58,686 nt of DNA, taken from the NCBI RefSeq assembly GCF_021298855.1, contig NZ_JAJTHI010000068.1, forward strand, positions 1 through 58,686, in the 5' to 3' direction. Shown piece after piece: positions 1-58,686 of the stretch. Each line of letters starts with the position of its first letter. Position 1 is the first letter of the stretch. The position numbers were made by a program, and so were the translations under genes. This DNA comes from Gemmatimonas sp. GTDB taxonomy: Bacteria; Gemmatimonadota; Gemmatimonadetes; Gemmatimonadales; Gemmatimonadaceae. The notes beneath the pieces were generated by a model. That model was not told the origin of the DNA. It searched no databases and worked only from the letters and a program-made list of their open reading frames with translations.

Positions 1-260
1 ACCAGTCGGCGCGCGAGCTCGAGGTGACTCTCCACCTCGCTTGTCGACCCGATGGCATAGGCCAGAAAGCGTGCATTCTGCGCCGACGTCTCCTGCCTGG
101 CCCCCTCGGCGATGTTGGCCGGAATGGATGATGCCGCGCGGCAGAGCTGATTCCTGAGCCCCGGGGCCCGGGCGGCGGGGAGCGCCCGCGTGATCAGGTG
201 CACTCGCACCGCGACATCCATGGCGCGGTGCCACACCTGCAGGTCGTGGTAATCGTGCAT
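1..260 (-). CDS. four-helix bundle protein (23S rRNA intervening-sequence family), partial
   Basis: The frame opens with ATG at 260 and runs off the left edge, so about 86 N-terminal residues are visible; the family is usually near 120. It begins MHDYHDLQVWHRAMDVAVRV and contains the block AASSIPANIAEGARQ, the family signature (small helix, SIP-NIAEG). An in-frame stop lies upstream and no other start is seen between. Members are small helical-bundle proteins of unsettled function, found inside 23S rRNA intervening sequences and as free-standing genes. Here it borders a repeat-rich spacer (330-950). Family assignment is firm; function is unknown. Confidence 0.8.
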   Translation of the reverse strand, partial: MHDYHDLQVWHRAMDVAVRVHLITRALPAARAPGLRNQLCRAASSIPANIAEGARQETSAQNARFLAYAIGSTSEVESHLELARRL

Positions 261-408
261 GGCGCAGCGTAGCGCCGTCTGATCGTGGTCGCGTAACCGG
301 ATTGCCGCGGCGCGGGCTCAATTGACGCACGGGGGGAGGCGGGGGGCGGTCGGTACGTGGCAGAGGGGGAACCGTACACCTCACACTGCACACCTCAGAC
401 GGCAGACG

Positions 409-586
409 GCAGACGGCAGGAACCACAGTGCGCAGACAGCAGGCATTTGGAAGAGGCGGGCGCGCCCGCTGCGCGGCGCGCCCGATGTCCTTGGCAGTCA
501 GGAGATCGGCGGCGGCGCGCAGCGCCTGCCGCCGCGTTGTTCTTCCGCATCCCTGCCCACTGCCCACTGTGGTTCCTGCCGTCTGC
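409..586. repeat. 178-bp palindrome-ended element, copy 1
   Basis: The unit is bounded by a perfect 21-bp inverted repeat (409-429 and 566-586; the arm contains GGCAGGAACCACAG). A second unit with the same ends and length lies 224 bp to the right. The interior is closely similar in both and shows no start-to-stop gene that I can support. The layout resembles a small non-autonomous (MITE-like) element, but no target-site duplication is clear. Confidence 0.7.
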
Positions 587-632
587 GATCTGCAGTTCGT
601 ATCGCGCGGGCAGCAGACGCAGACGGCAGACG

Positions 633-810
633 GCAGACGGCAGGAACCACAGTACGCAGACAGCAGTCATTTGGAAGAGGCGGGCGCGACCGCTGTGCGG
701 CGCGCCCGATGTCCTTGGCAGTCAGGAGATCGGCGGCGGCGCGCAGCGCCGGCCGCCGCGGTGTTCTTCCGCATCCCTGCCCACTGCCCACTGTGGTTCC
801 TGCCGTCTGC
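633..810. repeat. 178-bp palindrome-ended element, copy 2
   Basis: Direct copy of the 409-586 unit, offset by exactly 224 bp, with the same 21-bp inverted ends at 633-653 and 790-810. Scattered substitutions separate the copies. Together with the flanking GACGGCA runs this fills most of the 261-958 stretch, which otherwise holds no gene I can support. Confidence 0.7.
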
Positions 811-828
811 CGTCTGCTGGTCGCACCC

Positions 829-945
829 CGCAAGCAGCAGGCAGCAGGCAGCAGGCAGCGGGCAGCAAGCAGCAGGCAGCAAGCAGCAGGCAGCAAGCAG
901 CAGGCAGCAAGCAGCAGGCAGCAGGCTGCTGCCTGCCTGCCGCAG
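829..945. repeat. GCAGCAGGCA-type tandem repeat
   Basis: A run of alternating GCAGGCA and GCAAGCA 7-mers, with a clear 14-bp period (AAGCAGCAGGCAGC) in its centre. It ends in an inverted stretch near 924-940 (GGCTGCTGCCTGCC) and lies directly before the cutC stop codon. Low-complexity DNA; no coding interpretation. Confidence 0.75.
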
Positions 946-958
946 ACTACACCGCCCC

Positions 959-1669
959 CTATCCCTCCCCCAACGCCTGCACCACCTCGCGGATGATGGT
1001 GGGGTCCGTGCCGCGCGCGTGCACCTGATGCACCGTCGAGCGCTGCACCAGCTCCCGCACATGCGGGCCGCGAACGCCGCCACCGGCGAGGATCGTCAGC
1101 CGGTCGCCGGCGCGCTGCCGGAGCGCCGACAGGGTGGCGGCGCCATCGAGCGCCGTGGCCGCCTGGCCGCTGGTCAGCACATGCGTCACCCCGGCGTGCA
1201 TGAGCGTGTGCAGCGCCGCGAAGGGGTCGGGGGTGCGGTCGAATGCGCGATGGAAGGCCACGGCCATGGGGCGCGCCAGCTGCGTGAGCGTCACGAGGTG
1301 CTGCAGGTGCACCGTGTCGTCGCGCTGGAGCGGCCCCAGCACCACGCCGTCCATGCCCAGCGTGCGGGCGGTCACGATGTCGTTCGCCATCACGTCGAGC
1401 TCGTCGTCGTGATACACGAAGTCGCGTGAATGCGGCCGGATCATGACATGCAGTGGCACGCGGAGGACATCGCGACAGCGCGCCATGAGTCCCAGCGACG
1501 GCGTCGTCCCACCGTCACCGGGGCCGCACAACTCGATGCGTCCGGCTCCCGCCTCCTGCGCGGCCACCGCCGTGTAGACGGAGTCGCAGCACGCTTCCAC
1601 CAGCACGGTGCCGAAGGACGGGACGGGGGGAGGGGGAGGGGGAGCCGGGTGAGAGGGCGTGGCGGACAT
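959..1669 (-). CDS. cutC: copper homeostasis protein CutC family
   Basis: 236 residues from ATG 1669, chosen because it follows the upstream gene's stop by 10 bp; a longer frame to 1762 would overlap that gene. CutC is a TIM-barrel protein once linked to copper tolerance; its biochemical activity is not settled. Visible family blocks: VLVEACCDS near the start, GAGRIELCG, LHVMIRPHSRDFVYHDDE, LGMDGVVLGPL, VAFHRAFD, VLTSGQAATALDG and ILAGGGV. A proline run (residues about 9-15) precedes the conserved core. It is the second gene of a two-gene unit behind a nucleoside transporter, which does not obviously explain its role. Confidence 0.9.
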   Translation of the reverse strand: MSATPSHPAPPPPPPVPSFGTVLVEACCDSVYTAVAAQEAGAGRIELCGPGDGGTTPSLGLMARCRDVLRVPLHVMIRPHSRDFVYHDDELDVMANDIVTARTLGMDGVVLGPLQRDDTVHLQHLVTLTQLARPMAVAFHRAFDRTPDPFAALHTLMHAGVTHVLTSGQAATALDGAATLSALRQRAGDRLTILAGGGVRGPHVRELVQRSTVHQVHARGTDPTIIREVVQALGEG

Positions 1670-1679
1670 GGGGGCGCAC

Positions 1680-2909
1680 TCAGTGCGCGGAGGCGGTGGC
1701 GGACTTGGGCGATGCCGACGGGCGGAACAGGACGAGGAAGACGGCGAAGACCACGAGGGCACCGATGGCGGCCGTCTGCCAGATCTGCAGCCAGTCGTGC
1801 GACGGTGCCCCCGCGGCGGTGGTCGTGGCGTACCGGTTCACCACGCTGCCCGACACCGACGCGCCCACGAAGTACCCCACGCCGTTGGTCACCAGGTTGA
1901 GGAACCCCTGCGCGGCGGCGCGAATCGTGGGGCCGGCGCGCTCATCGGTGTAAATCTGCCCCGCCACGAAGAAGAAGTCGTAGCAGATGCCGTGCAGCAG
2001 GATGCCGATGTACACGAGGGGCATCACCGGTGTGCCGCCGCCCGTGCCGTAGCCGAAGGCGAAATAGCGCAGCCCCCAGGCCAGCATGCCCACGAGCATG
2101 ATCCACTTGATGCCCAGCTTCCGCAGCGCGAACGGCAGCAGCAGCATGAAGCCGATCTCGCTCATCTGCCCGAACGTCTGGATGAAGGCCGGCTCCGGGG
2201 CGCCGATCTCGTTGAGATACGGATTGGCGAAGGCGTAGTAGAACTGCAGCGGGATGCAGAGGAAGAACGAGCCCAGCGTGAAGATGAGGAAGTCGCGGTG
2301 CCGGAGCAGCTGCAAGGCGTCCAGCCCCAACGCGTCGCGCACGCTGAACGGGGCGCCCGCGGCGCGCGGTGGCGTCGGGGGAAGCAGGAAGGCGAAGAGA
2401 CCGAGCGCCACGGAGCCACCCGCGGCCAGCAGCATGGGCAGGTTCGACTTGTCCGCCTGCAGGACCTTGCCCACCATGATGCCCGCCGCAATCCACCCGA
2501 TGGTGCCCAGCACCCGGATGAGCGGGAAGTCGCGCGCGGAGTCGGTGATGTGGTGGAAGGAGATGGAGTTGGTGAGCGACAACGTGGGCATGTAGCAGAA
2601 CGCGTAGGCAAGCAGGAACAGGTAGAACCCGCTCCACTCGGTCTGCTGCGCCATGAGGTACATCATGCCGCCGCCGACGAGGTGCAGCATGGCGAGCAGT
2701 TTCTCCGAGGAGAAGAAGCGATCGGCCACGATGCCCATGAAGAAGGGCGAGACCACCGCGGCGATGGCCGTCGCGCCGTACGCCGCCCCGATGTTGGTGT
2801 CGGAGAACCCGCGGGTCTGCCCGAGGTACGTGCCCATGGTGACGAACCAGGAGCCCCAGACGAAATACTGGAGGAACATCATGACCGACAACCGTGCCTT
2901 CGTGCTCAT
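1680..2909 (-). CDS. nucleoside:H+ symporter, MFS (NupG/XapB-like)
   Basis: 409 residues, predicted inner-membrane permease with about 12 hydrophobic segments. The N-terminus ([26 protein letters not shown]) and the segment [24 protein letters not shown] match the nucleoside:proton symporter family of the major facilitator superfamily, whose members import purine and pyrimidine nucleosides. Length agrees with NupG (about 418). It is the first gene of a probable operon with cutC, 10 bp downstream. The 246-bp spacer upstream (2910-3155) is shared with the divergent DinB/YfiT gene. Substrate specificity cannot be told from sequence. Confidence 0.85.
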
Positions 2910-3106
2910 CTACGACAGCTCCCGGATACGAACGTTGCGGATCGGTGCCTGGGTACCGTGCGCCGGCGTGGCGGGCACGACGTGGCGGGCACGACGTGGT
3001 GCTCACGGCGGGGTGAGCGGGGCGGGCTGTGGGCAATGCTATGTCCCGTACCGGGAAGGCGGAAGGCGTCACACGGCCGACCCGCCGGGGTACGGTCGGC
3101 ACCCGC

Positions 3107-3137
3107 GGACCGGACCCCTGTTTCGGGTCCGGTGTCC
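3107..3137 (+). promoter_or_regulatory. GGACCGGACCC hairpin upstream of the DinB/YfiT gene
   Basis: GGACCGGACCC (3107-3117) is followed after 7 nt by its near inverted copy (3125-3137). It sits 20-50 bp before the ATG at 3156, in the region where a -35 would fall. It could be an operator or a terminator-like hairpin; there is no T-run after it. Confidence 0.35.
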
Positions 3138-3143
3138 GGCCGG

Positions 3144-3155
3144 TAATTTTCCGGA
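3144..3155 (+). promoter_or_regulatory. -10-like TAATTT six bases before the ATG (leaderless start)
   Basis: TAATTT (3144-3149), then TCCGGA, then ATG 3156, with no Shine-Dalgarno motif. A -10 hexamer at this distance would place the transcript start at or next to the A of the ATG. The same layout recurs at several other genes here. Confidence 0.5.
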
Positions 3156-3704
3156 ATGACTCCGTCACTACCATCCGACCCCAGCTATCCCATTGGCCGC
3201 TTCGTGCGGCGGGACGTGTATGCCGACGCCGACCGTGCGGCACACGTGGCGCGCATTGCCGCGCAGCCGGGCACGCTGGCCGCCATGCTCGACGGGTTGG
3301 ATGAGCACGACTTCGCCGCGCCCTATCGCCCCGGCGGCTGGACGGTGGGGCAATTGGTGCACCATCTCGCCGACAGTCACCTCAACGCCTACATCCGCGT
3401 GAAGCTGGGGCTTACCGAGCAGGAGCCCACCATCAAGCCGTACGATCAGGACGCGTGGGTGCAGCTCGCCGACGCGTCCACGTTGTCACCGCACGTCTCC
3501 GTCGCGCTTTTTGCCGCCACCCACATTCGCCTGCACACCGTGCTGGTGTCCATGCGGGCCGAGCAGTTCGCGCGCCGCCTCGTGCATCCCGAGAATGGCG
3601 TCATGACGCTCGACCAGGTTGCGGCCATGTATGCGTGGCATGGTGACCACCATCTGGCGCACCTCGAGCAGTATCGCACGTACTACCGCGCCGCGCGCGG
3701 CTGA
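3156..3704 (+). CDS. DinB/YfiT family metal-dependent (bacillithiol S-transferase-like) protein
   Basis: 182 residues, cytosolic. The DinB-like four-helix fold is indicated by three metal-binding histidines: one in GQLVHHLADSHLNAY and two in AWHGDHHLAHLEQY. The pattern and length fit the YfiT/BstA branch, which conjugates bacillithiol to electrophiles in Firmicutes. The presence of bshB1 (34666-35385) makes a low-molecular-weight-thiol role plausible, but substrate is inference. ATG 3156 is preceded by a -10-like hexamer rather than a ribosome binding site. It converges on the lipoprotein gene at 3759. Confidence 0.8.
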   Translation: MTPSLPSDPSYPIGRFVRRDVYADADRAAHVARIAAQPGTLAAMLDGLDEHDFAAPYRPGGWTVGQLVHHLADSHLNAYIRVKLGLTEQEPTIKPYDQDAWVQLADASTLSPHVSVALFAATHIRLHTVLVSMRAEQFARRLVHPENGVMTLDQVAAMYAWHGDHHLAHLEQYRTYYRAARG

Positions 3705-3758
3705 CGACGGCGGCCAGGCGCACGACGGCTGCGCACCGCTCCGGCAATGCGCGCGGGC

Positions 3759-5861
3759 TCAGTTCGGTGATTCGAAAATGCGCCCGACGTCGCCCACCGC
3801 GGCCACGCCGCGCGAGCCCGGCACCCCGAAGAGCGCGTAGATGATGCTGCGCCACGGTGCCGCGAGCGGGCGCCACTGCACGCCGTTGTAGCGCAGCACG
3901 GTGCCACTGTCGCCCACCGCATACACGTCGGTGGGACCGCGCCCCCAGAGCGCCCGCAGATCGCGCGCGGTGGGTTTGGGAAAGGCGCGCCATGCCACGC
4001 CATCGAAGCGCAACGCCACGCCCGAGTCGCCCACCGCGAACACGTCGTTGGCGGCTGTGCCCCACACGGCGCGCAGGCGACTCTGCGTGGGCACGGCCAC
4101 ACTCTGCCACCGCCCACCATCGAAGCGCAGCATCGTCCCCGAATCGCCCACGACCCACACGTTGGCCGGGTCGGTGCCCCATGCCGCGCGCAGGAAGCGC
4201 AGCGTGCCACTCTGCTGCGGCGTCCACCCACTGCCGTTCGAGCGCAGGATGGTGCCGCGCTCCCCCACGATCACATGCTGACCGCCGCCGCTCCACACGC
4301 TGCGCAGCACGCCGCGCGTGGGCGACTCGTCCACGCGCCAGGCCGACCCGTTGTAGCGCAGAATCGTCCCGGTGTCCCCCACCGCCACGATGTCGGACGC
4401 GCTGTTGCCACTGATGCCGTACAGGTCGAATGCGGAGGGGACGCGTTCGGGGCGCCACGCCGTGCCCTGCCGCCGCAGGACGGTGCCGCCGAAGCCCACG
4501 GCGAACATCGTCTCGCCGGCACCATACACGCCGAGCAGCGGCGGGTCATTGTTGTCCACCGTCGCCGTGGCACTGGCTCCCACGCCGCGCAGCGTGACGA
4601 TTGCGCCGTACCAGCCTGCCAGTCGCAGCGCGCCATCACCGCGCCGGGTGATGGCGCGCCAGTTGGCACCAAGCCCCACCGACAGGGCGCGCCAGCTGGT
4701 GCCGTCGAAGTGCCAGGTGGTGCCGTTGTTCCCCACCGCATACACATCGTTGAAGGCGCGGCCCCGCAGGGCGAACAGGTTGGCGCTGCCAGGGGTGGGC
4801 ATACGCTGCCACTGCACGCCGTCGAAGCGCACGACGGTGCCCTGCGTGCCCACGGCAAACACGTTGCCGGCACTCGTGCCCCACACATCGAAGAACGGCA
4901 CCGACTCCGGCACCGCTTGCCGCAACCAGCTCGTGCCATTCCAGCGCAGAATGGTGCCGTTGTTGCCGGCGACGAACACGGTGGTGCTGTTGGCACCCCA
5001 GATCCCCCACAGCTCGTCGGTCACACCACTGGCCATGGCATCCAGCCGCGTCCCGTTCCACCGCAGGATGGTCCCACGGTCGCCGGTGATGAAGATCTCG
5101 GTCTCGCTCAGCCCCCACACCTCGAGCAACGTCGAGGTGACCCCCGTGTCGAGCCGCCGGAACGTGGTCCCGTCGCTGCGCAGCACCACGCCGTTGCTCC
5201 CCACGAACCAGAGATCGGTGGGCGAACTCCCCCACACGCCCACCAGCGTTTCGGTGATCCCGGCGTCCACCTGCTCCCACGGGCCGTCGTGGCGGGAGCG
5301 CAGGATGCCACCGTTCTGCCCCACGGCCCACGTGGTGCCCGCACCGTCGTCCCACACCCCCAGGAAGGTCACATCCGACACACCGGCGCGCGCCGCGCGC
5401 CACGTGGTGATGTCGGGCTGCTCGCTGGTCACCGAGACCGACACCAGCGCCGACAGCGGGCCGTTCACCCCCCGCACGTTGGCGGTGATGCGCGCACTGC
5501 CAGGCGCCACGGCGCGCACCACGCCGGTGGCGTCGACCGAGGCCACCGCCGGGGCATCGCTTCGCCAGTCCACCGCCGGCGCGTCCACCAGCACGCCGGC
5601 CGCATCGCGCGCCTCCAGCTGCAGCGGCTGTGTCACCCCGGCCGGCAGGTTGAGCGATGCCGGAGACACGAGCAGCGAGGCCACACGCCCATCGCGCGGG
5701 GCCGATTCGGTGGGGGCACCATCGCACGCGCCCAGCAGCACCAGCAGGCACAGCTGCCACCACACGGAGCCCCACTCGCCAGCTGGCCATCGAGCGAACG
5801 ACGTGCGACGGCGCCGCCACCGGGCATGGCGCAGGCGCTGTGAAATGGAAACGGCGTGCAT
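3759..5861 (-). CDS. lipoprotein with Big-like domain and 14 beta-propeller-type repeats
   Basis: 700 residues. An arginine-rich N-terminus leads into WWQLCLLVLLGAC, a lipobox with Cys46, so the protein is probably lipid-anchored and exported. Residues about 60-148 resemble a bacterial Ig-like (Big2) domain (LLVSPASLNLPAG, VDATGVVRAVAPGSARITA). From about residue 155 I count 14 repeats of roughly 38-42 residues with the pattern LxxVWGxxxxDVFAVGxxGTILRxDGxxW, enough for two seven-bladed propellers. The repeats are degenerate in the middle (one reads LAGWYGAIVT). Ligand or partner is unknown. It has its own promoter-like sequence just upstream. Confidence 0.7.
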   Translation of the reverse strand: MHAVSISQRLRHARWRRRRTSFARWPAGEWGSVWWQLCLLVLLGACDGAPTESAPRDGRVASLLVSPASLNLPAGVTQPLQLEARDAAGVLVDAPAVDWRSDAPAVASVDATGVVRAVAPGSARITANVRGVNGPLSALVSVSVTSEQPDITTWRAARAGVSDVTFLGVWDDGAGTTWAVGQNGGILRSRHDGPWEQVDAGITETLVGVWGSSPTDLWFVGSNGVVLRSDGTTFRRLDTGVTSTLLEVWGLSETEIFITGDRGTILRWNGTRLDAMASGVTDELWGIWGANSTTVFVAGNNGTILRWNGTSWLRQAVPESVPFFDVWGTSAGNVFAVGTQGTVVRFDGVQWQRMPTPGSANLFALRGRAFNDVYAVGNNGTTWHFDGTSWRALSVGLGANWRAITRRGDGALRLAGWYGAIVTLRGVGASATATVDNNDPPLLGVYGAGETMFAVGFGGTVLRRQGTAWRPERVPSAFDLYGISGNSASDIVAVGDTGTILRYNGSAWRVDESPTRGVLRSVWSGGGQHVIVGERGTILRSNGSGWTPQQSGTLRFLRAAWGTDPANVWVVGDSGTMLRFDGGRWQSVAVPTQSRLRAVWGTAANDVFAVGDSGVALRFDGVAWRAFPKPTARDLRALWGRGPTDVYAVGDSGTVLRYNGVQWRPLAAPWRSIIYALFGVPGSRGVAAVGDVGRIFESPN

Positions 5862-5897
5862 GTCGGGAGCCTACTCGCAGCGCCCCAGCGGGCGCAA
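5862..5897 (-). promoter_or_regulatory. promoter of the 14-repeat lipoprotein gene, leaderless type
   Basis: Read leftward: TTGCGC (5897-5892), 18-bp spacer, TAGGCT (5873-5868), then six bases to ATG 5861. This is a fair sigma70-like pair, and the spacing would start the mRNA at the initiation codon. Confidence 0.5.
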
Positions 5898-5962
5898 CGC
5901 CCGGCGGGTATGCTTCCTGATTGTCCCATCGCGTGTCTCCCCACCTCCTGCCCCGCGCACCC

Positions 5963-6880
5963 ATGCTCCGGTCCATCCTCCACACCGGTTGCGGTGCCGT
6001 CCTGCTCGCCGGGGCGGCCGGCCCGCTTGCCGCGCAACCCGGCGTGCCGCGCACCTCACCCCCGGCGCCGTCGTCGGAGATCTTCCTGGTGCCGCTGACG
6101 GGGAGGGGGGCGGCGCTGGCCGCCGGTGCCCCGCGCAACATCACGAACCGCGACGGCTACGACAATCAGCCGGCCTTCTCGCACGACGGGCGCGCCCTCT
6201 TCTACACGTCGACCCGCGACGATGCGCAGGCCGACATCTACCGGTTCGACATCGCCAGCGGCCGCAGCGTCCGCGTCACGCGCACCGCGCCGGAAAGCGA
6301 GTACTCCGCCGCTCCCACGCCCGATGGCCGCGCCCTTCTCGTCATTCGGGTGGAGCGCGACTCGACGCAACGGCTGTGGCGGGTGCCTCTCGATGGCAGC
6401 GCCGAGCAGGTGCTCTTCCCGGAAACCCGCCCGGTGGGGTACTTCGCCCAACCGACCGACTCCACCTGGGTCCTGTTCGTGCTCGGCACGCCGGTCACGC
6501 TGCACCTTGGCGCGAAGGGCACCGGCCGTACCGAGGTGGTGGCACGCAACATCGGCCGTTCGCTGCATCGCATCCCCGGCACGTCGCTGGCCAGCGTCGT
6601 GCAGAAAGGCACACCGCCGTGGCAGCTGATGGAGTTCGATCCGGTGGCGCGCACCTTCACCGCACTCGTGACCCTTCCACCTGGGAGCGAAGATGTGGCC
6701 TGGATCGATGGCCGCACCGTGCTGGTCGGTAGCGGCAGCAGGCTGTGGCGCTGGACGCGCGGTGATCGTGGGTGGACCGCGTTGGCGGACTACGCCGGGA
6801 GCGGACTCGGCCACATCACGCGGCTTGCGGTGAGCCCCGACGGATCCCTGTTGGCGCTCGTCGCCGATCCGGCGAAGTAG
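5963..6880 (+). CDS. exported TolB/PD40-like beta-propeller protein
   Basis: 305 residues from ATG 5963, preferred over an upstream ATG at 5921 because it gives a clean signal peptide (MLRSILHTGCGAVLLAGAAG, cleavage after PLAAQ). WD40-like PD40 motifs follow: YDNQPAFSHDGRALFYTSTRDDAQADIYRFDI and EYSAAPTPDGRALLVIRV, which are typical of TolB-like periplasmic propellers; later blades are weaker (LAVSPDGSLLALVAD at the C-terminus). No catalytic domain is visible. It is divergent from the lipoprotein gene; whether the two act together is not shown. Function unknown. Confidence 0.7.
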   Translation: MLRSILHTGCGAVLLAGAAGPLAAQPGVPRTSPPAPSSEIFLVPLTGRGAALAAGAPRNITNRDGYDNQPAFSHDGRALFYTSTRDDAQADIYRFDIASGRSVRVTRTAPESEYSAAPTPDGRALLVIRVERDSTQRLWRVPLDGSAEQVLFPETRPVGYFAQPTDSTWVLFVLGTPVTLHLGAKGTGRTEVVARNIGRSLHRIPGTSLASVVQKGTPPWQLMEFDPVARTFTALVTLPPGSEDVAWIDGRTVLVGSGSRLWRWTRGDRGWTALADYAGSGLGHITRLAVSPDGSLLALVADPAK

Positions 6881-6907
6881 TCGTCGCGCGGCGGTGCCTC
6901 GTGGGCC

Positions 6908-7324
6908 TCAGCGCGCGCGCGCTGGAGCCTGCCAGCGGCAATCGCCGGCGTCGAAGGCGGCGCGCAGCTCCTCGCGCGGCACCCAGCCGGGCGACGGCGT
7001 GCATCGGCCACGCGGATCGATGGCGAGGTCGAGCGGCAATGGGGGCGCGGTGATCGTCCCCGCGGCAATGGGCTCGCGGGCGCCGGTGGCCTCCACGCTC
7101 CACAAGCCGTCATGGTACACCCGCAGCCGCAGCGTTTCGCGCCGCTGCATCGCCAGCGTTCGCGCACTGTCCACGACAGCGGTCATGTCATGCGCGCTGG
7201 CCGCGCGTTGGGTACCGCGACGTGTGACCTGACGCGAGAGGAGCAGGGCCCCGGCAATCGCCACGATTGCCACGGCCACCAGCACCTCGGTCAGCGTCAG
7301 GCCAGCACGCCGGGCCCTGTGCAC
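6908..7324 (-). CDS. type IV pilin-like / type II secretion pseudopilin (GspH-like)
   Basis: 138 residues with GTG start at 7324, directly abutting the stop of the upstream gene. The N-terminus has the prepilin peptidase motif: short basic leader RARRAG, then LTLTEVLVAVAIVAIAGALL, with the glutamate at mature position 5. The rest is a short globular region ending CRWQAPARAR, about the size of minor pseudopilins. No other pilus or secretion gene lies nearby, so it must rely on an assembly machine encoded elsewhere. Family is clear, exact role is not. Confidence 0.75.
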   Translation of the reverse strand: MHRARRAGLTLTEVLVAVAIVAIAGALLLSRQVTRRGTQRAASAHDMTAVVDSARTLAMQRRETLRLRVYHDGLWSVEATGAREPIAAGTITAPPLPLDLAIDPRGRCTPSPGWVPREELRAAFDAGDCRWQAPARAR

Positions 7325-8083
7325 TTACTTCTTGATCAGCGGCTGCACGGCCGCCGGCACGGCCACGGCTTCGTTCGTCACCGTGTTGAACTCGGCGCTC
7401 TTCACCGTGAGAATCATCTTCTGCGGGCCGGTCGTCATCTCGGTGCGCGTGGCCACCTTGAGCGGGCCGAACTGCTTGTAGTCGGCAATGATCGAGCTCG
7501 TGGACATCTTCCCCATCTCCGAGTCGAGCGTGGCTTCGGCGCCGATCTGCAGCCCGCTGGCCAGCGAGAAGTAGTTCCACGACTCGTTCCCGGTGTCCTT
7601 GCGCACCAGCTTGATCTTGTAGGCCTTCTCGCCCGCGAAGTCGACCACGCCTTCGTTGGTCATCGCGCTGAACCGGTCAGGCGAATAGAGCATGCTGGCC
7701 ACGAAGTCGGCCTGCTCCTTGGCCTGCGCGAGCTCCTTGCCTTCCAGCAGGCGCGCGCCCTGCATGGGGTTCACCGACCACGCCACGGTGCCGTCGGTCC
7801 CCGAGAGAATCTCGCCCAGGCCGGCAAGGCTCATCTTCATGGACTGCTTGTTGGGCGCCATCACGTACATCTCGAGATCGGCCGTCATGCCCGCCGCCGT
7901 GATCTCCATGGCCCCCACCTGCTTCATGGACGTGATCTTCATGATGGCATCGCGGCCACCGATCGCGGCCACGTGCTTGGCCAGCACGTCGGCGGCCGGT
8001 GGGAGCGGCTGGGCCTGAACGGCGGGCGCCGCGAAGAGCAGCGCGGCGGTGGTGATGGTGCGAACCGCTGACTGAAGGAACAT
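7325..8083 (-). CDS. secreted LolA-like outer-membrane lipoprotein-sorting family protein
   Basis: 252 residues: signal peptide ending near AAPAVQAQ, then an all-beta region with regular short strands (GAMEITAAGMTADLEMYV, GTVAWSVNPMQG, KAYKIKLVRKDTGNESWNYF, KVATRTEMTTGPQKMILTV). The arrangement resembles LolA/LolB-fold proteins that carry lipids across the periplasm. A good ribosome binding site (GGAGA) precedes the ATG. It is followed without a gap by the pseudopilin gene, so the two are probably cotranscribed. Specific function is not known. Confidence 0.65.
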   Translation of the reverse strand: MFLQSAVRTITTAALLFAAPAVQAQPLPPAADVLAKHVAAIGGRDAIMKITSMKQVGAMEITAAGMTADLEMYVMAPNKQSMKMSLAGLGEILSGTDGTVAWSVNPMQGARLLEGKELAQAKEQADFVASMLYSPDRFSAMTNEGVVDFAGEKAYKIKLVRKDTGNESWNYFSLASGLQIGAEATLDSEMGKMSTSSIIADYKQFGPLKVATRTEMTTGPQKMILTVKSAEFNTVTNEAVAVPAAVQPLIKK

Positions 8084-8173
8084 TCGGGAATTCTCCGAGG
8101 TGAGCGCCTGTCGGCGACAAGAGGGATGGCGGTGGGTGGGGTGATCATGCGTGCGTTGAACGCATGAACTATA

Positions 8174-9577
8174 TCAAGGCACCGGCCGCCGCGGTGCCTG
8201 ACGGGTAACCCACGTGATGGCGGCATCGAGCGCCGGGTCTCGGCCGTCGAGCAGGGCCCGCCGATCGGGGGAAACGAGCTGGTTTGGTGTCACCCCGTCT
8301 CCCTCCACCGGTTTCCCGTTGGCGCCAATGAAGTTGGCGATGGCGTGATACAGGATGTCCCCGTTGGGTAGCCGTTCCGGAACGGAGGGGAGTGCCTGTC
8401 CGGCCGACTGCGTGCCGAAGACGCTGGCCCGCCCGAGCCCCTGCAGCCCGCCGGCGAAGATCTCCGTGGTGCTGGCCGACAGGGGGTCCACGACGAGCGC
8501 GAGCGGACCGCGAAACGGCGTCACGGCACGAAGCCGCGTGTCCACACGGCGGGGGTTCGCCATGAAACGCATGGTGCCGCCGCGCTGCACCATCTCCCCG
8601 ATCGCCACCGCGCTATCGAGGAAGTGCCCGGCGAAGCCCATGGACATGCCGCCCACCCCTCCCGGGTTGCCCCGCACATCCAGCACGATCGCGTCTGCAC
8701 CGCGCAGCGAGTCCACCGCCGCGTCGAACTGCGCGGCCAGCACGGGCATCCAGATGTTGAAGCGGATCACGCCGATCGTCCGGCCGTCGCGCTGCACCCG
8801 ATGCCAGTCGAGCGCCGCGGCAAGCGGCGGCAGGTTGCCGAACTTGGTGATCGTGCCGCGCTCCGCCCCGTACGTCAGGGTGAGCGGGCGCGCGGTGGAG
8901 CGCGCGTCGCGGAACCCCACCGTGATGGTGTCGCCCGCCTGACCGCCGAGCGCCATGGTGGTGCCCTGCCAGGCAAACAGGGCGCGACGCCGCGGCTCGA
9001 GGCTTTCCGGCAACAGCGCCAGCCGAGCCGCTGACGGGCACCCGCGAACCGACTCGACTTCCCACCCGGTGCGGACCCCCGCCTGCCACGCCGGTCCGCC
9101 GGTGTCGATCGACGTGACCAGCATGGCCGACCCCACCAGGCGCGTATCGAAGCCCAGCGAGCCGCTGGCCCCCTGCCGCGCGGCGCCGTCACCACGGCCC
9201 ATGGTCGCGTCCGACACCTCCTGCGGGATGATGGAGAAGTGCGACTGCCGCAGACGCGACACCATGTCGGCCAGCACGAGCCGCAATTCGCCGCGCGTGC
9301 GCGCCGCCGCGGCCCGGGGACGCAGCTCGTCGCGAACCGCCTGCCAGTTCACCCCGTTGTAGGTGGTGTCCCAGTGGGTGCGCCGGATGATCGTCCAGGC
9401 ACTGTCGAAGGTGACCAGCGCGTCCGCCGCCGGCGCGGAGGCCAGCGACGAACCGTCGGTTGCTGCCCCGCCTCCGCACGAGGCGGGCAGGGCGGCCGCG
9501 CCGCCGGCCGACCGCCCGGCGCCCACGCAGCCGGTCGCCAGCACGAGCACCAGCGAGCAGAACAAGAAAGTCTTCAC
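8174..9577 (-). CDS. S41 family peptidase (C-terminal processing protease-like), lipoprotein
   Basis: 467 residues from GTG 9577, which gives the signal VKTFLFCSLVLVLATGC with a lipobox Cys17; a longer frame to 9667 lacks signal character. A helical N-terminal part (HWDTTYNGVNWQAVRDELRP) and a PDZ-like stretch (GSAMLVTSIDTGGPAWQAG) precede the S41 core: VLDVRGNPGG, then DPLSASTTEIFAGGLQ with the presumptive nucleophile serine. Where CtpA-type enzymes have their catalytic lysine, this protein reads VFGTQSAGQA, so it may use a tricorn/IRBP-like triad or have changed activity. Divergent from transaldolase. Confidence 0.8.
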   Translation of the reverse strand: MKTFLFCSLVLVLATGCVGAGRSAGGAAALPASCGGGAATDGSSLASAPAADALVTFDSAWTIIRRTHWDTTYNGVNWQAVRDELRPRAAAARTRGELRLVLADMVSRLRQSHFSIIPQEVSDATMGRGDGAARQGASGSLGFDTRLVGSAMLVTSIDTGGPAWQAGVRTGWEVESVRGCPSAARLALLPESLEPRRRALFAWQGTTMALGGQAGDTITVGFRDARSTARPLTLTYGAERGTITKFGNLPPLAAALDWHRVQRDGRTIGVIRFNIWMPVLAAQFDAAVDSLRGADAIVLDVRGNPGGVGGMSMGFAGHFLDSAVAIGEMVQRGGTMRFMANPRRVDTRLRAVTPFRGPLALVVDPLSASTTEIFAGGLQGLGRASVFGTQSAGQALPSVPERLPNGDILYHAIANFIGANGKPVEGDGVTPNQLVSPDRRALLDGRDPALDAAITWVTRQAPRRPVP

Positions 9578-9708
9578 GAAAGTGGAAATGGGTGTGGGGT
9601 GTAACCGTCTATTTTCAGAAACAACCGGCCGCTGCTCTCGCCGCCGCCATGTGCAGCACATTACCATGCATAGCTGCCCCTCCTCTTCACGCGCCTTCTC
9701 CGGTTCCC

Positions 9709-10839
9709 ATGTCCGCTCGCCTGCACGCGCTGCACGCCGCTGGTCAGTCCCTGTGGCTCGACTATATCGACCGCACCATGCTTTCCAACGGGGATCTGGC
9801 CCGCCGGATTGCCGAGGATGCCCTCACCGGCATGACCTCGAACCCCACCATCTTCGAGAAGGCGCTGGCCGAGGGTGCCGCGTACGACGCCCAGCTGGCC
9901 ACCTTGCCCTCCGCGCTGTCCGACCGCGACGCCTTTTTTGAAGTGGCGGCCACGGATGTGCGTCAGGCCTGTGATGCCTTCCGCACGGTCTACGACCGGA
10001 CGCAGGGACTAGACGGATTCGTCTCGCTGGAGGTTTCACCGGATCTCGCGCGCGACACCGCCGGAACGGTCGCCGAAGCGCGCCGGTTGTGGGCCAGCGT
10101 GGACCGCCCCAACCTCATGATCAAGGTGCCGGGCACGCCAGAAGGCGCCGAGGCCATCCGGCAGCTCATTGCCGACGGCATCAACGTGAATGTCACGTTG
10201 CTCTTCTCGATCGAGGCGCATGCGCGCGTCATCGAGGCCTACCTGGCCGGCCTGGAAGCCCGCGCCGCCGCCGGCCTGCCCATCGACCGCATCGGTTCCG
10301 TGGCCAGCTTCTTCGTGAGCCGCGTCGACTCGGCCATCGACAAGCAGTTGGGCGTCCTGGCCGCCGCCGCCCCCGAGCGCGCCGAGGCGCTGCTGGCCCT
10401 GCAGGGCAAGGCCGCCATTGCCAACGCCAAGCTCGCCTATCGTCTGTTTCAGGCGTCGTTCTCTGGCGCGCGGTGGGCCGCGCTCAGCAGCCGCGGTGCG
10501 CGCGTGCAGCGTCCGCTGTGGGCCTCCACCAGCACCAAGAACCCGGCGTATCGCGATGTGATCTACGTGGAGGAGCTCATCGGTCCCGACACGGTCAACA
10601 CGCTCCCGCCCGCCACGCTCGAGGCGTTCCGTGATCACGGCGAAGTGCGGGCATCGGTGACGGAGTCGGTGGCCGAAGCGGAGCGGTCGCTGGCGGCGCT
10701 CGAGGCGCACGGGGTGTCGCTCCAGTCGGTGACCGACACGCTGCTCGCTGAGGGGCTCGCCTCCTTCGAGCAGTCGTTCGTGACGTTGCTGGCCGGACTG
10801 GCCCGCAAGCGCGCGGCGCTCGCGCCGGCCGCCTCCTGA
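9709..10839 (+). CDS. tal: transaldolase
   Basis: 376 residues, cytosolic. It transfers a dihydroxyacetone unit between sedoheptulose-7-phosphate and glyceraldehyde-3-phosphate in the non-oxidative pentose phosphate pathway. Family blocks: LWLDYIDRTMLSNGDLARRI, GMTSNPTIFEKA, the Schiff-base lysine in LMIKVPGTPEG, GINVNVTLLFS, SVASFFVSRVD, RPLWASTSTKNP, and DTVNTLPPAT. Length fits the long mycobacterial/cyanobacterial type. No Shine-Dalgarno is seen before ATG 9709. It heads a run of central-carbon genes (pyk, pgi, fba) on the same strand. Confidence 0.95.
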   Translation: MSARLHALHAAGQSLWLDYIDRTMLSNGDLARRIAEDALTGMTSNPTIFEKALAEGAAYDAQLATLPSALSDRDAFFEVAATDVRQACDAFRTVYDRTQGLDGFVSLEVSPDLARDTAGTVAEARRLWASVDRPNLMIKVPGTPEGAEAIRQLIADGINVNVTLLFSIEAHARVIEAYLAGLEARAAAGLPIDRIGSVASFFVSRVDSAIDKQLGVLAAAAPERAEALLALQGKAAIANAKLAYRLFQASFSGARWAALSSRGARVQRPLWASTSTKNPAYRDVIYVEELIGPDTVNTLPPATLEAFRDHGEVRASVTESVAEAERSLAALEAHGVSLQSVTDTLLAEGLASFEQSFVTLLAGLARKRAALAPAAS

Positions 10840-10942
10840 TCTCCCCACTCCCCCGGTTCCCTTGGCCACCACCACGCCCGACATGTCCATCTCCCGCACC
10901 GGCCCCGAACGCGCCGCCTCGCCTGCGGATGACCACGAGACG

Positions 10943-12370
10943 ATGACCAGCACCTTTCAGCGTGCGCACGTGCCGCGCACCAAGATCGTCGGCACACTCG
11001 GTCCGGCCAGCAACACGGCCGAGGCCATCCGGACGCTGGTCGACGCCGGCCTCGATGTGGCCCGCATCAACTTCTCGCACGGCACGCACGAGCAGCACGC
11101 GCGCACGATCGCCATGGTGCGCGCGGTGTCGGACGCCGCCGGACGCCCGGTGGCCATTCTTGGCGATCTGCAGGGGCCGCGCATTCGCATCGGCGCGCTG
11201 CCCGCTCCCCGGGAGCTGGAAGTGGGCGGCACCGTCGTGCTCGTGCCCGAGGAGGTGGCCGCGGGAGACGAAATCCCCATCACCTACGCCGATCTGTGCC
11301 ATGATGTGAACACCGGCAACCGCGTGCTCATCAACGATGGGCTTTTCGAGCTCGTCGTCACGCGCGTCGAGACGCCGCGCGTGTGGTGCACCGTGGTGCA
11401 CGGGGGAACGCTCACCAGCAACAAGGGCATGAACCTGCCCGGCATTGCCGTGTCGGCTCCGTCGCTGACCGACAAGGATCGCGCCGATCTGGCCTTCGCC
11501 GTGGCCAACGACCTTGACATGGTGGCGCTCAGCTTCGTGCGGCGCGCGCAGGACATCGATGAGCTGCGCGCGCTCATTCCCAGGACGATGCTGGTGGTGG
11601 CGAAGATCGAGAAGGATGTGGCGCTCGAGAACATCGAGGAGATCATGCGGTCCACCGACGCCGTCATGGTGGCGCGCGGCGACCTGGGGGTGGAACTCCC
11701 GTTCGAGGAAGTGCCCATTGCCCAGAAGCACATCATCGCCACGGCCAACCGCATGGGGCGTCCGGTGATCACCGCCACGCAGATGCTCGAGTCGATGATC
11801 GAGAATCCGCGTCCCACGCGCGCGGAAGCCAGCGATGTGGCCAATGCCATCCTCGATGGCACGGACGCCGTGATGCTGTCGGCGGAAACGGCGGCGGGGC
11901 ATTACCCGCGCCTCGCCGTGGAAGCGATGCGCCGCATCATCCGGGAAATCGAGACCAGGCCGCGCCCGGGCGCCAGCGCGCGGCTCGAGCGGCGCGTCGT
12001 CAGCGGCGTGAACATCGAGGAAGCGATCGCCGCGGCCACCGTGGCGGCCGTGCGCATGCTCGATGCGCCGCTGGTGGTGGTGTTCACGAAGAGCGGCTTC
12101 ACCGCCCGCATCGTGTCCTCGCACCGTCCCAGCGTGCCCATCCTCGCGCTCACCGACGAACCACGCGTGTGCCGCCAGCTGGCGCTCGTGTGGGGCGTGG
12201 TGCCGCGTCTCGTGCCCACGGCACGCGGGTACGATCACATGGTGGCCATGGCCCTGCGCGAGGCGCTCGACCTCAATCTGGTGACCAAGGGCGACCGCGT
12301 GCTCGTGACCGCGGGCGTGCCGTTCGACGTGCCCGGCACGACCAACCTGCTGAAGGTCGAAACGGTCTGA
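10943..12370 (+). CDS. pyk: pyruvate kinase
   Basis: 475 residues from ATG 10943, placing the conserved PRTKIVGTLGPAS at residue 11; TTG 10862 and ATG 10883 would add up to 27 non-conserved residues. It makes pyruvate and ATP from phosphoenolpyruvate and ADP. Family features: DVARINFSHG, GDLQGPRIRIG, TDKDRADLAF, the catalytic VAKIEKD, MVARGDLGVELPFEEVPIAQK, TATQMLESMIENPRPTRAEASDVANAI, and a C-terminal allosteric-type domain (VVVFTKSGFTARIVSSHRP). It lies 100 bp after tal and 25 bp before the MBL hydrolase, probably cotranscribed. Confidence 0.95.
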   Translation: MTSTFQRAHVPRTKIVGTLGPASNTAEAIRTLVDAGLDVARINFSHGTHEQHARTIAMVRAVSDAAGRPVAILGDLQGPRIRIGALPAPRELEVGGTVVLVPEEVAAGDEIPITYADLCHDVNTGNRVLINDGLFELVVTRVETPRVWCTVVHGGTLTSNKGMNLPGIAVSAPSLTDKDRADLAFAVANDLDMVALSFVRRAQDIDELRALIPRTMLVVAKIEKDVALENIEEIMRSTDAVMVARGDLGVELPFEEVPIAQKHIIATANRMGRPVITATQMLESMIENPRPTRAEASDVANAILDGTDAVMLSAETAAGHYPRLAVEAMRRIIREIETRPRPGASARLERRVVSGVNIEEAIAAATVAAVRMLDAPLVVVFTKSGFTARIVSSHRPSVPILALTDEPRVCRQLALVWGVVPRLVPTARGYDHMVAMALREALDLNLVTKGDRVLVTAGVPFDVPGTTNLLKVETV

Positions 12371-12395
12371 CCTGACGTCGCGACCGGCGACCGGC

Positions 12396-13181
12396 GTGCG
12401 CCTCACGTTCCTCGGCACCGGCACGAGCTTCGGCGTGCCGCAGGTGGGCTGCGAGTGTGCCGTGTGTACGTCCACCGACCCGCGCGACCGGCGCACGCGC
12501 TGCGGGGTGGTCATCGAGGCGGCCAACGGCACGCGCCTGCTGGTGGACACGCCGCCCGAGCTGCGATTGCAGCTCGTGGCGGTCGGCATCGCCACCGTCG
12601 ATGCCGTGCTCTTCACGCACGAGCACGCCGACCACATTCACGGCATCGACGATCTGCGCGCCATCACGATCCGACGCGGGGCCCCGCTCCCCTTCTACGC
12701 GGAGCCTCCCACCTTCGCCACGCTGCAGGCGCGCTTCCCGTACATCTTCGATGCGGCCTTTCGTCCGCTCCTCGGCACGACGCGTCCGGAGGGGGTGCTC
12801 CACCCCATCACCCCCGGGACGGCCTTTCGGGTGAATGGCACGTCGGTGCTGCCCATCGCCGTGCCGCACGGACGCGCCTCGGTGGTGGGTTTCCGCGTGG
12901 GCAATCTGGCCTACATCACCGACGCCAAAACGCTCCCCGACGAGGCGCTGGCCAGTCTTGTCGGCGTGCAGGTGCTCGTGCTCAACGCCCTGCTGCGGAC
13001 GCCGCATCCCACGCACCTTTCGATCGCCGAAGCGGTGGACATGGCGCAGCGCGTCGGCGCCGCCCGCACCTACTTCACGCATCTCACGCACGACAACTTC
13101 CACGCGCAGCTTGCCGCCGAACTGCCTCCCGGAATCGCTCCGGCGCACGATGGTTTGGTGGTGGACCTGCCGGAGCCTTGA
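12396..13181 (+). CDS. MBL-fold metallo-hydrolase (PhnP-like)
   Basis: 261 residues, GTG start at 12396 giving MRLTFLGTGTSFGVPQ. The metallo-beta-lactamase metal site is clear: HEHADHIHG, with further ligands in AVPHGR, YITDAK and FTHLTHDN. An early cysteine pair (CECAVCTS) resembles the PhnP/PqqB-like branch, where it binds structural zinc. PhnP cleaves cyclic phosphodiesters; the substrate here is unknown. It sits between pyk and pgi, 2 bp before pgi, so translational coupling within the glycolytic run is likely. Confidence 0.8.
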   Translation: MRLTFLGTGTSFGVPQVGCECAVCTSTDPRDRRTRCGVVIEAANGTRLLVDTPPELRLQLVAVGIATVDAVLFTHEHADHIHGIDDLRAITIRRGAPLPFYAEPPTFATLQARFPYIFDAAFRPLLGTTRPEGVLHPITPGTAFRVNGTSVLPIAVPHGRASVVGFRVGNLAYITDAKTLPDEALASLVGVQVLVLNALLRTPHPTHLSIAEAVDMAQRVGAARTYFTHLTHDNFHAQLAAELPPGIAPAHDGLVVDLPEP

Positions 13182-13183
13182 TC

Positions 13184-14584
13184 ATGGCACTCTCCTTCGA
13201 TTTCACGAACATGATGGCCGGCGTGCTGCCGCACGGTGCCGGCATTGCCGAACGCGAGTGGCACGATGCCGCGGCCACCTTTGCGCGCGCGCACGCCGCC
13301 GTGCATGCGCGCACGGGCGACCTCGGCTTTCTCACCCTTGCCACCAACGAGCCGCTCCTGGCGTCGTCGCTCGCGGTGGCCGAGCGGGTGCAGGGCCGGT
13401 TCGACGATGTCCTCCTGCTGGGCATTGGCGGGTCGGCGCTGGGGCCCATCGCCTTGCGCACCGCGCTCTGTCCGCCGCGCTGGAACGAACTCACCGCGGC
13501 GCAGCGCGGGGGGCGCCCGCGGCTGCACGTATTGGACAACGTCGACCCGGCGACCATTGGGGCCACACTCGATCGGCTCGATCTCACGCGTACGCTCGTG
13601 CTCGTGGTGTCGAAGTCGGGCGGCACGGTCGAAACCATGGCGCAGTATCTCATCGTGCGCGACGCCCTGGCGCAGGCCGTGGGCGAGGAGGCGGCGCGCG
13701 AACATCTGGTGCTGGTGACCGATCCGCAGGTGGGCGCGCTGCGACGCATCGCCCGTGACGAGGGGATCGCGGCGGTGGAGATCCCGGCCAACGTGGGCGG
13801 CCGTTTCTCGGTGCTCTCGCCCGTGGGCATTCTGCCGGCGGCGCTCATTGGCGTCGACGTGCGGGCGCTGCTGGCCGGTGCGGCGCACATCACGGCCCAG
13901 GCGCAGGGCACCGAGCTCGCCGGCAACCTCCCCGGCGCCTTTGCCGTCCTGCAGTGGCTGGCCGACACGCGGCACGGACGATCGGTCCAGGTGCTCATGC
14001 CCTACGCGGATCCGCTGCGCGATCTCGCGCTCTGGTTCGTGCAGCTCTGGGCCGAATCGCTGGGCAAGATCCGCCCCGATGGCACCTCGGTGGGCCCCAC
14101 GCCGCTACCGGCACTCGGGGCCACCGACCAGCACTCGCAGGTGCAGCTCTTCATGGAGGGGCCGCCGGACAAGACGGTCACCTTCGTGGCTGTCAGCGGG
14201 CGCACCAACGACGGTCGCATTCCGGCGCGCCACGCCGATATCCCCGAACTCGGCTACCTGGGCGGGCACACGCTGGGCGAACTCATCGATATCGAACAGC
14301 GGGCCACGGCGGGGGCGCTCGCGGCGCGCGGCCGCTTCAATGCCACCATCCACATCGACCGCATCGACGCCTGGCACCTCGGCGCACTCATGCAGCTCTT
14401 TGCCCTTGCCACCGCGTACGCGGGTGAACTGTACGGGGTCAATGCGTTCGACCAGCCCGGGGTGGAGCTGGGCAAGCAATTCGCCTACGCCATGCTGGGG
14501 CGAACCGGGAGCGAGGCGGCGCGCTCGGAGTGGGATGCGCTCCCCAAACCCGACCCGCGCTTCATGATCACGCCGGCCGTGTAA
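13184..14584 (+). CDS. pgi: glucose-6-phosphate isomerase
   Basis: 466 residues from ATG 13184, 2 bp after the MBL gene; the same frame stays open upstream but without homology. It interconverts glucose-6-phosphate and fructose-6-phosphate. Motifs: DDVLLLGIGGSALGP (sugar-phosphate SIS domain), LVVSKSGGTVET, NVGGRFSVLSPVGILPAAL, GPTPLPALGATDQHSQVQLF, and the C-terminal AFDQPGVELGKQFAYAMLG. It is shorter than the E. coli enzyme (549), in the range of the compact bacterial type. The next gene in the run is aldolase after a 152-bp spacer. Confidence 0.95.
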   Translation: MALSFDFTNMMAGVLPHGAGIAEREWHDAAATFARAHAAVHARTGDLGFLTLATNEPLLASSLAVAERVQGRFDDVLLLGIGGSALGPIALRTALCPPRWNELTAAQRGGRPRLHVLDNVDPATIGATLDRLDLTRTLVLVVSKSGGTVETMAQYLIVRDALAQAVGEEAAREHLVLVTDPQVGALRRIARDEGIAAVEIPANVGGRFSVLSPVGILPAALIGVDVRALLAGAAHITAQAQGTELAGNLPGAFAVLQWLADTRHGRSVQVLMPYADPLRDLALWFVQLWAESLGKIRPDGTSVGPTPLPALGATDQHSQVQLFMEGPPDKTVTFVAVSGRTNDGRIPARHADIPELGYLGGHTLGELIDIEQRATAGALAARGRFNATIHIDRIDAWHLGALMQLFALATAYAGELYGVNAFDQPGVELGKQFAYAMLGRTGSEAARSEWDALPKPDPRFMITPAV

Positions 14585-14736
14585 CGCCGGCGTCGGCGCA
14601 CACCCGGACGAGGCCCGGACGCCCTCGCCCGCGGGAAACACGATGGCAACTCCGGCATCGGGCTTGCCGGCACCGTTCATAGAGTGGGAACTTACAGCGG
14701 ACCCCAGTTCAGCATTTCCACCCCCGACGATCGCTC

Positions 14737-16158
14737 ATGTCCGATTCGACGATGACCCCGGCTTCGCTGCTCGGCGGCGCCCTGACGGTTTCCGACGGTG
14801 TACTGCGGGTGCATGACGCCGCCGTGCTGGCCACCTCCCAGTTCGACACCCTGGTACACGAGGCGGTGTTCGGTGCCACCGAAGCCGAGCGCGATTTCGC
14901 CCGCTGGGTGATCTGGGAGATCGGTCAGCAGGTGGGCGTGCGGCCGGCGTCCATCCACGAACTGTACGTGGCGCGCGGGGCGGGCAAGTGCGGCGGGTTC
15001 ACCGTGCCGGCCATGAACATCCGCGCCATGTCGTACGATACGGCGCGCGCCGTCTTCCGCACGGCCATCAGGCTCGAGGCGGGGGCCTTCATCCTCGAAA
15101 TCGCCCGCTCGGAAATCGCCTACACCGAACAGCGTCCGGCCGAGTACGTCACGGTCATGCTCGCCGCGGCGCTGCGGGAAGGGTTCCGCGGGCCGGTGTT
15201 CATCCAGGGCGATCACTTCCAGGTGAACCACAAGAAGTACGCCGTTGATCCGGTCACCGAGGTGAACGCCGTGAAGGCGCTCGTCACCGAGGCCGTCGCC
15301 GCCGGCTTCTACAACATCGACGTGGATACGTCCACGCTCGTCGACCTGAGCAAGCCCACGCTCACCGAACAGCAGCGCCTCAATTACGAAGTGTGCGTGG
15401 ACATCACGCGCTTCGTGCGCGCGGCGGAGCCGGCTGGCGTGACCATCTCCATTGGTGGCGAGATCGGTGAAGTCGGGACGGAGAACAGCACGCCCGAAGA
15501 GCTCGAGGCCTTCATGGAAGGGTTCAACGCCACGCTCGCGGCGCAGGCGCCCGGCATGGCGGGGCTGAGCAAGATCTCCGTGCAGTCGGGCACGTCGCAC
15601 GGCGGGGTCGTGCTCGCCGACGGCACCATCGCCGATGTGGCGCTCGATCTCGACACGCTCGAGGTGCTCTCGAAGCTGGGGCGTGACCGGTACGGCATGG
15701 CGGGCGCGGTGCAGCACGGCGCGTCCACCCTCCCGGACGCGGCGTTCAGCAACTTCCCCAAGCGCGAAACGGCGGAGATTCACCTCGCGACGAACTTCCA
15801 GACCATGATGTTCGATCACCTGCCGCCGGAGCTGCTGCAGGAGATCTACGCGTGGCTCGACGTGAACGCGAAGGACGAGCGCAAGGCCACCGACAGCGAC
15901 GCGCAGTTCTACTACAAGACGCGCAAGAAGGCGATCGGCCCCTTCAAGAAGACGCTGTGGGCGCTGCCGGTCGAATTGCGCGAGAAGCTCGGCGCCGCGT
16001 ACGACGCCAAGTTCACGTTCCTCTTCACCCAGCTGGGTATCGCCGGCACGAAGACGTACGTGGAGCAGTTCGTCACCATGCCGGAACAGCACCGTCCGCT
16101 CCCCACGGGAGCGTCCACGATCATCGCGGCGCCGGACGATGCGGATCTTTCCGACTGA
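14737..16158 (+). CDS. fba: class II fructose-bisphosphate aldolase, long type
   Basis: 473 residues. Zinc-dependent cleavage of fructose-1,6-bisphosphate. Family marks include GGFTVPAMNIRAMSYDTARAV, FIQGDHFQVNHKKY, FYNIDVDTSTLVD, ISIGGEIGEVG, SVQSGTSHGGVVLADG and GAVQHGASTLPD. It is longer than the E. coli class II enzyme (359), with an N-terminal extension and a C-terminal part (KKAIGPFKKTLWALP). The spacer before it holds a -10-like CATAGA/TAGAGT near 14677-14685, so it may have its own promoter. It closes the carbon-metabolism run. Confidence 0.85.
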   Translation: MSDSTMTPASLLGGALTVSDGVLRVHDAAVLATSQFDTLVHEAVFGATEAERDFARWVIWEIGQQVGVRPASIHELYVARGAGKCGGFTVPAMNIRAMSYDTARAVFRTAIRLEAGAFILEIARSEIAYTEQRPAEYVTVMLAAALREGFRGPVFIQGDHFQVNHKKYAVDPVTEVNAVKALVTEAVAAGFYNIDVDTSTLVDLSKPTLTEQQRLNYEVCVDITRFVRAAEPAGVTISIGGEIGEVGTENSTPEELEAFMEGFNATLAAQAPGMAGLSKISVQSGTSHGGVVLADGTIADVALDLDTLEVLSKLGRDRYGMAGAVQHGASTLPDAAFSNFPKRETAEIHLATNFQTMMFDHLPPELLQEIYAWLDVNAKDERKATDSDAQFYYKTRKKAIGPFKKTLWALPVELREKLGAAYDAKFTFLFTQLGIAGTKTYVEQFVTMPEQHRPLPTGASTIIAAPDDADLSD

Positions 16159-16180
16159 GTGACCGGTACGGACTGGGGGG

Positions 16181-16234
16181 CCGCAGGCAGCACGGGCTGC
16201 CTGCGGACAGCCTACGGAGCCCGGGCGGGGCTCC
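16181..16234 (+). terminator. two hairpins after the aldolase gene
   Basis: First stem CCGCAGGCAG/CTGCCTGCGG (16181-16190 with 16197-16206, 6-nt loop); second GGAGCCC/GGGCTCC (16216-16222 with 16228-16234). Neither is followed by a T-run, so this may be a weak or Rho-assisted terminator, or leader structure for the next gene. Confidence 0.4.
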
Positions 16235-16252
16235 TCACTCGCTGGAGGTCAT

Positions 16253-16777
16253 ATGGCTCGTGATTACGACGACGACCGCGTGGTCGTGATTGAGAAGGAC
16301 AGCAACAACGGCGTCGGACTCCTGCTGCTTGGGCTCGCGCTTGGCGCCGGGGCGGCGTTGCTCTTTGCTCCGGCCAGTGGTCGCGAGACCCGCGAGCGCA
16401 TTTCGCGGGAGGCGCGGCGCGCCGCGCGTCGTGCAAAGGACGTGACCGACGAGTTCGGCGACAAGCTGGCGGGCCAGGTGGAGCGTGCCCGTTCAGGGGT
16501 GGATGAGCGCCTGGGGCGCGCCCGTAACGCGGTGAACAGCCGTGTCGATGCCGTGAACGAGGCGGTGTCGGCCAGCCGCGATGCGGCACGTGAGGCGCGG
16601 GCCGACATCGAGCGGGCGGTGGCCAACAGCAAGCGTGCCTACGCCGACGGTCGTCGCGCGTATTCGGAACGGGCCTCGCGCTCCGGCATGTCGGGGGAAC
16701 CCGGCCCCATGGCCGACGATCGCGCCCCGCGCGGCGGCGCGGAGGGCCATGCAGACGGGTCTGCCGACGACGCTTGA
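16253..16777 (+). CDS. YtxH domain-containing protein
   Basis: 174 residues with a clear GGAGG ribosome binding site before ATG 16253. A single membrane segment, GVGLLLLGLALGAGAALLFAPASG, has the YtxH family ending (LFAPxSGxxTR). It is followed by a long charged helical region (about residues 45-135) rich in Arg, Ala and Asp, probably coiled coil, and a disordered acidic tail. YtxH proteins are small membrane-anchored stress-associated proteins of unknown mechanism. The gene overlaps the next one by 29 bp, implying coupled expression. Confidence 0.75.
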   Translation: MARDYDDDRVVVIEKDSNNGVGLLLLGLALGAGAALLFAPASGRETRERISREARRAARRAKDVTDEFGDKLAGQVERARSGVDERLGRARNAVNSRVDAVNEAVSASRDAAREARADIERAVANSKRAYADGRRAYSERASRSGMSGEPGPMADDRAPRGGAEGHADGSADDA

Positions 16778-17672
16778 GTCGTGGTGGGACATCCTCCGCC
16801 GCGTCTGGAATCAGGCGGCGGAGGACAACGTCCCGTTTCTCGCGGGCGGGCTGGCGTTCAACATCCTGCTCGCCCTCGTGCCGTTCGTGCTGCTGCTCAT
16901 TTCGGGGCTCTCCTTCCTGCTGGGCAGCGAGCCGGCAGAGGCCGCCGTCACCGTGACGCGGCTCATCGAACAGCTGCTCCCCAATGAAGCGCCGAGCGCC
17001 GGCGACCTGCTGCGCGGCGTCGTGACGGAAGTCCTGAGTACCCGTGGCACCGTCACCATCTACTCGGCCATCATCTTCGCCTGGTTTTCCACGCGCCTTT
17101 TCGGCTCGTTGCGCAGCGTCCTGGCCCTCATCTTCGACGGGACCGACCGCAGCATCGTGGCCGGCAAGCTGTTCGACTTCCTCGCCACCATCGTGGCCAC
17201 GGTGGCGGTGGTGGTGTACGTGGTCTTCTCGGCCTATCTCGACCTGGCCACGACCCGGGGCTTTGCGTTCCTGCGCACCGTGGGCCTGCAGCGCGACGCC
17301 ATGTCGGGGCTCGAGTACGTGGTGGGACGCCTGCTGGCCGTATTGCTCGTGTTCGCGCTCTTCTACGCGTTCTATCGCGGTTTGCCGCGCCGGCGTCCCA
17401 GCGTGCAGGTGGCTGCGGTGGCCGCGCTCACCGCGTCCATTCTGTTCGAGATCGCGCGACACGTCTTCGCCCTGGCCGTGGGGGCCGCGAATCCCGCCTC
17501 GCTGTACACCGGGACCATCGCCGCCATCGTGGCCGTCGTCTTCTGGACCTACTACAGCGCGTTCCTCTTCCTCCTTGGCGGCGAAGTGGCGCAGGCCTAC
17601 GATCTGCGTCGCGCCGAGCTGGCGGCGCTGCGCGACGGCGACGCACGCGCCACTCGCGTCCGCCCCCGGTAA
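16749..17672 (+). CDS. YihY/BrkB family inner-membrane protein
   Basis: 307 residues from ATG 16749, which has GGAGGG just upstream and overlaps the end of the YtxH gene. About six membrane helices. Family features: NVPFLAGGLAFNILLALVPFVLLLISG, STRLFGSLRSVLALIFDG, and the C-terminal YTGTIAAIVAVVFWTYYSAFLFLLGGEVAQAYD. The family (once misassigned as RNase BN) may be an envelope transporter; function unknown. The overlap with a second membrane protein suggests a two-gene envelope unit. Confidence 0.85.
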   Translation: MQTGLPTTLESWWDILRRVWNQAAEDNVPFLAGGLAFNILLALVPFVLLLISGLSFLLGSEPAEAAVTVTRLIEQLLPNEAPSAGDLLRGVVTEVLSTRGTVTIYSAIIFAWFSTRLFGSLRSVLALIFDGTDRSIVAGKLFDFLATIVATVAVVVYVVFSAYLDLATTRGFAFLRTVGLQRDAMSGLEYVVGRLLAVLLVFALFYAFYRGLPRRRPSVQVAAVAALTASILFEIARHVFALAVGAANPASLYTGTIAAIVAVVFWTYYSAFLFLLGGEVAQAYDLRRAELAALRDGDARATRVRPR

Positions 17673-17692
17673 GCGCGCCGATCCCTCTCACC

Positions 17693-18751
17693 ATGCCGAT
17701 GTCCGTCCTCGTATCTCCCGCCACACCGCTCGACCTGCGCAGCGACACCGTCACGCGTCCCAGCACGGCCATGCGGCAGGCCATGGCCCTCGCCGAGGTG
17801 GGCGACGATGTGCTCGACGGTGACCCTACCACGGCGGCGCTCGAAGCGTGGACGGCGGCCGCACTGGGCAAGGAGCGCGCGCTCTTCTTTCCCAGCGGCA
17901 GCATGGCCAACCAGGCGGCCATCTGGGTGCACACCACGCCAGGTACCGAGGTGCTGTGCGACGCCGAGTCGCATGTGTATCACTGGGAGATCGCCGGCGC
18001 GGCGGCGCTGTGCGGCGTCCAGTGCCGACCCGTGCGCGGCGAGTCCGCGGTGTTCCGGGCGGCCGATCTGCGCGCGCACATCCGCACCCCCAGCATTCAC
18101 GCGCCGGAGCCGTCGCTGGTCTGCCTCGAGAACACGCACAACGGGGCGGGGGGCGTGGTGACGTCGGTCGAGGAGATGCGGGACATCCAGGCCGTCGCCC
18201 GGGAGCACGCCCTGCCCGTGCACCTCGATGGCGCACGCCTCTGGAACGCGGCCACTGCGCTGCAGCGCCCACTCGCGCACCTCGCGGCGTGCGCCGATTC
18301 GGTCATGGTGAGTTTCTCGAAGGGGCTGGGCGCTCCCGTGGGAGCCTGCCTCGCCGGCAGCGCCGACTTCATCACCCGCGCCCATCGCGTGCGGAAGCGC
18401 TTCGGCGGGGGCATGCGGCAGAGCGGCGTTCTCGCGGCCGCCGCCCTGCACGCCGCGCAGCATCACTACGACCGCCTGGCCGAAGATCATGCCAGCGCCC
18501 GCTACCTGGCGCAGGTGGTTGACGGCGCGGGGCGCGCGCGGGTGGTGGCGCCCGATACCAACATCGTGATGATCGACCTGCCGCAGCCGCGGGCCGCCGC
18601 CGTGGTGGCACGCGCGCGTGAGCGTGGCGTGCGCCTTACCGAGTGGCACCCGGCCCGCATCAGGGCGGTCACGCATCTGGACGCACCGGCGGGCGCGGTA
18701 GCCGAAGCGGCGGCGCTGCTGCGGCAGACCCTCGAAGAGGTGCTGGCCTAG
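17693..18751 (+). CDS. ltaE: low-specificity L-threonine aldolase
   Basis: 352 residues, PLP-dependent; cleaves L-threonine or allo-threonine to glycine and acetaldehyde. Fold-type I features: LDLRSDTVTRPSTAMRQAM at the N-terminus, ALFFPSGSMANQAAI, ESHVYHWE, LENTHNGAGG, VHLDGARLWNAA, and the PLP lysine in MVSFSKGLGAPVG. The second in-frame ATG (17699) is equally possible as start. It lies 20 bp after the BrkB gene and is followed by the SRP RNA. Confidence 0.9.
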   Translation: MPMSVLVSPATPLDLRSDTVTRPSTAMRQAMALAEVGDDVLDGDPTTAALEAWTAAALGKERALFFPSGSMANQAAIWVHTTPGTEVLCDAESHVYHWEIAGAAALCGVQCRPVRGESAVFRAADLRAHIRTPSIHAPEPSLVCLENTHNGAGGVVTSVEEMRDIQAVAREHALPVHLDGARLWNAATALQRPLAHLAACADSVMVSFSKGLGAPVGACLAGSADFITRAHRVRKRFGGGMRQSGVLAAAALHAAQHHYDRLAEDHASARYLAQVVDGAGRARVVAPDTNIVMIDLPQPRAAAVVARARERGVRLTEWHPARIRAVTHLDAPAGAVAEAAALLRQTLEEVLA

Positions 18752-18774
18752 TACCATTTGGCGTGCGTGTCGGC

Positions 18775-18780
18775 TAACTT
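18775..18780 (+). promoter_or_regulatory. -10-like TAACTT before SRP RNA
   Basis: TAACTT lies 4-5 nt before the GGG that begins the terminal stem of the RNA. This fits a -10 box with a start at about 18785-18787. No convincing -35 is seen at the right distance. Confidence 0.4.
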
Positions 18781-18783
18781 CTA

Positions 18784-18886
18784 CGGGCTCCGGGTCCCGG
18801 AGGGCGCCAGGCCGCCAAATCGGTCAGGACCCCGAAGGTAGCAGCCGCACGTGGATTCTGACGTCGCTTCGTCAGGCCCGGAGCAC
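18784..18886 (+). ncRNA. ffs: signal recognition particle RNA, small bacterial (4.5S) type
   Basis: About 100 nt. The ends pair (GGGCTCCGGG at 18785-18794 with CCCGGAGC at 18877-18884) and the apex holds the conserved Ffh-binding domain: GGTCAGG on one side and AGCAGCC on the other. The apical stem ACC/GGT closes a loop reading CCGAA instead of the usual GGAA, which is one base longer. It binds Ffh and FtsY for cotranslational targeting of membrane proteins. A strong terminator follows at once. Its position between ltaE and dnaX agrees with SRP RNA often lying beside dnaX. Confidence 0.88.
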
Positions 18887-18888
18887 TG

Positions 18889-18935
18889 CGCGCAGGAGGA
18901 TTCGCTGGTCACCAGCGGACCTCCTGCGCGTTTTC
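18889..18935 (+). terminator. intrinsic terminator after SRP RNA
   Basis: An 11-bp outer stem CGCGCAGGAGG (18889-18899) pairs with 18920-18930, with an inner stem CGCTGGT/ACCAGCG (18903-18909 with 18911-18917). TTTTCGT follows directly. This is the strongest Rho-independent terminator in the window. Confidence 0.85.
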
Positions 18936-18975
18936 GTCGGGGGGAGCCGTGCCGTCGCGCCGGGCCGGTACCGCT

Positions 18976-18987
18976 TAGATTGCGGCC
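18976..18987 (+). promoter_or_regulatory. -10-like TAGATT six bases before the dnaX ATG
   Basis: TAGATT (18976-18981), then GCGGCC, then ATG. The cinA start reads TAGATT, TCGGCC, ATG, which is nearly the same string. No ribosome binding site. This suggests a leaderless dnaX transcript that starts just after the SRP terminator. Confidence 0.5.
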
Positions 18988-20775
18988 ATGTCCCTCGCTC
19001 TCGCCCGCAAGTACCGACCGCGGAATTTCGCGACCGTGGCGGTGCAGTCGCACGTCGCCAACACCCTCAAGGGGGCCATCGCGCGCGGGCGTGTTGCCCA
19101 TGGCTACCTGTTGTGCGGGCCGCGCGGCACGGGCAAGACCACCCTGGCGCGCGTCCTGGCCATGGCGCTCAACTGTGAGCGCCGCGGGGAGCCCGAACTG
19201 CAGGGCGAACCCTGTGGGCAGTGTGCCAGTTGCCAGCGCATCTGGAGCGGCGCGGCCTCTCTCGATGTGGTCGAAATCGACGCCGCCTCGAATGGTGGTG
19301 TCGCCGACGCCCGCGACCTGCGCGAGCGGGCCATGTACGCGCCGTCGGGTGACGACCGGTACAAGGTCTATATCGTCGACGAAGCGCACATGCTGTCGCG
19401 CGATGCCTGGAACGCGCTGCTCAAGGTGCTCGAAGAACCGCCGCCGCGCGTGGTGTTCGTCTTCGCCACCACCGAGTCGCAGAAGGTGCTCGGTACCGTC
19501 GTGTCCCGCCTGCAGCGATTCGACCTCAAGCGCATCGGGGCCACCGAGATCCGTGAGCGGCTCGCGGCCGTGCTCACCGAAGAGGGCGTGCGCTTCGAGG
19601 ACGAAGCGCTCGGCATGATTGCGCGCGCCGCCGACGGTGGATTGCGCGATGCCCTGTCACTCACCGACCAGGTGCTGTCGCTCGGCGAAACCGCCGAGGT
19701 GACCGCCGACCGCGTCACGGTGGCGTTGGGGCTGGTGCCCGACGACGAATACGTGGCGCTACTCGACCTCATCCTCGAGCGCCGTGCCGGCGACATCTTC
19801 GCGGCCGTGCAGCGCCAGGCCGACGCCGGCGTGGATTTCGTGCTGCTGCTGGCCGGTTTGGGACGCACGCTGCGCGCCCTGCTCGCGATGACCATGGGCG
19901 GGGCACTTCCCGACATGTCCGAACGGCTGCGGGCGGCCCTGCAGGCGCGCACGGGGCGCGTCTCGGCGGGTGATCTCGTGCGCATGCTGCACGCCCTGCT
20001 CGAAATCGAACCCATGTATCGCAAGAGTGGCCAGCCTCAGTTGCTGCTCGAAACGCTGCTGGTGCGCTTCGCCCTGCTCGATCGCACGGTCGAGCTGGAG
20101 GAAGTGCTGAAGGGCTTCGGCGCAGGTGGCGGTGACGACCCGCCGCCGCGGCGCGTGGCGCATGACGCACGGGTCGCGTCGGCGTATGCCATGCCCCCGT
20201 CTCCACCCCCGGCCGTTGCGCCGGCGCTGGCGCCTGCGCCCGCGTTCATTCCCCCGGCGCCGTCACAAACGGCCACGCAGCATGCGGCGGCCGCGGCGGC
20301 GGCGGCCCAGCAGGAGGCGGCGCAGCGCGCCCCCGCCGCGACGGTGCGGCGAGCGCAGGGTGGCGCGCCCACGGTGGAGCAGGTCAAGGCCACCTGGCCG
20401 CAGGTGACGACCGCAGTCCGCAGCAGCGGGCGCGGCATGGTGGCCGAAGCCCTGCAGCGCCTCGTGCCCGTGGCCGTAACTGCCGATGGCGTGGTCACGC
20501 TGTCTCATGCGGCGGGCGATGACACCTTCGCGATGCCCGTGGAGCGCGCGCGCGCCGATGTGCTGGCCGCATTGCAGGCACAGCTGCCGGGGGTGCACGG
20601 CTTCACGTTGCAGCCAACGGCGCCCGTTGCGCCAAGTGGTGCCCCAGCGCCGCGCGCCGCTGCCAAGCGCCTGACCGCGCACGACGTGCAGCAGCAGCGC
20701 ACGGAACAGATCGCCGCCAAGGATCCCTTGCTCGAGGCGGCGGTGAAGGCCCTGGACCTCGAGCTGTTGGACTGA
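18988..20775 (+). CDS. dnaX: DNA polymerase III subunit gamma/tau
   Basis: 595 residues. ATPase of the clamp loader that places the beta clamp on primed DNA. AAA+ features: SLALARKYRPRNFATV, Walker A GPRGTGKTT, zinc-binding cysteines in the CGQCASCQRIW region, Walker B VYIVDEAHML, sensor 1 FATTESQKV, and GGLRDALSLTDQ. Residues about 384-457 form a Pro/Ala-rich linker including a run of eight alanines, before a tau-like C-terminal domain. I see no A-rich slippery heptamer for making gamma by frameshifting. First gene of a dnaX-ybaB-recR unit. Confidence 0.95.
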   Translation: MSLALARKYRPRNFATVAVQSHVANTLKGAIARGRVAHGYLLCGPRGTGKTTLARVLAMALNCERRGEPELQGEPCGQCASCQRIWSGAASLDVVEIDAASNGGVADARDLRERAMYAPSGDDRYKVYIVDEAHMLSRDAWNALLKVLEEPPPRVVFVFATTESQKVLGTVVSRLQRFDLKRIGATEIRERLAAVLTEEGVRFEDEALGMIARAADGGLRDALSLTDQVLSLGETAEVTADRVTVALGLVPDDEYVALLDLILERRAGDIFAAVQRQADAGVDFVLLLAGLGRTLRALLAMTMGGALPDMSERLRAALQARTGRVSAGDLVRMLHALLEIEPMYRKSGQPQLLLETLLVRFALLDRTVELEEVLKGFGAGGGDDPPPRRVAHDARVASAYAMPPSPPPAVAPALAPAPAFIPPAPSQTATQHAAAAAAAAQQEAAQRAPAATVRRAQGGAPTVEQVKATWPQVTTAVRSSGRGMVAEALQRLVPVAVTADGVVTLSHAAGDDTFAMPVERARADVLAALQAQLPGVHGFTLQPTAPVAPSGAPAPRAAAKRLTAHDVQQQRTEQIAAKDPLLEAAVKALDLELLD

Positions 20776-20782
20776 TTTCAAG

Positions 20783-20870
20783 GCAGGGAGCAGGGAGAAG
20801 GGTGTCAGGATGAAGGGAGCAGGAGCCTTCATCCGTCCCCTGAGACCCTTCCCCCTGCTCCCTCCCGTGT
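20783..20870. repeat. purine-rich long palindrome (AGCAGGG family), copy 1
   Basis: Arms 20786-20809 and 20839-20862 are inverted copies matching at 22 of 24 positions (GGGAGCAGGG and so on), with a second perfect stem inside (ATGAAGG 20810-20816, CCTTCAT 20826-20832). It fills the spacer between dnaX and ybaB. A related element is at 29841-29917. Confidence 0.75.
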
Positions 20871-20895
20871 CATAGAAACCTCTCCGAGTACCCCG

Positions 20896-21204
20896 ATGGA
20901 TATCTTCAAGATGCTGGGCCAGTTCAAGGACATGCAGGCCCGCATGCAGACGATGCAGGACGAGATGGCGCAGCGCACGTTCAGCGCACTCGCCGGCGGT
21001 GGCATGGTGACCGCCGATGTCGACGGCAAGATGCAACTCAAGCGTATCCAGATCGATCCCGCCATCATGGCGGACAAGGACATGGTCGAGGATCTGATCG
21101 TCGTGGCCGTGGCCGAGGCGCAGAAGAAGGCGGCCGACGCCATGCAAATGGAGCTGCAGAAGGTAACGGGCGGCATCGACCTGCCGTTCAAGCTGCCGTT
21201 CTGA
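20896..21204 (+). CDS. YbaB/EbfC family nucleoid-associated protein
   Basis: 102 residues, typical length. Small dimeric DNA-binding protein. It starts MDIFKMLGQFKDMQARMQTMQDEM, and contains GGMVTADVDGKMQLKRIQIDP and ending GGIDLPFKLPF, matching the family. Its place between dnaX and recR is the standard bacterial arrangement, linking it to replication-associated repair. The CATAGA just after the upstream palindrome could be a -10 for a short leader. Confidence 0.92.
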   Translation: MDIFKMLGQFKDMQARMQTMQDEMAQRTFSALAGGGMVTADVDGKMQLKRIQIDPAIMADKDMVEDLIVVAVAEAQKKAADAMQMELQKVTGGIDLPFKLPF

Positions 21205-21214
21205 TTCGCCTCGC

Positions 21215-21805
21215 GTGTCCGTCATCGACGAGCTGACCAGCGAGCTGGCGCGGCTGCCCGGCATTGGACGCAAGACGGCCTTGCGCCTCACGTACCACCT
21301 GCTGCGGCAGCCGGCCGCGCAGAGCCGCCGTCTGGCCGAGACCCTCGTGGCGCTGACGGAGCGGGTGCGCCCCTGCGACCGGTGCTTCAACCTCACGGAA
21401 CAGCCGCTCTGTCCGCTCTGCGCCGATCCCCGCCGCGAAGCGACGGTCCTCTGCGTGGTCGAGGAGGCGAGCGACATTGCCTCCATCGAACGGGCCGGGG
21501 AGTTCCGTGGCCTGTACCACGTCCTGGGGGGGCGGCTGTCGCCCCTCGATGGCGTGGGTCCGGATGACCTGTCCATTGGCGCGCTGCTGGCACGCCTCGG
21601 GCCGGAAGGGGTACAGGAGGTCATTCTGGCCACCAACCCCTCCCTGGAAGGGGAGGCCACGGCCCTGTACGTCCAGCGCCAGCTGGCCGGTGGGGCGGTT
21701 CGGGTCACCCGCATCGCCCGGGGGCTCCCGGTGGGCGGCGATCTGGAATACGCCGACGGGGTGACCATTGCGCAGGCGCTCGCCGCGCGGCGGGAAATGC
21801 TCTAG
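21215..21805 (+). CDS. recR: recombination mediator RecR
   Basis: 196 residues with GTG start, 10 bp after ybaB. It works with RecF/RecO to load RecA on gapped DNA. Features in order: helix-hairpin-helix ELARLPGIGRKTALRLTYHLL, a four-cysteine zinc finger (CDRCFNLTEQPLCPLC), and a TOPRIM domain (LCVVEEASDIASIERAGEFRGLYHVLGGRLSPLDGVGP, NPSLEGEATALYV). Length is standard. Third gene of the dnaX-ybaB-recR unit. Confidence 0.95.
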   Translation: MSVIDELTSELARLPGIGRKTALRLTYHLLRQPAAQSRRLAETLVALTERVRPCDRCFNLTEQPLCPLCADPRREATVLCVVEEASDIASIERAGEFRGLYHVLGGRLSPLDGVGPDDLSIGALLARLGPEGVQEVILATNPSLEGEATALYVQRQLAGGAVRVTRIARGLPVGGDLEYADGVTIAQALAARREML

Positions 21806-21876
21806 AACCGGGCGGGCACCGCCCATCACCACGTCAACACCCCCGGGACCCGGGGGGCACAGGGGAAGCGCCGATC

Positions 21877-22170
21877 GTGCGTTCGCAGCGAGACAGCGGG
21901 TGGCAGGCCGCCGGCAAGGTGGGAATCGGGCTGGTCGTAGGGGCCGCCGTGGGGCTGGTCGGGTGGAGTCTGGCCCAGCGCCGTCACCGCCGGAGCCTCT
22001 TCCATCCCGACAAGCTGAAACGGCTCGCCGCCCTCGGTTACCTGCGGGCTCACCCAAGCGTTGATAGTGCGCGGCTCCTCCGCGATTACCTCCAGTGGGA
22101 GCCCCACCCGTTGCTGCGGCGTCGCGCCCGTGGGGTTCTGCTCCGGACGGAGCGGGCGTTACGTTCCTAG
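21877..22170 (+). CDS. small membrane-anchored hypothetical protein
   Basis: 97 residues, GTG start with AGGGGAAG upstream. One membrane helix (AAGKVGIGLVVGAAVGLVGWSLA) is followed by a basic stretch (QRRHRRSLFHPDKLKRL) and a cytosolic tail (ALGYLRAHPSVDSARLLRDYLQWEPHPLL) that looks helical. I do not recognise the family. It stands between recR and the MglB/MglA pair, same strand. Codon pattern is like its neighbours, so it is probably real. Confidence 0.6.
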   Translation: MRSQRDSGWQAAGKVGIGLVVGAAVGLVGWSLAQRRHRRSLFHPDKLKRLAALGYLRAHPSVDSARLLRDYLQWEPHPLLRRRARGVLLRTERALRS

Positions 22171-22260
22171 AAGCGCAGTCTCGGATTTTCGGTCGGGCAT
22201 GCCATATTCATGTCACGTACCCGGCAACTCGTCTCCTGGTCACCGGCAACTCCTGCATTC

Positions 22261-22749
22261 ATGCCCATTGGCGCCGCCACCTGGTCGTTCACCGAGGACG
22301 ACTTCGGGGCCATCACGATCACCCTGCAGCGTTTCCTGTACGACGCGAAAGCGCGCTGCGCGCTGCTCGTCGACCGCAGCGGGCAACTCGTCGCCACCGT
22401 TGGCGAACCCCCCAACTTCGATGCGACCGCTTTCGCGACGCTGACCGCCGCCGACTTCAGCGCCAACGACCAGCTCGCGCGTCTGATCGGCGAAAGCGAT
22501 TTCAACGTGCTCTTCCATCAGGGGGAGCGCGAATCGATGTATCTCGCCGACATCGCGCGCCGCGTCATCCTGGTGGTGCTCTTCGACAACCGGACCACTC
22601 TCGGCCTGGTGCGGTTGCGCATGAAGGGCGCCGTGGACGAACTCACGCGCATTTTCGAGGGGGTCTTCGCGCGCGGGAACGCGCGTGATGCGGCGCCCCC
22701 CGGCTTCCTCGCCGGTGCCGAAGACGAGATCGACCGCTTGTTTCAGTAA
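22261..22749 (+). CDS. mglB: roadblock/LC7 domain protein (MglB-like)
   Basis: 162 residues from ATG 22261, which begins just before the domain; ATG 22210 would add 17 residues. The roadblock fold is visible as FGAITITLQRFLYDAKARCALLVDRSGQLVATVGE, then AFATLTAADFSANDQLARLIGE, and strands VLFHQGERESMYLADIARRVILVVLFD. MglB is the GTPase-activating partner of MglA and sets front-rear polarity in Myxococcus and Thermus. The GTPase partner follows 12 bp later. In this organism the target (motility, polarity or envelope growth) is not known. Confidence 0.8.
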   Translation: MPIGAATWSFTEDDFGAITITLQRFLYDAKARCALLVDRSGQLVATVGEPPNFDATAFATLTAADFSANDQLARLIGESDFNVLFHQGERESMYLADIARRVILVVLFDNRTTLGLVRLRMKGAVDELTRIFEGVFARGNARDAAPPGFLAGAEDEIDRLFQ

Positions 22750-22761
22750 AGGGGCAAGCTC

Positions 22762-23439
22762 ATGTCGATGATCAACTATGCGTCCCGCGAGATCAACTGC
22801 AAGATCGTGTTCTACGGTCCCGGTCTCGGCGGCAAGACGACCAATCTCGAGTACGTCTACGGCAAGGTGTCGCCAAGCACGCGCGGCAAGCTCATCTCGC
22901 TGGCCACGGAAACCGAGCGTACGCTGTTTTTCGATTTCCTGCCGGTCGACCTGGGAACGATTCGTGGCTTCAAGACCCGCTTTCACCTCTATACGGTGCC
23001 AGGGCAGGTCTACTACAATGCGTCACGCAAGCTCATCTTGAAGGGCGTGGACGGGGTGGTGTTCGTCGCCGACTCACAGACCGAGCGTGCCGAAGCCAAT
23101 CTCGAGTCCATGCAGAACCTGTATGACAACATGGCGGCCTACGGGTACGACCTCACCCGCATGCCGTTCGTCATCCAGTACAACAAGCGCGATCTTCCCA
23201 ACGCGGCGTCGCTGGCCGATCTGCAGGCCATGCTGAATCCTGGCTGGGAGGTCACGGATCCGTCGCGGATGCGTCCGCTGGCGGATCCATTCCGCCCGGG
23301 TGAGTATCTGGTGGGCCAGTTGCCCACCGGGGAATGGGTGGAGCGTGTACCGTACTTCGAAGCGGTCGCCGTTACCGGCGATGGCGTCTTCGACACTCTC
23401 AAAGCCGTTTCCAAGCTGGTGCTGAAGACGCTCGCCTGA
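22762..23439 (+). CDS. mglA: Ras-like GTPase MglA
   Basis: 225 residues, GGGGCAAGCTC ribosome binding site before ATG. Small GTPase motifs: P-loop [10 protein letters not shown], switch regions [15 protein letters not shown] and [25 protein letters not shown] for guanine specificity. The GxG-GGKT P-loop and the YTVPGQ switch are characteristic of MglA. It is about 30 residues longer than Myxococcus MglA because of an insertion at about residues 157-197 ([20 protein letters not shown]). Paired with mglB directly upstream. Confidence 0.9.
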
Positions 23440-23475
23440 TCATCCACGGCGAGCGCTGCGTGCGCCGGCGTCCCG

Positions 23476-24174
23476 GTGACGGATTCCCGCCAACCCGACC
23501 GTCGAGTGAACCTTCCCAACGCAATCACCGTGGGCCGCATCGCCCTGACGCCGCTGATTGCGTGGTTGCCGTTCACGACCTCGTGGTCCGCCCGGTTGTT
23601 TGCGTTCGTGCTGTTCCTCATTGCCGCCGTCACCGACTACTGGGACGGCCACCTGGCACGGTCACGCAACCTCGTCACCGACCTCGGCCGCCTGCTCGAT
23701 CCGCTCGCCGACAAGATGCTGCTGCTGGCGACGCTCATTCCCATGTACCTGCTGCAGCGCCACCACGCCTTCGTGGAAGCGAGCGACGCGGTGTCGAGTC
23801 CGTTTCTCTTCGAACTGCCCTTCGGCAGGGTGTCATTGCCGCTGTGGATCGTGCTCGTGGTGCTGGGGCGCGAAGCCTTCATGACGGTGTTCCGGCAGAT
23901 TGCCGCCCGCCGCGGGCTGGTCATTGCCGCCATCGGTCCGGCCAAGTGGAAGACCACCTTCCAGAGCATCTGGCTCGGTGCGGCGTACTTCTGGTTCTTC
24001 GCGAGCACGCTCGCCGAGCATCGCGGATGGCTCGCCGATGGCGCCTGGCGCGCCTTCGCCCTGTTCAACGGCTTCGTGGGCGTGCTCAGCATGGTCGGTG
24101 CCGTGGCGCTGACGCTCTACTCCCTGTGGCTGTACATGCGCCGCTACGGTTGGCAGGTGCTCCGCGCGGCCTAG
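23476..24174 (+). CDS. pgsA: CDP-alcohol phosphatidyltransferase, PgsA-like
   Basis: 232 residues, GTG start. Integral membrane enzyme; probable step is glycerol-3-phosphate plus CDP-diacylglycerol to phosphatidylglycerophosphate. The CDP-alcohol motif is complete: DYWDGHLARSRNLVTDLGRLLDPLADK, with the aspartates and the glycine in register. NLPNAITVGRIALTPLIAW at the N-terminus is typical of PgsA. It is longer than most PgsA (180-200), with extra sequence in the middle (about residues 95-115). It is 36 bp after mglA. Confidence 0.85.
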   Translation: MTDSRQPDRRVNLPNAITVGRIALTPLIAWLPFTTSWSARLFAFVLFLIAAVTDYWDGHLARSRNLVTDLGRLLDPLADKMLLLATLIPMYLLQRHHAFVEASDAVSSPFLFELPFGRVSLPLWIVLVVLGREAFMTVFRQIAARRGLVIAAIGPAKWKTTFQSIWLGAAYFWFFASTLAEHRGWLADGAWRAFALFNGFVGVLSMVGAVALTLYSLWLYMRRYGWQVLRAA

Positions 24175-24207
24175 GGCCGCGGGAGGCGCGGAGCAGGGGA
24201 GACACTG

Positions 24208-24241
24208 CTCGTCGGAGGCGCGGAGCCGCGGAGGCACGGAG
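24208..24241. repeat. left 34-bp inverted repeat flanking the GxxExxY gene
   Basis: Matches the inverse of 24680-24713 at 32 of 34 positions; built from CGGAGGC words (CTCGTCGGAGGC and so on). It ends 2 bp before the GxxExxY stop codon. The segment CCTCCGACGAGC of the opposite arm is repeated at 33984-33995. Confidence 0.85.
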
Positions 24242-24243
24242 TG

Positions 24244-24642
24244 CTACGGGACGGTGTGGGTGTTGATCACGCGGTCGATGCCTTCCTTCATGGTCGAGAG
24301 GCCGAAGTTGAGGACGAGCCCCACCTCGAGCCGGGTGAAGCGCAGATAGGTCAGCAGCTGCCGTCGAAACATCGCCGAGTGTCGCTCGCAGGCCTTTACC
24401 TCCACGACGACGGCGCGATCGATGAGCAGGTCGATTCGGAAGGCCTGATCGATTCGACGTGAGCGATAGGTCAGCGGGAGCACAACCTGCCTGGCGACCG
24501 TGTGGCCGCGTCGTTCAAGCTCGTCCGCCAAGAGCATCTCGTATGTCGATTCGAACATCCCAGGGCCGACATCCCGATGCAGTCGTACGGCCGAGTCGAC
24601 GATGGATGCCGTGACCCCCACATGATGGATGATCGCTGCCAT
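24244..24642 (-). CDS. GxxExxY protein
   Basis: 132 residues. Family-defining motif GPGMFESTY is at residues about 26-34, followed by LADELERRGHTVARQVVLPLTYR, IDLLIDRAVVVEVKACE and FRRQLLTYLRFTRLEVGLVLNFG. The fold resembles a PD-(D/E)xK nuclease core (E-x-Y, DLLID, VEVKA), though activity is not established. It is flanked by 34-bp inverted repeats, 2 bp after its stop and 37 bp before its start, so gene and repeats look like one cassette inserted between pgsA and cinA on the opposite strand. Function unknown. Confidence 0.85.
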   Translation of the reverse strand: MAAIIHHVGVTASIVDSAVRLHRDVGPGMFESTYEMLLADELERRGHTVARQVVLPLTYRSRRIDQAFRIDLLIDRAVVVEVKACERHSAMFRRQLLTYLRFTRLEVGLVLNFGLSTMKEGIDRVINTHTVP

Positions 24643-24679
24643 GCCGCACGCTATGGCAAGGCGTCAGTCTGGCGTCAGT

Positions 24680-24713
24680 CTCCGTGCCTCCGGGGCTCCG
24701 TGCCTCCGACGAG
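24680..24713. repeat. right 34-bp inverted repeat flanking the GxxExxY gene
   Basis: Inverse of 24208-24241 with two mismatches. Followed by GATTCCCCGCC, also similar to the sequence after the related palindrome at 33951-34008 (AGTTCTCCCCGCC). No obvious target-site duplication outside the pair. Confidence 0.85.
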
Positions 24714-24759
24714 CGATTCCCCGCCCTTCACGCCAGCAGTTCAACGACCCGGCGGTCGC

Positions 24760-24771
24760 TAGATTTCGGCC
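24760..24771 (+). promoter_or_regulatory. -10-like TAGATT six bases before the cinA ATG
   Basis: TAGATT (24760-24765), TCGGCC, then ATG 24772. No Shine-Dalgarno motif; almost identical to the dnaX start. Confidence 0.5.
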
Positions 24772-26052
24772 ATGAATCTGGAGATCGTCACTATCGGCGA
24801 CGAGCTGCTGCTCGGCTTCACCATCGACACCAACGCCGCGCAGCTGGCGCGTGAACTGGCGGCGCTTGGCGTGCGCATCGTGCGGCGCACGACCTGCGGC
24901 GACGATGCGGAGAGCATTCGGCAGGCGGTCAGCGATGCCCTGGGGCGCACCGGGGCGGTCATTACGACAGGCGGGCTCGGGCCCACGGCCGACGACATGA
25001 CGAAGCCGGCCATTGCCGCGATCTTCGGCAAGGGGATGCGCTTGGACACCGGCATCCTCACCGCGCTGCGTGAACGCTGGCGGAAGCGCTTCGGCCATGA
25101 CCTGCCGGTGAGCAACGAGCAGCAAGCCATGGTGCCGGAGGGGTGCACCATTCTCCCCAATCGGCATGGCAGTGCCCCCGGGATCTGGCTCGAAGATGCC
25201 CAGGGCCGGTGGGTGATCATGCTCCCTGGCGTTCCGCGGGAGATGCGCGGAATGCTGGCCGACACCGTCGTGCCCACGCTCCGCGATCGGCTCCCGGTGG
25301 GCGGCCCGGTCATTCGCAGTCGAACGTTGCGCACCGCCAACATTGCCGAGTCGGCGCTGGCCGACCGGCTGGGCGAACTGGCGCGTGGCGTCAACGGTCT
25401 GTCGCTCGCCTATCTGCCGGGGGCGGACGGCGTGGACCTCCGCCTCACCAGCTGGGACCGCGACGCGCGGGCCACCACGGTGGCGCTCGATGAGGCCGCC
25501 GCCCTCGTGCGGAGCAAGGTGTCACGCTATGTGTACGGCGAGAACGACGACGATCTGGCGGCCATCATGCTGGCCGAGTGTGCCGCCCGGAATGCCACCG
25601 TGGCCGTGGCGGAGAGCTGCACGGGGGGCATGCTCGGCATGCGGCTTACCGCGGTCCCCGGTTCCAGCCGTACGGTGCTGGGGGGAACCATTGCCTATGC
25701 CAACGCGGTAAAAACCCGTGAACTCGGGGTGTCGGCGGCACTCATCGACGAACAGGGCGCGGTGAGTGAGCCGGTGGCGCGAGCCATGGCCACCGGCGTG
25801 CGGCTGCGCTTCGGCAGTACCATCGGCCTGGGCATTACGGGCATCGCGGGGCCGGACGGCGGCACGCCGGAGAAACCGGTCGGGACCGTATGGGTCGCGG
25901 TCGATCTGGATGGTGACGTCCACGCCGTGCGCGCCGTGCTGCCGGGAGACCGGCACGAAATCCGCTGGAGAGCGGCACAGCTGGCGCTGGACCGGCTGCG
26001 CAAGGCATTCCTGCGGGAGCAGCAGTCCGAAGGCTGGACCGCCCGCGGGTGA
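24772..26052 (+). CDS. cinA: CinA family protein (NMN deamidase / competence-damage type)
   Basis: 426 residues, full two-domain form. N-terminal MoaB-like domain: MNLEIVTIGDELLLGFTIDTNA, TTGGLGPTADDMTKPAIA and IMLPGVPREMRGML. C-terminal deamidase domain: VAVAESCTGGMLGMRLTAVPGSS, GGTIAYANAVKTRELGV, GITGIAGPDGGTPEKPVGTVW. Such proteins hydrolyse ADP-ribose and deamidate nicotinamide mononucleotide in NAD salvage. A leaderless-type promoter precedes it. It lies 58 bp to the right of the GxxExxY cassette. Confidence 0.93.
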   Translation: MNLEIVTIGDELLLGFTIDTNAAQLARELAALGVRIVRRTTCGDDAESIRQAVSDALGRTGAVITTGGLGPTADDMTKPAIAAIFGKGMRLDTGILTALRERWRKRFGHDLPVSNEQQAMVPEGCTILPNRHGSAPGIWLEDAQGRWVIMLPGVPREMRGMLADTVVPTLRDRLPVGGPVIRSRTLRTANIAESALADRLGELARGVNGLSLAYLPGADGVDLRLTSWDRDARATTVALDEAAALVRSKVSRYVYGENDDDLAAIMLAECAARNATVAVAESCTGGMLGMRLTAVPGSSRTVLGGTIAYANAVKTRELGVSAALIDEQGAVSEPVARAMATGVRLRFGSTIGLGITGIAGPDGGTPEKPVGTVWVAVDLDGDVHAVRAVLPGDRHEIRWRAAQLALDRLRKAFLREQQSEGWTARG

Positions 26053-26176
26053 CATCCACACATTCCATCATCACCGGATCACCGGTTTCCGCAACTTCGG
26101 GCAGGCCCATGCGTAGAGCCTGCACCGCCGCGCCGGCCACCGCCGCCGCGGAGCACCCTCGCTGCATCTTCCGACC

Positions 26177-26716
26177 ATGACCGATCCCATGTCGACCGCT
26201 GACGAGAATCTGGATGCCACGCTCGATCCCCATGCGCCCGCTGCGGCGTCGGCCGAGCCCATGGACGACCGGCAGCGCGAGATCGAAGAGCTGAAGGACA
26301 AGCATCTGCGGCTGGCCGCCGAGTACGACAACTTCCGTCGCCGTGCCGTGAAGGAGCGGCAGGAAGCCGGTTGGCGGGCGCAGGGGGAGGTGGTGCGTGG
26401 GCTCATCGACGCACTCGATGACCTGACCCGCTTCGCCAACGTCGATCCAACCACCGTCGATGCCACCACGGTGGTGAACGGTGTCATCCTCGTCGAAAAG
26501 AAGATCTTCAAGTCGCTCGCCGGCCACGGATTCGAGGTCCTCGATCCCACGGGGCATGCGTTCGATCCGGCGCTGCACGAAGCGGTGAGCACGGCCCCCG
26601 CCGCGCGAGCCGAGGAGGACGGGCAGGTGGCCGTATGCTTCCAGTCCGGCTACGTGATCAACGGTCACGTGCTGCGCCCCGCGCGCGTCGTCGTGAAGCA
26701 GTGGACCGGCGCGTAA
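26177..26716 (+). CDS. grpE: nucleotide exchange factor GrpE
   Basis: 179 residues. Releases ADP from DnaK. Acidic disordered N-terminus (about 35 residues), then coiled coil DDRQREIEELKDKHLRLAAEYDNFRRRAVKERQEA, and the C-terminal wing with LDPTGHAFDPALHEAVS and GYVINGHVLRPARVVVKQ, all family-typical. ATG 26189 is an alternative start. dnaJ follows 64 bp later; dnaK is not in the window. No CIRCE element is visible upstream. Confidence 0.93.
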   Translation: MTDPMSTADENLDATLDPHAPAAASAEPMDDRQREIEELKDKHLRLAAEYDNFRRRAVKERQEAGWRAQGEVVRGLIDALDDLTRFANVDPTTVDATTVVNGVILVEKKIFKSLAGHGFEVLDPTGHAFDPALHEAVSTAPAARAEEDGQVAVCFQSGYVINGHVLRPARVVVKQWTGA

Positions 26717-26780
26717 GCTGATCGCGTGCGCTGATCGCGTCCGCGATCGCGCGCGCTCTTCTCAGGCCTCAACGTACAGC

Positions 26781-27920
26781 ATGGCCAACGGCACCGATTT
26801 CTACGCAGTCCTCGGGGTCTCGTCTTCCGCCACGGCGGACGAGATCAAGAAGCAGTACCGGCGACTCGCGAAGCAGTACCATCCCGACACCAACCAGAAC
26901 GATCCCAAGGCCGCCGATCGCTTCAAGGAGATCTCCGAGGCGTACAACGTGCTTGGCGACGCCGAGAAGCGGAAAGAGTACGACGACATGCGTCGGCTGG
27001 GTGCCTTCGGCGGCGTGGGGTTCGGGGGCGCGCGTGCGTCGCGACCGGGCGCCGGCGGAGCCTCGCGCGGTCCGGGTCAGGCGGGTGCCGGCACCTTCAC
27101 CGATTTCGATGTGGGGGGCATTGGCGGCCTCGGCGATCTCTTCTCGTCGATGTTCGGCGGCGCGGCGGGCGCACGCAACGCCCGCTCCCGCAGCAGCGAA
27201 AAGGGGCAGACCATCGAGCAGACGGTCGAGGTCCCCTTTCGTATCGCCGCGGCCGGCGGCAAGGTACCCGTCGAACTCGAGGTGAACGAAGAGTGCGCCA
27301 TGTGCCGCGGCAGCGGTGCGGCCCCCGGCGCCCAGATCAAGCCGTGTGGCGAGTGCAGCGGTCGCGGCGTGATTTCCTTCGGACAGGGGAGCTTTGCCGT
27401 GAATCGCCCCTGTCCGGTGTGCATGGGGCGCGGCAGCGTGCCCACGGAACGCTGCGGGACCTGCCGTGGTACTGGAGAGGCACGGGCGCGTCGCACGGTC
27501 AACATTACCGTGCCGGCGGGAGCGGAAAGCGGCAGCAAGGTGCGCTTGCGCGGGCAGGGGGGCAAAGGCGCGGCTGGCGGACAGGCCGGTGATCTGGTGA
27601 TCACCTTCTCGGTGCTTCCCGATCGCTTCTACAAGCGCGATGGGCTCGATCTCATCGCCACGGTGCCCATCAACATCGCGCAGGCCACGCTGGGCTCGCG
27701 CGTGAGCGTGAAGACCCTCGACGGGAAGAAGGTGGCCATCCGCATTCCCGCCGGCACCTCGGCGGGGCGCCGCTTCAAGATCGGCGGTCAGGGGATCGAG
27801 AAGGAGGGGAGGAAAGGCGACCTGCTGGTGGAAGTGACCATCACCGTACCGGAGAGCCTCACGGAGGCCCAGGAGAAGGCGATGCGCGATTTCGCGGAAG
27901 CGAGCGGGATGAAGTACTGA
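26781..27920 (+). CDS. dnaJ: chaperone DnaJ
   Basis: 379 residues. Co-chaperone that stimulates DnaK ATPase and delivers clients. J domain at residues 5-70 with HPD in KQYHPDTNQND, a Gly-rich linker (about 73-115), four zinc-binding CxxCxGxG-type motifs (CAMCRGSG, CGECSGRG, CPVCMGRG, CGTCRGTG), and C-terminal substrate-binding domains (IRIPAGTSAGRRFKIGGQG). Standard length. Follows grpE; the next gene starts on the last base of its stop codon. Confidence 0.95.
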   Translation: MANGTDFYAVLGVSSSATADEIKKQYRRLAKQYHPDTNQNDPKAADRFKEISEAYNVLGDAEKRKEYDDMRRLGAFGGVGFGGARASRPGAGGASRGPGQAGAGTFTDFDVGGIGGLGDLFSSMFGGAAGARNARSRSSEKGQTIEQTVEVPFRIAAAGGKVPVELEVNEECAMCRGSGAAPGAQIKPCGECSGRGVISFGQGSFAVNRPCPVCMGRGSVPTERCGTCRGTGEARARRTVNITVPAGAESGSKVRLRGQGGKGAAGGQAGDLVITFSVLPDRFYKRDGLDLIATVPINIAQATLGSRVSVKTLDGKKVAIRIPAGTSAGRRFKIGGQGIEKEGRKGDLLVEVTITVPESLTEAQEKAMRDFAEASGMKY

Positions 27921-28444
27921 TGCGCTCCTCGTGCGCCGTAGCCCTGGTGGTGCTGTGTGCCGCTGCGGCGCCGGTCGTGTACGCGCAGGAGATGCCGGCT
28001 CCCGTGGCTCCGGTGCGCGAGACCCCGAGCGCCTCGGGTACGCGCTGGCAGTTCGACCAGTGCATGGGCGGCGTTACCTACGGCGCGCCACTCAAGTGGG
28101 CGTTGAGCTACGGCATGGGGTGGGTGCGCGAAAGTGAACAGCGCACCTGGTGCTTCCTGGGCGCGGGGAAGGTGGGGTTTGGCGGGGCCAGCTTCAACGT
28201 GGGGCTGGCCAACTCCATGGGCCACCTCGGGAGCGGCGTGGCCATCACCGGCGGGGTCCTCCGCACCTTCAACGATCCCATGGGCGCGCTCGCCAGGCGC
28301 ACGTATGTTGGCGGGAGTGTGCATCTGTGGCCGCTGCTCGCGCTGGGGGGGGAGGTGGGCTACTACACCCGCGTGGGCACCGACCCGGCCGGGACGACCC
28401 GCCGGCGCGGCCTCATCACCTGGTCCACCGGGTTCGGGTTCTAG
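27920..28444 (+). CDS. exported hypothetical protein, beta-rich
   Basis: 174 residues; ATG shares one base with the dnaJ stop (TGATG), so translation is likely coupled. Signal peptide ends near VVYAQE. The mature part has alternating short strands (WALSYGMGWV, WCFLGAGKVGFGGASFNVGLANSM, YVGGSVHLWPLLALGGEVGYYTRV) and ends in phenylalanine (TWSTGFGF), suggestive of a small outer-membrane barrel. I do not recognise a family. The link to dnaJ may be only transcriptional. Confidence 0.6.
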   Translation: MRSSCAVALVVLCAAAAPVVYAQEMPAPVAPVRETPSASGTRWQFDQCMGGVTYGAPLKWALSYGMGWVRESEQRTWCFLGAGKVGFGGASFNVGLANSMGHLGSGVAITGGVLRTFNDPMGALARRTYVGGSVHLWPLLALGGEVGYYTRVGTDPAGTTRRRGLITWSTGFGF

Positions 28445-28506
28445 GGTGCTGGTGGCCGAGGCACATCATCGCCCAGGCCACGCCGATCTCGGCCCTCCGC
28501 CCCTGA

Positions 28507-28543
28507 TTGGCGCCGGATAGCGCGCCACCGTAGGTTGGCGCCC
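28507..28543 (+). promoter_or_regulatory. promoter of the dicarboxylate symporter gene, leaderless type
   Basis: TTGGCG (28507-28512), 18-bp spacer, TAGGTT (28531-28536), seven bases, ATG 28544. No ribosome binding site. TTG 28535, which overlaps the hexamer, is an unlikely start. Confidence 0.55.
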
Positions 28544-29815
28544 ATGTCGGACACCCGCCCTTCTCCGCTCCGGTCCACCGGCGTCCAGGTGTCGCTGGGC
28601 CTTGTCGCCGGGCTCACGCTGGGTTTGCTCCTTTCCCGCGAGAGCGCCCCGACGACGTTCCTCAGCGGCTTGCTGGCCACGCTCGACGTGGTCGGCACCG
28701 CATGGATCAACGCCGTGCGCATGACGGTGATTCCGCTGGTGGTCCCGCTGCTGATCGTGGGAGTGGCCGGTGGCGACGACCTGAAATCGACCGGTGCCGT
28801 TGGTGCCAAGGCCTTCGGGTGGATGCTGCTCCTGCTCGTGGCCTGCGCACTCTTTTCGGCCACGGTGTCGAGTCTGTGGTTCGAATCGCTGGTCCTCGAT
28901 CCGGCGGCCACCACGCGCCTGCGGGAATCCGCCAGGATCGATGTGCCAACGGCCGATGCGCTGTCGGTCCGTACGTTCCTCCTGTCGCTCATTCCGCTCA
29001 ATCCGATCAAGGCGGCGGCTGATGGGACGCTGCTGCCGGTGGTGCTCTTCACCCTGCTGTATGCGTTCGCCCTTGGCCGGGTCGGTGAGGCGCCGCGCGC
29101 GGCGCAGCTCGCCTTCTTTCGTGGCATGTCGGACACCATGCTCGTGGTGGTGCGCTGGATCCTTGCCCTGGGCGGCATCGGCATCTTCGCCCTGGCCACC
29201 GTGCTGGGGCAGAAGCTGGGCACCAATGTGCTGGGCGCCATCGGCTTCTACTTCATGGTGAACATCGCCCTGCACCTCGTGGCCACGGCCGGGATCTACG
29301 TGATCATTGCCGTCACGCGCCGAGTCCCGTGGCGTGATTTCGCGCGGGCCATGGTTCCGGCGAGCGTCGTGGGCATGGGCACGCGCAGTTCGCTCGCGAG
29401 TCTCCCGGCCATGGTGAAGGGAGCAACCGACGTGCTCAGGTTGCCGCCCACCGCCACCGGCTTCGTGCTGCCGCTCTGCGCCAGCGTGTTCAAGCTCACG
29501 AGTGCCATCTACTGGGTGGTGGGCGCCCTGTTCATCGCCAAGCTGTACGGCATCGATCTCAGCACGGCGAATCTCGCGCTCGTTGCGGCGTCGAGTGTGG
29601 TGCTCAACTTCAGCACCCCCGGCATCCCCAGCGGTGGCATGCTGCTGCAGGTGCCGCTCTACTCGAGCATCGGGCTGCCCGTGGAGGGGATCGGCATTCT
29701 CATCGCGCTCGATACGCTGCCGGACATGTTCAAGACGTTGCTGAACGTCACGAGCGACATGTTCGTGGCGGTCATGACCACGCCGCGGGAACAGCCGAAG
29801 GACTCGCGCGCCTGA
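28544..29815 (+). CDS. dicarboxylate/amino acid:cation symporter (DAACS, GltP-like)
   Basis: 423 residues, integral inner-membrane carrier. Family marks: WINAVRMTVIPLVVPLLIVGVAGG, the serine-rich re-entrant region GMGTRSSLASLPAM (the usual TSSSxxTLP, here RSSLASLP), FVLPLCASVFKLTSAIYWVV (NMDGTA position replaced by CASVFKL), and PGIPSGGMLLQVPLYSSIGLP. The changes at the two signature loops suggest a substrate other than glutamate or C4 acids. Own promoter; followed by an intrinsic terminator. Confidence 0.85.
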   Translation: MSDTRPSPLRSTGVQVSLGLVAGLTLGLLLSRESAPTTFLSGLLATLDVVGTAWINAVRMTVIPLVVPLLIVGVAGGDDLKSTGAVGAKAFGWMLLLLVACALFSATVSSLWFESLVLDPAATTRLRESARIDVPTADALSVRTFLLSLIPLNPIKAAADGTLLPVVLFTLLYAFALGRVGEAPRAAQLAFFRGMSDTMLVVVRWILALGGIGIFALATVLGQKLGTNVLGAIGFYFMVNIALHLVATAGIYVIIAVTRRVPWRDFARAMVPASVVGMGTRSSLASLPAMVKGATDVLRLPPTATGFVLPLCASVFKLTSAIYWVVGALFIAKLYGIDLSTANLALVAASSVVLNFSTPGIPSGGMLLQVPLYSSIGLPVEGIGILIALDTLPDMFKTLLNVTSDMFVAVMTTPREQPKDSRA

Positions 29816-29832
29816 CGGCGCGCGTTTGGTTC
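29805..29832 (+). terminator. intrinsic terminator of the symporter gene
   Basis: CGCGCGCC (29805-29812), loop TGAC, GGCGCGCG (29817-29824), then TTTGGTTC. The stem overlaps the stop codon. Confidence 0.7.
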
Positions 29833-29840
29833 ACACGGGT

Positions 29841-29917
29841 GGAAGCAGGAGGAAGGCCGTCAGGAGGAGGGAGGACGCGCCTTCTCCCCGCCCCCTGATC
29901 CCCTTCCTCCTGCTCCC
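29841..29917. repeat. purine-rich long palindrome (AGCAGGG family), copy 2
   Basis: Arms 29841-29867 and 29891-29917 match as inverse copies at 22 of 27 positions and share the words AGCAGGAGGAAGG and TCAGG with the 20783-20870 element. It sits between the two convergent terminators. Confidence 0.7.
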
Positions 29918-29927
29918 TTCCTTGCAA

Positions 29928-29954
29928 GACAAAGGGCGCGCCACCGGCGCGCCC
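29928..29954 (-). terminator. intrinsic terminator of mnmA
   Basis: Read leftward: perfect 9-bp stem GGGCGCGCC (29954-29946), 3-nt loop, GGCGCGCCC (29942-29934), then TTTGTC. It starts 4 bp after the mnmA stop. Confidence 0.8.
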
Positions 29955-29957
29955 AAA

Positions 29958-31109
29958 TCATCCCGCAAGCAGCGGTAACCGCCGGCTCGGCGCCGCGCGC
30001 ATGCCGCGCTCGATCACCCCGCCGCCAAGCACGAGGTCGCCGTCGTAGATCACGAGCGACTGCCCCGGCGAAATGGCCTGAATGGGTTCGTCGAGCGCCA
30101 ACTCCACGCTGCCGCGGTCGAGTCGCACGATGGTGGCCGGCGAAGGCGCAGCCCGGTTGCGCACCTGCACCTGCACGGTGCTTCCCTCGGCCGGCGCATC
30201 GTACAGCCAGTTGAGCTCGCGCGCCTCGAGACCGCGTCCCAGCAACGCCTCGCGCGGGCCGATCACCACCGCGCGCTCGGCGGGCACTATCTCCACCACG
30301 AACATGGGCGCGCCGAAGCCACCGGGCAGTCCCTTGCGCTGGCCGATCGTGAACTTCGCGAAGCCATCGTGTTCGCCCACCACCTCGCCACTGGCGAGGC
30401 GAATGGGACCACGCTGCAGCGCCGGCGCGTCGCTGCCGAGGTGCTCGCGGATCACCCGCACATGATCACCATCGGGCACGAAGCAGATGTCCTGACTTTC
30501 GATCTTCTCGGCGGTGCGCAGGCCGAAGCGACGCGCAATCTCCCGGGTCTCGGCTTTCGACTGACCGCCAATCGGCAGCACGAGCCGGTCGAGTACCCCA
30601 CGGTCGATCCCCCACAGGAAATAGCTCTGGTCCTTCGACGGGTCCATGCCACGCCGCATCACGGCACCGTCACCCAGACGACCCATGCGCGCGTAGTGGC
30701 CGGTGGCCAGCCAGCGCGCATCGATGGCGTCGGCCTTGTCGAGCAGGTCACGGAACTTCGTGAACGTGTTGCAGCGCACGCACGGGATGGGGGTGTGTCC
30801 GCGTGCGTACTCCTGCACGAAGTCGTCGAGCACATCGTGCCCGAAGTGGTCGACGAGATTGGTGACGTAGTGCGGGATGCCCAGCGTCTCGCACACGCGT
30901 CGCGCGTCACTGGTGGCATCGAGCGAGCAGCACGGCCGGTCGGGCACGTCGGCCCCGTCGCCGTGCAGCTTCATCGTCACGCCCACCACGTCGCATCCGG
31001 CATCCACAAGCAACGCGGCGGCCACGCTCGAATCCACGCCGCCGCTCATGGCCACGAGGACGCGGTCGCCCTTCTGGGGCACGAGCGGGGGAGTCAGGGA
31101 CGTGTTCAT
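29958..31109 (-). CDS. mnmA: tRNA-specific 2-thiouridylase MnmA
   Basis: 383 residues from ATG 31109. Thiolates U34 of tRNA Lys, Glu and Gln. PP-loop VLVAMSGGVDSSVAA, the first catalytic cysteine in GHTPIPCVRCNTFTKF, KDQSYFLWGI, and the second in KIESQDICFVPDG; C-terminal beta domain ends RRLPLLAG. A longer in-frame extension upstream overlaps repeat DNA and is ignored. A cysteine desulfurase lies directly upstream on the same strand, so the sulfur donor and the thiolase are encoded together, separated by a 124-bp palindromic spacer. Confidence 0.95.
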   Translation of the reverse strand: MNTSLTPPLVPQKGDRVLVAMSGGVDSSVAAALLVDAGCDVVGVTMKLHGDGADVPDRPCCSLDATSDARRVCETLGIPHYVTNLVDHFGHDVLDDFVQEYARGHTPIPCVRCNTFTKFRDLLDKADAIDARWLATGHYARMGRLGDGAVMRRGMDPSKDQSYFLWGIDRGVLDRLVLPIGGQSKAETREIARRFGLRTAEKIESQDICFVPDGDHVRVIREHLGSDAPALQRGPIRLASGEVVGEHDGFAKFTIGQRKGLPGGFGAPMFVVEIVPAERAVVIGPREALLGRGLEARELNWLYDAPAEGSTVQVQVRNRAAPSPATIVRLDRGSVELALDEPIQAISPGQSLVIYDGDLVLGGGVIERGMRAAPSRRLPLLAG

Positions 31110-31131
31110 CGACTGTTGGAGGACGCGCCCA

Positions 31132-31221
31132 CACGGAGCTCGCCGAGGATGGTGAGGGCACAGAGCGCCACACTGCTTGATCTTGAACTCCGTGTCCTCA
31201 CCATACTCCGTGATCTCTGTG
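31132..31221. repeat. 34-bp-arm palindrome between cysteine desulfurase and mnmA
   Basis: Arms 31132-31165 and 31188-31221 are inverse copies matching at 27 of 34 positions, made of words such as GATGGTGAGG and CACGGAG. It fills the mnmA upstream spacer. Confidence 0.7.
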
Positions 31222-31233
31222 CGTACGCGTTTC

Positions 31234-32418
31234 TCAGAACTCCACCGTCTCGAACACCGGCGCATTCTTCACGCCGCGTGCCTTGTCGGCGAGCGTCGCC
31301 AGGACATCCACCGTACGCGTGACGCATTCCGGCGTGCTGAGACAGCCGAGTGACAACCGCAGCGCCGCGTTCGCGAGTTCGGGAGCGACACCCATGGCGC
31401 TCAGGACGTGGCTCGCCGACACGCTTCCGCTCTGGCAGGCGCTGCCGGCGCTGCAGGCGATGCCGCGCAGATCGAGCGCCATCAGGAGCGACTCGCTGTT
31501 GGCACCCGGAATGGACACGTTCACGACATGCGCCGCGCGCGGGGCATCGACGCCGTGAATCACCACGTCGGGGATGCGTTCGCGCAGCCCGGTCTCCAGC
31601 GCCGTGCGCAGCGCCAGCAGTCGTGCCTGCTCGGCGTCGTGTTCTGCCAGCACCAGCTCGGCCGCCGTGGCGAGGCCAATGGCGAACGCTACGTTCTCCG
31701 TGCCGGGGCGACGACCACGATCCTGCGAGCCGCCATGGAACATGGGCTCGAGCGGCGTGTCGCGCCGGATGAAGAGCGCCCCAATGCCCTTGGGGGCGCC
31801 AATCTTGTGCCCGCTCAGGGTGAGCAGGTCGAACGCCTGCGTCCGGGCGTCAATGGCCACCTTGCCGAACGCCTGGACCCCGTCCGTGTGGAACACGGCC
31901 CCCACCGACTTGGCCTGCGCGGCCAGCGCGGGAATGTCCTGAACGACCCCCACCTCGTTGTTCACCCACATCACGCTTGCCACCGCGACCCGCTCGTCGA
32001 GCAGGGTCGCGAAGTGCTCAGCATCCACCAGCCCACTCCCGTGCACTCGCACCAGGCGCTCCTCGCCTCCCTCGTGCACGACCTGATGCACCGCCGCCAG
32101 TACGGCCTTGTGCTCGATGGGCGTGGAAACGGCCGCCGTACGCCCCTGGGCCTTGAGGGTGCGATACACCCCCAGCACGGCGAAGTTGTCGCCCTCGGTG
32201 CCGCCCGAGGTGAAGCACACTTCGTCGGGGTTCGCACCGAGGCATGCGGCCATGCGCTCGCGGGCTTCATCCAGCGCCACCCGCGCCTCGCGCCCCCAGC
32301 GGTGCACACTGCTGGGGTTGCCGAAGCGGGGGCCGAAAAATGGCACCATGGCGGCCATGACCTCGTCGCGCACCGGCGTGGTGGCGGCGTGGTCGAGGTA
32401 AATGGGGGAGTGCGGCAT
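31234..32418 (-). CDS. cysteine desulfurase (IscS/NifS-like)
   Basis: 394 residues, PLP enzyme that takes sulfur from cysteine as a persulfide. Features: IYLDHAATTPVRDEV, SGGTEGDNFAV, STPIEHKAVL, HTDGVQAFGKV, the PLP lysine in LTLSGHKIGAPKGIG, RRPGTENV, and the active-site cysteine loop GIACSAGSACQSG. The short loop with Cys-Ser-Ala-Gly-Ser-Ala fits the IscS/NifS class. Placed upstream of mnmA, it most likely supplies sulfur for tRNA thiolation and perhaps Fe-S assembly; no iscU is nearby. Confidence 0.92.
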   Translation of the reverse strand: MPHSPIYLDHAATTPVRDEVMAAMVPFFGPRFGNPSSVHRWGREARVALDEARERMAACLGANPDEVCFTSGGTEGDNFAVLGVYRTLKAQGRTAAVSTPIEHKAVLAAVHQVVHEGGEERLVRVHGSGLVDAEHFATLLDERVAVASVMWVNNEVGVVQDIPALAAQAKSVGAVFHTDGVQAFGKVAIDARTQAFDLLTLSGHKIGAPKGIGALFIRRDTPLEPMFHGGSQDRGRRPGTENVAFAIGLATAAELVLAEHDAEQARLLALRTALETGLRERIPDVVIHGVDAPRAAHVVNVSIPGANSESLLMALDLRGIACSAGSACQSGSVSASHVLSAMGVAPELANAALRLSLGCLSTPECVTRTVDVLATLADKARGVKNAPVFETVEF

Positions 32419-32430
32419 TGTGGCAAATTA
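32419..32430 (-). promoter_or_regulatory. -10-like TAATTT six bases before the desulfurase ATG
   Basis: Read leftward: TAATTT (32430-32425), GCCACA, ATG 32418. Same spacing as the DinB/YfiT, dnaX and cinA starts; no ribosome binding site. Confidence 0.5.
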
Positions 32431-32469
32431 AGGGGGGCGGGAGGTGAGGACTATCGCTCACCTCCGGCG

Positions 32470-32800
32470 GCCGGCTGTCCGACGGCCGGAACGGCGGGTG
32501 GTCGGGTGGTCTGACGGTCGGTGGACCGAGGTCGGATGAATGCCCGAGTTCCGAGGCCGGAAGTCCTCCGAAATCGGAGGCCGGGGGCGTCGCCGTCGGG
32601 GAACCCACGGGGAAGCTGCTCGGTAGCATGACCTGAGCACGCGGCTCTCGGAATACCGCCCCGCCCCTGACGTAGTAGCCGGACTCGGACCTCCGAGGCC
32701 TTCGGAATTCGGATTTCGGGCATCCATCCGAACTCTTGTCATCCGGCCTCCGATTGTCCGACCTCCGAAGCGGCCCGCCACCTCTGCATCCAGTCCATCG
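32470..32800. repeat. low-complexity palindromic spacer (TCCGAGGTCGG family)
   Basis: The 399-bp stretch 32419-32817 has no gene I can support. It contains nested inverted repeats: 32573-32584 (ATCGGAGGCCGG) with 32743-32754, and imperfect outer arms at 32533-32558 and 32695-32728. The words TCCGAGG, CCGGAAGTCCTC and GGAGGCCGG recur. A related patch is at 35530-35635. Confidence 0.65.
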
Positions 32801-32817
32801 GATTTCCGAAGGTCTCC

Positions 32818-33906
32818 GTGTTCTCCACCTGCATTCACTGCACCGGCGATCTGGGCCGCAACGAGGCCTTCGAGACCTTTCCCGTGGGCTCCAGGCTGGC
32901 CTACGACGGCCGGCAGGGGCGCCTCTGGGTGGTGTGCCGTGGGTGTGGCCGTTGGAACCTCTCGCCGCTCGAAGAACGCTGGGAGGCCATCGAGGCCATG
33001 GAGGCGCGCTTTCGCGATACCCGGCTGCGGGTGAGCACCGACCACGTGGGGCTGGCCCGCCTGCGGGAGGGCATCGACCTCATTCGCATCGGTGAGCCAC
33101 AGCGGCCGGAAATGGCGGCGTGGCGCTATGGCGATCAGTTCGGGAAGCGTCGCCAGCGGCAGCTGCTGGTTACCGGGGCGGTGGTGGGGAGCGCCACGGC
33201 CATCATCGGCGGGGTCATCGCCCTGGGGGCCAGCGTGGGCAGCTTCGCCGGGATCTATGCCAATGGCCAGCTCTGGGACAGCCTCATTCACGGCCGGCAG
33301 AGCAAGTCCATTGGCCGCGTAGCGCTGCCCGACGGTCGTCTGGTGGAGTTGCAGCGTCGGCACGCCCGCATGAGCGCCTTCGTGCGCGAGAGCAGCCATT
33401 CACCGCTCCAGTTGCGCGTCGAGCATGCTGCGGGCTCGAGTATCGTCACGGGTGACGACGCCATGCGCATTGCCGCCCGCCTCATGCCCACGGTCAACCG
33501 CTTCGGCGGCTCGCCCAAACAGGTACAGGAGGCCGTTGAGTTGCTGGATGAGGCAGGCGATCCCTACGCGGTGCTGCTGCAGGTACAGCGGCGCAGCGGC
33601 TGGGTGCCCGGCCACGATGAGTGGGGCAAGGGCAGTTTCTGGGAAGGAAAGAACAACCGGAAGATGGTGCACAAGATCCCGGGGGCCCTGCACACGCTCG
33701 CGCCGCGCGACCGCCTCGCCATTGAAATGGCGTTGCACGAAGAGCAGGAACGCCGTGCCATGGAGGGGGAACTGCAGCTGCTCGAGCAGGCATGGCGCGA
33801 AGCGGAGGAGATTGCGAAGATCGCCGACGACATGTTCACGCCGGCTGCGGTCGAATCACGTCTCGAGACGCTGCGAGGGAAGAACGCGTCGGAGCCCACG
33901 GCGTAA
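32818..33906 (+). CDS. zinc-ribbon membrane protein, hypothetical
   Basis: 362 residues, GTG start, because the first conserved-looking feature (MFSTCIHCTGDLG) begins there. Two CxxC pairs (CIHC and CRGC, residues 5-8 and 41-44) form a likely zinc ribbon. One or two hydrophobic segments follow at about residues 118-145 (LLVTGAVVGSATAIIGGVIALGASVGSF). The C-terminal half is soluble and charged, with a helical end rich in Glu and Arg (residues about 300-350). No recognised family. The position behind a repeat-rich spacer says nothing about role. Confidence 0.6.
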   Translation: MFSTCIHCTGDLGRNEAFETFPVGSRLAYDGRQGRLWVVCRGCGRWNLSPLEERWEAIEAMEARFRDTRLRVSTDHVGLARLREGIDLIRIGEPQRPEMAAWRYGDQFGKRRQRQLLVTGAVVGSATAIIGGVIALGASVGSFAGIYANGQLWDSLIHGRQSKSIGRVALPDGRLVELQRRHARMSAFVRESSHSPLQLRVEHAAGSSIVTGDDAMRIAARLMPTVNRFGGSPKQVQEAVELLDEAGDPYAVLLQVQRRSGWVPGHDEWGKGSFWEGKNNRKMVHKIPGALHTLAPRDRLAIEMALHEEQERRAMEGELQLLEQAWREAEEIAKIADDMFTPAAVESRLETLRGKNASEPTA

Positions 33907-34008
33907 CGGAGACACGGAGACACGGAGACCTCATCAGCTTTTTCGGTAGTTCTCCGTGACTCCGTGACTCCGTGGCTCTGTGGCCTCCGACGAGCAGTTC
34001 TCCCCGCC
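33905..34008. repeat. CACGGAGA palindromic element, GxxExxY-flank relative
   Basis: Arms 33906-33928 and 33951-33973 are inverse copies at 21 of 23 positions (ACGGAGACACGGAG type). The right end CCTCCGACGAGC (33984-33995), followed by a CCCCGCC tail, matches the sequence beside the right GxxExxY repeat. It fills the spacer between two convergent genes. Confidence 0.7.
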
Positions 34009-34649
34009 TAGCCCCGCACCACACTCCGTAGCAGGGCCCGCACCGGCGCCGCATCGGCACCGTGCACCGCGAGCGGCGGCGCCAGCAGCTCGTACGCACC
34101 AACCGGCACGTCGCGCAGGTCGAGGTTCTCCAGCACGAAGGCGTTGCGCCCCAGCAGCGCGTGGTGCACATCGAGCGTCTTGCTCTCCCGCCGGTCCACG
34201 CTGGGCGCGTCCACGCCCCACAGTCGCAGCCCCTGATGGGCCAACCACTCGGCGGCATCGGGGGTCAGGCACGGCCAGTCGGCGGGAAACGCGCCGCTTG
34301 CCACCGTGCAGCCCGTGCGAAGCAGCACACGCAGCGGCACGATGCCGCCCAGCAGATCGATCACGTGCATGACCTCGAGATCCTGCGTGATCGGCCAGTC
34401 GGAGGGCAGCGTCACCACGCGAGCCGGTCCCACGAAGGCCTCCAGTTCGAGGGCCTCCGACCCCGGCCACGCCGAGTGCACGTGCAGCGGGGCATCGGCG
34501 TGCGTGCCCACATGAAAGCTCGTGGTAATGGCCGCGAGGTTCACGCTCTCGCCGGTCTCCCGCCGGCAGGTCCAGCCGCAATGAAAGGGCTGGTCACCCG
34601 GCCACTCGGGGGTGGCCTGGCTCAGGGGAATGGAGATATCGTGCAGCAT
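34008..34649 (-). CDS. cyclase family protein (kynurenine formamidase-like)
   Basis: 213 residues from ATG 34649, a length typical of KynB. Metal-dependent hydrolase fold with the conserved HVGTHADAPLH motif at about residues 48-58, preceded by MLHDISIPLSQATPEWPGD; other blocks are TGCTVASGAFPADWPCLTPDAAEWLA and GLRLWGVDAPSVD. KynB hydrolyses N-formylkynurenine in tryptophan breakdown, but no other kynurenine gene is near, so the substrate is uncertain. It lies 16 bp after bshB1, same strand. Confidence 0.85.
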   Translation of the reverse strand: MLHDISIPLSQATPEWPGDQPFHCGWTCRRETGESVNLAAITTSFHVGTHADAPLHVHSAWPGSEALELEAFVGPARVVTLPSDWPITQDLEVMHVIDLLGGIVPLRVLLRTGCTVASGAFPADWPCLTPDAAEWLAHQGLRLWGVDAPSVDRRESKTLDVHHALLGRNAFVLENLDLRDVPVGAYELLAPPLAVHGADAAPVRALLRSVVRG

Positions 34650-34665
34650 GGGCGGCCGGGTCCGG

Positions 34666-35385
34666 TCAGAAGGTGGAGACGCCCAGTGACGTGACGTCGG
34701 ACACGGCCATCGTTTCATCCGTGAAGAACGGCTCGCCGTACCGGGTGCGGATGAGTGAGCCGTAGTGGGCAGCGTGATGGCGCACGATGTCGTACAACGG
34801 CTCGCCATTCGGGTACACCTCACCGGCCTGCGTCAGCCCGTCGAATTGCGAGCCATACACCCTGATGGCCTCCAGCTTGCGCTCGAACTGCGCGCTGATG
34901 TCCACCACGAAGGTGGGCTTGGTGTAATCCTCGCGGTACGTGATCACGTGCAGCAGCTTGAACGGACGGAACGCGTCGTGATCACCGGGGGCATACTTGC
35001 GCAGCCCCGCCAGGAAGCAGGCGTCGCGTACCAGTTCGGTGGTCCGACGATGATCCGGATGCCGTCCGCGTGGCGCGGGGGCAATGACCACCCGCGGCCG
35101 CAGCCGCCGAATGACCTGAACCAGCGCGGCCCGCGTCTGCTCGTCGTTGGTGATGCCGGCGTCGGGCAGTCCGAGGTTCTCGCGCACGTGCACGCCCATG
35201 AGTTCCCGCGCCGACTCGGCTTCCTGCGCGCGCAACGCCGCCGACCCGCGCGTCCCCATTTCTCCCTGCGTGAGGTCGACTATGCCCACCCGCTTGCCGT
35301 CATCAACGGCCTTGATGAGGGTGCCACCGCAGGTGAGCTCCACGTCGTCGCGATGCGGTCCGATCGCCAGCAGGTCGAGTGTCAT
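34666..35385 (-). CDS. bshB1: bacillithiol biosynthesis deacetylase BshB1 (PIG-L family)
   Basis: 239 residues. Zinc-dependent deacetylase: LLAIGPHRDDVELTCGGTL holds the HxDD site (here PHRDDVE), with the third ligand in PRGRHPDHRRTTELV. LTQGEMGTRGSAALRAQEAESA is typical of the BshB1 branch, which makes glucosaminyl-malate for bacillithiol. The DinB/YfiT-family protein at 3156 could be a user of that thiol. bshA and bshC are not in the window. Probably cotranscribed with the cyclase-family gene. Confidence 0.88.
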   Translation of the reverse strand: MTLDLLAIGPHRDDVELTCGGTLIKAVDDGKRVGIVDLTQGEMGTRGSAALRAQEAESARELMGVHVRENLGLPDAGITNDEQTRAALVQVIRRLRPRVVIAPAPRGRHPDHRRTTELVRDACFLAGLRKYAPGDHDAFRPFKLLHVITYREDYTKPTFVVDISAQFERKLEAIRVYGSQFDGLTQAGEVYPNGEPLYDIVRHHAAHYGSLIRTRYGEPFFTDETMAVSDVTSLGVSTF

Positions 35386-35389
35386 GCCG

Positions 35390-35471
35390 AAGCATGCGTG
35401 ATGCGCTCACCACACGCCAGCGTCACGTCGGTCTGGCACCGCTGGTGAGCGGATCCACTACGCACATGCTT
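35390..35471. promoter_or_regulatory. imperfect palindrome upstream of bshB1
   Basis: AAGCATGCGTG (35390-35400) and CGCACATGCTT (35461-35471) face each other, with inner GCTCACC/GGTGAGC and CCAGCG/CGCTGG arms. It covers the bshB1 promoter side of the 256-bp spacer. It may be an operator or a structured leader; no known consensus is recognised. Confidence 0.35.
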
Positions 35472-35529
35472 GTCCGCGCGACCCCGGCCGTTGCCGGAGG
35501 TGCCTCGCAGCCGTACGAGATGTCGCCAC

Positions 35530-35635
35530 CGCCCCTCCGGCCTCGGACCGCCGAGGACTTCCGGCTTCCGACCTCGGACATGAACCCGGCCTCCGACCTC
35601 GGGTCATCGGAGAATCCGAACATCCGAATAGTGCC
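35530..35635. repeat. low-complexity palindromic patch (TCCGAGGTCGG family)
   Basis: Runs of CTCCGACCTCGG-type words with an inverted relation to those at 32530-32755 (shared CCGGAAGTCCTC and CGGAGGCCGGG on the opposite strand). It ends just before the hemG stop codon. Confidence 0.6.
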
Positions 35636-35641
35636 GCCCAG

Positions 35642-37117
35642 TTACCCCGCGCGCGCCAGATACGCCGCCACGCGCTCGGCGACCTGCTGTCCGCTGGCCA
35701 CGCAGTCGCCCACCGATACGCCGTTGCGGTAGTTCCCCGACAGGTAGAGTCCCGGATTCTGCGCCTCCGTGGCGTCGGCCGCATCCTTCACGGCCTGATA
35801 CCCCACCGTGTACTGCGGAATGGCGCGCGACCAGTACACGTGCTTGGCGAACACCGGCTCGCCCTGCACGCCGAGCAACTGCCGCAGGTCGAGCAGGACG
35901 CGCTCCACGAGCAGGTCCGTGTCTTCGCGCGCGCGCTCGGCTTGACGCGCGCCACCCACGAAGCAGGTGATGGTGACGCAATCGTCCGGGGCGCGCCCCG
36001 GGAACAGCGACGAGCTGAACAGCGCCCCCAGCAGTGTGCGTCGTTCAGTCGCTGGAATGAGCACGCCGAACCCGTCCAGCGGGTGCTGCACATCGGCCCG
36101 GAGAAACCCCAGTGTGAGTGTGCTCACGGGCGGGTACTCCACGCGCTCGATGGGCGCTGAGAAGCGGCGCATGGCGGCCGGCAGCTCCATGGCGGCCAGC
36201 ACATGCGCGGGCGTCGCCATGACCACGGCGTCCACCAGCCGCGAGCGAGAGGCGCCGTCCTGGCCGGCATCCACCACCCAGCGCGCATCCTGGCGATGGA
36301 CCAGCCGCACCGGGCATCCGAGGCGCAACGTGCCCGCAAGCGAGGCTTCGAGCGCGTCGGTGAGCGTCTGCATCCCATCGACGAAGCTGATGAGCCGTGC
36401 GCGGGCCGGCGGCGAGGACATGAGATGCCCCGTGTTGCCGTCGGTGGCGCGTTCGCTCGCGCCGGGCTGCTGCCGACGCTGCGCCATGAGCCCCTTGGAA
36501 AGCGAGCCGTACTGGCGTTCGAGCTCGGCCACCCGCGGGAAGGCGTGGGCCATGCTCAGCGTTTCCGGATCACCCGCGAAGATCCCCGAAATGAAGGGAT
36601 CCACGGCGTAGTCAAGCACCTCCCGTCCAAGTCGGCGGCGGACAAAGCTCGCGATCGACTCGTCGCTGTCCTGCGTACGGGTCCGCACGAGTGGCTCGAG
36701 CAGCACCCGCAGCTTTGCCTTGAGCGAGAGCAGGGGCGTGCCCAGCATGGCGCCGGGCGTGAGCGGAAACGGCAGCAGCCGCCCATCGCGCACCACGTAG
36801 CGGCGATTGGCGCCGGGAACGGCCTCCACCACGTCATTCGTGAGGTCGAGCTGCTCGATGAGCGCCTCGACCGGACCGGAGGTGACGAACGAGTTGGGGC
36901 CATGCTCCGCCAGAAACCCATCCGCATGGGTGGTGCGAATGGCGCCACCGGCATGCCCGCTCGCTTCGTAGAGCGTGACATTGACACCGCGCCGGCGCAG
37001 TTCGTACGCCGCCACCAATCCGGTAATGCCCGCGCCGACGACGGCAACGGAGCGGCTCTCGCCCCCCTCGCCCTCAATCGGCGGCACGTGGCCGACCCAG
37101 TCTGCGAGCACCCGCAT
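35642..37117 (-). CDS. hemG: protoporphyrinogen oxidase (HemY-type)
   Basis: 491 residues. FAD flavoprotein that oxidises protoporphyrinogen IX to protoporphyrin IX with O2, at the inner membrane. FAD motif VAVVGAGITGLVAAYELRRRGVNVTLYEAS after a 23-residue N-terminus, FLAEHGPNSFV, DYAVDPFISGIFAGDP, and C-terminal GLYLSGNYRNGVSVGDCVASG. It starts 3 bp after hemF, so it is the last gene of the hemE-hemF-hemG unit. The product is the branch point for Mg insertion by BchH. Confidence 0.92.
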   Translation of the reverse strand: MRVLADWVGHVPPIEGEGGESRSVAVVGAGITGLVAAYELRRRGVNVTLYEASGHAGGAIRTTHADGFLAEHGPNSFVTSGPVEALIEQLDLTNDVVEAVPGANRRYVVRDGRLLPFPLTPGAMLGTPLLSLKAKLRVLLEPLVRTRTQDSDESIASFVRRRLGREVLDYAVDPFISGIFAGDPETLSMAHAFPRVAELERQYGSLSKGLMAQRRQQPGASERATDGNTGHLMSSPPARARLISFVDGMQTLTDALEASLAGTLRLGCPVRLVHRQDARWVVDAGQDGASRSRLVDAVVMATPAHVLAAMELPAAMRRFSAPIERVEYPPVSTLTLGFLRADVQHPLDGFGVLIPATERRTLLGALFSSSLFPGRAPDDCVTITCFVGGARQAERAREDTDLLVERVLLDLRQLLGVQGEPVFAKHVYWSRAIPQYTVGYQAVKDAADATEAQNPGLYLSGNYRNGVSVGDCVASGQQVAERVAAYLARAG

Positions 37118-37120
37118 GGT

Positions 37121-38119
37121 TCACGCTCCAGCGACGTCCGTAACCCAGTCGCGTGGCTCGAGCATTGCCAGAAGCCGCGCTTCGAAGGAATCGGGGGAAT
37201 AGCGGGGGGCGTACTGCCACATGGCCAGCGGCGGGAGACTCATGAGCACGCTCTCGACGCGTGCATTCGTTTGCAGGCCGAAGGTCGTACCCCGATCATG
37301 CACAAGGTTGAACTCCACGTAGCGGCCGCGCCGCACGAGCTGGAACTCCCGCTCCGCTTCGCTGAACGGTTCATTCCGGCGCCGATCGACGATGGGCTCA
37401 TACGCCTGTCGCAGAACCCGGGCCACATCGGTCACGAACGCCTGCGTCGCGTCATGGTCGAGGCCATAGCCCTCGGTGTCGGCGCGCAGATGATCGAAGA
37501 AGATGCCGCCCACACCGCGCGCCTCGTTGTCGCGGTGCGTATTCACGAAGTACTCATCGCACCACCGCTTGAAGGCGGGATAGAGCGCGGGATGGTGCCG
37601 GGCGCACATGTCACGCAGCGCCATGTGGAAGGTGCGGGCGTCACTTGCGTGCGGATAGAACGGCGTGAGATCGGTGCCCCCACCGAACCAGCAGTCCGTG
37701 ATCTGGCCGGCCTCGTCGGTGAGCTCGAAGTAGCGCACGTTGAGGTGCACCGTGGGCACCTTCGGGTTGCGTGGGTGCACCACGAGGCTCACGCCTGTCG
37801 CAAAGAAGTGCGTGCTGCCGGTTGCCGCGCCGCGGCCGCCCAGACGGGCCGCCGCCGCCGGCGGCAGCACCCCCATCACCGCCGAACGGTTGATGCCGGC
37901 CTTTTCGAACGTCACGCCGTCGGTCATGACGCGCGCGACGCCGCCCCCGCCGCCGGGACGCTCCCAGCGATCCTCGGTGAAGGTCCCGCCCCGATCGAGC
38001 CGGCCGAAGAATGACGTGAGCTCATCGTGCAGCCCCGCGATCCAGCGGGTGATGTCGCTGCGCCGATTGCCGCTGGCGGGCACGGTCGGCGCGTCCTCGA
38101 GCGGAGTCGCCACGGTCAC
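37121..38119 (-). CDS. hemF: oxygen-dependent coproporphyrinogen III oxidase
   Basis: 332 residues. Decarboxylates two propionates of coproporphyrinogen III with O2. Family blocks: GGGGGVARVMTDGVTFEKAGINRSAV, HPRNPKVPTVHLNVRYFEL, WFGGGTDLTPFYP, RGVGGIFFDHL and RRGRYVEFNLVHDRGTTFGLQT. GTG start overlaps the hemE stop by 4 bp (GTGA). An N-terminal tail of about 20 residues is not conserved. Use of the O2-dependent enzyme agrees with acsF and hemG in an aerobic pathway. Confidence 0.95.
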   Translation of the reverse strand: MTVATPLEDAPTVPASGNRRSDITRWIAGLHDELTSFFGRLDRGGTFTEDRWERPGGGGGVARVMTDGVTFEKAGINRSAVMGVLPPAAAARLGGRGAATGSTHFFATGVSLVVHPRNPKVPTVHLNVRYFELTDEAGQITDCWFGGGTDLTPFYPHASDARTFHMALRDMCARHHPALYPAFKRWCDEYFVNTHRDNEARGVGGIFFDHLRADTEGYGLDHDATQAFVTDVARVLRQAYEPIVDRRRNEPFSEAEREFQLVRRGRYVEFNLVHDRGTTFGLQTNARVESVLMSLPPLAMWQYAPRYSPDSFEARLLAMLEPRDWVTDVAGA

Positions 38120-39207
38120 GGGACCTCCGCGAGTTGGCGGAACGGCGCGCTCGCCTGATATGCCGCCACTCGTTCTTCAGTCCACTCCCATTCCTTCACG
38201 GCATTGATGAACGCCCGCGCGTGGTCGGGCTTCATGTCGGGGAGGATGCCGTGGCCGAGGTTGGCCACATGTCCCACAGGCCCGAAGCCGGCAATCATCT
38301 CGTGCGTGCGACGGCGGATTTCGGCGGGCGGAGCGTACAGCGCGCAGGGGTCGAGATTGCCCTGCAGCGCCACGTTGAACGGATCGGTCTGCCGACGCGC
38401 GTCCTGTGGCGCGGTGTGCCAGTCGACCCCAATGGCATCGGCCTGCGTCGCCGCGGCGATTTCGCTCAGTGCCCATCCGCCACCGGGGGCAAAGACGATG
38501 ACGGGTACACCCGCTTCACGGGCCCGCAGCGCCGCCTTGGCCAGGTAGGGGAGGGAGAAGGTGCGGAACTCGTCGGGGCCCAGCGCGCCGGCCCACGATT
38601 CGAACAACTGCACCACCTGGGCCCCCGCCGCCACCTGCGCCACGAGAAAATCGCCCACCGCCGTGGCCAGACGATCGAGCAGCGCGTGCGCGAGGGCCGG
38701 CTGCTCGAAGAGCATCTTCTTGGCCACCGCGAACTGCTTGGTGCCCTTGCCTTCCACCATGTACGCCGCCAGGGTCCACGGCGCCCCGGCAAAACCAATG
38801 AGCGGCACGCGACCGTTGAGTGCGCGACGGGTCATCCGCAACGCCTCGAGCATGTAGCCGAGCTGATCTTCCGGATCGACTGCACGCAGGCGCTCCAGAT
38901 CCTGCTGCGAACGAATCGGGGACGGGAACTGCGGCCCGACGCCCTCATCGAGCGTGAGGTGCATCCCCATGGCCTCGGGGATCACCAGGATGTCACTGAA
39001 GATGATCGCCGCGTCCACTCCCACGAGATCGATCGGCTGCAGCGTGACCTCCGTGGCCAGCTCGGGCGTGCGGCACATCGTGAGGAAGTCGCTCTTCGCG
39101 CGCACGGCGCGGTACTCGGCGAGATACCGTCCGGCCTGGCGCATCATCCACACCGGGGGGCGCTCGACGGATTCGCGGCGCAGCGCGCGCAACAACAGGT
39201 CGTTCAT
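38116..39207 (-). CDS. hemE: uroporphyrinogen decarboxylase
   Basis: 363 residues. Converts uroporphyrinogen III to coproporphyrinogen III. RPPVWMMRQAGRYLAEYR at the N-terminus, SDILVIPEAMGM, IGFAGAPWTLAAYMVEG, GVDWHTAPQDARRQ, LQGNLDPCALYAP, and NLGHGILPDMKPDHARAF are all typical. It starts 120 bp after hemA; that spacer has a TATACC on the coding strand at 39287-39282 but no -35, so a separate promoter is uncertain. Overlaps hemF. Confidence 0.95.
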   Translation of the reverse strand: MNDLLLRALRRESVERPPVWMMRQAGRYLAEYRAVRAKSDFLTMCRTPELATEVTLQPIDLVGVDAAIIFSDILVIPEAMGMHLTLDEGVGPQFPSPIRSQQDLERLRAVDPEDQLGYMLEALRMTRRALNGRVPLIGFAGAPWTLAAYMVEGKGTKQFAVAKKMLFEQPALAHALLDRLATAVGDFLVAQVAAGAQVVQLFESWAGALGPDEFRTFSLPYLAKAALRAREAGVPVIVFAPGGGWALSEIAAATQADAIGVDWHTAPQDARRQTDPFNVALQGNLDPCALYAPPAEIRRRTHEMIAGFGPVGHVANLGHGILPDMKPDHARAFINAVKEWEWTEERVAAYQASAPFRQLAEVP

Positions 39208-39327
39208 ACAGAGGGGAGTAGCGGGCTCGGAAAGCCCGGGTGAACTCGGGCTGCCGGGAGCCGGGCAACTCGAATGCCAAAGGTATACGGCGGCGCGCGA
39301 CCGTGCGGCCGGGCGCCACCCGCAGGG

Positions 39328-40782
39328 TCAGCCGAACTGGCGGGACGCGACCAGCGGCGCAGCTTCGTGGGCTGCCGCGACCGGCGATGGCACCGTGGCC
39401 GGGGAACCGGCCGGGACCACGCGCGGCCGTACCCGAGGCGCCGGAGCGGCGGGGGCTGGCGGCGTCGGGGCGGGAGCGGCCACGGCCCGGTGCGTGCCGC
39501 TGCGGCGCGTGTCCGTGGCCCCGGCGCCGCCGCTGGGCGCAAACATCTCGAGCAGCATCATCGCGTGCTGGTCGAGCGGCTCCCCGCGCTGCACGGCACG
39601 TCGGAGCGCCGCCATGGGGCCGGCAAGCAGCTTGGCCACAATGCGCGAGGCCGCCTTCTCGGCGACGCTGTCGTCCTTCGAGTGGAAGGCCACTTCGCGG
39701 CGGGCCACATCTTCCAGCGCGGCCCGCAGCGGCTGGATGGCGTCACGCGCGGGCATCGTGGCCAGCCATGCCATGAACGCGTCGGTCTCCCCGGCGCAGA
39801 TCGTTTCCGCGTGCGGCACCGCATCCCGGCGCATCGTTTCGGCCGACAGCAGCGGCTGGTGCAGCGTATCGAGATCGATGAGCGTGATGCCGCTCTCGGA
39901 CGTCACCGCCGGGTCGATGTTGCGCGGCACGCTGAGGTCCATCATGAGCAGGGCATAGCCGGTGGCCGCGCACGCCTCGCGGGCGCGGTGCAGCGCTGCC
40001 GCCTCGATTACCGGTACCTCGCTGCCGGTCGCCACGATCACCACGTCGGCCATCGCCGCTTCCACATGCAGCGCGTCCCAGGTGGAGGCGCGGCCGCCTA
40101 CCATGCCGGCCAGGCTCGCCGCATTCTCGTAGGTACGATTCACCACCACGATGTCGCGGGCGCCCAGTTTGTGCAGCTGCTTGGCAGCGCGCGCTCCGGT
40201 CTTGCCGGCACCGATCACCACACAGCGTGCGTTTTCGAGATTGCCGAAACGCTGCGAGGCGGTAATGGCCGCCTCGGCGCCCACGGAATTGCGCCCCGCC
40301 GTGAGCGACGTTTCCGTCTGCACCCGCTTGCCGGCGCGGAGCGCCGTTTCGAACAGGCGATGCAGCACCGGGCCTGCCGCCTGGCCACGCGAGGCACGCT
40401 TGTACGCCGCCTTGAGCTGGCCCAGGATCTGCCCGTCGCCGAGGACCTGCGACTCGAGACCGGAGGCGATGCGAATGACATGCTCGGCAGCGTCACGTCC
40501 CTCGCGGCGCGTGGCCGTGGTGAGCAGCTGGTCGCCCTCGGTGCGCGTGCGCATCCAGCGGCGCGCCAGCACCTGCACGGAGCGCTCGATCACCTGCGGC
40601 TCGTCGCTGTCGACCCACGCGTACAGCTCGGTGCGATTGCACGTGGAGATGAGCGCGGATTCGGTGATCACTTCGGTGCGCGCCGTGCGGTACAACTGCG
40701 TGAGGCGCTCCTCGGAGAGATGGAAGCGCTCACGCGTGGCCACATCGGCGTGGCGGAAGTCGATGGCGATCGAGATCAGCAT
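39328..40782 (-). CDS. hemA: glutamyl-tRNA reductase
   Basis: 484 residues from ATG 40782. First committed step of the C5 pathway: reduces glutamyl-tRNA to glutamate-1-semialdehyde with NADPH. Catalytic STCNRTELYAW with Cys49, GLESQVLGDGQILGQLKAAY, NADPH site VVIGAGKTGARAAKQL, and DLSVPRNIDP. The usual enzyme ends near residue 415; a low-complexity tail (about 413-484) rich in Ala and Pro follows. It is 25 bp behind bchP, so tetrapyrrole entry is tied to bacteriochlorophyll genes. Confidence 0.93.
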   Translation of the reverse strand: MLISIAIDFRHADVATRERFHLSEERLTQLYRTARTEVITESALISTCNRTELYAWVDSDEPQVIERSVQVLARRWMRTRTEGDQLLTTATRREGRDAAEHVIRIASGLESQVLGDGQILGQLKAAYKRASRGQAAGPVLHRLFETALRAGKRVQTETSLTAGRNSVGAEAAITASQRFGNLENARCVVIGAGKTGARAAKQLHKLGARDIVVVNRTYENAASLAGMVGGRASTWDALHVEAAMADVVIVATGSEVPVIEAAALHRAREACAATGYALLMMDLSVPRNIDPAVTSESGITLIDLDTLHQPLLSAETMRRDAVPHAETICAGETDAFMAWLATMPARDAIQPLRAALEDVARREVAFHSKDDSVAEKAASRIVAKLLAGPMAALRRAVQRGEPLDQHAMMLLEMFAPSGGAGATDTRRSGTHRAVAAPAPTPPAPAAPAPRVRPRVVPAGSPATVPSPVAAAHEAAPLVASRQFG

Positions 40783-40807
40783 CGGGGAGGGGATGCGGAG
40801 ACGGTGA

Positions 40808-42088
40808 TCAGGCGGGCGCGAGCCCGGCCAAATGCGCCAGGTTCTTGAAGAAGATCCGCACGTGCGACATGGGCTTCGCCCGCACGAGCTGTTTACGCAT
40901 GTAGCCATCGAACGTCAGCTGCTGGACGTCCCGGTCCCGGCAGATCGCCACGAAGCGCTCACGCCGGTTGTCGGTGGTGTACCAGAAGCTCTGCATCACG
41001 TCGAGCACGAAGAACACCGGGCCATGCAACCGCATGAAGCGGCGGCGCGCCTGCTTCAACGCCGACGCCTTGCCGGTCTGCAACGCCTCTTCCACGGCGT
41101 CCGCGGCAAGCCGGCCGCCGGTCATCGCGTAGAAGATGCCTTCTCCGCTGGCGGGCGCCACCACCCCGGCGGCATCGCCGGCGACCACCACGTCCCGGCC
41201 GTTGTCCCAGCGAGGGAGCGGCTTGATGGGGATGGGGGCGCCTTCCCGGCGGATGGTCTCCAGCCGGTCCATGCCGGTGTCCGCCCGCAGGCGCGCCACC
41301 GCTTCCTTGAGGCCGAAGCCCTTCTGCAGGGTGCCAGTGCCAATGGAGGTGGTGGCGCCATGCGGAAACACCCAGGCGTAGAAATCGGGGGACAGCGGCG
41401 CGTTGTAGTAGACATCCACACGATCGTGGCCGAACACCTCGCTGTCGGTGACCGGCGACTTCACGATCTCATGGTACGCGAACACATGCTTGGCCTTGTG
41501 CGCCCCGGGGATGCATTGCCGGGCGATCGGGGAGAGCGCCCCGTCGGCACCGATCACGTAGCGCGCGCGCACCGTGCGCACGGCGCCGTGGCGCGACCGC
41601 CCCTCGGTATACGAAAGCGTCGCGATGCCGCTGGCGTCGCGGGAGAACTGCGTGAATGCGCCCGTACGGCGCACGGCTCCCGCAATGGCCGCCCGCTGGC
41701 GCAGCCACTCATCGAACACATCGCGGTCGACCATGCCCACGAAGCCGTCACCCACCGGGATATCCACCTTCTTGGCCGTCGGTGAGATGACCCGCGCGGT
41801 GTTTACCCGCGCCACCAGCAACGACTGCGGAATGGAGAAATCACGGAGCAGCTGGGGTGGCACGGCCCCGCCGCACGGTTTGGTGCGCCACGCCCGATCC
41901 AGCAGCAGCACCTTGCGGCCGGCGCAGGCAAGCTCGTGCGCGGCCGTGGCACCGGCCGGACCGCCTCCCACCACGACCACATCGAACAGTTCCCCGTCCT
42001 CGTACGGGACCCCCCGCTCGAGCTGGGTCAGATCATCCTGCTGGTCGCCGCTCTGTGCACGCATGAGACTGGCCTCCGTGTGGCTCAT
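40808..42088 (-). CDS. bchP: geranylgeranyl diphosphate / bacteriochlorophyll geranylgeranyl reductase
   Basis: 426 residues from ATG 42088, overlapping the upstream transporter's stop (ATGA). FAD-dependent reductase that saturates the geranylgeranyl tail of bacteriochlorophyll a to phytyl. FDVVVVGGGPAGATAAHELACAG, TKPCGGAVPPQLL, VGMVDRDVFDEWLRQRA, RYVIGADGALSPIAR and VVAGDAAGVVAPASGEGIFYAM match BchP. It lies between a PucC-family transporter and hemA. Confidence 0.93.
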   Translation of the reverse strand: MSHTEASLMRAQSGDQQDDLTQLERGVPYEDGELFDVVVVGGGPAGATAAHELACAGRKVLLLDRAWRTKPCGGAVPPQLLRDFSIPQSLLVARVNTARVISPTAKKVDIPVGDGFVGMVDRDVFDEWLRQRAAIAGAVRRTGAFTQFSRDASGIATLSYTEGRSRHGAVRTVRARYVIGADGALSPIARQCIPGAHKAKHVFAYHEIVKSPVTDSEVFGHDRVDVYYNAPLSPDFYAWVFPHGATTSIGTGTLQKGFGLKEAVARLRADTGMDRLETIRREGAPIPIKPLPRWDNGRDVVVAGDAAGVVAPASGEGIFYAMTGGRLAADAVEEALQTGKASALKQARRRFMRLHGPVFFVLDVMQSFWYTTDNRRERFVAICRDRDVQQLTFDGYMRKQLVRAKPMSHVRIFFKNLAHLAGLAPA

Positions 42089-43464
42089 TGGATTACCGCC
42101 GACAGCATTTCGCCGCGTTGCTGGAACACCTCGTTGGCGCGCTCGCTCGACGCGCTGCGCAAGGCCAGCCACGCCGACGCCGCAAAAAAGAACGCCTGCA
42201 CCCCGAAGACCGCCAGATACCCACGGACCGGGGAGTCGAAGACGGCGCGGGCCAGATCGACGCCGGCCGCGCCGGACATGGTGCCCACCGCGTAGGCGAG
42301 CGCCTGCGCCGCGCCGAACACCCCGAGGCGCAACCCCGCGCGGCCGTCGGACTTGTCGCCCGTGAGCGCCATCATGGAGCCGATCGCGCCAATGGCGAAC
42401 ACCCCGTTGGCGATGCCGAGCAGCACCACGACCAGCGTGAATACCGGGACGCTGAACAGGCCGGGCGACGCCACCAGCGCCAGATACGTGACCGCCGAGG
42501 CCGCGCATCCGGCCGCCGCCCAGTGCCGCAGCTGCCCGGTGCGCGAGGCCAGGAGCGCGGCGAGAATCATTCCCGCCAGCACCCCGCCGTGGTGGGCTCC
42601 CGACAGCTTCGTGCTCTCCCCCGGCGTCATGCCGAACGCGACGCCGGCAAAGGGCTCGAGAATGAGATCCTGCGCGCTGTAGGCGAACATCGCCAGGAAG
42701 ATGAACCCCGAAAACAGTCGGGCCGCCGGCTCCTGCCACACGGTGCGCACGGTGTGGCGGAACGACGCGTGCCCGCGCGCCGCTGCCCCGGCGGGCATGA
42801 CCGGGCGCAGCCCCTTCTCCACGCCCAGCGTGGCCAGCCACGACACCAGCAGCCCCACCCCGCCGATGCCGCCGGCAATGGCGATGAGGCGCGTGAACGA
42901 GAAGGGATCGAGCAGGGAGCCCGAGGTGGCCGCCGTGATGATGATGCCGACGATCATCAGAATCCACGTGATGGCCGCCGCGCCGGCGCGTTGCGAGGGA
43001 CGCGCCCGTTCGCTCATGAGCGCCAGCAAGGGGGTGCCCGACGCGCTGACCCCCGCACCCAACAGCATGCTGGCGAGTGAGGCCAGCACCACGCCCAGCA
43101 CCGGATGTTCGGCCATGACCGGCACGCTGGCGGCCACGCCAACGCCACCGACGGCACACACCGCCATGCCACCCAGAATCCACGGTGTCCGGCGCCCGTG
43201 CCCGTCGCTGTCATGACCGAGACGGGGACGCAGGTACAGCTGCACCGCGAAGTGCAGCGCCACCAGCAGCCCCGGAATGAGCGCCGGCAGCCCGAGTTCG
43301 ACCACGATCACGCGATTGATGGTGGTGGTGAGCAGTACCACCACGGCGCCGATCGCCGCCTGCACGAAACCGAGGCGCGTCAGATGCCACCAGCTCATGC
43401 CCGATTCCGCCGCCGACGCGGCGACCGGCATGGCGGCCGATGACGGCGCCACGGCGGTGCCCAT
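42085..43464 (-). CDS. PucC/BCD family MFS transporter in the bch operon (Bch2-like)
   Basis: 459 residues, about 12 membrane helices. The bacteriochlorophyll-delivery branch of the major facilitator superfamily: WHLTRLGFVQAAIGAVVVLLTTTINRVIVVELGLPALIPG, GRRTPWILGGMAVCAVGG, SAQDLILEPFAGVAFGMTPGESTKLSGAHHGGVLAGM and a GDKSDGRAGLRLGVFGAAQALAYA loop. It probably handles bacteriochlorophyll during light-harvesting assembly. Located between bchG and bchP, it overlaps bchP by 4 bp and the bchG stop by 1 bp. A second family member starts at 57682. Confidence 0.85.
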   Translation of the reverse strand: MGTAVAPSSAAMPVAASAAESGMSWWHLTRLGFVQAAIGAVVVLLTTTINRVIVVELGLPALIPGLLVALHFAVQLYLRPRLGHDSDGHGRRTPWILGGMAVCAVGGVGVAASVPVMAEHPVLGVVLASLASMLLGAGVSASGTPLLALMSERARPSQRAGAAAITWILMIVGIIITAATSGSLLDPFSFTRLIAIAGGIGGVGLLVSWLATLGVEKGLRPVMPAGAAARGHASFRHTVRTVWQEPAARLFSGFIFLAMFAYSAQDLILEPFAGVAFGMTPGESTKLSGAHHGGVLAGMILAALLASRTGQLRHWAAAGCAASAVTYLALVASPGLFSVPVFTLVVVLLGIANGVFAIGAIGSMMALTGDKSDGRAGLRLGVFGAAQALAYAVGTMSGAAGVDLARAVFDSPVRGYLAVFGVQAFFFAASAWLALRSASSERANEVFQQRGEMLSAVIQ

Positions 43465-44402
43465 CAGCGGAGCCCCTCACCGAACGCGGTGATCATGGGG
43501 AGCGTGCGCACGGCAAAGGCCGACACCATCATGCCGCTCACGTAGAACGGCACGCCGAAGGCGCTGAGGTAGAGCGCCCGATCCACCGGCTTCTGCACGA
43601 ACCACCACATGAGCCCCGCCTGAATGACGGCGAGCACACCGATGGCGATGGCGAAGCCGGGGCGCCCCCACGTAACCAGCAGTCCGATCACGACGCCCTG
43701 CGCCAGCAGCATGACGAGCGAGGCGACCCACCCGGCCCCCGTCGGGCCCAGCAGCACGGGGAGCGAGTTCACCCCCATCTGCCGATCGCCCTCGATGGCC
43801 TTGAAGTCATTGAGCGTCATGATGCCGTGCGCCCCGATGCTGTACAGCACGGCCAGCAGCAGCAGCGGGGTGGGCGGCAGCACATTGCCCAGCATGATGC
43901 CCGCGCCGGTGATCCACGCGAGCCCTTCGTAGGTGAAGCCAACGGCGGTGTTCCCGAGCCAGCCGTTGCGCTTGAAGCGCAAGGGCGGGGCACTGTAAGC
44001 CCAGGAAAAGGCCAGCGCCACGGCCACGGCGCCCAGCCCGAACCGGCCCAGGGGGAGTGCCCACACGACGCAGAGGGCACTCCAGAGGATTGCAATGGCC
44101 AGTCCCCACTGCCCAGGAATACGCCCGGAGGGAATGGGGCGGTTGGGCTCGTTGATGGCGTCGACGTGACGGTCGAACCAGTCATTCACCGCCTGGCTCG
44201 AGGCACAGACCATCGGTCCCGTCAACCCGATGCCCAACGCCAGCGTCCACAGGCGCTCCGCAGAGAGCGGCACGCCCGCGGAGATCGCTCCGCAGGTGAA
44301 CGCCCACATCGGGGGAAACCAGGTGACTGGCTTGAGCAACGTCAGGACCGCTTTCGGATCCAGTCGTGCCGGGACCGTACGTTCTGAGTAGCTGACGCCC
44401 AT
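43464..44402 (-). CDS. bchG: bacteriochlorophyll a synthase
   Basis: 312 residues, UbiA-type prenyltransferase in the membrane; esterifies bacteriochlorophyllide a with geranylgeranyl diphosphate. Prenyl-diphosphate site NDWFDRHVDAINEPNRPIPSG, second site NDFKAIEGDRQMGVNSLPVLLG, and PVTWFPPMWAFTCGAIS near the N-terminus are BchG-typical. First gene of the leftward bchG-pucC-bchP-hemAEFG run. Its ATG is 8 bp behind a -10-like TAAACT that lies within a TGT-N12-ACA box, so PpsR control is likely. Confidence 0.95.
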   Translation of the reverse strand: MGVSYSERTVPARLDPKAVLTLLKPVTWFPPMWAFTCGAISAGVPLSAERLWTLALGIGLTGPMVCASSQAVNDWFDRHVDAINEPNRPIPSGRIPGQWGLAIAILWSALCVVWALPLGRFGLGAVAVALAFSWAYSAPPLRFKRNGWLGNTAVGFTYEGLAWITGAGIMLGNVLPPTPLLLLAVLYSIGAHGIMTLNDFKAIEGDRQMGVNSLPVLLGPTGAGWVASLVMLLAQGVVIGLLVTWGRPGFAIAIGVLAVIQAGLMWWFVQKPVDRALYLSAFGVPFYVSGMMVSAFAVRTLPMITAFGEGLR

Positions 44403-44405
44403 AGG

Positions 44406-44423
44406 TGTCCAGTTTAGTTGACA
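44406..44423 (-). promoter_or_regulatory. PpsR/CrtJ-type box (TGT-N12-ACA) over the bchG -10
   Basis: TGTCCAGTTTAGTTGACA at 44406-44423 fits TGT-N12-ACA exactly. Inside it, read leftward, is TAAACT (44416-44411), a -10-like hexamer 8 nt before the bchG ATG. The -35 region is poor. ppsR itself ends 91 bp away. Repressor binding here would block the bchG promoter. Confidence 0.65.
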
Positions 44424-44513
44424 GTGACCGTATGCGACAGAGCCCGCTTGACGTTTCCGCCTAATGGAAGGGCTCAGGGAAGTCCGGCTGCGCCGGTGGG
44501 GGCGGCGGTGTCG

Positions 44514-45956
44514 CTAGCCGCTCACATCCTCTTCCCGGTCGCCACCGGGGCTCACCAGTCGATGTCTTCGCAACTTCACGTACAGGCTCTGCCGGCTCAC
44601 CCCCAACACCTCGGCCGCCGACGTCCGGTTGTCGTTGGTGAGCTCGAGGGCGGCTTCGATGAAATGTCGTTCCACCAGGTCCACCGTGTCGCGCACCAGG
44701 TCGCGCAGCGACACGCGCCCCACGAGCGACGTGAGCTCTTCCACGGCGCGGGTGAGGTCGCGGGCACCTTGCGGGCCACTGGCCAGCCGCCGGCCGATAT
44801 CGCGAATGGTGAAGCCGATGCACGGCTCCTCCCCTTCGGGCACCCAGACCGCCGACACCTCGACCTCGGATTGGTTGCCGTGGAGGCCGCGCGCGGAGGT
44901 CGCCATGAGCCGCACCACACCGTTCTTCCGCAGCATGCTGGTGAACACCGGAAAGTCGGCGCCGGGGCGTCCGATGTAGGTGGCCAGCGGGGTACCGCGC
45001 ACCTGCTCTTCGCTCGCCAGCTCCGTGATATCGAGGAACGCCCGATTGGCCGTCAGGATGACGCCCTCGAGATCGGTCACCACGAACGCATCGGGGGAGC
45101 GCTCGAGCAGGTCGAGCAGCCGCGAGGGCGAGTTGGCGCCGCTGCCGCCGCCCGCCGGCAACTCCGCCGGCGAAAAGCGCACGAGGAGCAGCGTCGCCTG
45201 CTCCTGTCGGAAGCAGGACGCGGACGCGTGGACCGCCCGCCCGCCATGCAGCGTGAGGCCAATGTCGCCCGACCGGCCGGCACTGCGCGCGGCTCCCAGC
45301 AGATCCTCGAGCGCCCGCGCCGCCGTGGCATCCATGCCCAGCGGAAAGACGCGGCCGATCAGCCGGTCGGTAGGTTCGCCAAAGAGCTGTCCCGCGGCGG
45401 CGTTGGCGTCGAGCACCTTGAGGTTGGTCGCGTCGAGCACGAGAATGCCGTCGCTCGCCAACTGAAAGAGCAGGCGGTAGCGCGTTTCCACATGACGCAG
45501 GCGCCAGTAGTCACGCTCCATCGCCTGCTGGGCTTCCACCAGCCGCTGCTGCAGCGCCGACACGTGTCGCATGTCGCGCCCCACCGCCACGAGGCTGCCG
45601 TCACGCCCGAGCTTGATCGTGGTGTACGACACGGGCACGTCCATGACGTCGCCCATGAGGTGATTCACCTGGCGGCGCTTCGACACTCCCTGATGGATCG
45701 CTTCCTTGAGCAGCGTGTCGATCTTGCCGCGCGAGTCGCCCGACACGGTCTCGTTCCACGGCCGGCCGATCCACTGGGTGGCGGTATCGAACTGCGTGTC
45801 CCCGCCGCCCATGAGGGCCACGTCGCGGATGACGCCGGCCCCATCCATGACAAGCGCAATGTCCCCGGCCACCGCAAGCAATGAGGCAGCCGAGCGGGCA
45901 TCGAGCTCGCCGATGGCGGGGTTATTCGCGTCGAAGGGCTTCACGGAACTGGCCAT
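44514..45956 (-). CDS. ppsR: PpsR/CrtJ-type photosynthesis gene repressor
   Basis: 480 residues from ATG 45956 (GGAGGGG upstream; TTG 45965 is too close to it). PAS domains: N-terminal (residues about 20-130), a helix AMERDYWRLRHVETRYRLLF leading to a second at about 155-260, a third at about 280-385. The C-terminus has a Fis-type helix-turn-helix (EAALELTNDNRTSAAEVLGV, about 434-466). Cys248 fits the first redox cysteine of CrtJ (249), but no cysteine lies in the helix-turn-helix; the only other is Cys379. Overlaps the AerR-like gene by 35 bp. The box at 44406 is a probable target. Confidence 0.9.
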   Translation of the reverse strand: MASSVKPFDANNPAIGELDARSAASLLAVAGDIALVMDGAGVIRDVALMGGGDTQFDTATQWIGRPWNETVSGDSRGKIDTLLKEAIHQGVSKRRQVNHLMGDVMDVPVSYTTIKLGRDGSLVAVGRDMRHVSALQQRLVEAQQAMERDYWRLRHVETRYRLLFQLASDGILVLDATNLKVLDANAAAGQLFGEPTDRLIGRVFPLGMDATAARALEDLLGAARSAGRSGDIGLTLHGGRAVHASASCFRQEQATLLLVRFSPAELPAGGGSGANSPSRLLDLLERSPDAFVVTDLEGVILTANRAFLDITELASEEQVRGTPLATYIGRPGADFPVFTSMLRKNGVVRLMATSARGLHGNQSEVEVSAVWVPEGEEPCIGFTIRDIGRRLASGPQGARDLTRAVEELTSLVGRVSLRDLVRDTVDLVERHFIEAALELTNDNRTSAAEVLGVSRQSLYVKLRRHRLVSPGGDREEDVSG

Positions 45957-46884
45957 ACTCGCCAAGCCCCTCCGTCCGATGCGCTTCCGGCAGTCCCGCC
46001 CGCGCCGCCGTCAGCAAGGAACGCGCAATGGCCGGTGCCTGACGGGCATCCGACGCGATCGCGTTGGCACCGACCTGATCGGCCAGTGACGGATCGTCGG
46101 CGAACAGCTGTCCGCCAACCATGACCTGCACGTTCGTGTTGCGCGAGGCCTGCTTGAGCCGGCGGATATCGCGACGCAGGACGGACAGGCGACTTTCCGT
46201 GCCGACCGAGAAGCCGATCACGTCGTACCACTCCGTGGCGACCATCGACAGCAGGTCACTTTCCGTCCACGGCGCGCCCACGAGCACCCGCCACCCGTCG
46301 CGCAGCAGGAACTCGCCCACCATGATGATGCCCAACGTGTGCTGCTCGCCCGGCACGCAGGTGAGCAGAATGTTGCCCACCGGCTCCGCATGCCCCGACT
46401 CGGCCAGGAACACCTGCGACAAGTCACGCAGCAGCCGCTGCATGCGTCCGAGCGCCACCGTCACCTCGACGAAATCGCACTCGTCGTTGTCCCACATGTC
46501 GCCCAGCCGGCGGGCAGAGGGGGCCAACAGATCGAGATAGACCGCCTCCACCGTGGCCCCTTCGGCGAGGACGGTGCGCACGAACTGCGCCCCGCGGCCG
46601 TCGTCCGGGCTGCGCACGGCCGCCACGAACGCCTGCACGTCCCCTTCCGAAAGCACGCGGGCGGCGGCCGCCGCCATGGCCGGCGAAACCGGCCCCACGC
46701 GGTGGCTCGTCATCAGGCGCGGCACGAGTTCGTTCTGGATGGTCCGCTCGAGGCGCTCGAGGCGCTCGAGCCGCTCACTGCGGCGCTGCGAAGTAAGGTG
46801 GTCCATGGCATCGGGGTGGGATCCCGGGCCTCGAGTCACCGTGGGGAAGCCGATGGCAGCTGGCTGGAGAGGCGCGCCGGTCAT
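45922..46884 (-). CDS. B12-binding AerR/PpaA-like antirepressor
   Basis: 320 residues from ATG 46884, which has AAGGAG upstream. N-terminal part has a LERLERLERL helix, followed by a helical MetH-like domain (LLAPSARRLGDMWDNDECDFVEVTVALGRMQRLL) and a cobalamin-binding fold (NILLTCVPGEQHTLGIIMVGEFLLRDGWRVLVG, VIGFSVGTESRLSVLRRDI, QVMVGGQLFADDP). The DxHxxG B12 motif is replaced by the EQHTLG of AerR proteins, which bind B12 by light-dependent ligation and modulate CrtJ/PpsR. It overlaps ppsR by 35 bp. Strong promoter upstream. Confidence 0.88.
   Translation of the reverse strand: MTGAPLQPAAIGFPTVTRGPGSHPDAMDHLTSQRRSERLERLERLERTIQNELVPRLMTSHRVGPVSPAMAAAAARVLSEGDVQAFVAAVRSPDDGRGAQFVRTVLAEGATVEAVYLDLLAPSARRLGDMWDNDECDFVEVTVALGRMQRLLRDLSQVFLAESGHAEPVGNILLTCVPGEQHTLGIIMVGEFLLRDGWRVLVGAPWTESDLLSMVATEWYDVIGFSVGTESRLSVLRRDIRRLKQASRNTNVQVMVGGQLFADDPSLADQVGANAIASDARQAPAIARSLLTAARAGLPEAHRTEGLGEYGQFREALRRE
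46745..46776. repeat. 9-bp tandem repeat coding LERLERLER
   Basis: GCGCTCGAG unit repeated with small variation, encoding (Leu-Glu-Arg)n in the AerR-like protein. Replication slippage could change the copy number in frame. Confidence 0.7.
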
Positions 46885-46928
46885 GACGCGAGGACTCCTT
46901 GGCGCAATGGCGTGGTGAGATGGGCCCT

Positions 46929-46944
46929 GGTGTGCGGGCACACC
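46929..46944. promoter_or_regulatory. 16-bp perfect palindrome in the AerR-like gene leader
   Basis: GGTGTGC GG GCACACC, perfect 7-bp arms. It lies about 10-25 nt after the presumed start of the leftward transcript and 45 bp before its ATG. Operator or mRNA hairpin; no known consensus is recognised. Confidence 0.5.
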
Positions 46945-46948
46945 ATAA

Positions 46949-48892
<1,944 letters not shown>

Positions 48893-48899
48893 GGCGGCC

Positions 48900-50642
48900 A
48901 TGGAACTGACGCTCTGGACGTACGAAGGTCCGCCGCATGTGGGGGCAATGCGTATCGCCACCTCCATGAAGGGCGTGCACTATGTCTTGCACGCTCCTCA
49001 GGGCGATACCTACGCCGACTTGCTCTTCACCATGATCGAGCGGCGTGATCGCCGCCCGCCCGTCACGTACACCACGTTCCAGGCGCGCGATCTGGGTGGC
49101 GATACGGCGGAGCTGGTGAAGACGTCGGTGCGTGAGGCGTATGAGCGGTTCAAGCCCGATGCCCTGCTGGTGGGCGAATCGTGCACGGCCGAACTCATTC
49201 AGGATCAACCGGGCTCACTGGCGCAGGGGATGTCGCTGCCGGTGCCGGTCGTGCCGCTCGAACTGCCGGCCTACAGCAAGAAGGAAAACTGGGGGGCCAG
49301 CGAGACGTTCTATCATCTCGTGCGCGCCCTGCTGCAGCCCATGGCCCCGCCGCCTGGCACGACGCGTGAGCCGGTGCGGGAGGTGGTGCGCCGGGAGAAC
49401 CGGCGTCCGCGCGCCAATCTGCTGGGCGCCACGGCGCTGGGCTTCCGCAACCGCGACGACGTTCGGGAAATCACGCGGTTGCTGCACGACCTCGGGGTGG
49501 ACGTGCACGTCTGCGCGCCGCACAACGCCACGGTGGCCGACATCCGGCGCATCCCCGAGGCGGACTTCAACATCGTGCTCTACCCGGAGGTGGCCGACAC
49601 CACGGCGCGGTGGCTCGAGAAGACGTTCCGCATGCCCACCGTGAAGACGGTCCCCATCGGCGTGCTGGCCACCCGCGAGTTCGTGCAGGAGATCGGCACG
49701 GTCACCGGCCTCGACGTGCAGCCGCTGCTCGACCACGAGCGCGCCGGCACGGCACAGGTGGATGCGAGCCGCTCGCTGCTGCCCTGGTACTCACGGTCGG
49801 TGGACAGCACGTACCTCACCGGCAAGCGGGTCTTCGTTTTCGGCGACGCCACGCACGTGCTGGCAGCGGCGCGCATCGCGCGCGACGAACTCGGCTTCCA
49901 GGTGGTGGGCATCGGTACGTATTCGCGCGAATTCGCGCGGCCGGTGCGCGAATATGCCGCCAGCATCGGCGTCGAGGCGCTCATCTCCGATGACTACCTG
50001 GCGGTGGAGCAGCGGGTGAGCGAACTGGCGCCCGAACTGGTGCTCGGCACGCAGATGGAGCGCCACATCGCCAAGCGCCTTGGAGTGCCCTGCGCGGTGA
50101 TCTCGGCCCCCATCCACGTGCAGGACGTGCCGGCGCGGCACTCGCCGCAGATGGGCTTCGAAGGCGCCAACGTGATCTTCGACACGTGGGTGCATCCGCT
50201 CATGATGGGGCTCGAGGAACACCTGCTGCACATGTTCCGCGACGACTTCGAGTTCGGCGACGGAACCTCGCCGTCGCATCTGCACAACGCGGCGCCCAAG
50301 GCGGTGCCGGCGACCGGGCCGGGTCGGACATCCCCCGATGCGTCGGCCACCTCCTTCTCCACCGCCACGCCCGCCGGGACCCACGAGATCGTGGTGCCCG
50401 AGGCGGCGAGTGCCGTGGGGCTTACCGAGGAAGAGGGCGAAGCGCCCGCCCCGTCATCCGCCCAGCCCGCACCGGTGACGAGCACGCAGTGGCTGCCACC
50501 GGCAGAGGCGGAACTCAAGAAGATTCCGTTTTTCGTGCGCGGCAAGGCGCGCCGCAACACCGAACGGTATGCCCTCGAGCACGGGATCGCCGAGATCACC
50601 GTGGATACCCTGTACGACGCCAAGGCATTCTATGGCCGCTGA
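48900..50642 (+). CDS. bchB: dark protochlorophyllide reductase subunit B
   Basis: 580 residues. [49 protein letters not shown], including the Asp cluster ligand in PQGDTYAD, and [16 protein letters not shown] are diagnostic. Residues about 450-530 are a long Ala/Pro/Thr-rich linker, longer than in most BchB (about 510-540 total), before the C-terminal helix domain ([25 protein letters not shown]). The end overlaps bchH by 11 bp. Confidence 0.95.
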
Positions 50643-53600
50643 CACTCGCACTCCCGAAATGCGCGTCTGCATCACGACGCTGGATGCTCACCTGGCCGAC
50701 GCGTTCGAACGCGCCAAGCAGGGACTCAAAAGCATCCCGGGATTGCACGTGTCCATGCACATCGCGGCCGACTTCGGCACCGATCCCACGGCCGCCGAAC
50801 GCGCGCGTCAGGACATCGCGAAAGCCAACATCGTGGTGTGCACGCAGCTGTTTCAGGAGGAGTACGCCAACGAGGTGCTCCCCGCCGTGCTCGCGCGCCG
50901 TGCCGAGGCCGATGCGGTGCTCTGCGCGCTGTGCACGCCGGAACTCGTGAAGTGCACCCGGTTGGGCAAGTTCGACATGTCCGGCGGCGAAAGCCGGTCG
51001 CCCTTCTCCCCCATCTCGCTGCTCAAGAAGCTCCGTGGGTCGCGAGGCGACGGCAAGAGCAGTGGCGAGCGGCAGATGAGCGCCCTGCGCACGCTCCCCA
51101 ACCTGCTCAAGTTCATTCCGGGCACGGCGCAGGACGTGCGGGCGTATCTGTTGCTCATCCAGTACTGGCTCGCCGGCAGCGACGAGAACATCGAACAGAT
51201 GATCCGCTACGCCGTCGATCGCTACGCCGCCGGCCCGCGGGCGAAGTTCAGGGGCGCGCTCAAGCCCGCGCAGCCGGTCACCTATCCCGAAGTGGGACTC
51301 TGGCACCCGGCGCTCCCCAATCGCGGCATCACCGAGGCGCTTGCGGCGCTCCCCGCCAAGGCGCAGCACCGCGGGACGGTAGGGCTGCTGGTGGGGCGTT
51401 CGTACCTGCTCGCCGGCAACGTCGCGCACTATGCCGCGGTGGTGGACGCGCTCGAGGCGCGGGGACTCAAGGTGGTGGCCGGCTTCTCGTCGGCGCTCGA
51501 TGCGCGCCCCGCGATCAGCAAGTACTTCGTGGATGCGCGCGGACACGCCACCATCGATGCCATGATCAACCTCACCGGCTTCTCGCTGGTGGGCGGACCG
51601 GCCTACAACGATTCGGTCGCGGCGCAGGCGGTGCTCAAGCAGCTCGACGTCCCGTACCTCACCCTGCAGACACTCGAGTTCCAGACGATCGAGGAGTGGC
51701 AGCGCGATGCGCGCGGGCTCAACCCGCTGCAGGCCACGCTGCAGATCGCCATTCCCGAACTCGATGGGGCCATCGTGCCCACGGTGTACGGGGGCAAGGG
51801 GCAGCCGGTGGAAGGCAAGCCAGCCGCCTCCGAGCCCATCCCGGAGCGCATCGAGCGCGTGGCGGAACGGGTGAGCCGGCTGGTGACGCTGCGCCGGAAG
51901 GCGCGGGGCGAGCGCAAGGTCGCCATCATCCTGTTCAACTTCCCGCCCAACGCCGGCAACACCGGCTCGGCGGCGTATCTCGCCGTCTTCCCGTCGCTGC
52001 AGCGGGTGCTCGCCGAAATGAAGGAGGCGGGGTACACCGTCGACCTGCCCGGCAGCGTGGATGAGTTGCGGGAGCGTATCACGCAGGGCAATCGCGAGCA
52101 GTTCGGCGCGCCGGCCAACGTGCACACGCGCATCCCCGTGGACGATCACGTGCGGCGCGAGAAGTATCTGAAGGAAATCGAGAAGACGTGGGGCCCCGCT
52201 CCCGGCCGACAGCTCGCCGACGGGCAGAGCATCCAGGTCATGGGCGCCATGTTCGGCAACGTGTTCGTGGGGGTGCAGCCCAGCTTCGGTTGGGAGGGTG
52301 ACCCCATGCGCCTGCTCTTCGAGGGCGGGTTCGCCCCGACGCATGCCTTCAGTGCCTTCTATCGCTGGCTCAAGGAGGACTACCGGGCCGACGCGGTGCT
52401 GCACTTCGGGACGCACGGCGCGCTCGAGTTCATGCCCGGCAAGCAGTCGGGACTCGATGCCACCTGCTGGCCGGAACGCCTCATTGGCGACCTGCCCAAT
52501 GTGTACCTGTATGCCTCCAACAACTCGTCGGAAGGCACGCTCGCCAAGCGTCGTGGCAACGCCACGCTGGTGTCGTACCTCACGCCGCCGGTGAGCAACG
52601 CCGGGCTCTATCGGGGTCTGGCCGATCTCAAGACGAGTCTCGATCGGTGGCGGCAGATGGACAGCGGCCGGGCGGCAGATGCCGACCAGCTGCGCACGCT
52701 CGTGCAGCAGCAGGCGGCGGCGGTGGAGCTGGCGAAGGCCGAGCCGGCATGGACGCCCGAGGAAACCGACGCGCGCATCGCCGAGATCCGCGAACGGCTG
52801 CTGGAACTGGAGTACAGCCTCATCCCCACCGGGCTGCACGTGGTGGGTGAGCCCATGACGGCCGAGGCACGCGTCGAAATGCTCATCGAGATGGCGCGCT
52901 CCGGACGTCCCGAGGTGGAGTTGCCGAGCATCGGGGAAACGGTGCTGGCGGGGCACGGCGACAAACGCACCGATGATGTGCAGGGTGCGGCGGTGGAAGC
53001 GGTCGTGCGGGCCGCGGTGCAGGCGCTCGTGGAGCAGGGCGACCTCCGGGCGGCGCAGCAGGCCGGGCGCGCCGAGGCCAAAGCGCACGGCCTGCGGCTC
53101 AACAACGACCAGCAGTTCGATCAGCATCTCGCGCTGCTGGCCGGCTACGACGCGGCGCTGCGCGAAGACCGTGAAGTGGACGGCGTCCTGCGCGCGCTCG
53201 ACGTGCGCTACGTGGAGCCGGCGCCGGGCGGTGACCTGTTGCGCAATCCGCAGGTGCTGCCGTCGGGGCGCAACATCTACGGCTTCGATCCGTATCGCGT
53301 GCCCAGTGCCGCGGCCATGCTCGAAGGGCGGGGACGCGCCGAGCAGCTGCTGGTCAAGCACCGGCAGGAAACCGGGGAGTTCCCCGAGACGGTCGCCGTG
53401 GTGCTCTGGGGCACCGACAACATGAAGAGCGAAGGCACCCCGCTGGCGCAGGTCATGGCGATGATGGGCGTGGTGCCGCGCTTCGACAGCGTGGGGCGCC
53501 TCACGGGGGCCCGCTTGCTGCCGCTCGACAGCCTCGGTCGGCCGCGCGTGGATGTGGTCATCACGCTGTCCGGCATCTTCCGCGACCTGCTGCCGCTGCA

Positions 53601-54459
53601 GGTGAAGCTGCTCGCCGAAGCGTCGCTGCTGTGCGCGAAGGCGGAGGAAGATCCCGAGAGGAACTACATCCGCAAGCACGTGCTGGAGACGATGCGCGAC
53701 ACCGGCTGCACGTTGGAGCAGGCCTCGCTGCGCGTCTTCTCCAATGCCGACGGCGCCTACGGGTCGAACGTCAACCTGCTCATCGAGACGGGCAAGTGGC
53801 AGGATGAGAACGAACTGGCCGACCTGTTCGTGCAGCGCAAGGGCTTTGCCTATGGTCCCGATGGCAAGCCGCAATCGCAGTCGGCGCTCATGAAGCGCGC
53901 CCTCGGCAAGGCCACGCTGTCGTTCCAGGGGCTCGATTCCGTGGACCTCGGCGCCACCGACATCGACCAGTACGTGGAGTCGCTCGGCGGCATGACGCGC
54001 GTCATTGCCCAGCAGAACGATGGCAAGGCGCCCGCCGTGTACGTGGGTGACTACGGGCAGGGGCAGGGCAAGGTGCGCACGCTCAAGGAGCAGGTGGAGC
54101 TGGAATCGCGCACCAAGATGCTCAACCCCAAGTGGTACGAGGCGCAGATCCAGTACGGCTACGAAGGCGTGCGCAACATCACCGGCCATCTCACCACCAC
54201 CCTCGGCTGGTCGGCGACCGGCGGCAAGGGGACGGTGCCGCAGTGGGTGTACGCCGAGGCCAGCAAGACCTTCGTACTGGACGAGGAGATGCGGAAGCGC
54301 ATCGCCGATGCCAATCCGGATGCGGCGCTGGGCATTGCACAGCGTCTGCTGGAAGCGAACGACCGCGGGTACTGGCAACCTGATGACGCCACGCTGGAGG
54401 CGTTGCGGGATGCGGCGGCGGATCTGGAAGATCGCCTTGAAGGTGTGTACGCGGCATAA
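50632..54459 (+). CDS. bchH: magnesium chelatase subunit H
   Basis: 1275 residues. Porphyrin-binding large subunit that inserts Mg into protoporphyrin IX with BchI and BchD (not in this window). Early [20 protein letters not shown], then [28 protein letters not shown], the metal-site segment [41 protein letters not shown], and [14 protein letters not shown] in the later part. ATG 50632 overlaps bchB by 11 bp; the same frame extends upstream without homology. bchL follows at 36 bp. Confidence 0.96.
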
Positions 54460-54489
54460 CCTGTAGCACCCCCACTCCCCAACGGGTAA

Positions 54490-55391
<902 letters not shown>

Positions 55392-55392
<1 letters not shown>

Positions 55393-56192
55393 TGGCTCCG
55401 ACCGTGAACAACTCCCCGACTCCAGGTCCGTCGTTCGAGGGAACGCCGCTTGGGGGTTCGCACGCCGCATCGGTGTCGTACCGCGAGCGGCGGGCCTGGA
55501 TCGGGGAGTATTTCGACCGCACCGCCGCCGACGCCTGGAAAGCCCTCACCTCCGATGCGCCGGTGTCCCGCGTGCGCGCCACGGTGCGCGCCGGCCGGGA
55601 CCGCATGCGCCACACGCTGCTCACGTGGTTGCCCCCTGATCTGCATGGCAAGCGGGTGCTCGACGCCGGCTGTGGCACCGGGACGGCCTCGATCGAGCTG
55701 GCTCAACGGGGGGCCGAGGTAGTGGCCATCGATCTCTCCCCCACGCTCGTGCAGCACGCGCAGGAGCGGGCGGAGGAGGTGGGGATCGACGACATCGATT
55801 TCCGCTCCGGGGACATGCTCGACCCGTCGCTCGGGCACTTTGATTACGTGGTGGCCATGGATTCCATCATCCACTACGAACTGGAAGACATGGTGAAGGC
55901 GCTGGCCACGCTGGCGCCGCGGGTGAACGAACGCATGCTCATCACCGTGGCGCCGCGCACCCCCATGCTCACGGTGATGCGCGCCGTGGGGAAGCTCTTC
56001 CCGCGCTCCGACCGTTCCCCGTCCATCGTCCCGGTGTCCGAGAACGCGTTCCGCAAGGCGCTCGCCGCCGAGCCGGTCCTTGACAGCTGGGGGATGGTGG
56101 GCACCAGACTCATTGAATCCGGGTTTTACCGATCGATGGCGATCAATCTGCAACACGCCACGCTGGGTGCCCGTGGCACGCGGCGGGGCTGA
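55392..56192 (+). CDS. bchM: magnesium-protoporphyrin IX methyltransferase
   Basis: 266 residues from ATG 55392. Methylates Mg-protoporphyrin IX with S-adenosylmethionine. Binding motif VLDAGCGTGTASIELAQRGAEVVAIDLSPTLVQHA, FDYVVAMDSIIHYELEDMVKAL, and TVAPRTPMLTVMRAVGKLFPRSDRSPSIVPVSE are BchM-typical. About 30 residues of variable N-terminus precede RRAWIGEYFDRTAADAW. The stop is 33 bp before the 110-residue unknown gene. Confidence 0.95.
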
Positions 56193-56225
56193 CCGACACA
56201 TGCCGAAGCACCGGGAGGACGCAGG

Positions 56226-56558
56226 ATGGACGTGATGACATGGGGGCTGGTGGCTGCCGCCGCCGTGGGGGGAGGGGTCTGGTATGCGGCGTCGCGCAAG
56301 AGCGAGGTGCCGTGCACGGTCGACCTGGAGATGACCCACGACCATTTCCACGCCCACGTGGATCTGAAGGGGGTGGAGGTCGATCCCGGCGACGAGGTGC
56401 TGGTGCGCAACACGCCCAACCGGATCGCGTTTGGCACGACCACCACGTTCGAATCGAGCGCCGAAGTGAAGCGCGCGAGCTGGCTCAAGCGCCAGATCGT
56501 GAAGCTCACCGGCGGCACCGAAATTCACGAACTCTACGAAGTCGGCTTCGAAGGCTGA
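56226..56558 (+). CDS. small anchored protein of unknown function in the bch operon
   Basis: 110 residues. ATG 56226 follows GGAGGACGCAGG. One membrane helix at residues 4-23 (MTWGLVAAAAVGGGVWYAAS), then a soluble part with a histidine-rich DHFHAHVDLKGVEVDPGDEVLV, and a basic helix VKRASWLKRQIVKLTGGTEIHELYEVGFEG. HDHFHAHVD could bind a metal or a haem/Mg-porphyrin, but that is a guess. It stands between bchM and acsF with 6 bp to acsF, so it is co-expressed with steps that act on Mg-protoporphyrin ester. I do not recognise a family. Confidence 0.75.
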   Translation: MDVMTWGLVAAAAVGGGVWYAASRKSEVPCTVDLEMTHDHFHAHVDLKGVEVDPGDEVLVRNTPNRIAFGTTTTFESSAEVKRASWLKRQIVKLTGGTEIHELYEVGFEG

Positions 56559-56564
56559 TCAGAC

Positions 56565-57653
56565 ATGTACTCCACCGAGACTGACGTACCCGTTCGCGCG
56601 ATGAAGCCGGTGAACGAAACGACGAAGGCGGCCCAGCAGGACGCCATCCTCAACCCGCGCTTCTACACCACCAATTTCGCCGAAATCGACGCCCTCAAGA
56701 TCACGCCGGAGAACCGGCGGATGTGGGATGAGATTCTCGCGGAGTTCCGGCGCGATCCCAACAAGGATCACTTCAAGCGCAACGCCGAGTTCGACCAGGA
56801 CTTCTCCGACATGGACCCGGCGCTGCGTGAGCAGTTCATCGAGTTCCTCACGTCGTCGGTGACGGCCGAATTCTCGGGGTGCATCCTGTACGCCGAGATC
56901 AAGAAGCGCATCAAGAACCCCGACGTGCGCGAACTGTTCGGCTTCATGAGCCGCGACGAGGGACGCCACGCGGGCTTCATCAACCACACGCTGAACGATT
57001 TCAACGTGGCGGTCGATCTGAGCTTCCTGACGAAATCCAAGAAGTACACGTACTTCCAGCCCAAGTTCATCTACTACGCCACGTACCTGTCGGAAAAGAT
57101 CGGCTACGCGCGCTATGTCACCATTTATCGCAACTTCGAGAAGCAGCCGGACAAGCGGTTCCATCCGATCTTCAAGTGGTTCGAGAACTGGTGTCTCGAC
57201 GAATTCCGCCACGGGGAGGCGTTCGCGGTGCTCATGCGCTCGAATCCGCAGTTCCTCGAAGGGGTGAACAAGCTGTGGATCCGTTTCTTCCTGCTGGCCG
57301 TCTTCTGCACCATGTACGTGCGCGACCACGCCCGGAAGCCGTTCTTCGACTTCATGGGCATCAACGTCGACGAGTACGATCGCAGCGTGATCACGCTCAC
57401 GAACCTCATTAGCCGGCAGGTGTTCCCCGACACCATCGACACGGAGAGCGAGGCGTTCTGGGGGCTCATGCACAAGATGTGGCTCAACACCGACGCCATG
57501 CGGAAGGCCGAAGCGCAGGGCGGCGGGGTGTTCACGAAGATCAAGGTGACGGCCCTCAAGGTCTCCAACGGGCTGACGTTCCTGCGCCTGTTCCTGCAAA
57601 CGCCGCACCGTCAGCCGCTGCCGGCCGACGTGCGCATGCAGCCGGTGTGGTGA
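56565..57653 (+). CDS. acsF: magnesium-protoporphyrin IX monomethyl ester cyclase, aerobic
   Basis: 362 residues. Diiron enzyme that forms ring E with O2 and electrons. Ligand motifs are in SSVTAEFSGCILYAEIKKRI, MSRDEGRHAGFINHTL and ENWCLDEFRHGEAFAVLMRS (E-x-x-H patterns). NPRFYTTNFAEIDAL near the start is characteristic. No bchE is seen in the window, so the pathway here is O2-dependent, in line with hemF and hemG. A nine-codon frame links its stop to the next gene. Confidence 0.95.
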   Translation: MYSTETDVPVRAMKPVNETTKAAQQDAILNPRFYTTNFAEIDALKITPENRRMWDEILAEFRRDPNKDHFKRNAEFDQDFSDMDPALREQFIEFLTSSVTAEFSGCILYAEIKKRIKNPDVRELFGFMSRDEGRHAGFINHTLNDFNVAVDLSFLTKSKKYTYFQPKFIYYATYLSEKIGYARYVTIYRNFEKQPDKRFHPIFKWFENWCLDEFRHGEAFAVLMRSNPQFLEGVNKLWIRFFLLAVFCTMYVRDHARKPFFDFMGINVDEYDRSVITLTNLISRQVFPDTIDTESEAFWGLMHKMWLNTDAMRKAEAQGGGVFTKIKVTALKVSNGLTFLRLFLQTPHRQPLPADVRMQPVW

Positions 57654-57682
57654 TGTCGGCGCGAAAACCGGGAGTGGCGTGA
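57653..57682 (+). other. nine-codon relay frame between acsF and lhaA
   Basis: ATG 57653 uses the last base of the acsF stop; the frame MSARKPGVA ends in a TGA whose last base begins the lhaA ATG (57682). It may be chance, or a relay for coupled translation across the short gap. Too short to support as a protein. Confidence 0.25.
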
Positions 57683-58686
57683 TGGCGTCCGCATCCGATC
57701 GGATCGTCAACGTCTGGCGCAACGTGGGCAGTCAGTACCTGCCGTTCGCCGACGTGGCCACGAACGACGTCCCGCTGTCCCGCCTCATGCGGCTGTCGCT
57801 GTTCCAGCTGTCGGTGGGGATGGTGCAGACGTTGTTCGTGGGCACGCTCAACCGCGTGATGATTCTCGAACTCGGGGTGCCCGCGTCGCTGGTGGCGATC
57901 ATGCTCGCCATCCCGCTACTCGTTGCGCCCTTCCGTGCCCTGGTCGGCTTCAAGTCGGACACGCACAAGAGCATTCTGGGGTGGAAGCGGGTGCCTTACT
58001 TGTGGTTGGGCACTCAGATGCAGTTCGGCGGGTTGGCCATCATGCCCTTCGCGCTCCTCGTGCTGTCGGAAGGGGGCGGCCGCGCCCCGCTCTGGGTGGC
58101 CTATGCCGGGACCGGCCTGGCCTTTCTGCTGGTGGGCGCCGGTGCGCACACCACGCAGACGGCGGGGCTGGCGCTCGCCACCGACATCGTGGATGAGGAC
58201 AAACGGCCGCGCGTCATCGCGCTCATGTACCTCATGATGCTCATGGGGACGCTGGTGAGCGCCCTGGTGCTGGAACGGCTGCTGCAGGGCTTCACGCCAT
58301 TCAAGCTCATCCAGGTCATTCAGGGCACGGCCGTGTTCACGGTGGTGTGCAACGCCTTCTCGCTCTGGAAACAGGAAGTGCGGGTGCGTGGCGTCGTGGA
58401 ATACCAGAAGGGGGAACGGCGTCCGATGTTCCGCGATGCCTGGCGCACCTTCAGTGAAGGGGGCCAGGCGGTGCGCCTGCTGTTGGCGTCGGGGCTCGGG
58501 TTCTTTGCCTTCAACCTGCAGGACGTGCTGCTCGAGCCGTATGGTGGGGAAATCCTCAAGTTCACCGTGGCCGAAACGACGGCGCTCACGGCCATCATGG
58601 CCTTCGGCGCGGTCATTGCCTTCGCCTGGTCGGCCAACGTCATGCGGGCCAACACCGATCCCATCAAGCTGGCGTCACACGGGGCG
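57682..58686 (+). CDS. lhaA: PucC/LhaA family light-harvesting assembly protein, partial
   Basis: 335 codons visible, open at the right edge. ATG 57682 has GGGAG 7 nt upstream; GTG 57679 is possible. Membrane carrier of the PucC family: VPLSRLMRLSLFQLSVGMVQTLFVGTLNRVMILELGVPASLVAIMLAIPLLVAPFRALVGFKSD, LGWKRVPYLWLGTQMQFGGLAIMP, and HTTQTAGLALATDIVDEDKRPRVIALMYLMM match LhaA, which helps assemble LH1. Placement after acsF fits the usual lhaA-puhA order; puhA should follow beyond the window. Confidence 0.92.
   Translation, partial: MASASDRIVNVWRNVGSQYLPFADVATNDVPLSRLMRLSLFQLSVGMVQTLFVGTLNRVMILELGVPASLVAIMLAIPLLVAPFRALVGFKSDTHKSILGWKRVPYLWLGTQMQFGGLAIMPFALLVLSEGGGRAPLWVAYAGTGLAFLLVGAGAHTTQTAGLALATDIVDEDKRPRVIALMYLMMLMGTLVSALVLERLLQGFTPFKLIQVIQGTAVFTVVCNAFSLWKQEVRVRGVVEYQKGERRPMFRDAWRTFSEGGQAVRLLLASGLGFFAFNLQDVLLEPYGGEILKFTVAETTALTAIMAFGAVIAFAWSANVMRANTDPIKLASHGA

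Follow-up and report, generated by a model that had tools for sequence, protein, structure and literature searches.

Inverted tandem-repeat arms enclose a GxxExxY nuclease-like gene in Gemmatimonas and many of its homologues in other phyla

Results

In the window, the whole stretch of 58,686 nucleotides of Gemmatimonas sp. (genome G000) analyzed here, the genes pgsA (23476-24174, + strand) and cinA (24772-26052, + strand) are separated by a small gene on the opposite strand (24244-24642, - strand) that encodes a PD-(D/E)xK nuclease-like GxxExxY protein of 132 amino acids. It is the sole gene between two inverted arms of 35 nt (24207-24241 and 24680-24714), which are complementary at 33 of 35 positions (94%) and lie 438 nt apart. 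The near-perfect inverted repeats noted in the preliminary description are thus confirmed, as is the tight fit of the gene between them, with 2 nt to the left arm and 37 nt to the right arm. The arms do not consist of a single sequence, being inverted arrays of the 8-nt unit CTCCGTGN with an outer cap, CTCCGACGAGC. At its full extent, the left arm, of type A, covers 24203-24241 (+ strand; model R1, 44.6 bits) and reads CACTGCTCGTCGGAG followed by three NCACGGAG-type units. Its inverted partner, of type A', covers 24680-24718 (- strand; 45.0 bits) and reads (CTCCGTGN)n and then CTCCGACGAGC. The stop codon of pgsA is 32 nt ahead of the left arm, and a degenerate extra repeat outside this arm (24182-24205, + strand) is 88% identical to 24214-24237. 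The arms were rejected as a known RNA family because they match no Rfam family; the only match among the sources searched was a bacterial small SRP RNA (RF00169, 43.8 bits) at 18789-18885 (+ strand).

Sequence databases contain many GxxExxY proteins. The family (TIGR04256/PF13366) is named for a sequence motif and, to our knowledge, has no assigned function. The window protein matched TIGR04256 with an E-value of 1.3e-32 (112.6 bits, cut-off 35) and PF13366 (PDDEXK_3) with 1.8e-33 (115.8 bits, cut-off 22). These were its only domain matches, with no HUH Y1 transposase domain among them, which agrees with its earlier assignment as a PD-(D/E)xK-like protein rather than a known transposase. Residues G26, G28, E31, D71, E81, K83, Q95 and Y99 were invariant in 30 of 30 homologues. 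E31, D71, E81, K83 and Q95 correspond to the catalytic E, D, ExK and Q of PD-(D/E)xK enzymes, and the invariant positions are those expected of such an active site. The AlphaFold model had a pLDDT of 95, and its fold matches were weak (Cas4-like SSO0001, lambda exonuclease and archaeal splicing endonuclease; best E-value 0.011). Comparison with the orthologue of the congener G048 gave identities of 65, 73 and 35% at codon positions 1, 2 and 3, which indicates that the protein is under purifying selection. Two other roles were considered and rejected: a defence gene, as PADLOC returned only sub-threshold Cas4-like similarity (E 0.002-0.02), and phage or plasmid cargo, as GxxExxY genes are nearly absent from viruses (one locus) and plasmids (8 of 72,556).

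It had also been noted that part of the repeat recurs without the gene at 33984-34008. This sequence, CCTCCGACGAGCAGTTCTCCCCGCC, is indeed part of a gene-less copy; it is not a lone fragment but the outer end of a complete hairpin (33896-33998) whose 24-nt loop is unrelated to the GxxExxY gene. The left arm of this hairpin (33896-33927, + strand) is partly degenerate and belongs to the same family as the arms of the window element, and the right arm (33952-33999, - strand; 39.4 bits) ends with CCTCCGACGAGCAGTT. A 39-nt arm profile built from 19 arms was run on G000, G048, G022 and three other genera. It gave 43 matches in G000 and four in the congener G048. G022 had none, and the three other genera together yielded a single borderline match. 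The 43 arms of G000 fall into about 24 sites and comprise, read by position, 18 complete pairs and seven further arms with a missing, extra or too decayed partner. The orientation is A..A' in all 18 pairs and the opposite in none. Only the pair in the window holds a GxxExxY gene, the other pairs having short loops that, where read, were mutually unrelated. By ORF heuristics alone, 11 of the 14 arm sites checked did not overlap a coding-like ORF. No target duplication was evident by eye at the arms of the G000 and G003 copies.

The expectation that other GxxExxY genes would carry the same repeats held in part. G000 has two more such genes, one of which (C75) lies between arms built from another repeat unit (CAGAACNGG), and the other (C20) is unenclosed and followed by three tandem hairpins.

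Enclosure was assessed with 250-nt flanks at 80 GxxExxY loci from GTDB species genomes, which were found with seven query sequences, so that the sample is biased to the GPGLLES subgroup. An inverted repeat score of at least 16 was reached by 38 of 73 GxxExxY genes and 2 of 103 neighbouring ORFs at the same loci (Fisher 6.7e-16), and a score of 18 was reached in 0.7% of displaced boxes. A common arm consensus emerged across loci, ACCACRGAG(NCACRGAG)n, arrayed as TTCACCRCRGAG(NCACRGAG)n ahead of the gene and in reverse complement behind it. Two consensus units were present on both sides of the gene at 45 of 76 loci, compared to 0 of 275 displaced boxes. A chance origin of the enclosure was therefore rejected on the basis of the neighbour-ORF, displaced-box and permuted-flank controls. 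By record title, the loci belong to Pseudomonadota, Acidobacteriota, Chloroflexota, Planctomycetota, Bacteroidota, Verrucomicrobiota, Desulfobacterota, Armatimonadota, KSB1, Sumerlaeota and others, more than ten phyla in all, and one lies on a Methanosarcinales contig (L198). Protein similarity and arm similarity were correlated (Mantel rho 0.31, 1 of 2000 permutations), which is compatible with co-inheritance and co-evolution alike and may reflect shared descent. We found no mention of enclosure of GxxExxY genes by repeats in the open-licence literature, and no match there to the arm sequences.

Gene-less families were not restricted to Gemmatimonas. When a 17-nt arm pattern was counted in 12 unrelated genomes, using the pattern read backwards as control, most genomes had a large excess (for instance 145 to 7, 82 to 2, 81 to 0 and 65 to 3). 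Of the hairpins read in the Geobacteraceae genome G065, 20 lacked a full-length gene in the loop and one (L271) was of gene size; their arms were nearly identical and their loops unrelated. In both G063 and G065, the gene-bearing pairs had the same arms as the local gene-less family. The two arms of an element were not interchangeable. In G063, 36 of 38 complete pairs combined one A-arm and one G-arm, as defined at the first linker, 18 each way round, and none of 100,000 shuffles reached this number. In 17 of 21 pairs of G065, the third unit was CTCAGAG or CTCGGAG in exactly one of the two arms. These non-identical arms give the element a polarity and a fixed stem mismatch. Within a G065 element, the two arms in fact resembled each other less (0.874) than arms from separate elements did (0.896), and compensatory pairing was accordingly rejected as the force keeping the arms.

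Most of the 15 gene-less elements read in G003, a genome of Gemmatimonadaceae, were homologous over arms and loop at unrelated sites, which implies that whole hairpins multiply. The gene-bearing elements of G003 had arms that differ from those of its gene-less family. The loops in G000, G063 and G065 share nothing, yet the arms are almost invariant, and simple copying of whole elements is insufficient to explain this pattern without loop replacement or selection on arms. Either loops were exchanged during spread, or these are old copies with selection on the arms alone.

Several arrangements were observed in addition. Gene-less elements of G003 (L345-L359) contain a second, inner hairpin, GGAACTGC...GCAGTTCC, and keep CACGGAG heptamers while the 2-nt linkers vary. 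Hairpins of a different arm family are nested in the loop of an outer hairpin in G063 (L312, L315, L319, L325), suggesting insertion into hairpin loops. G023 has 248 copies of CACRGAGNCACRGAG, against 121 of the reversed control, in expanded tandem arrays of the unit. In G037 (L210-L216, L223-L250), truncated GxxExxY pieces and arms lie inside a multi-copy element of 180-400 bp with separate ends (GTAGTGGGTCAGTTT/AAACTGACCCACTAC), at least seven copies of which are 84-99% identical; many copies of the element reach 95-99%, and several contigs terminate within it. Apparent 7-nt target duplications (AGCGGCC, AGAGTAG, GGCGCCC) occur only at these separate outer ends. This looks like capture by an insertion-sequence-type end, and the G037 element was rejected as proof of self-mobility because it has terminal repeats of its own and resembles capture by another element.

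Arms and GxxExxY genes co-occurred across 59 genomes of Gemmatimonadaceae searched for the exact pattern CACRGAGNCACRGAG. Of the 42 that have a GxxExxY gene, 18 contained the pattern, whereas all 17 lacking the gene were also free of the pattern (p 0.0011, phylogeny ignored); the other 24 GxxExxY-bearing genomes lacked the pattern searched. No association with IVP genes was seen for this pattern (p 0.48), even though such genes number 10 or more in some genomes. At the pgsA-cinA junction, for which a comparison of empty sites had been proposed, occupied and empty sites were found at the level of species. The element is present in G000 and in G048 (proteins 58% identical, cinA 84%), and in most other genera the two genes are 0 to about 60 nt apart, without the element. 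Gene-less tandem-inverted hairpins of quite different units occupy the same junction in one genus (L102/L105) and in another (L117/L120). It is a recurrent insertion place. G034 and G057 differ at another junction, where the former has a complete 7-nt-unit hairpin and the latter has none. The closest genome pair, G030/G055 (95%), showed no occupied/empty difference in the region. Gain is the simpler reading of the pgsA-cinA junction, in a comparison between species that leaves the direction of change at each site undecided.

A similar architecture surrounds an unrelated protein. In the same bacterial family, 25 of 29 23S_rRNA_IVP genes (PF05635) were enclosed, against 0 of 57 displaced boxes. 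The best repeat period of the arms was 7 in 17 of 25 cases for IVP and in only 1 of 50 for GxxExxY (p 6e-10), the latter having a best period of 8 or 9 in 37 cases. The 23S rRNA intervening sequence (IVS) of Coxiella likewise has complementary ends, carries heptamer repeats (GACAGAT) before the S23 gene in its loop, and is cleaved by RNase III (PMC4990558). At the end of the contig, the window itself (3-245, - strand, and 399-817) has a truncated gene of the 23S_rRNA_IVP family (PF05635) beside long inverted arrays of CGGCAGA-type repeats, and eight more IVP genes are located elsewhere in G000.

Discussion

There is strong reason to regard the arm-gene-arm arrangement described here as an element. 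Its recurrence across more than ten phyla suggests that such DNA elements form a widespread family, so far undescribed, that spreads inside chromosomes. The architecture of IVP and GxxExxY genes is the same although the proteins are unrelated, and the repeat period is specific to each; we regard this parallel as the strongest hint that the arms are what the protein recognizes. We give about an even chance to the proposal that the window locus represents, in gene-bearing form, a hairpin element resembling REPIN/RAYT systems or IVSs, with the PD-(D/E)xK nuclease acting on the arms. The GxxExxY nuclease could recognize the arms when folded, either as a single strand or into a cruciform, and the stem mismatch of the non-identical arms could tell it which strand to cut. 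The break, followed by host repair or replication, would then copy the hairpin into a new intergenic site, with gene-less hairpins as non-autonomous copies served in trans. Such a system would parallel a REPIN with its RAYT, or a 23S rRNA IVS outside rRNA, but with an unrelated protein. Nuclease-driven mobility, like the steps of recognition, cutting and copying just outlined, is our inference.

Other explanations must be weighed against these data. The hairpins might act at the RNA level, as useful or tolerated structures (RNase III sites or mRNA 3' ends) under selection on the arms, with GxxExxY, like IVP, as an RNA-binding or RNA-cutting companion and spread being rare. Arms that are conserved while loops are not would fit such a role, as would the mostly intergenic position of the hairpins, often directly after stop codons, the similar enclosure of IVP genes and the RNase III cleavage of the Coxiella IVS with its S23p loop gene (PMC4990558). 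We nevertheless consider it rather unlikely, since G063 and G065 retain stem mismatches instead of perfect pairing, and species-specific expansions together with empty sites suggest spread. In addition, PD-(D/E)xK enzymes are mostly DNases.

Quite improbable, in our judgement, is that the hairpins are miniature elements moved in trans by an ordinary transposase, the GxxExxY gene being a passenger between the ends. The G037 copies, with GxxExxY pieces inside the GTAGTGGGTCAGTTT/AAACTGACCCACTAC ends and apparent 7-nt duplications, are what such an origin could look like, but outer ends of this type were not seen in the other families read. Moreover, the arms co-occur with GxxExxY and not with IVP genes, and one would not expect a passenger to be enclosed by arms of a single consensus across more than ten phyla. 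Short inverted repeats are common between genes, and one may ask whether unrelated intergenic hairpins or ordinary terminators simply lie near a small gene. The neighbour-ORF and displaced-box controls, the consensus common to phyla, the fixed direction of the arms on both sides of the gene and the lack of an Rfam match make this scarcely conceivable.

If the arms are indeed acted upon by the nuclease, they would constitute the first concrete candidate substrate for GxxExxY proteins and offer a reason for their patchy distribution. The proposed element would also connect three subjects so far treated separately, namely GxxExxY genes, the S23/IVP genes and their 23S rRNA intervening sequences, and intergenic hairpins of the (CTCTGTGT)n kind, which have lacked an explanation. 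Should the nuclease drive the spread, it would represent a route of DNA mobility with no transposase, recombinase or reverse transcriptase in the element. A broader proposal is quite possible, if short of an even bet: selfish elements of the chromosome would form a large class, found in more than ten phyla, where a small protein other than a transposase (a GxxExxY nuclease with arms of 8-9-nt units or an IVP four-helix protein with arms of 7-nt units) replicates its own hairpin and gene-less copies via folded DNA or RNA, 23S rRNA IVSs being the special case noticed first.

Among known systems, REPINs are intergenic inverted doublets in many copies, whose 16-17-nt ends are invariant and whose spacer varies, and they have one dedicated gene; their recognition depends on a conserved stem mismatch, and REP arms differ from species to species (PMC3116915, PMC8266576). 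The window element family is similar in its paired inverted copies, intergenic position, many copies per genome and one dedicated gene, and the strand-specific stem asymmetry was found as well (36 of 38 pairs in G063, 17 of 21 in G065). The REP-style pairing of gene-bearing and gene-less partners put forward in the preliminary description stands as regards architecture, with about 24 sites, one gene-bearing pair and the same arrangement in unrelated genomes. It does not extend to the protein, as RAYT (TnpA-REP, REPtron) is an HUH tyrosine transposase and the window gene encodes a PD-(D/E)xK nuclease. In addition, window-type genes lie inside the hairpin and the arms are tandem 8-9-nt units. 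The REP end tag GTAG is absent from the arm consensus, and CGTC occurs in the G000 arms but not in the cross-phylum consensus.

With 23S rRNA IVSs, the element shares a small gene in a hairpin loop, complementary ends and short tandem repeats beside the gene. However, it is located between pgsA and cinA, outside rRNA, encodes a GxxExxY protein instead of the S23/IVP four-helix protein, and has units of 8-9 rather than 7 nt. MITEs of DDE insertion sequences are likewise non-autonomous and intergenic with inverted ends; here, no transposase lies between the ends, loops are often unrelated and no target duplication was evident by eye for the arms. We have not filed the window element as a REP or an IVS, because a defining feature of each is missing, nor as an insertion sequence, because the encoded protein is no known transposase. 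By the profile cut-offs, the protein itself is a full member of the TIGR04256 GxxExxY/PF13366 family.
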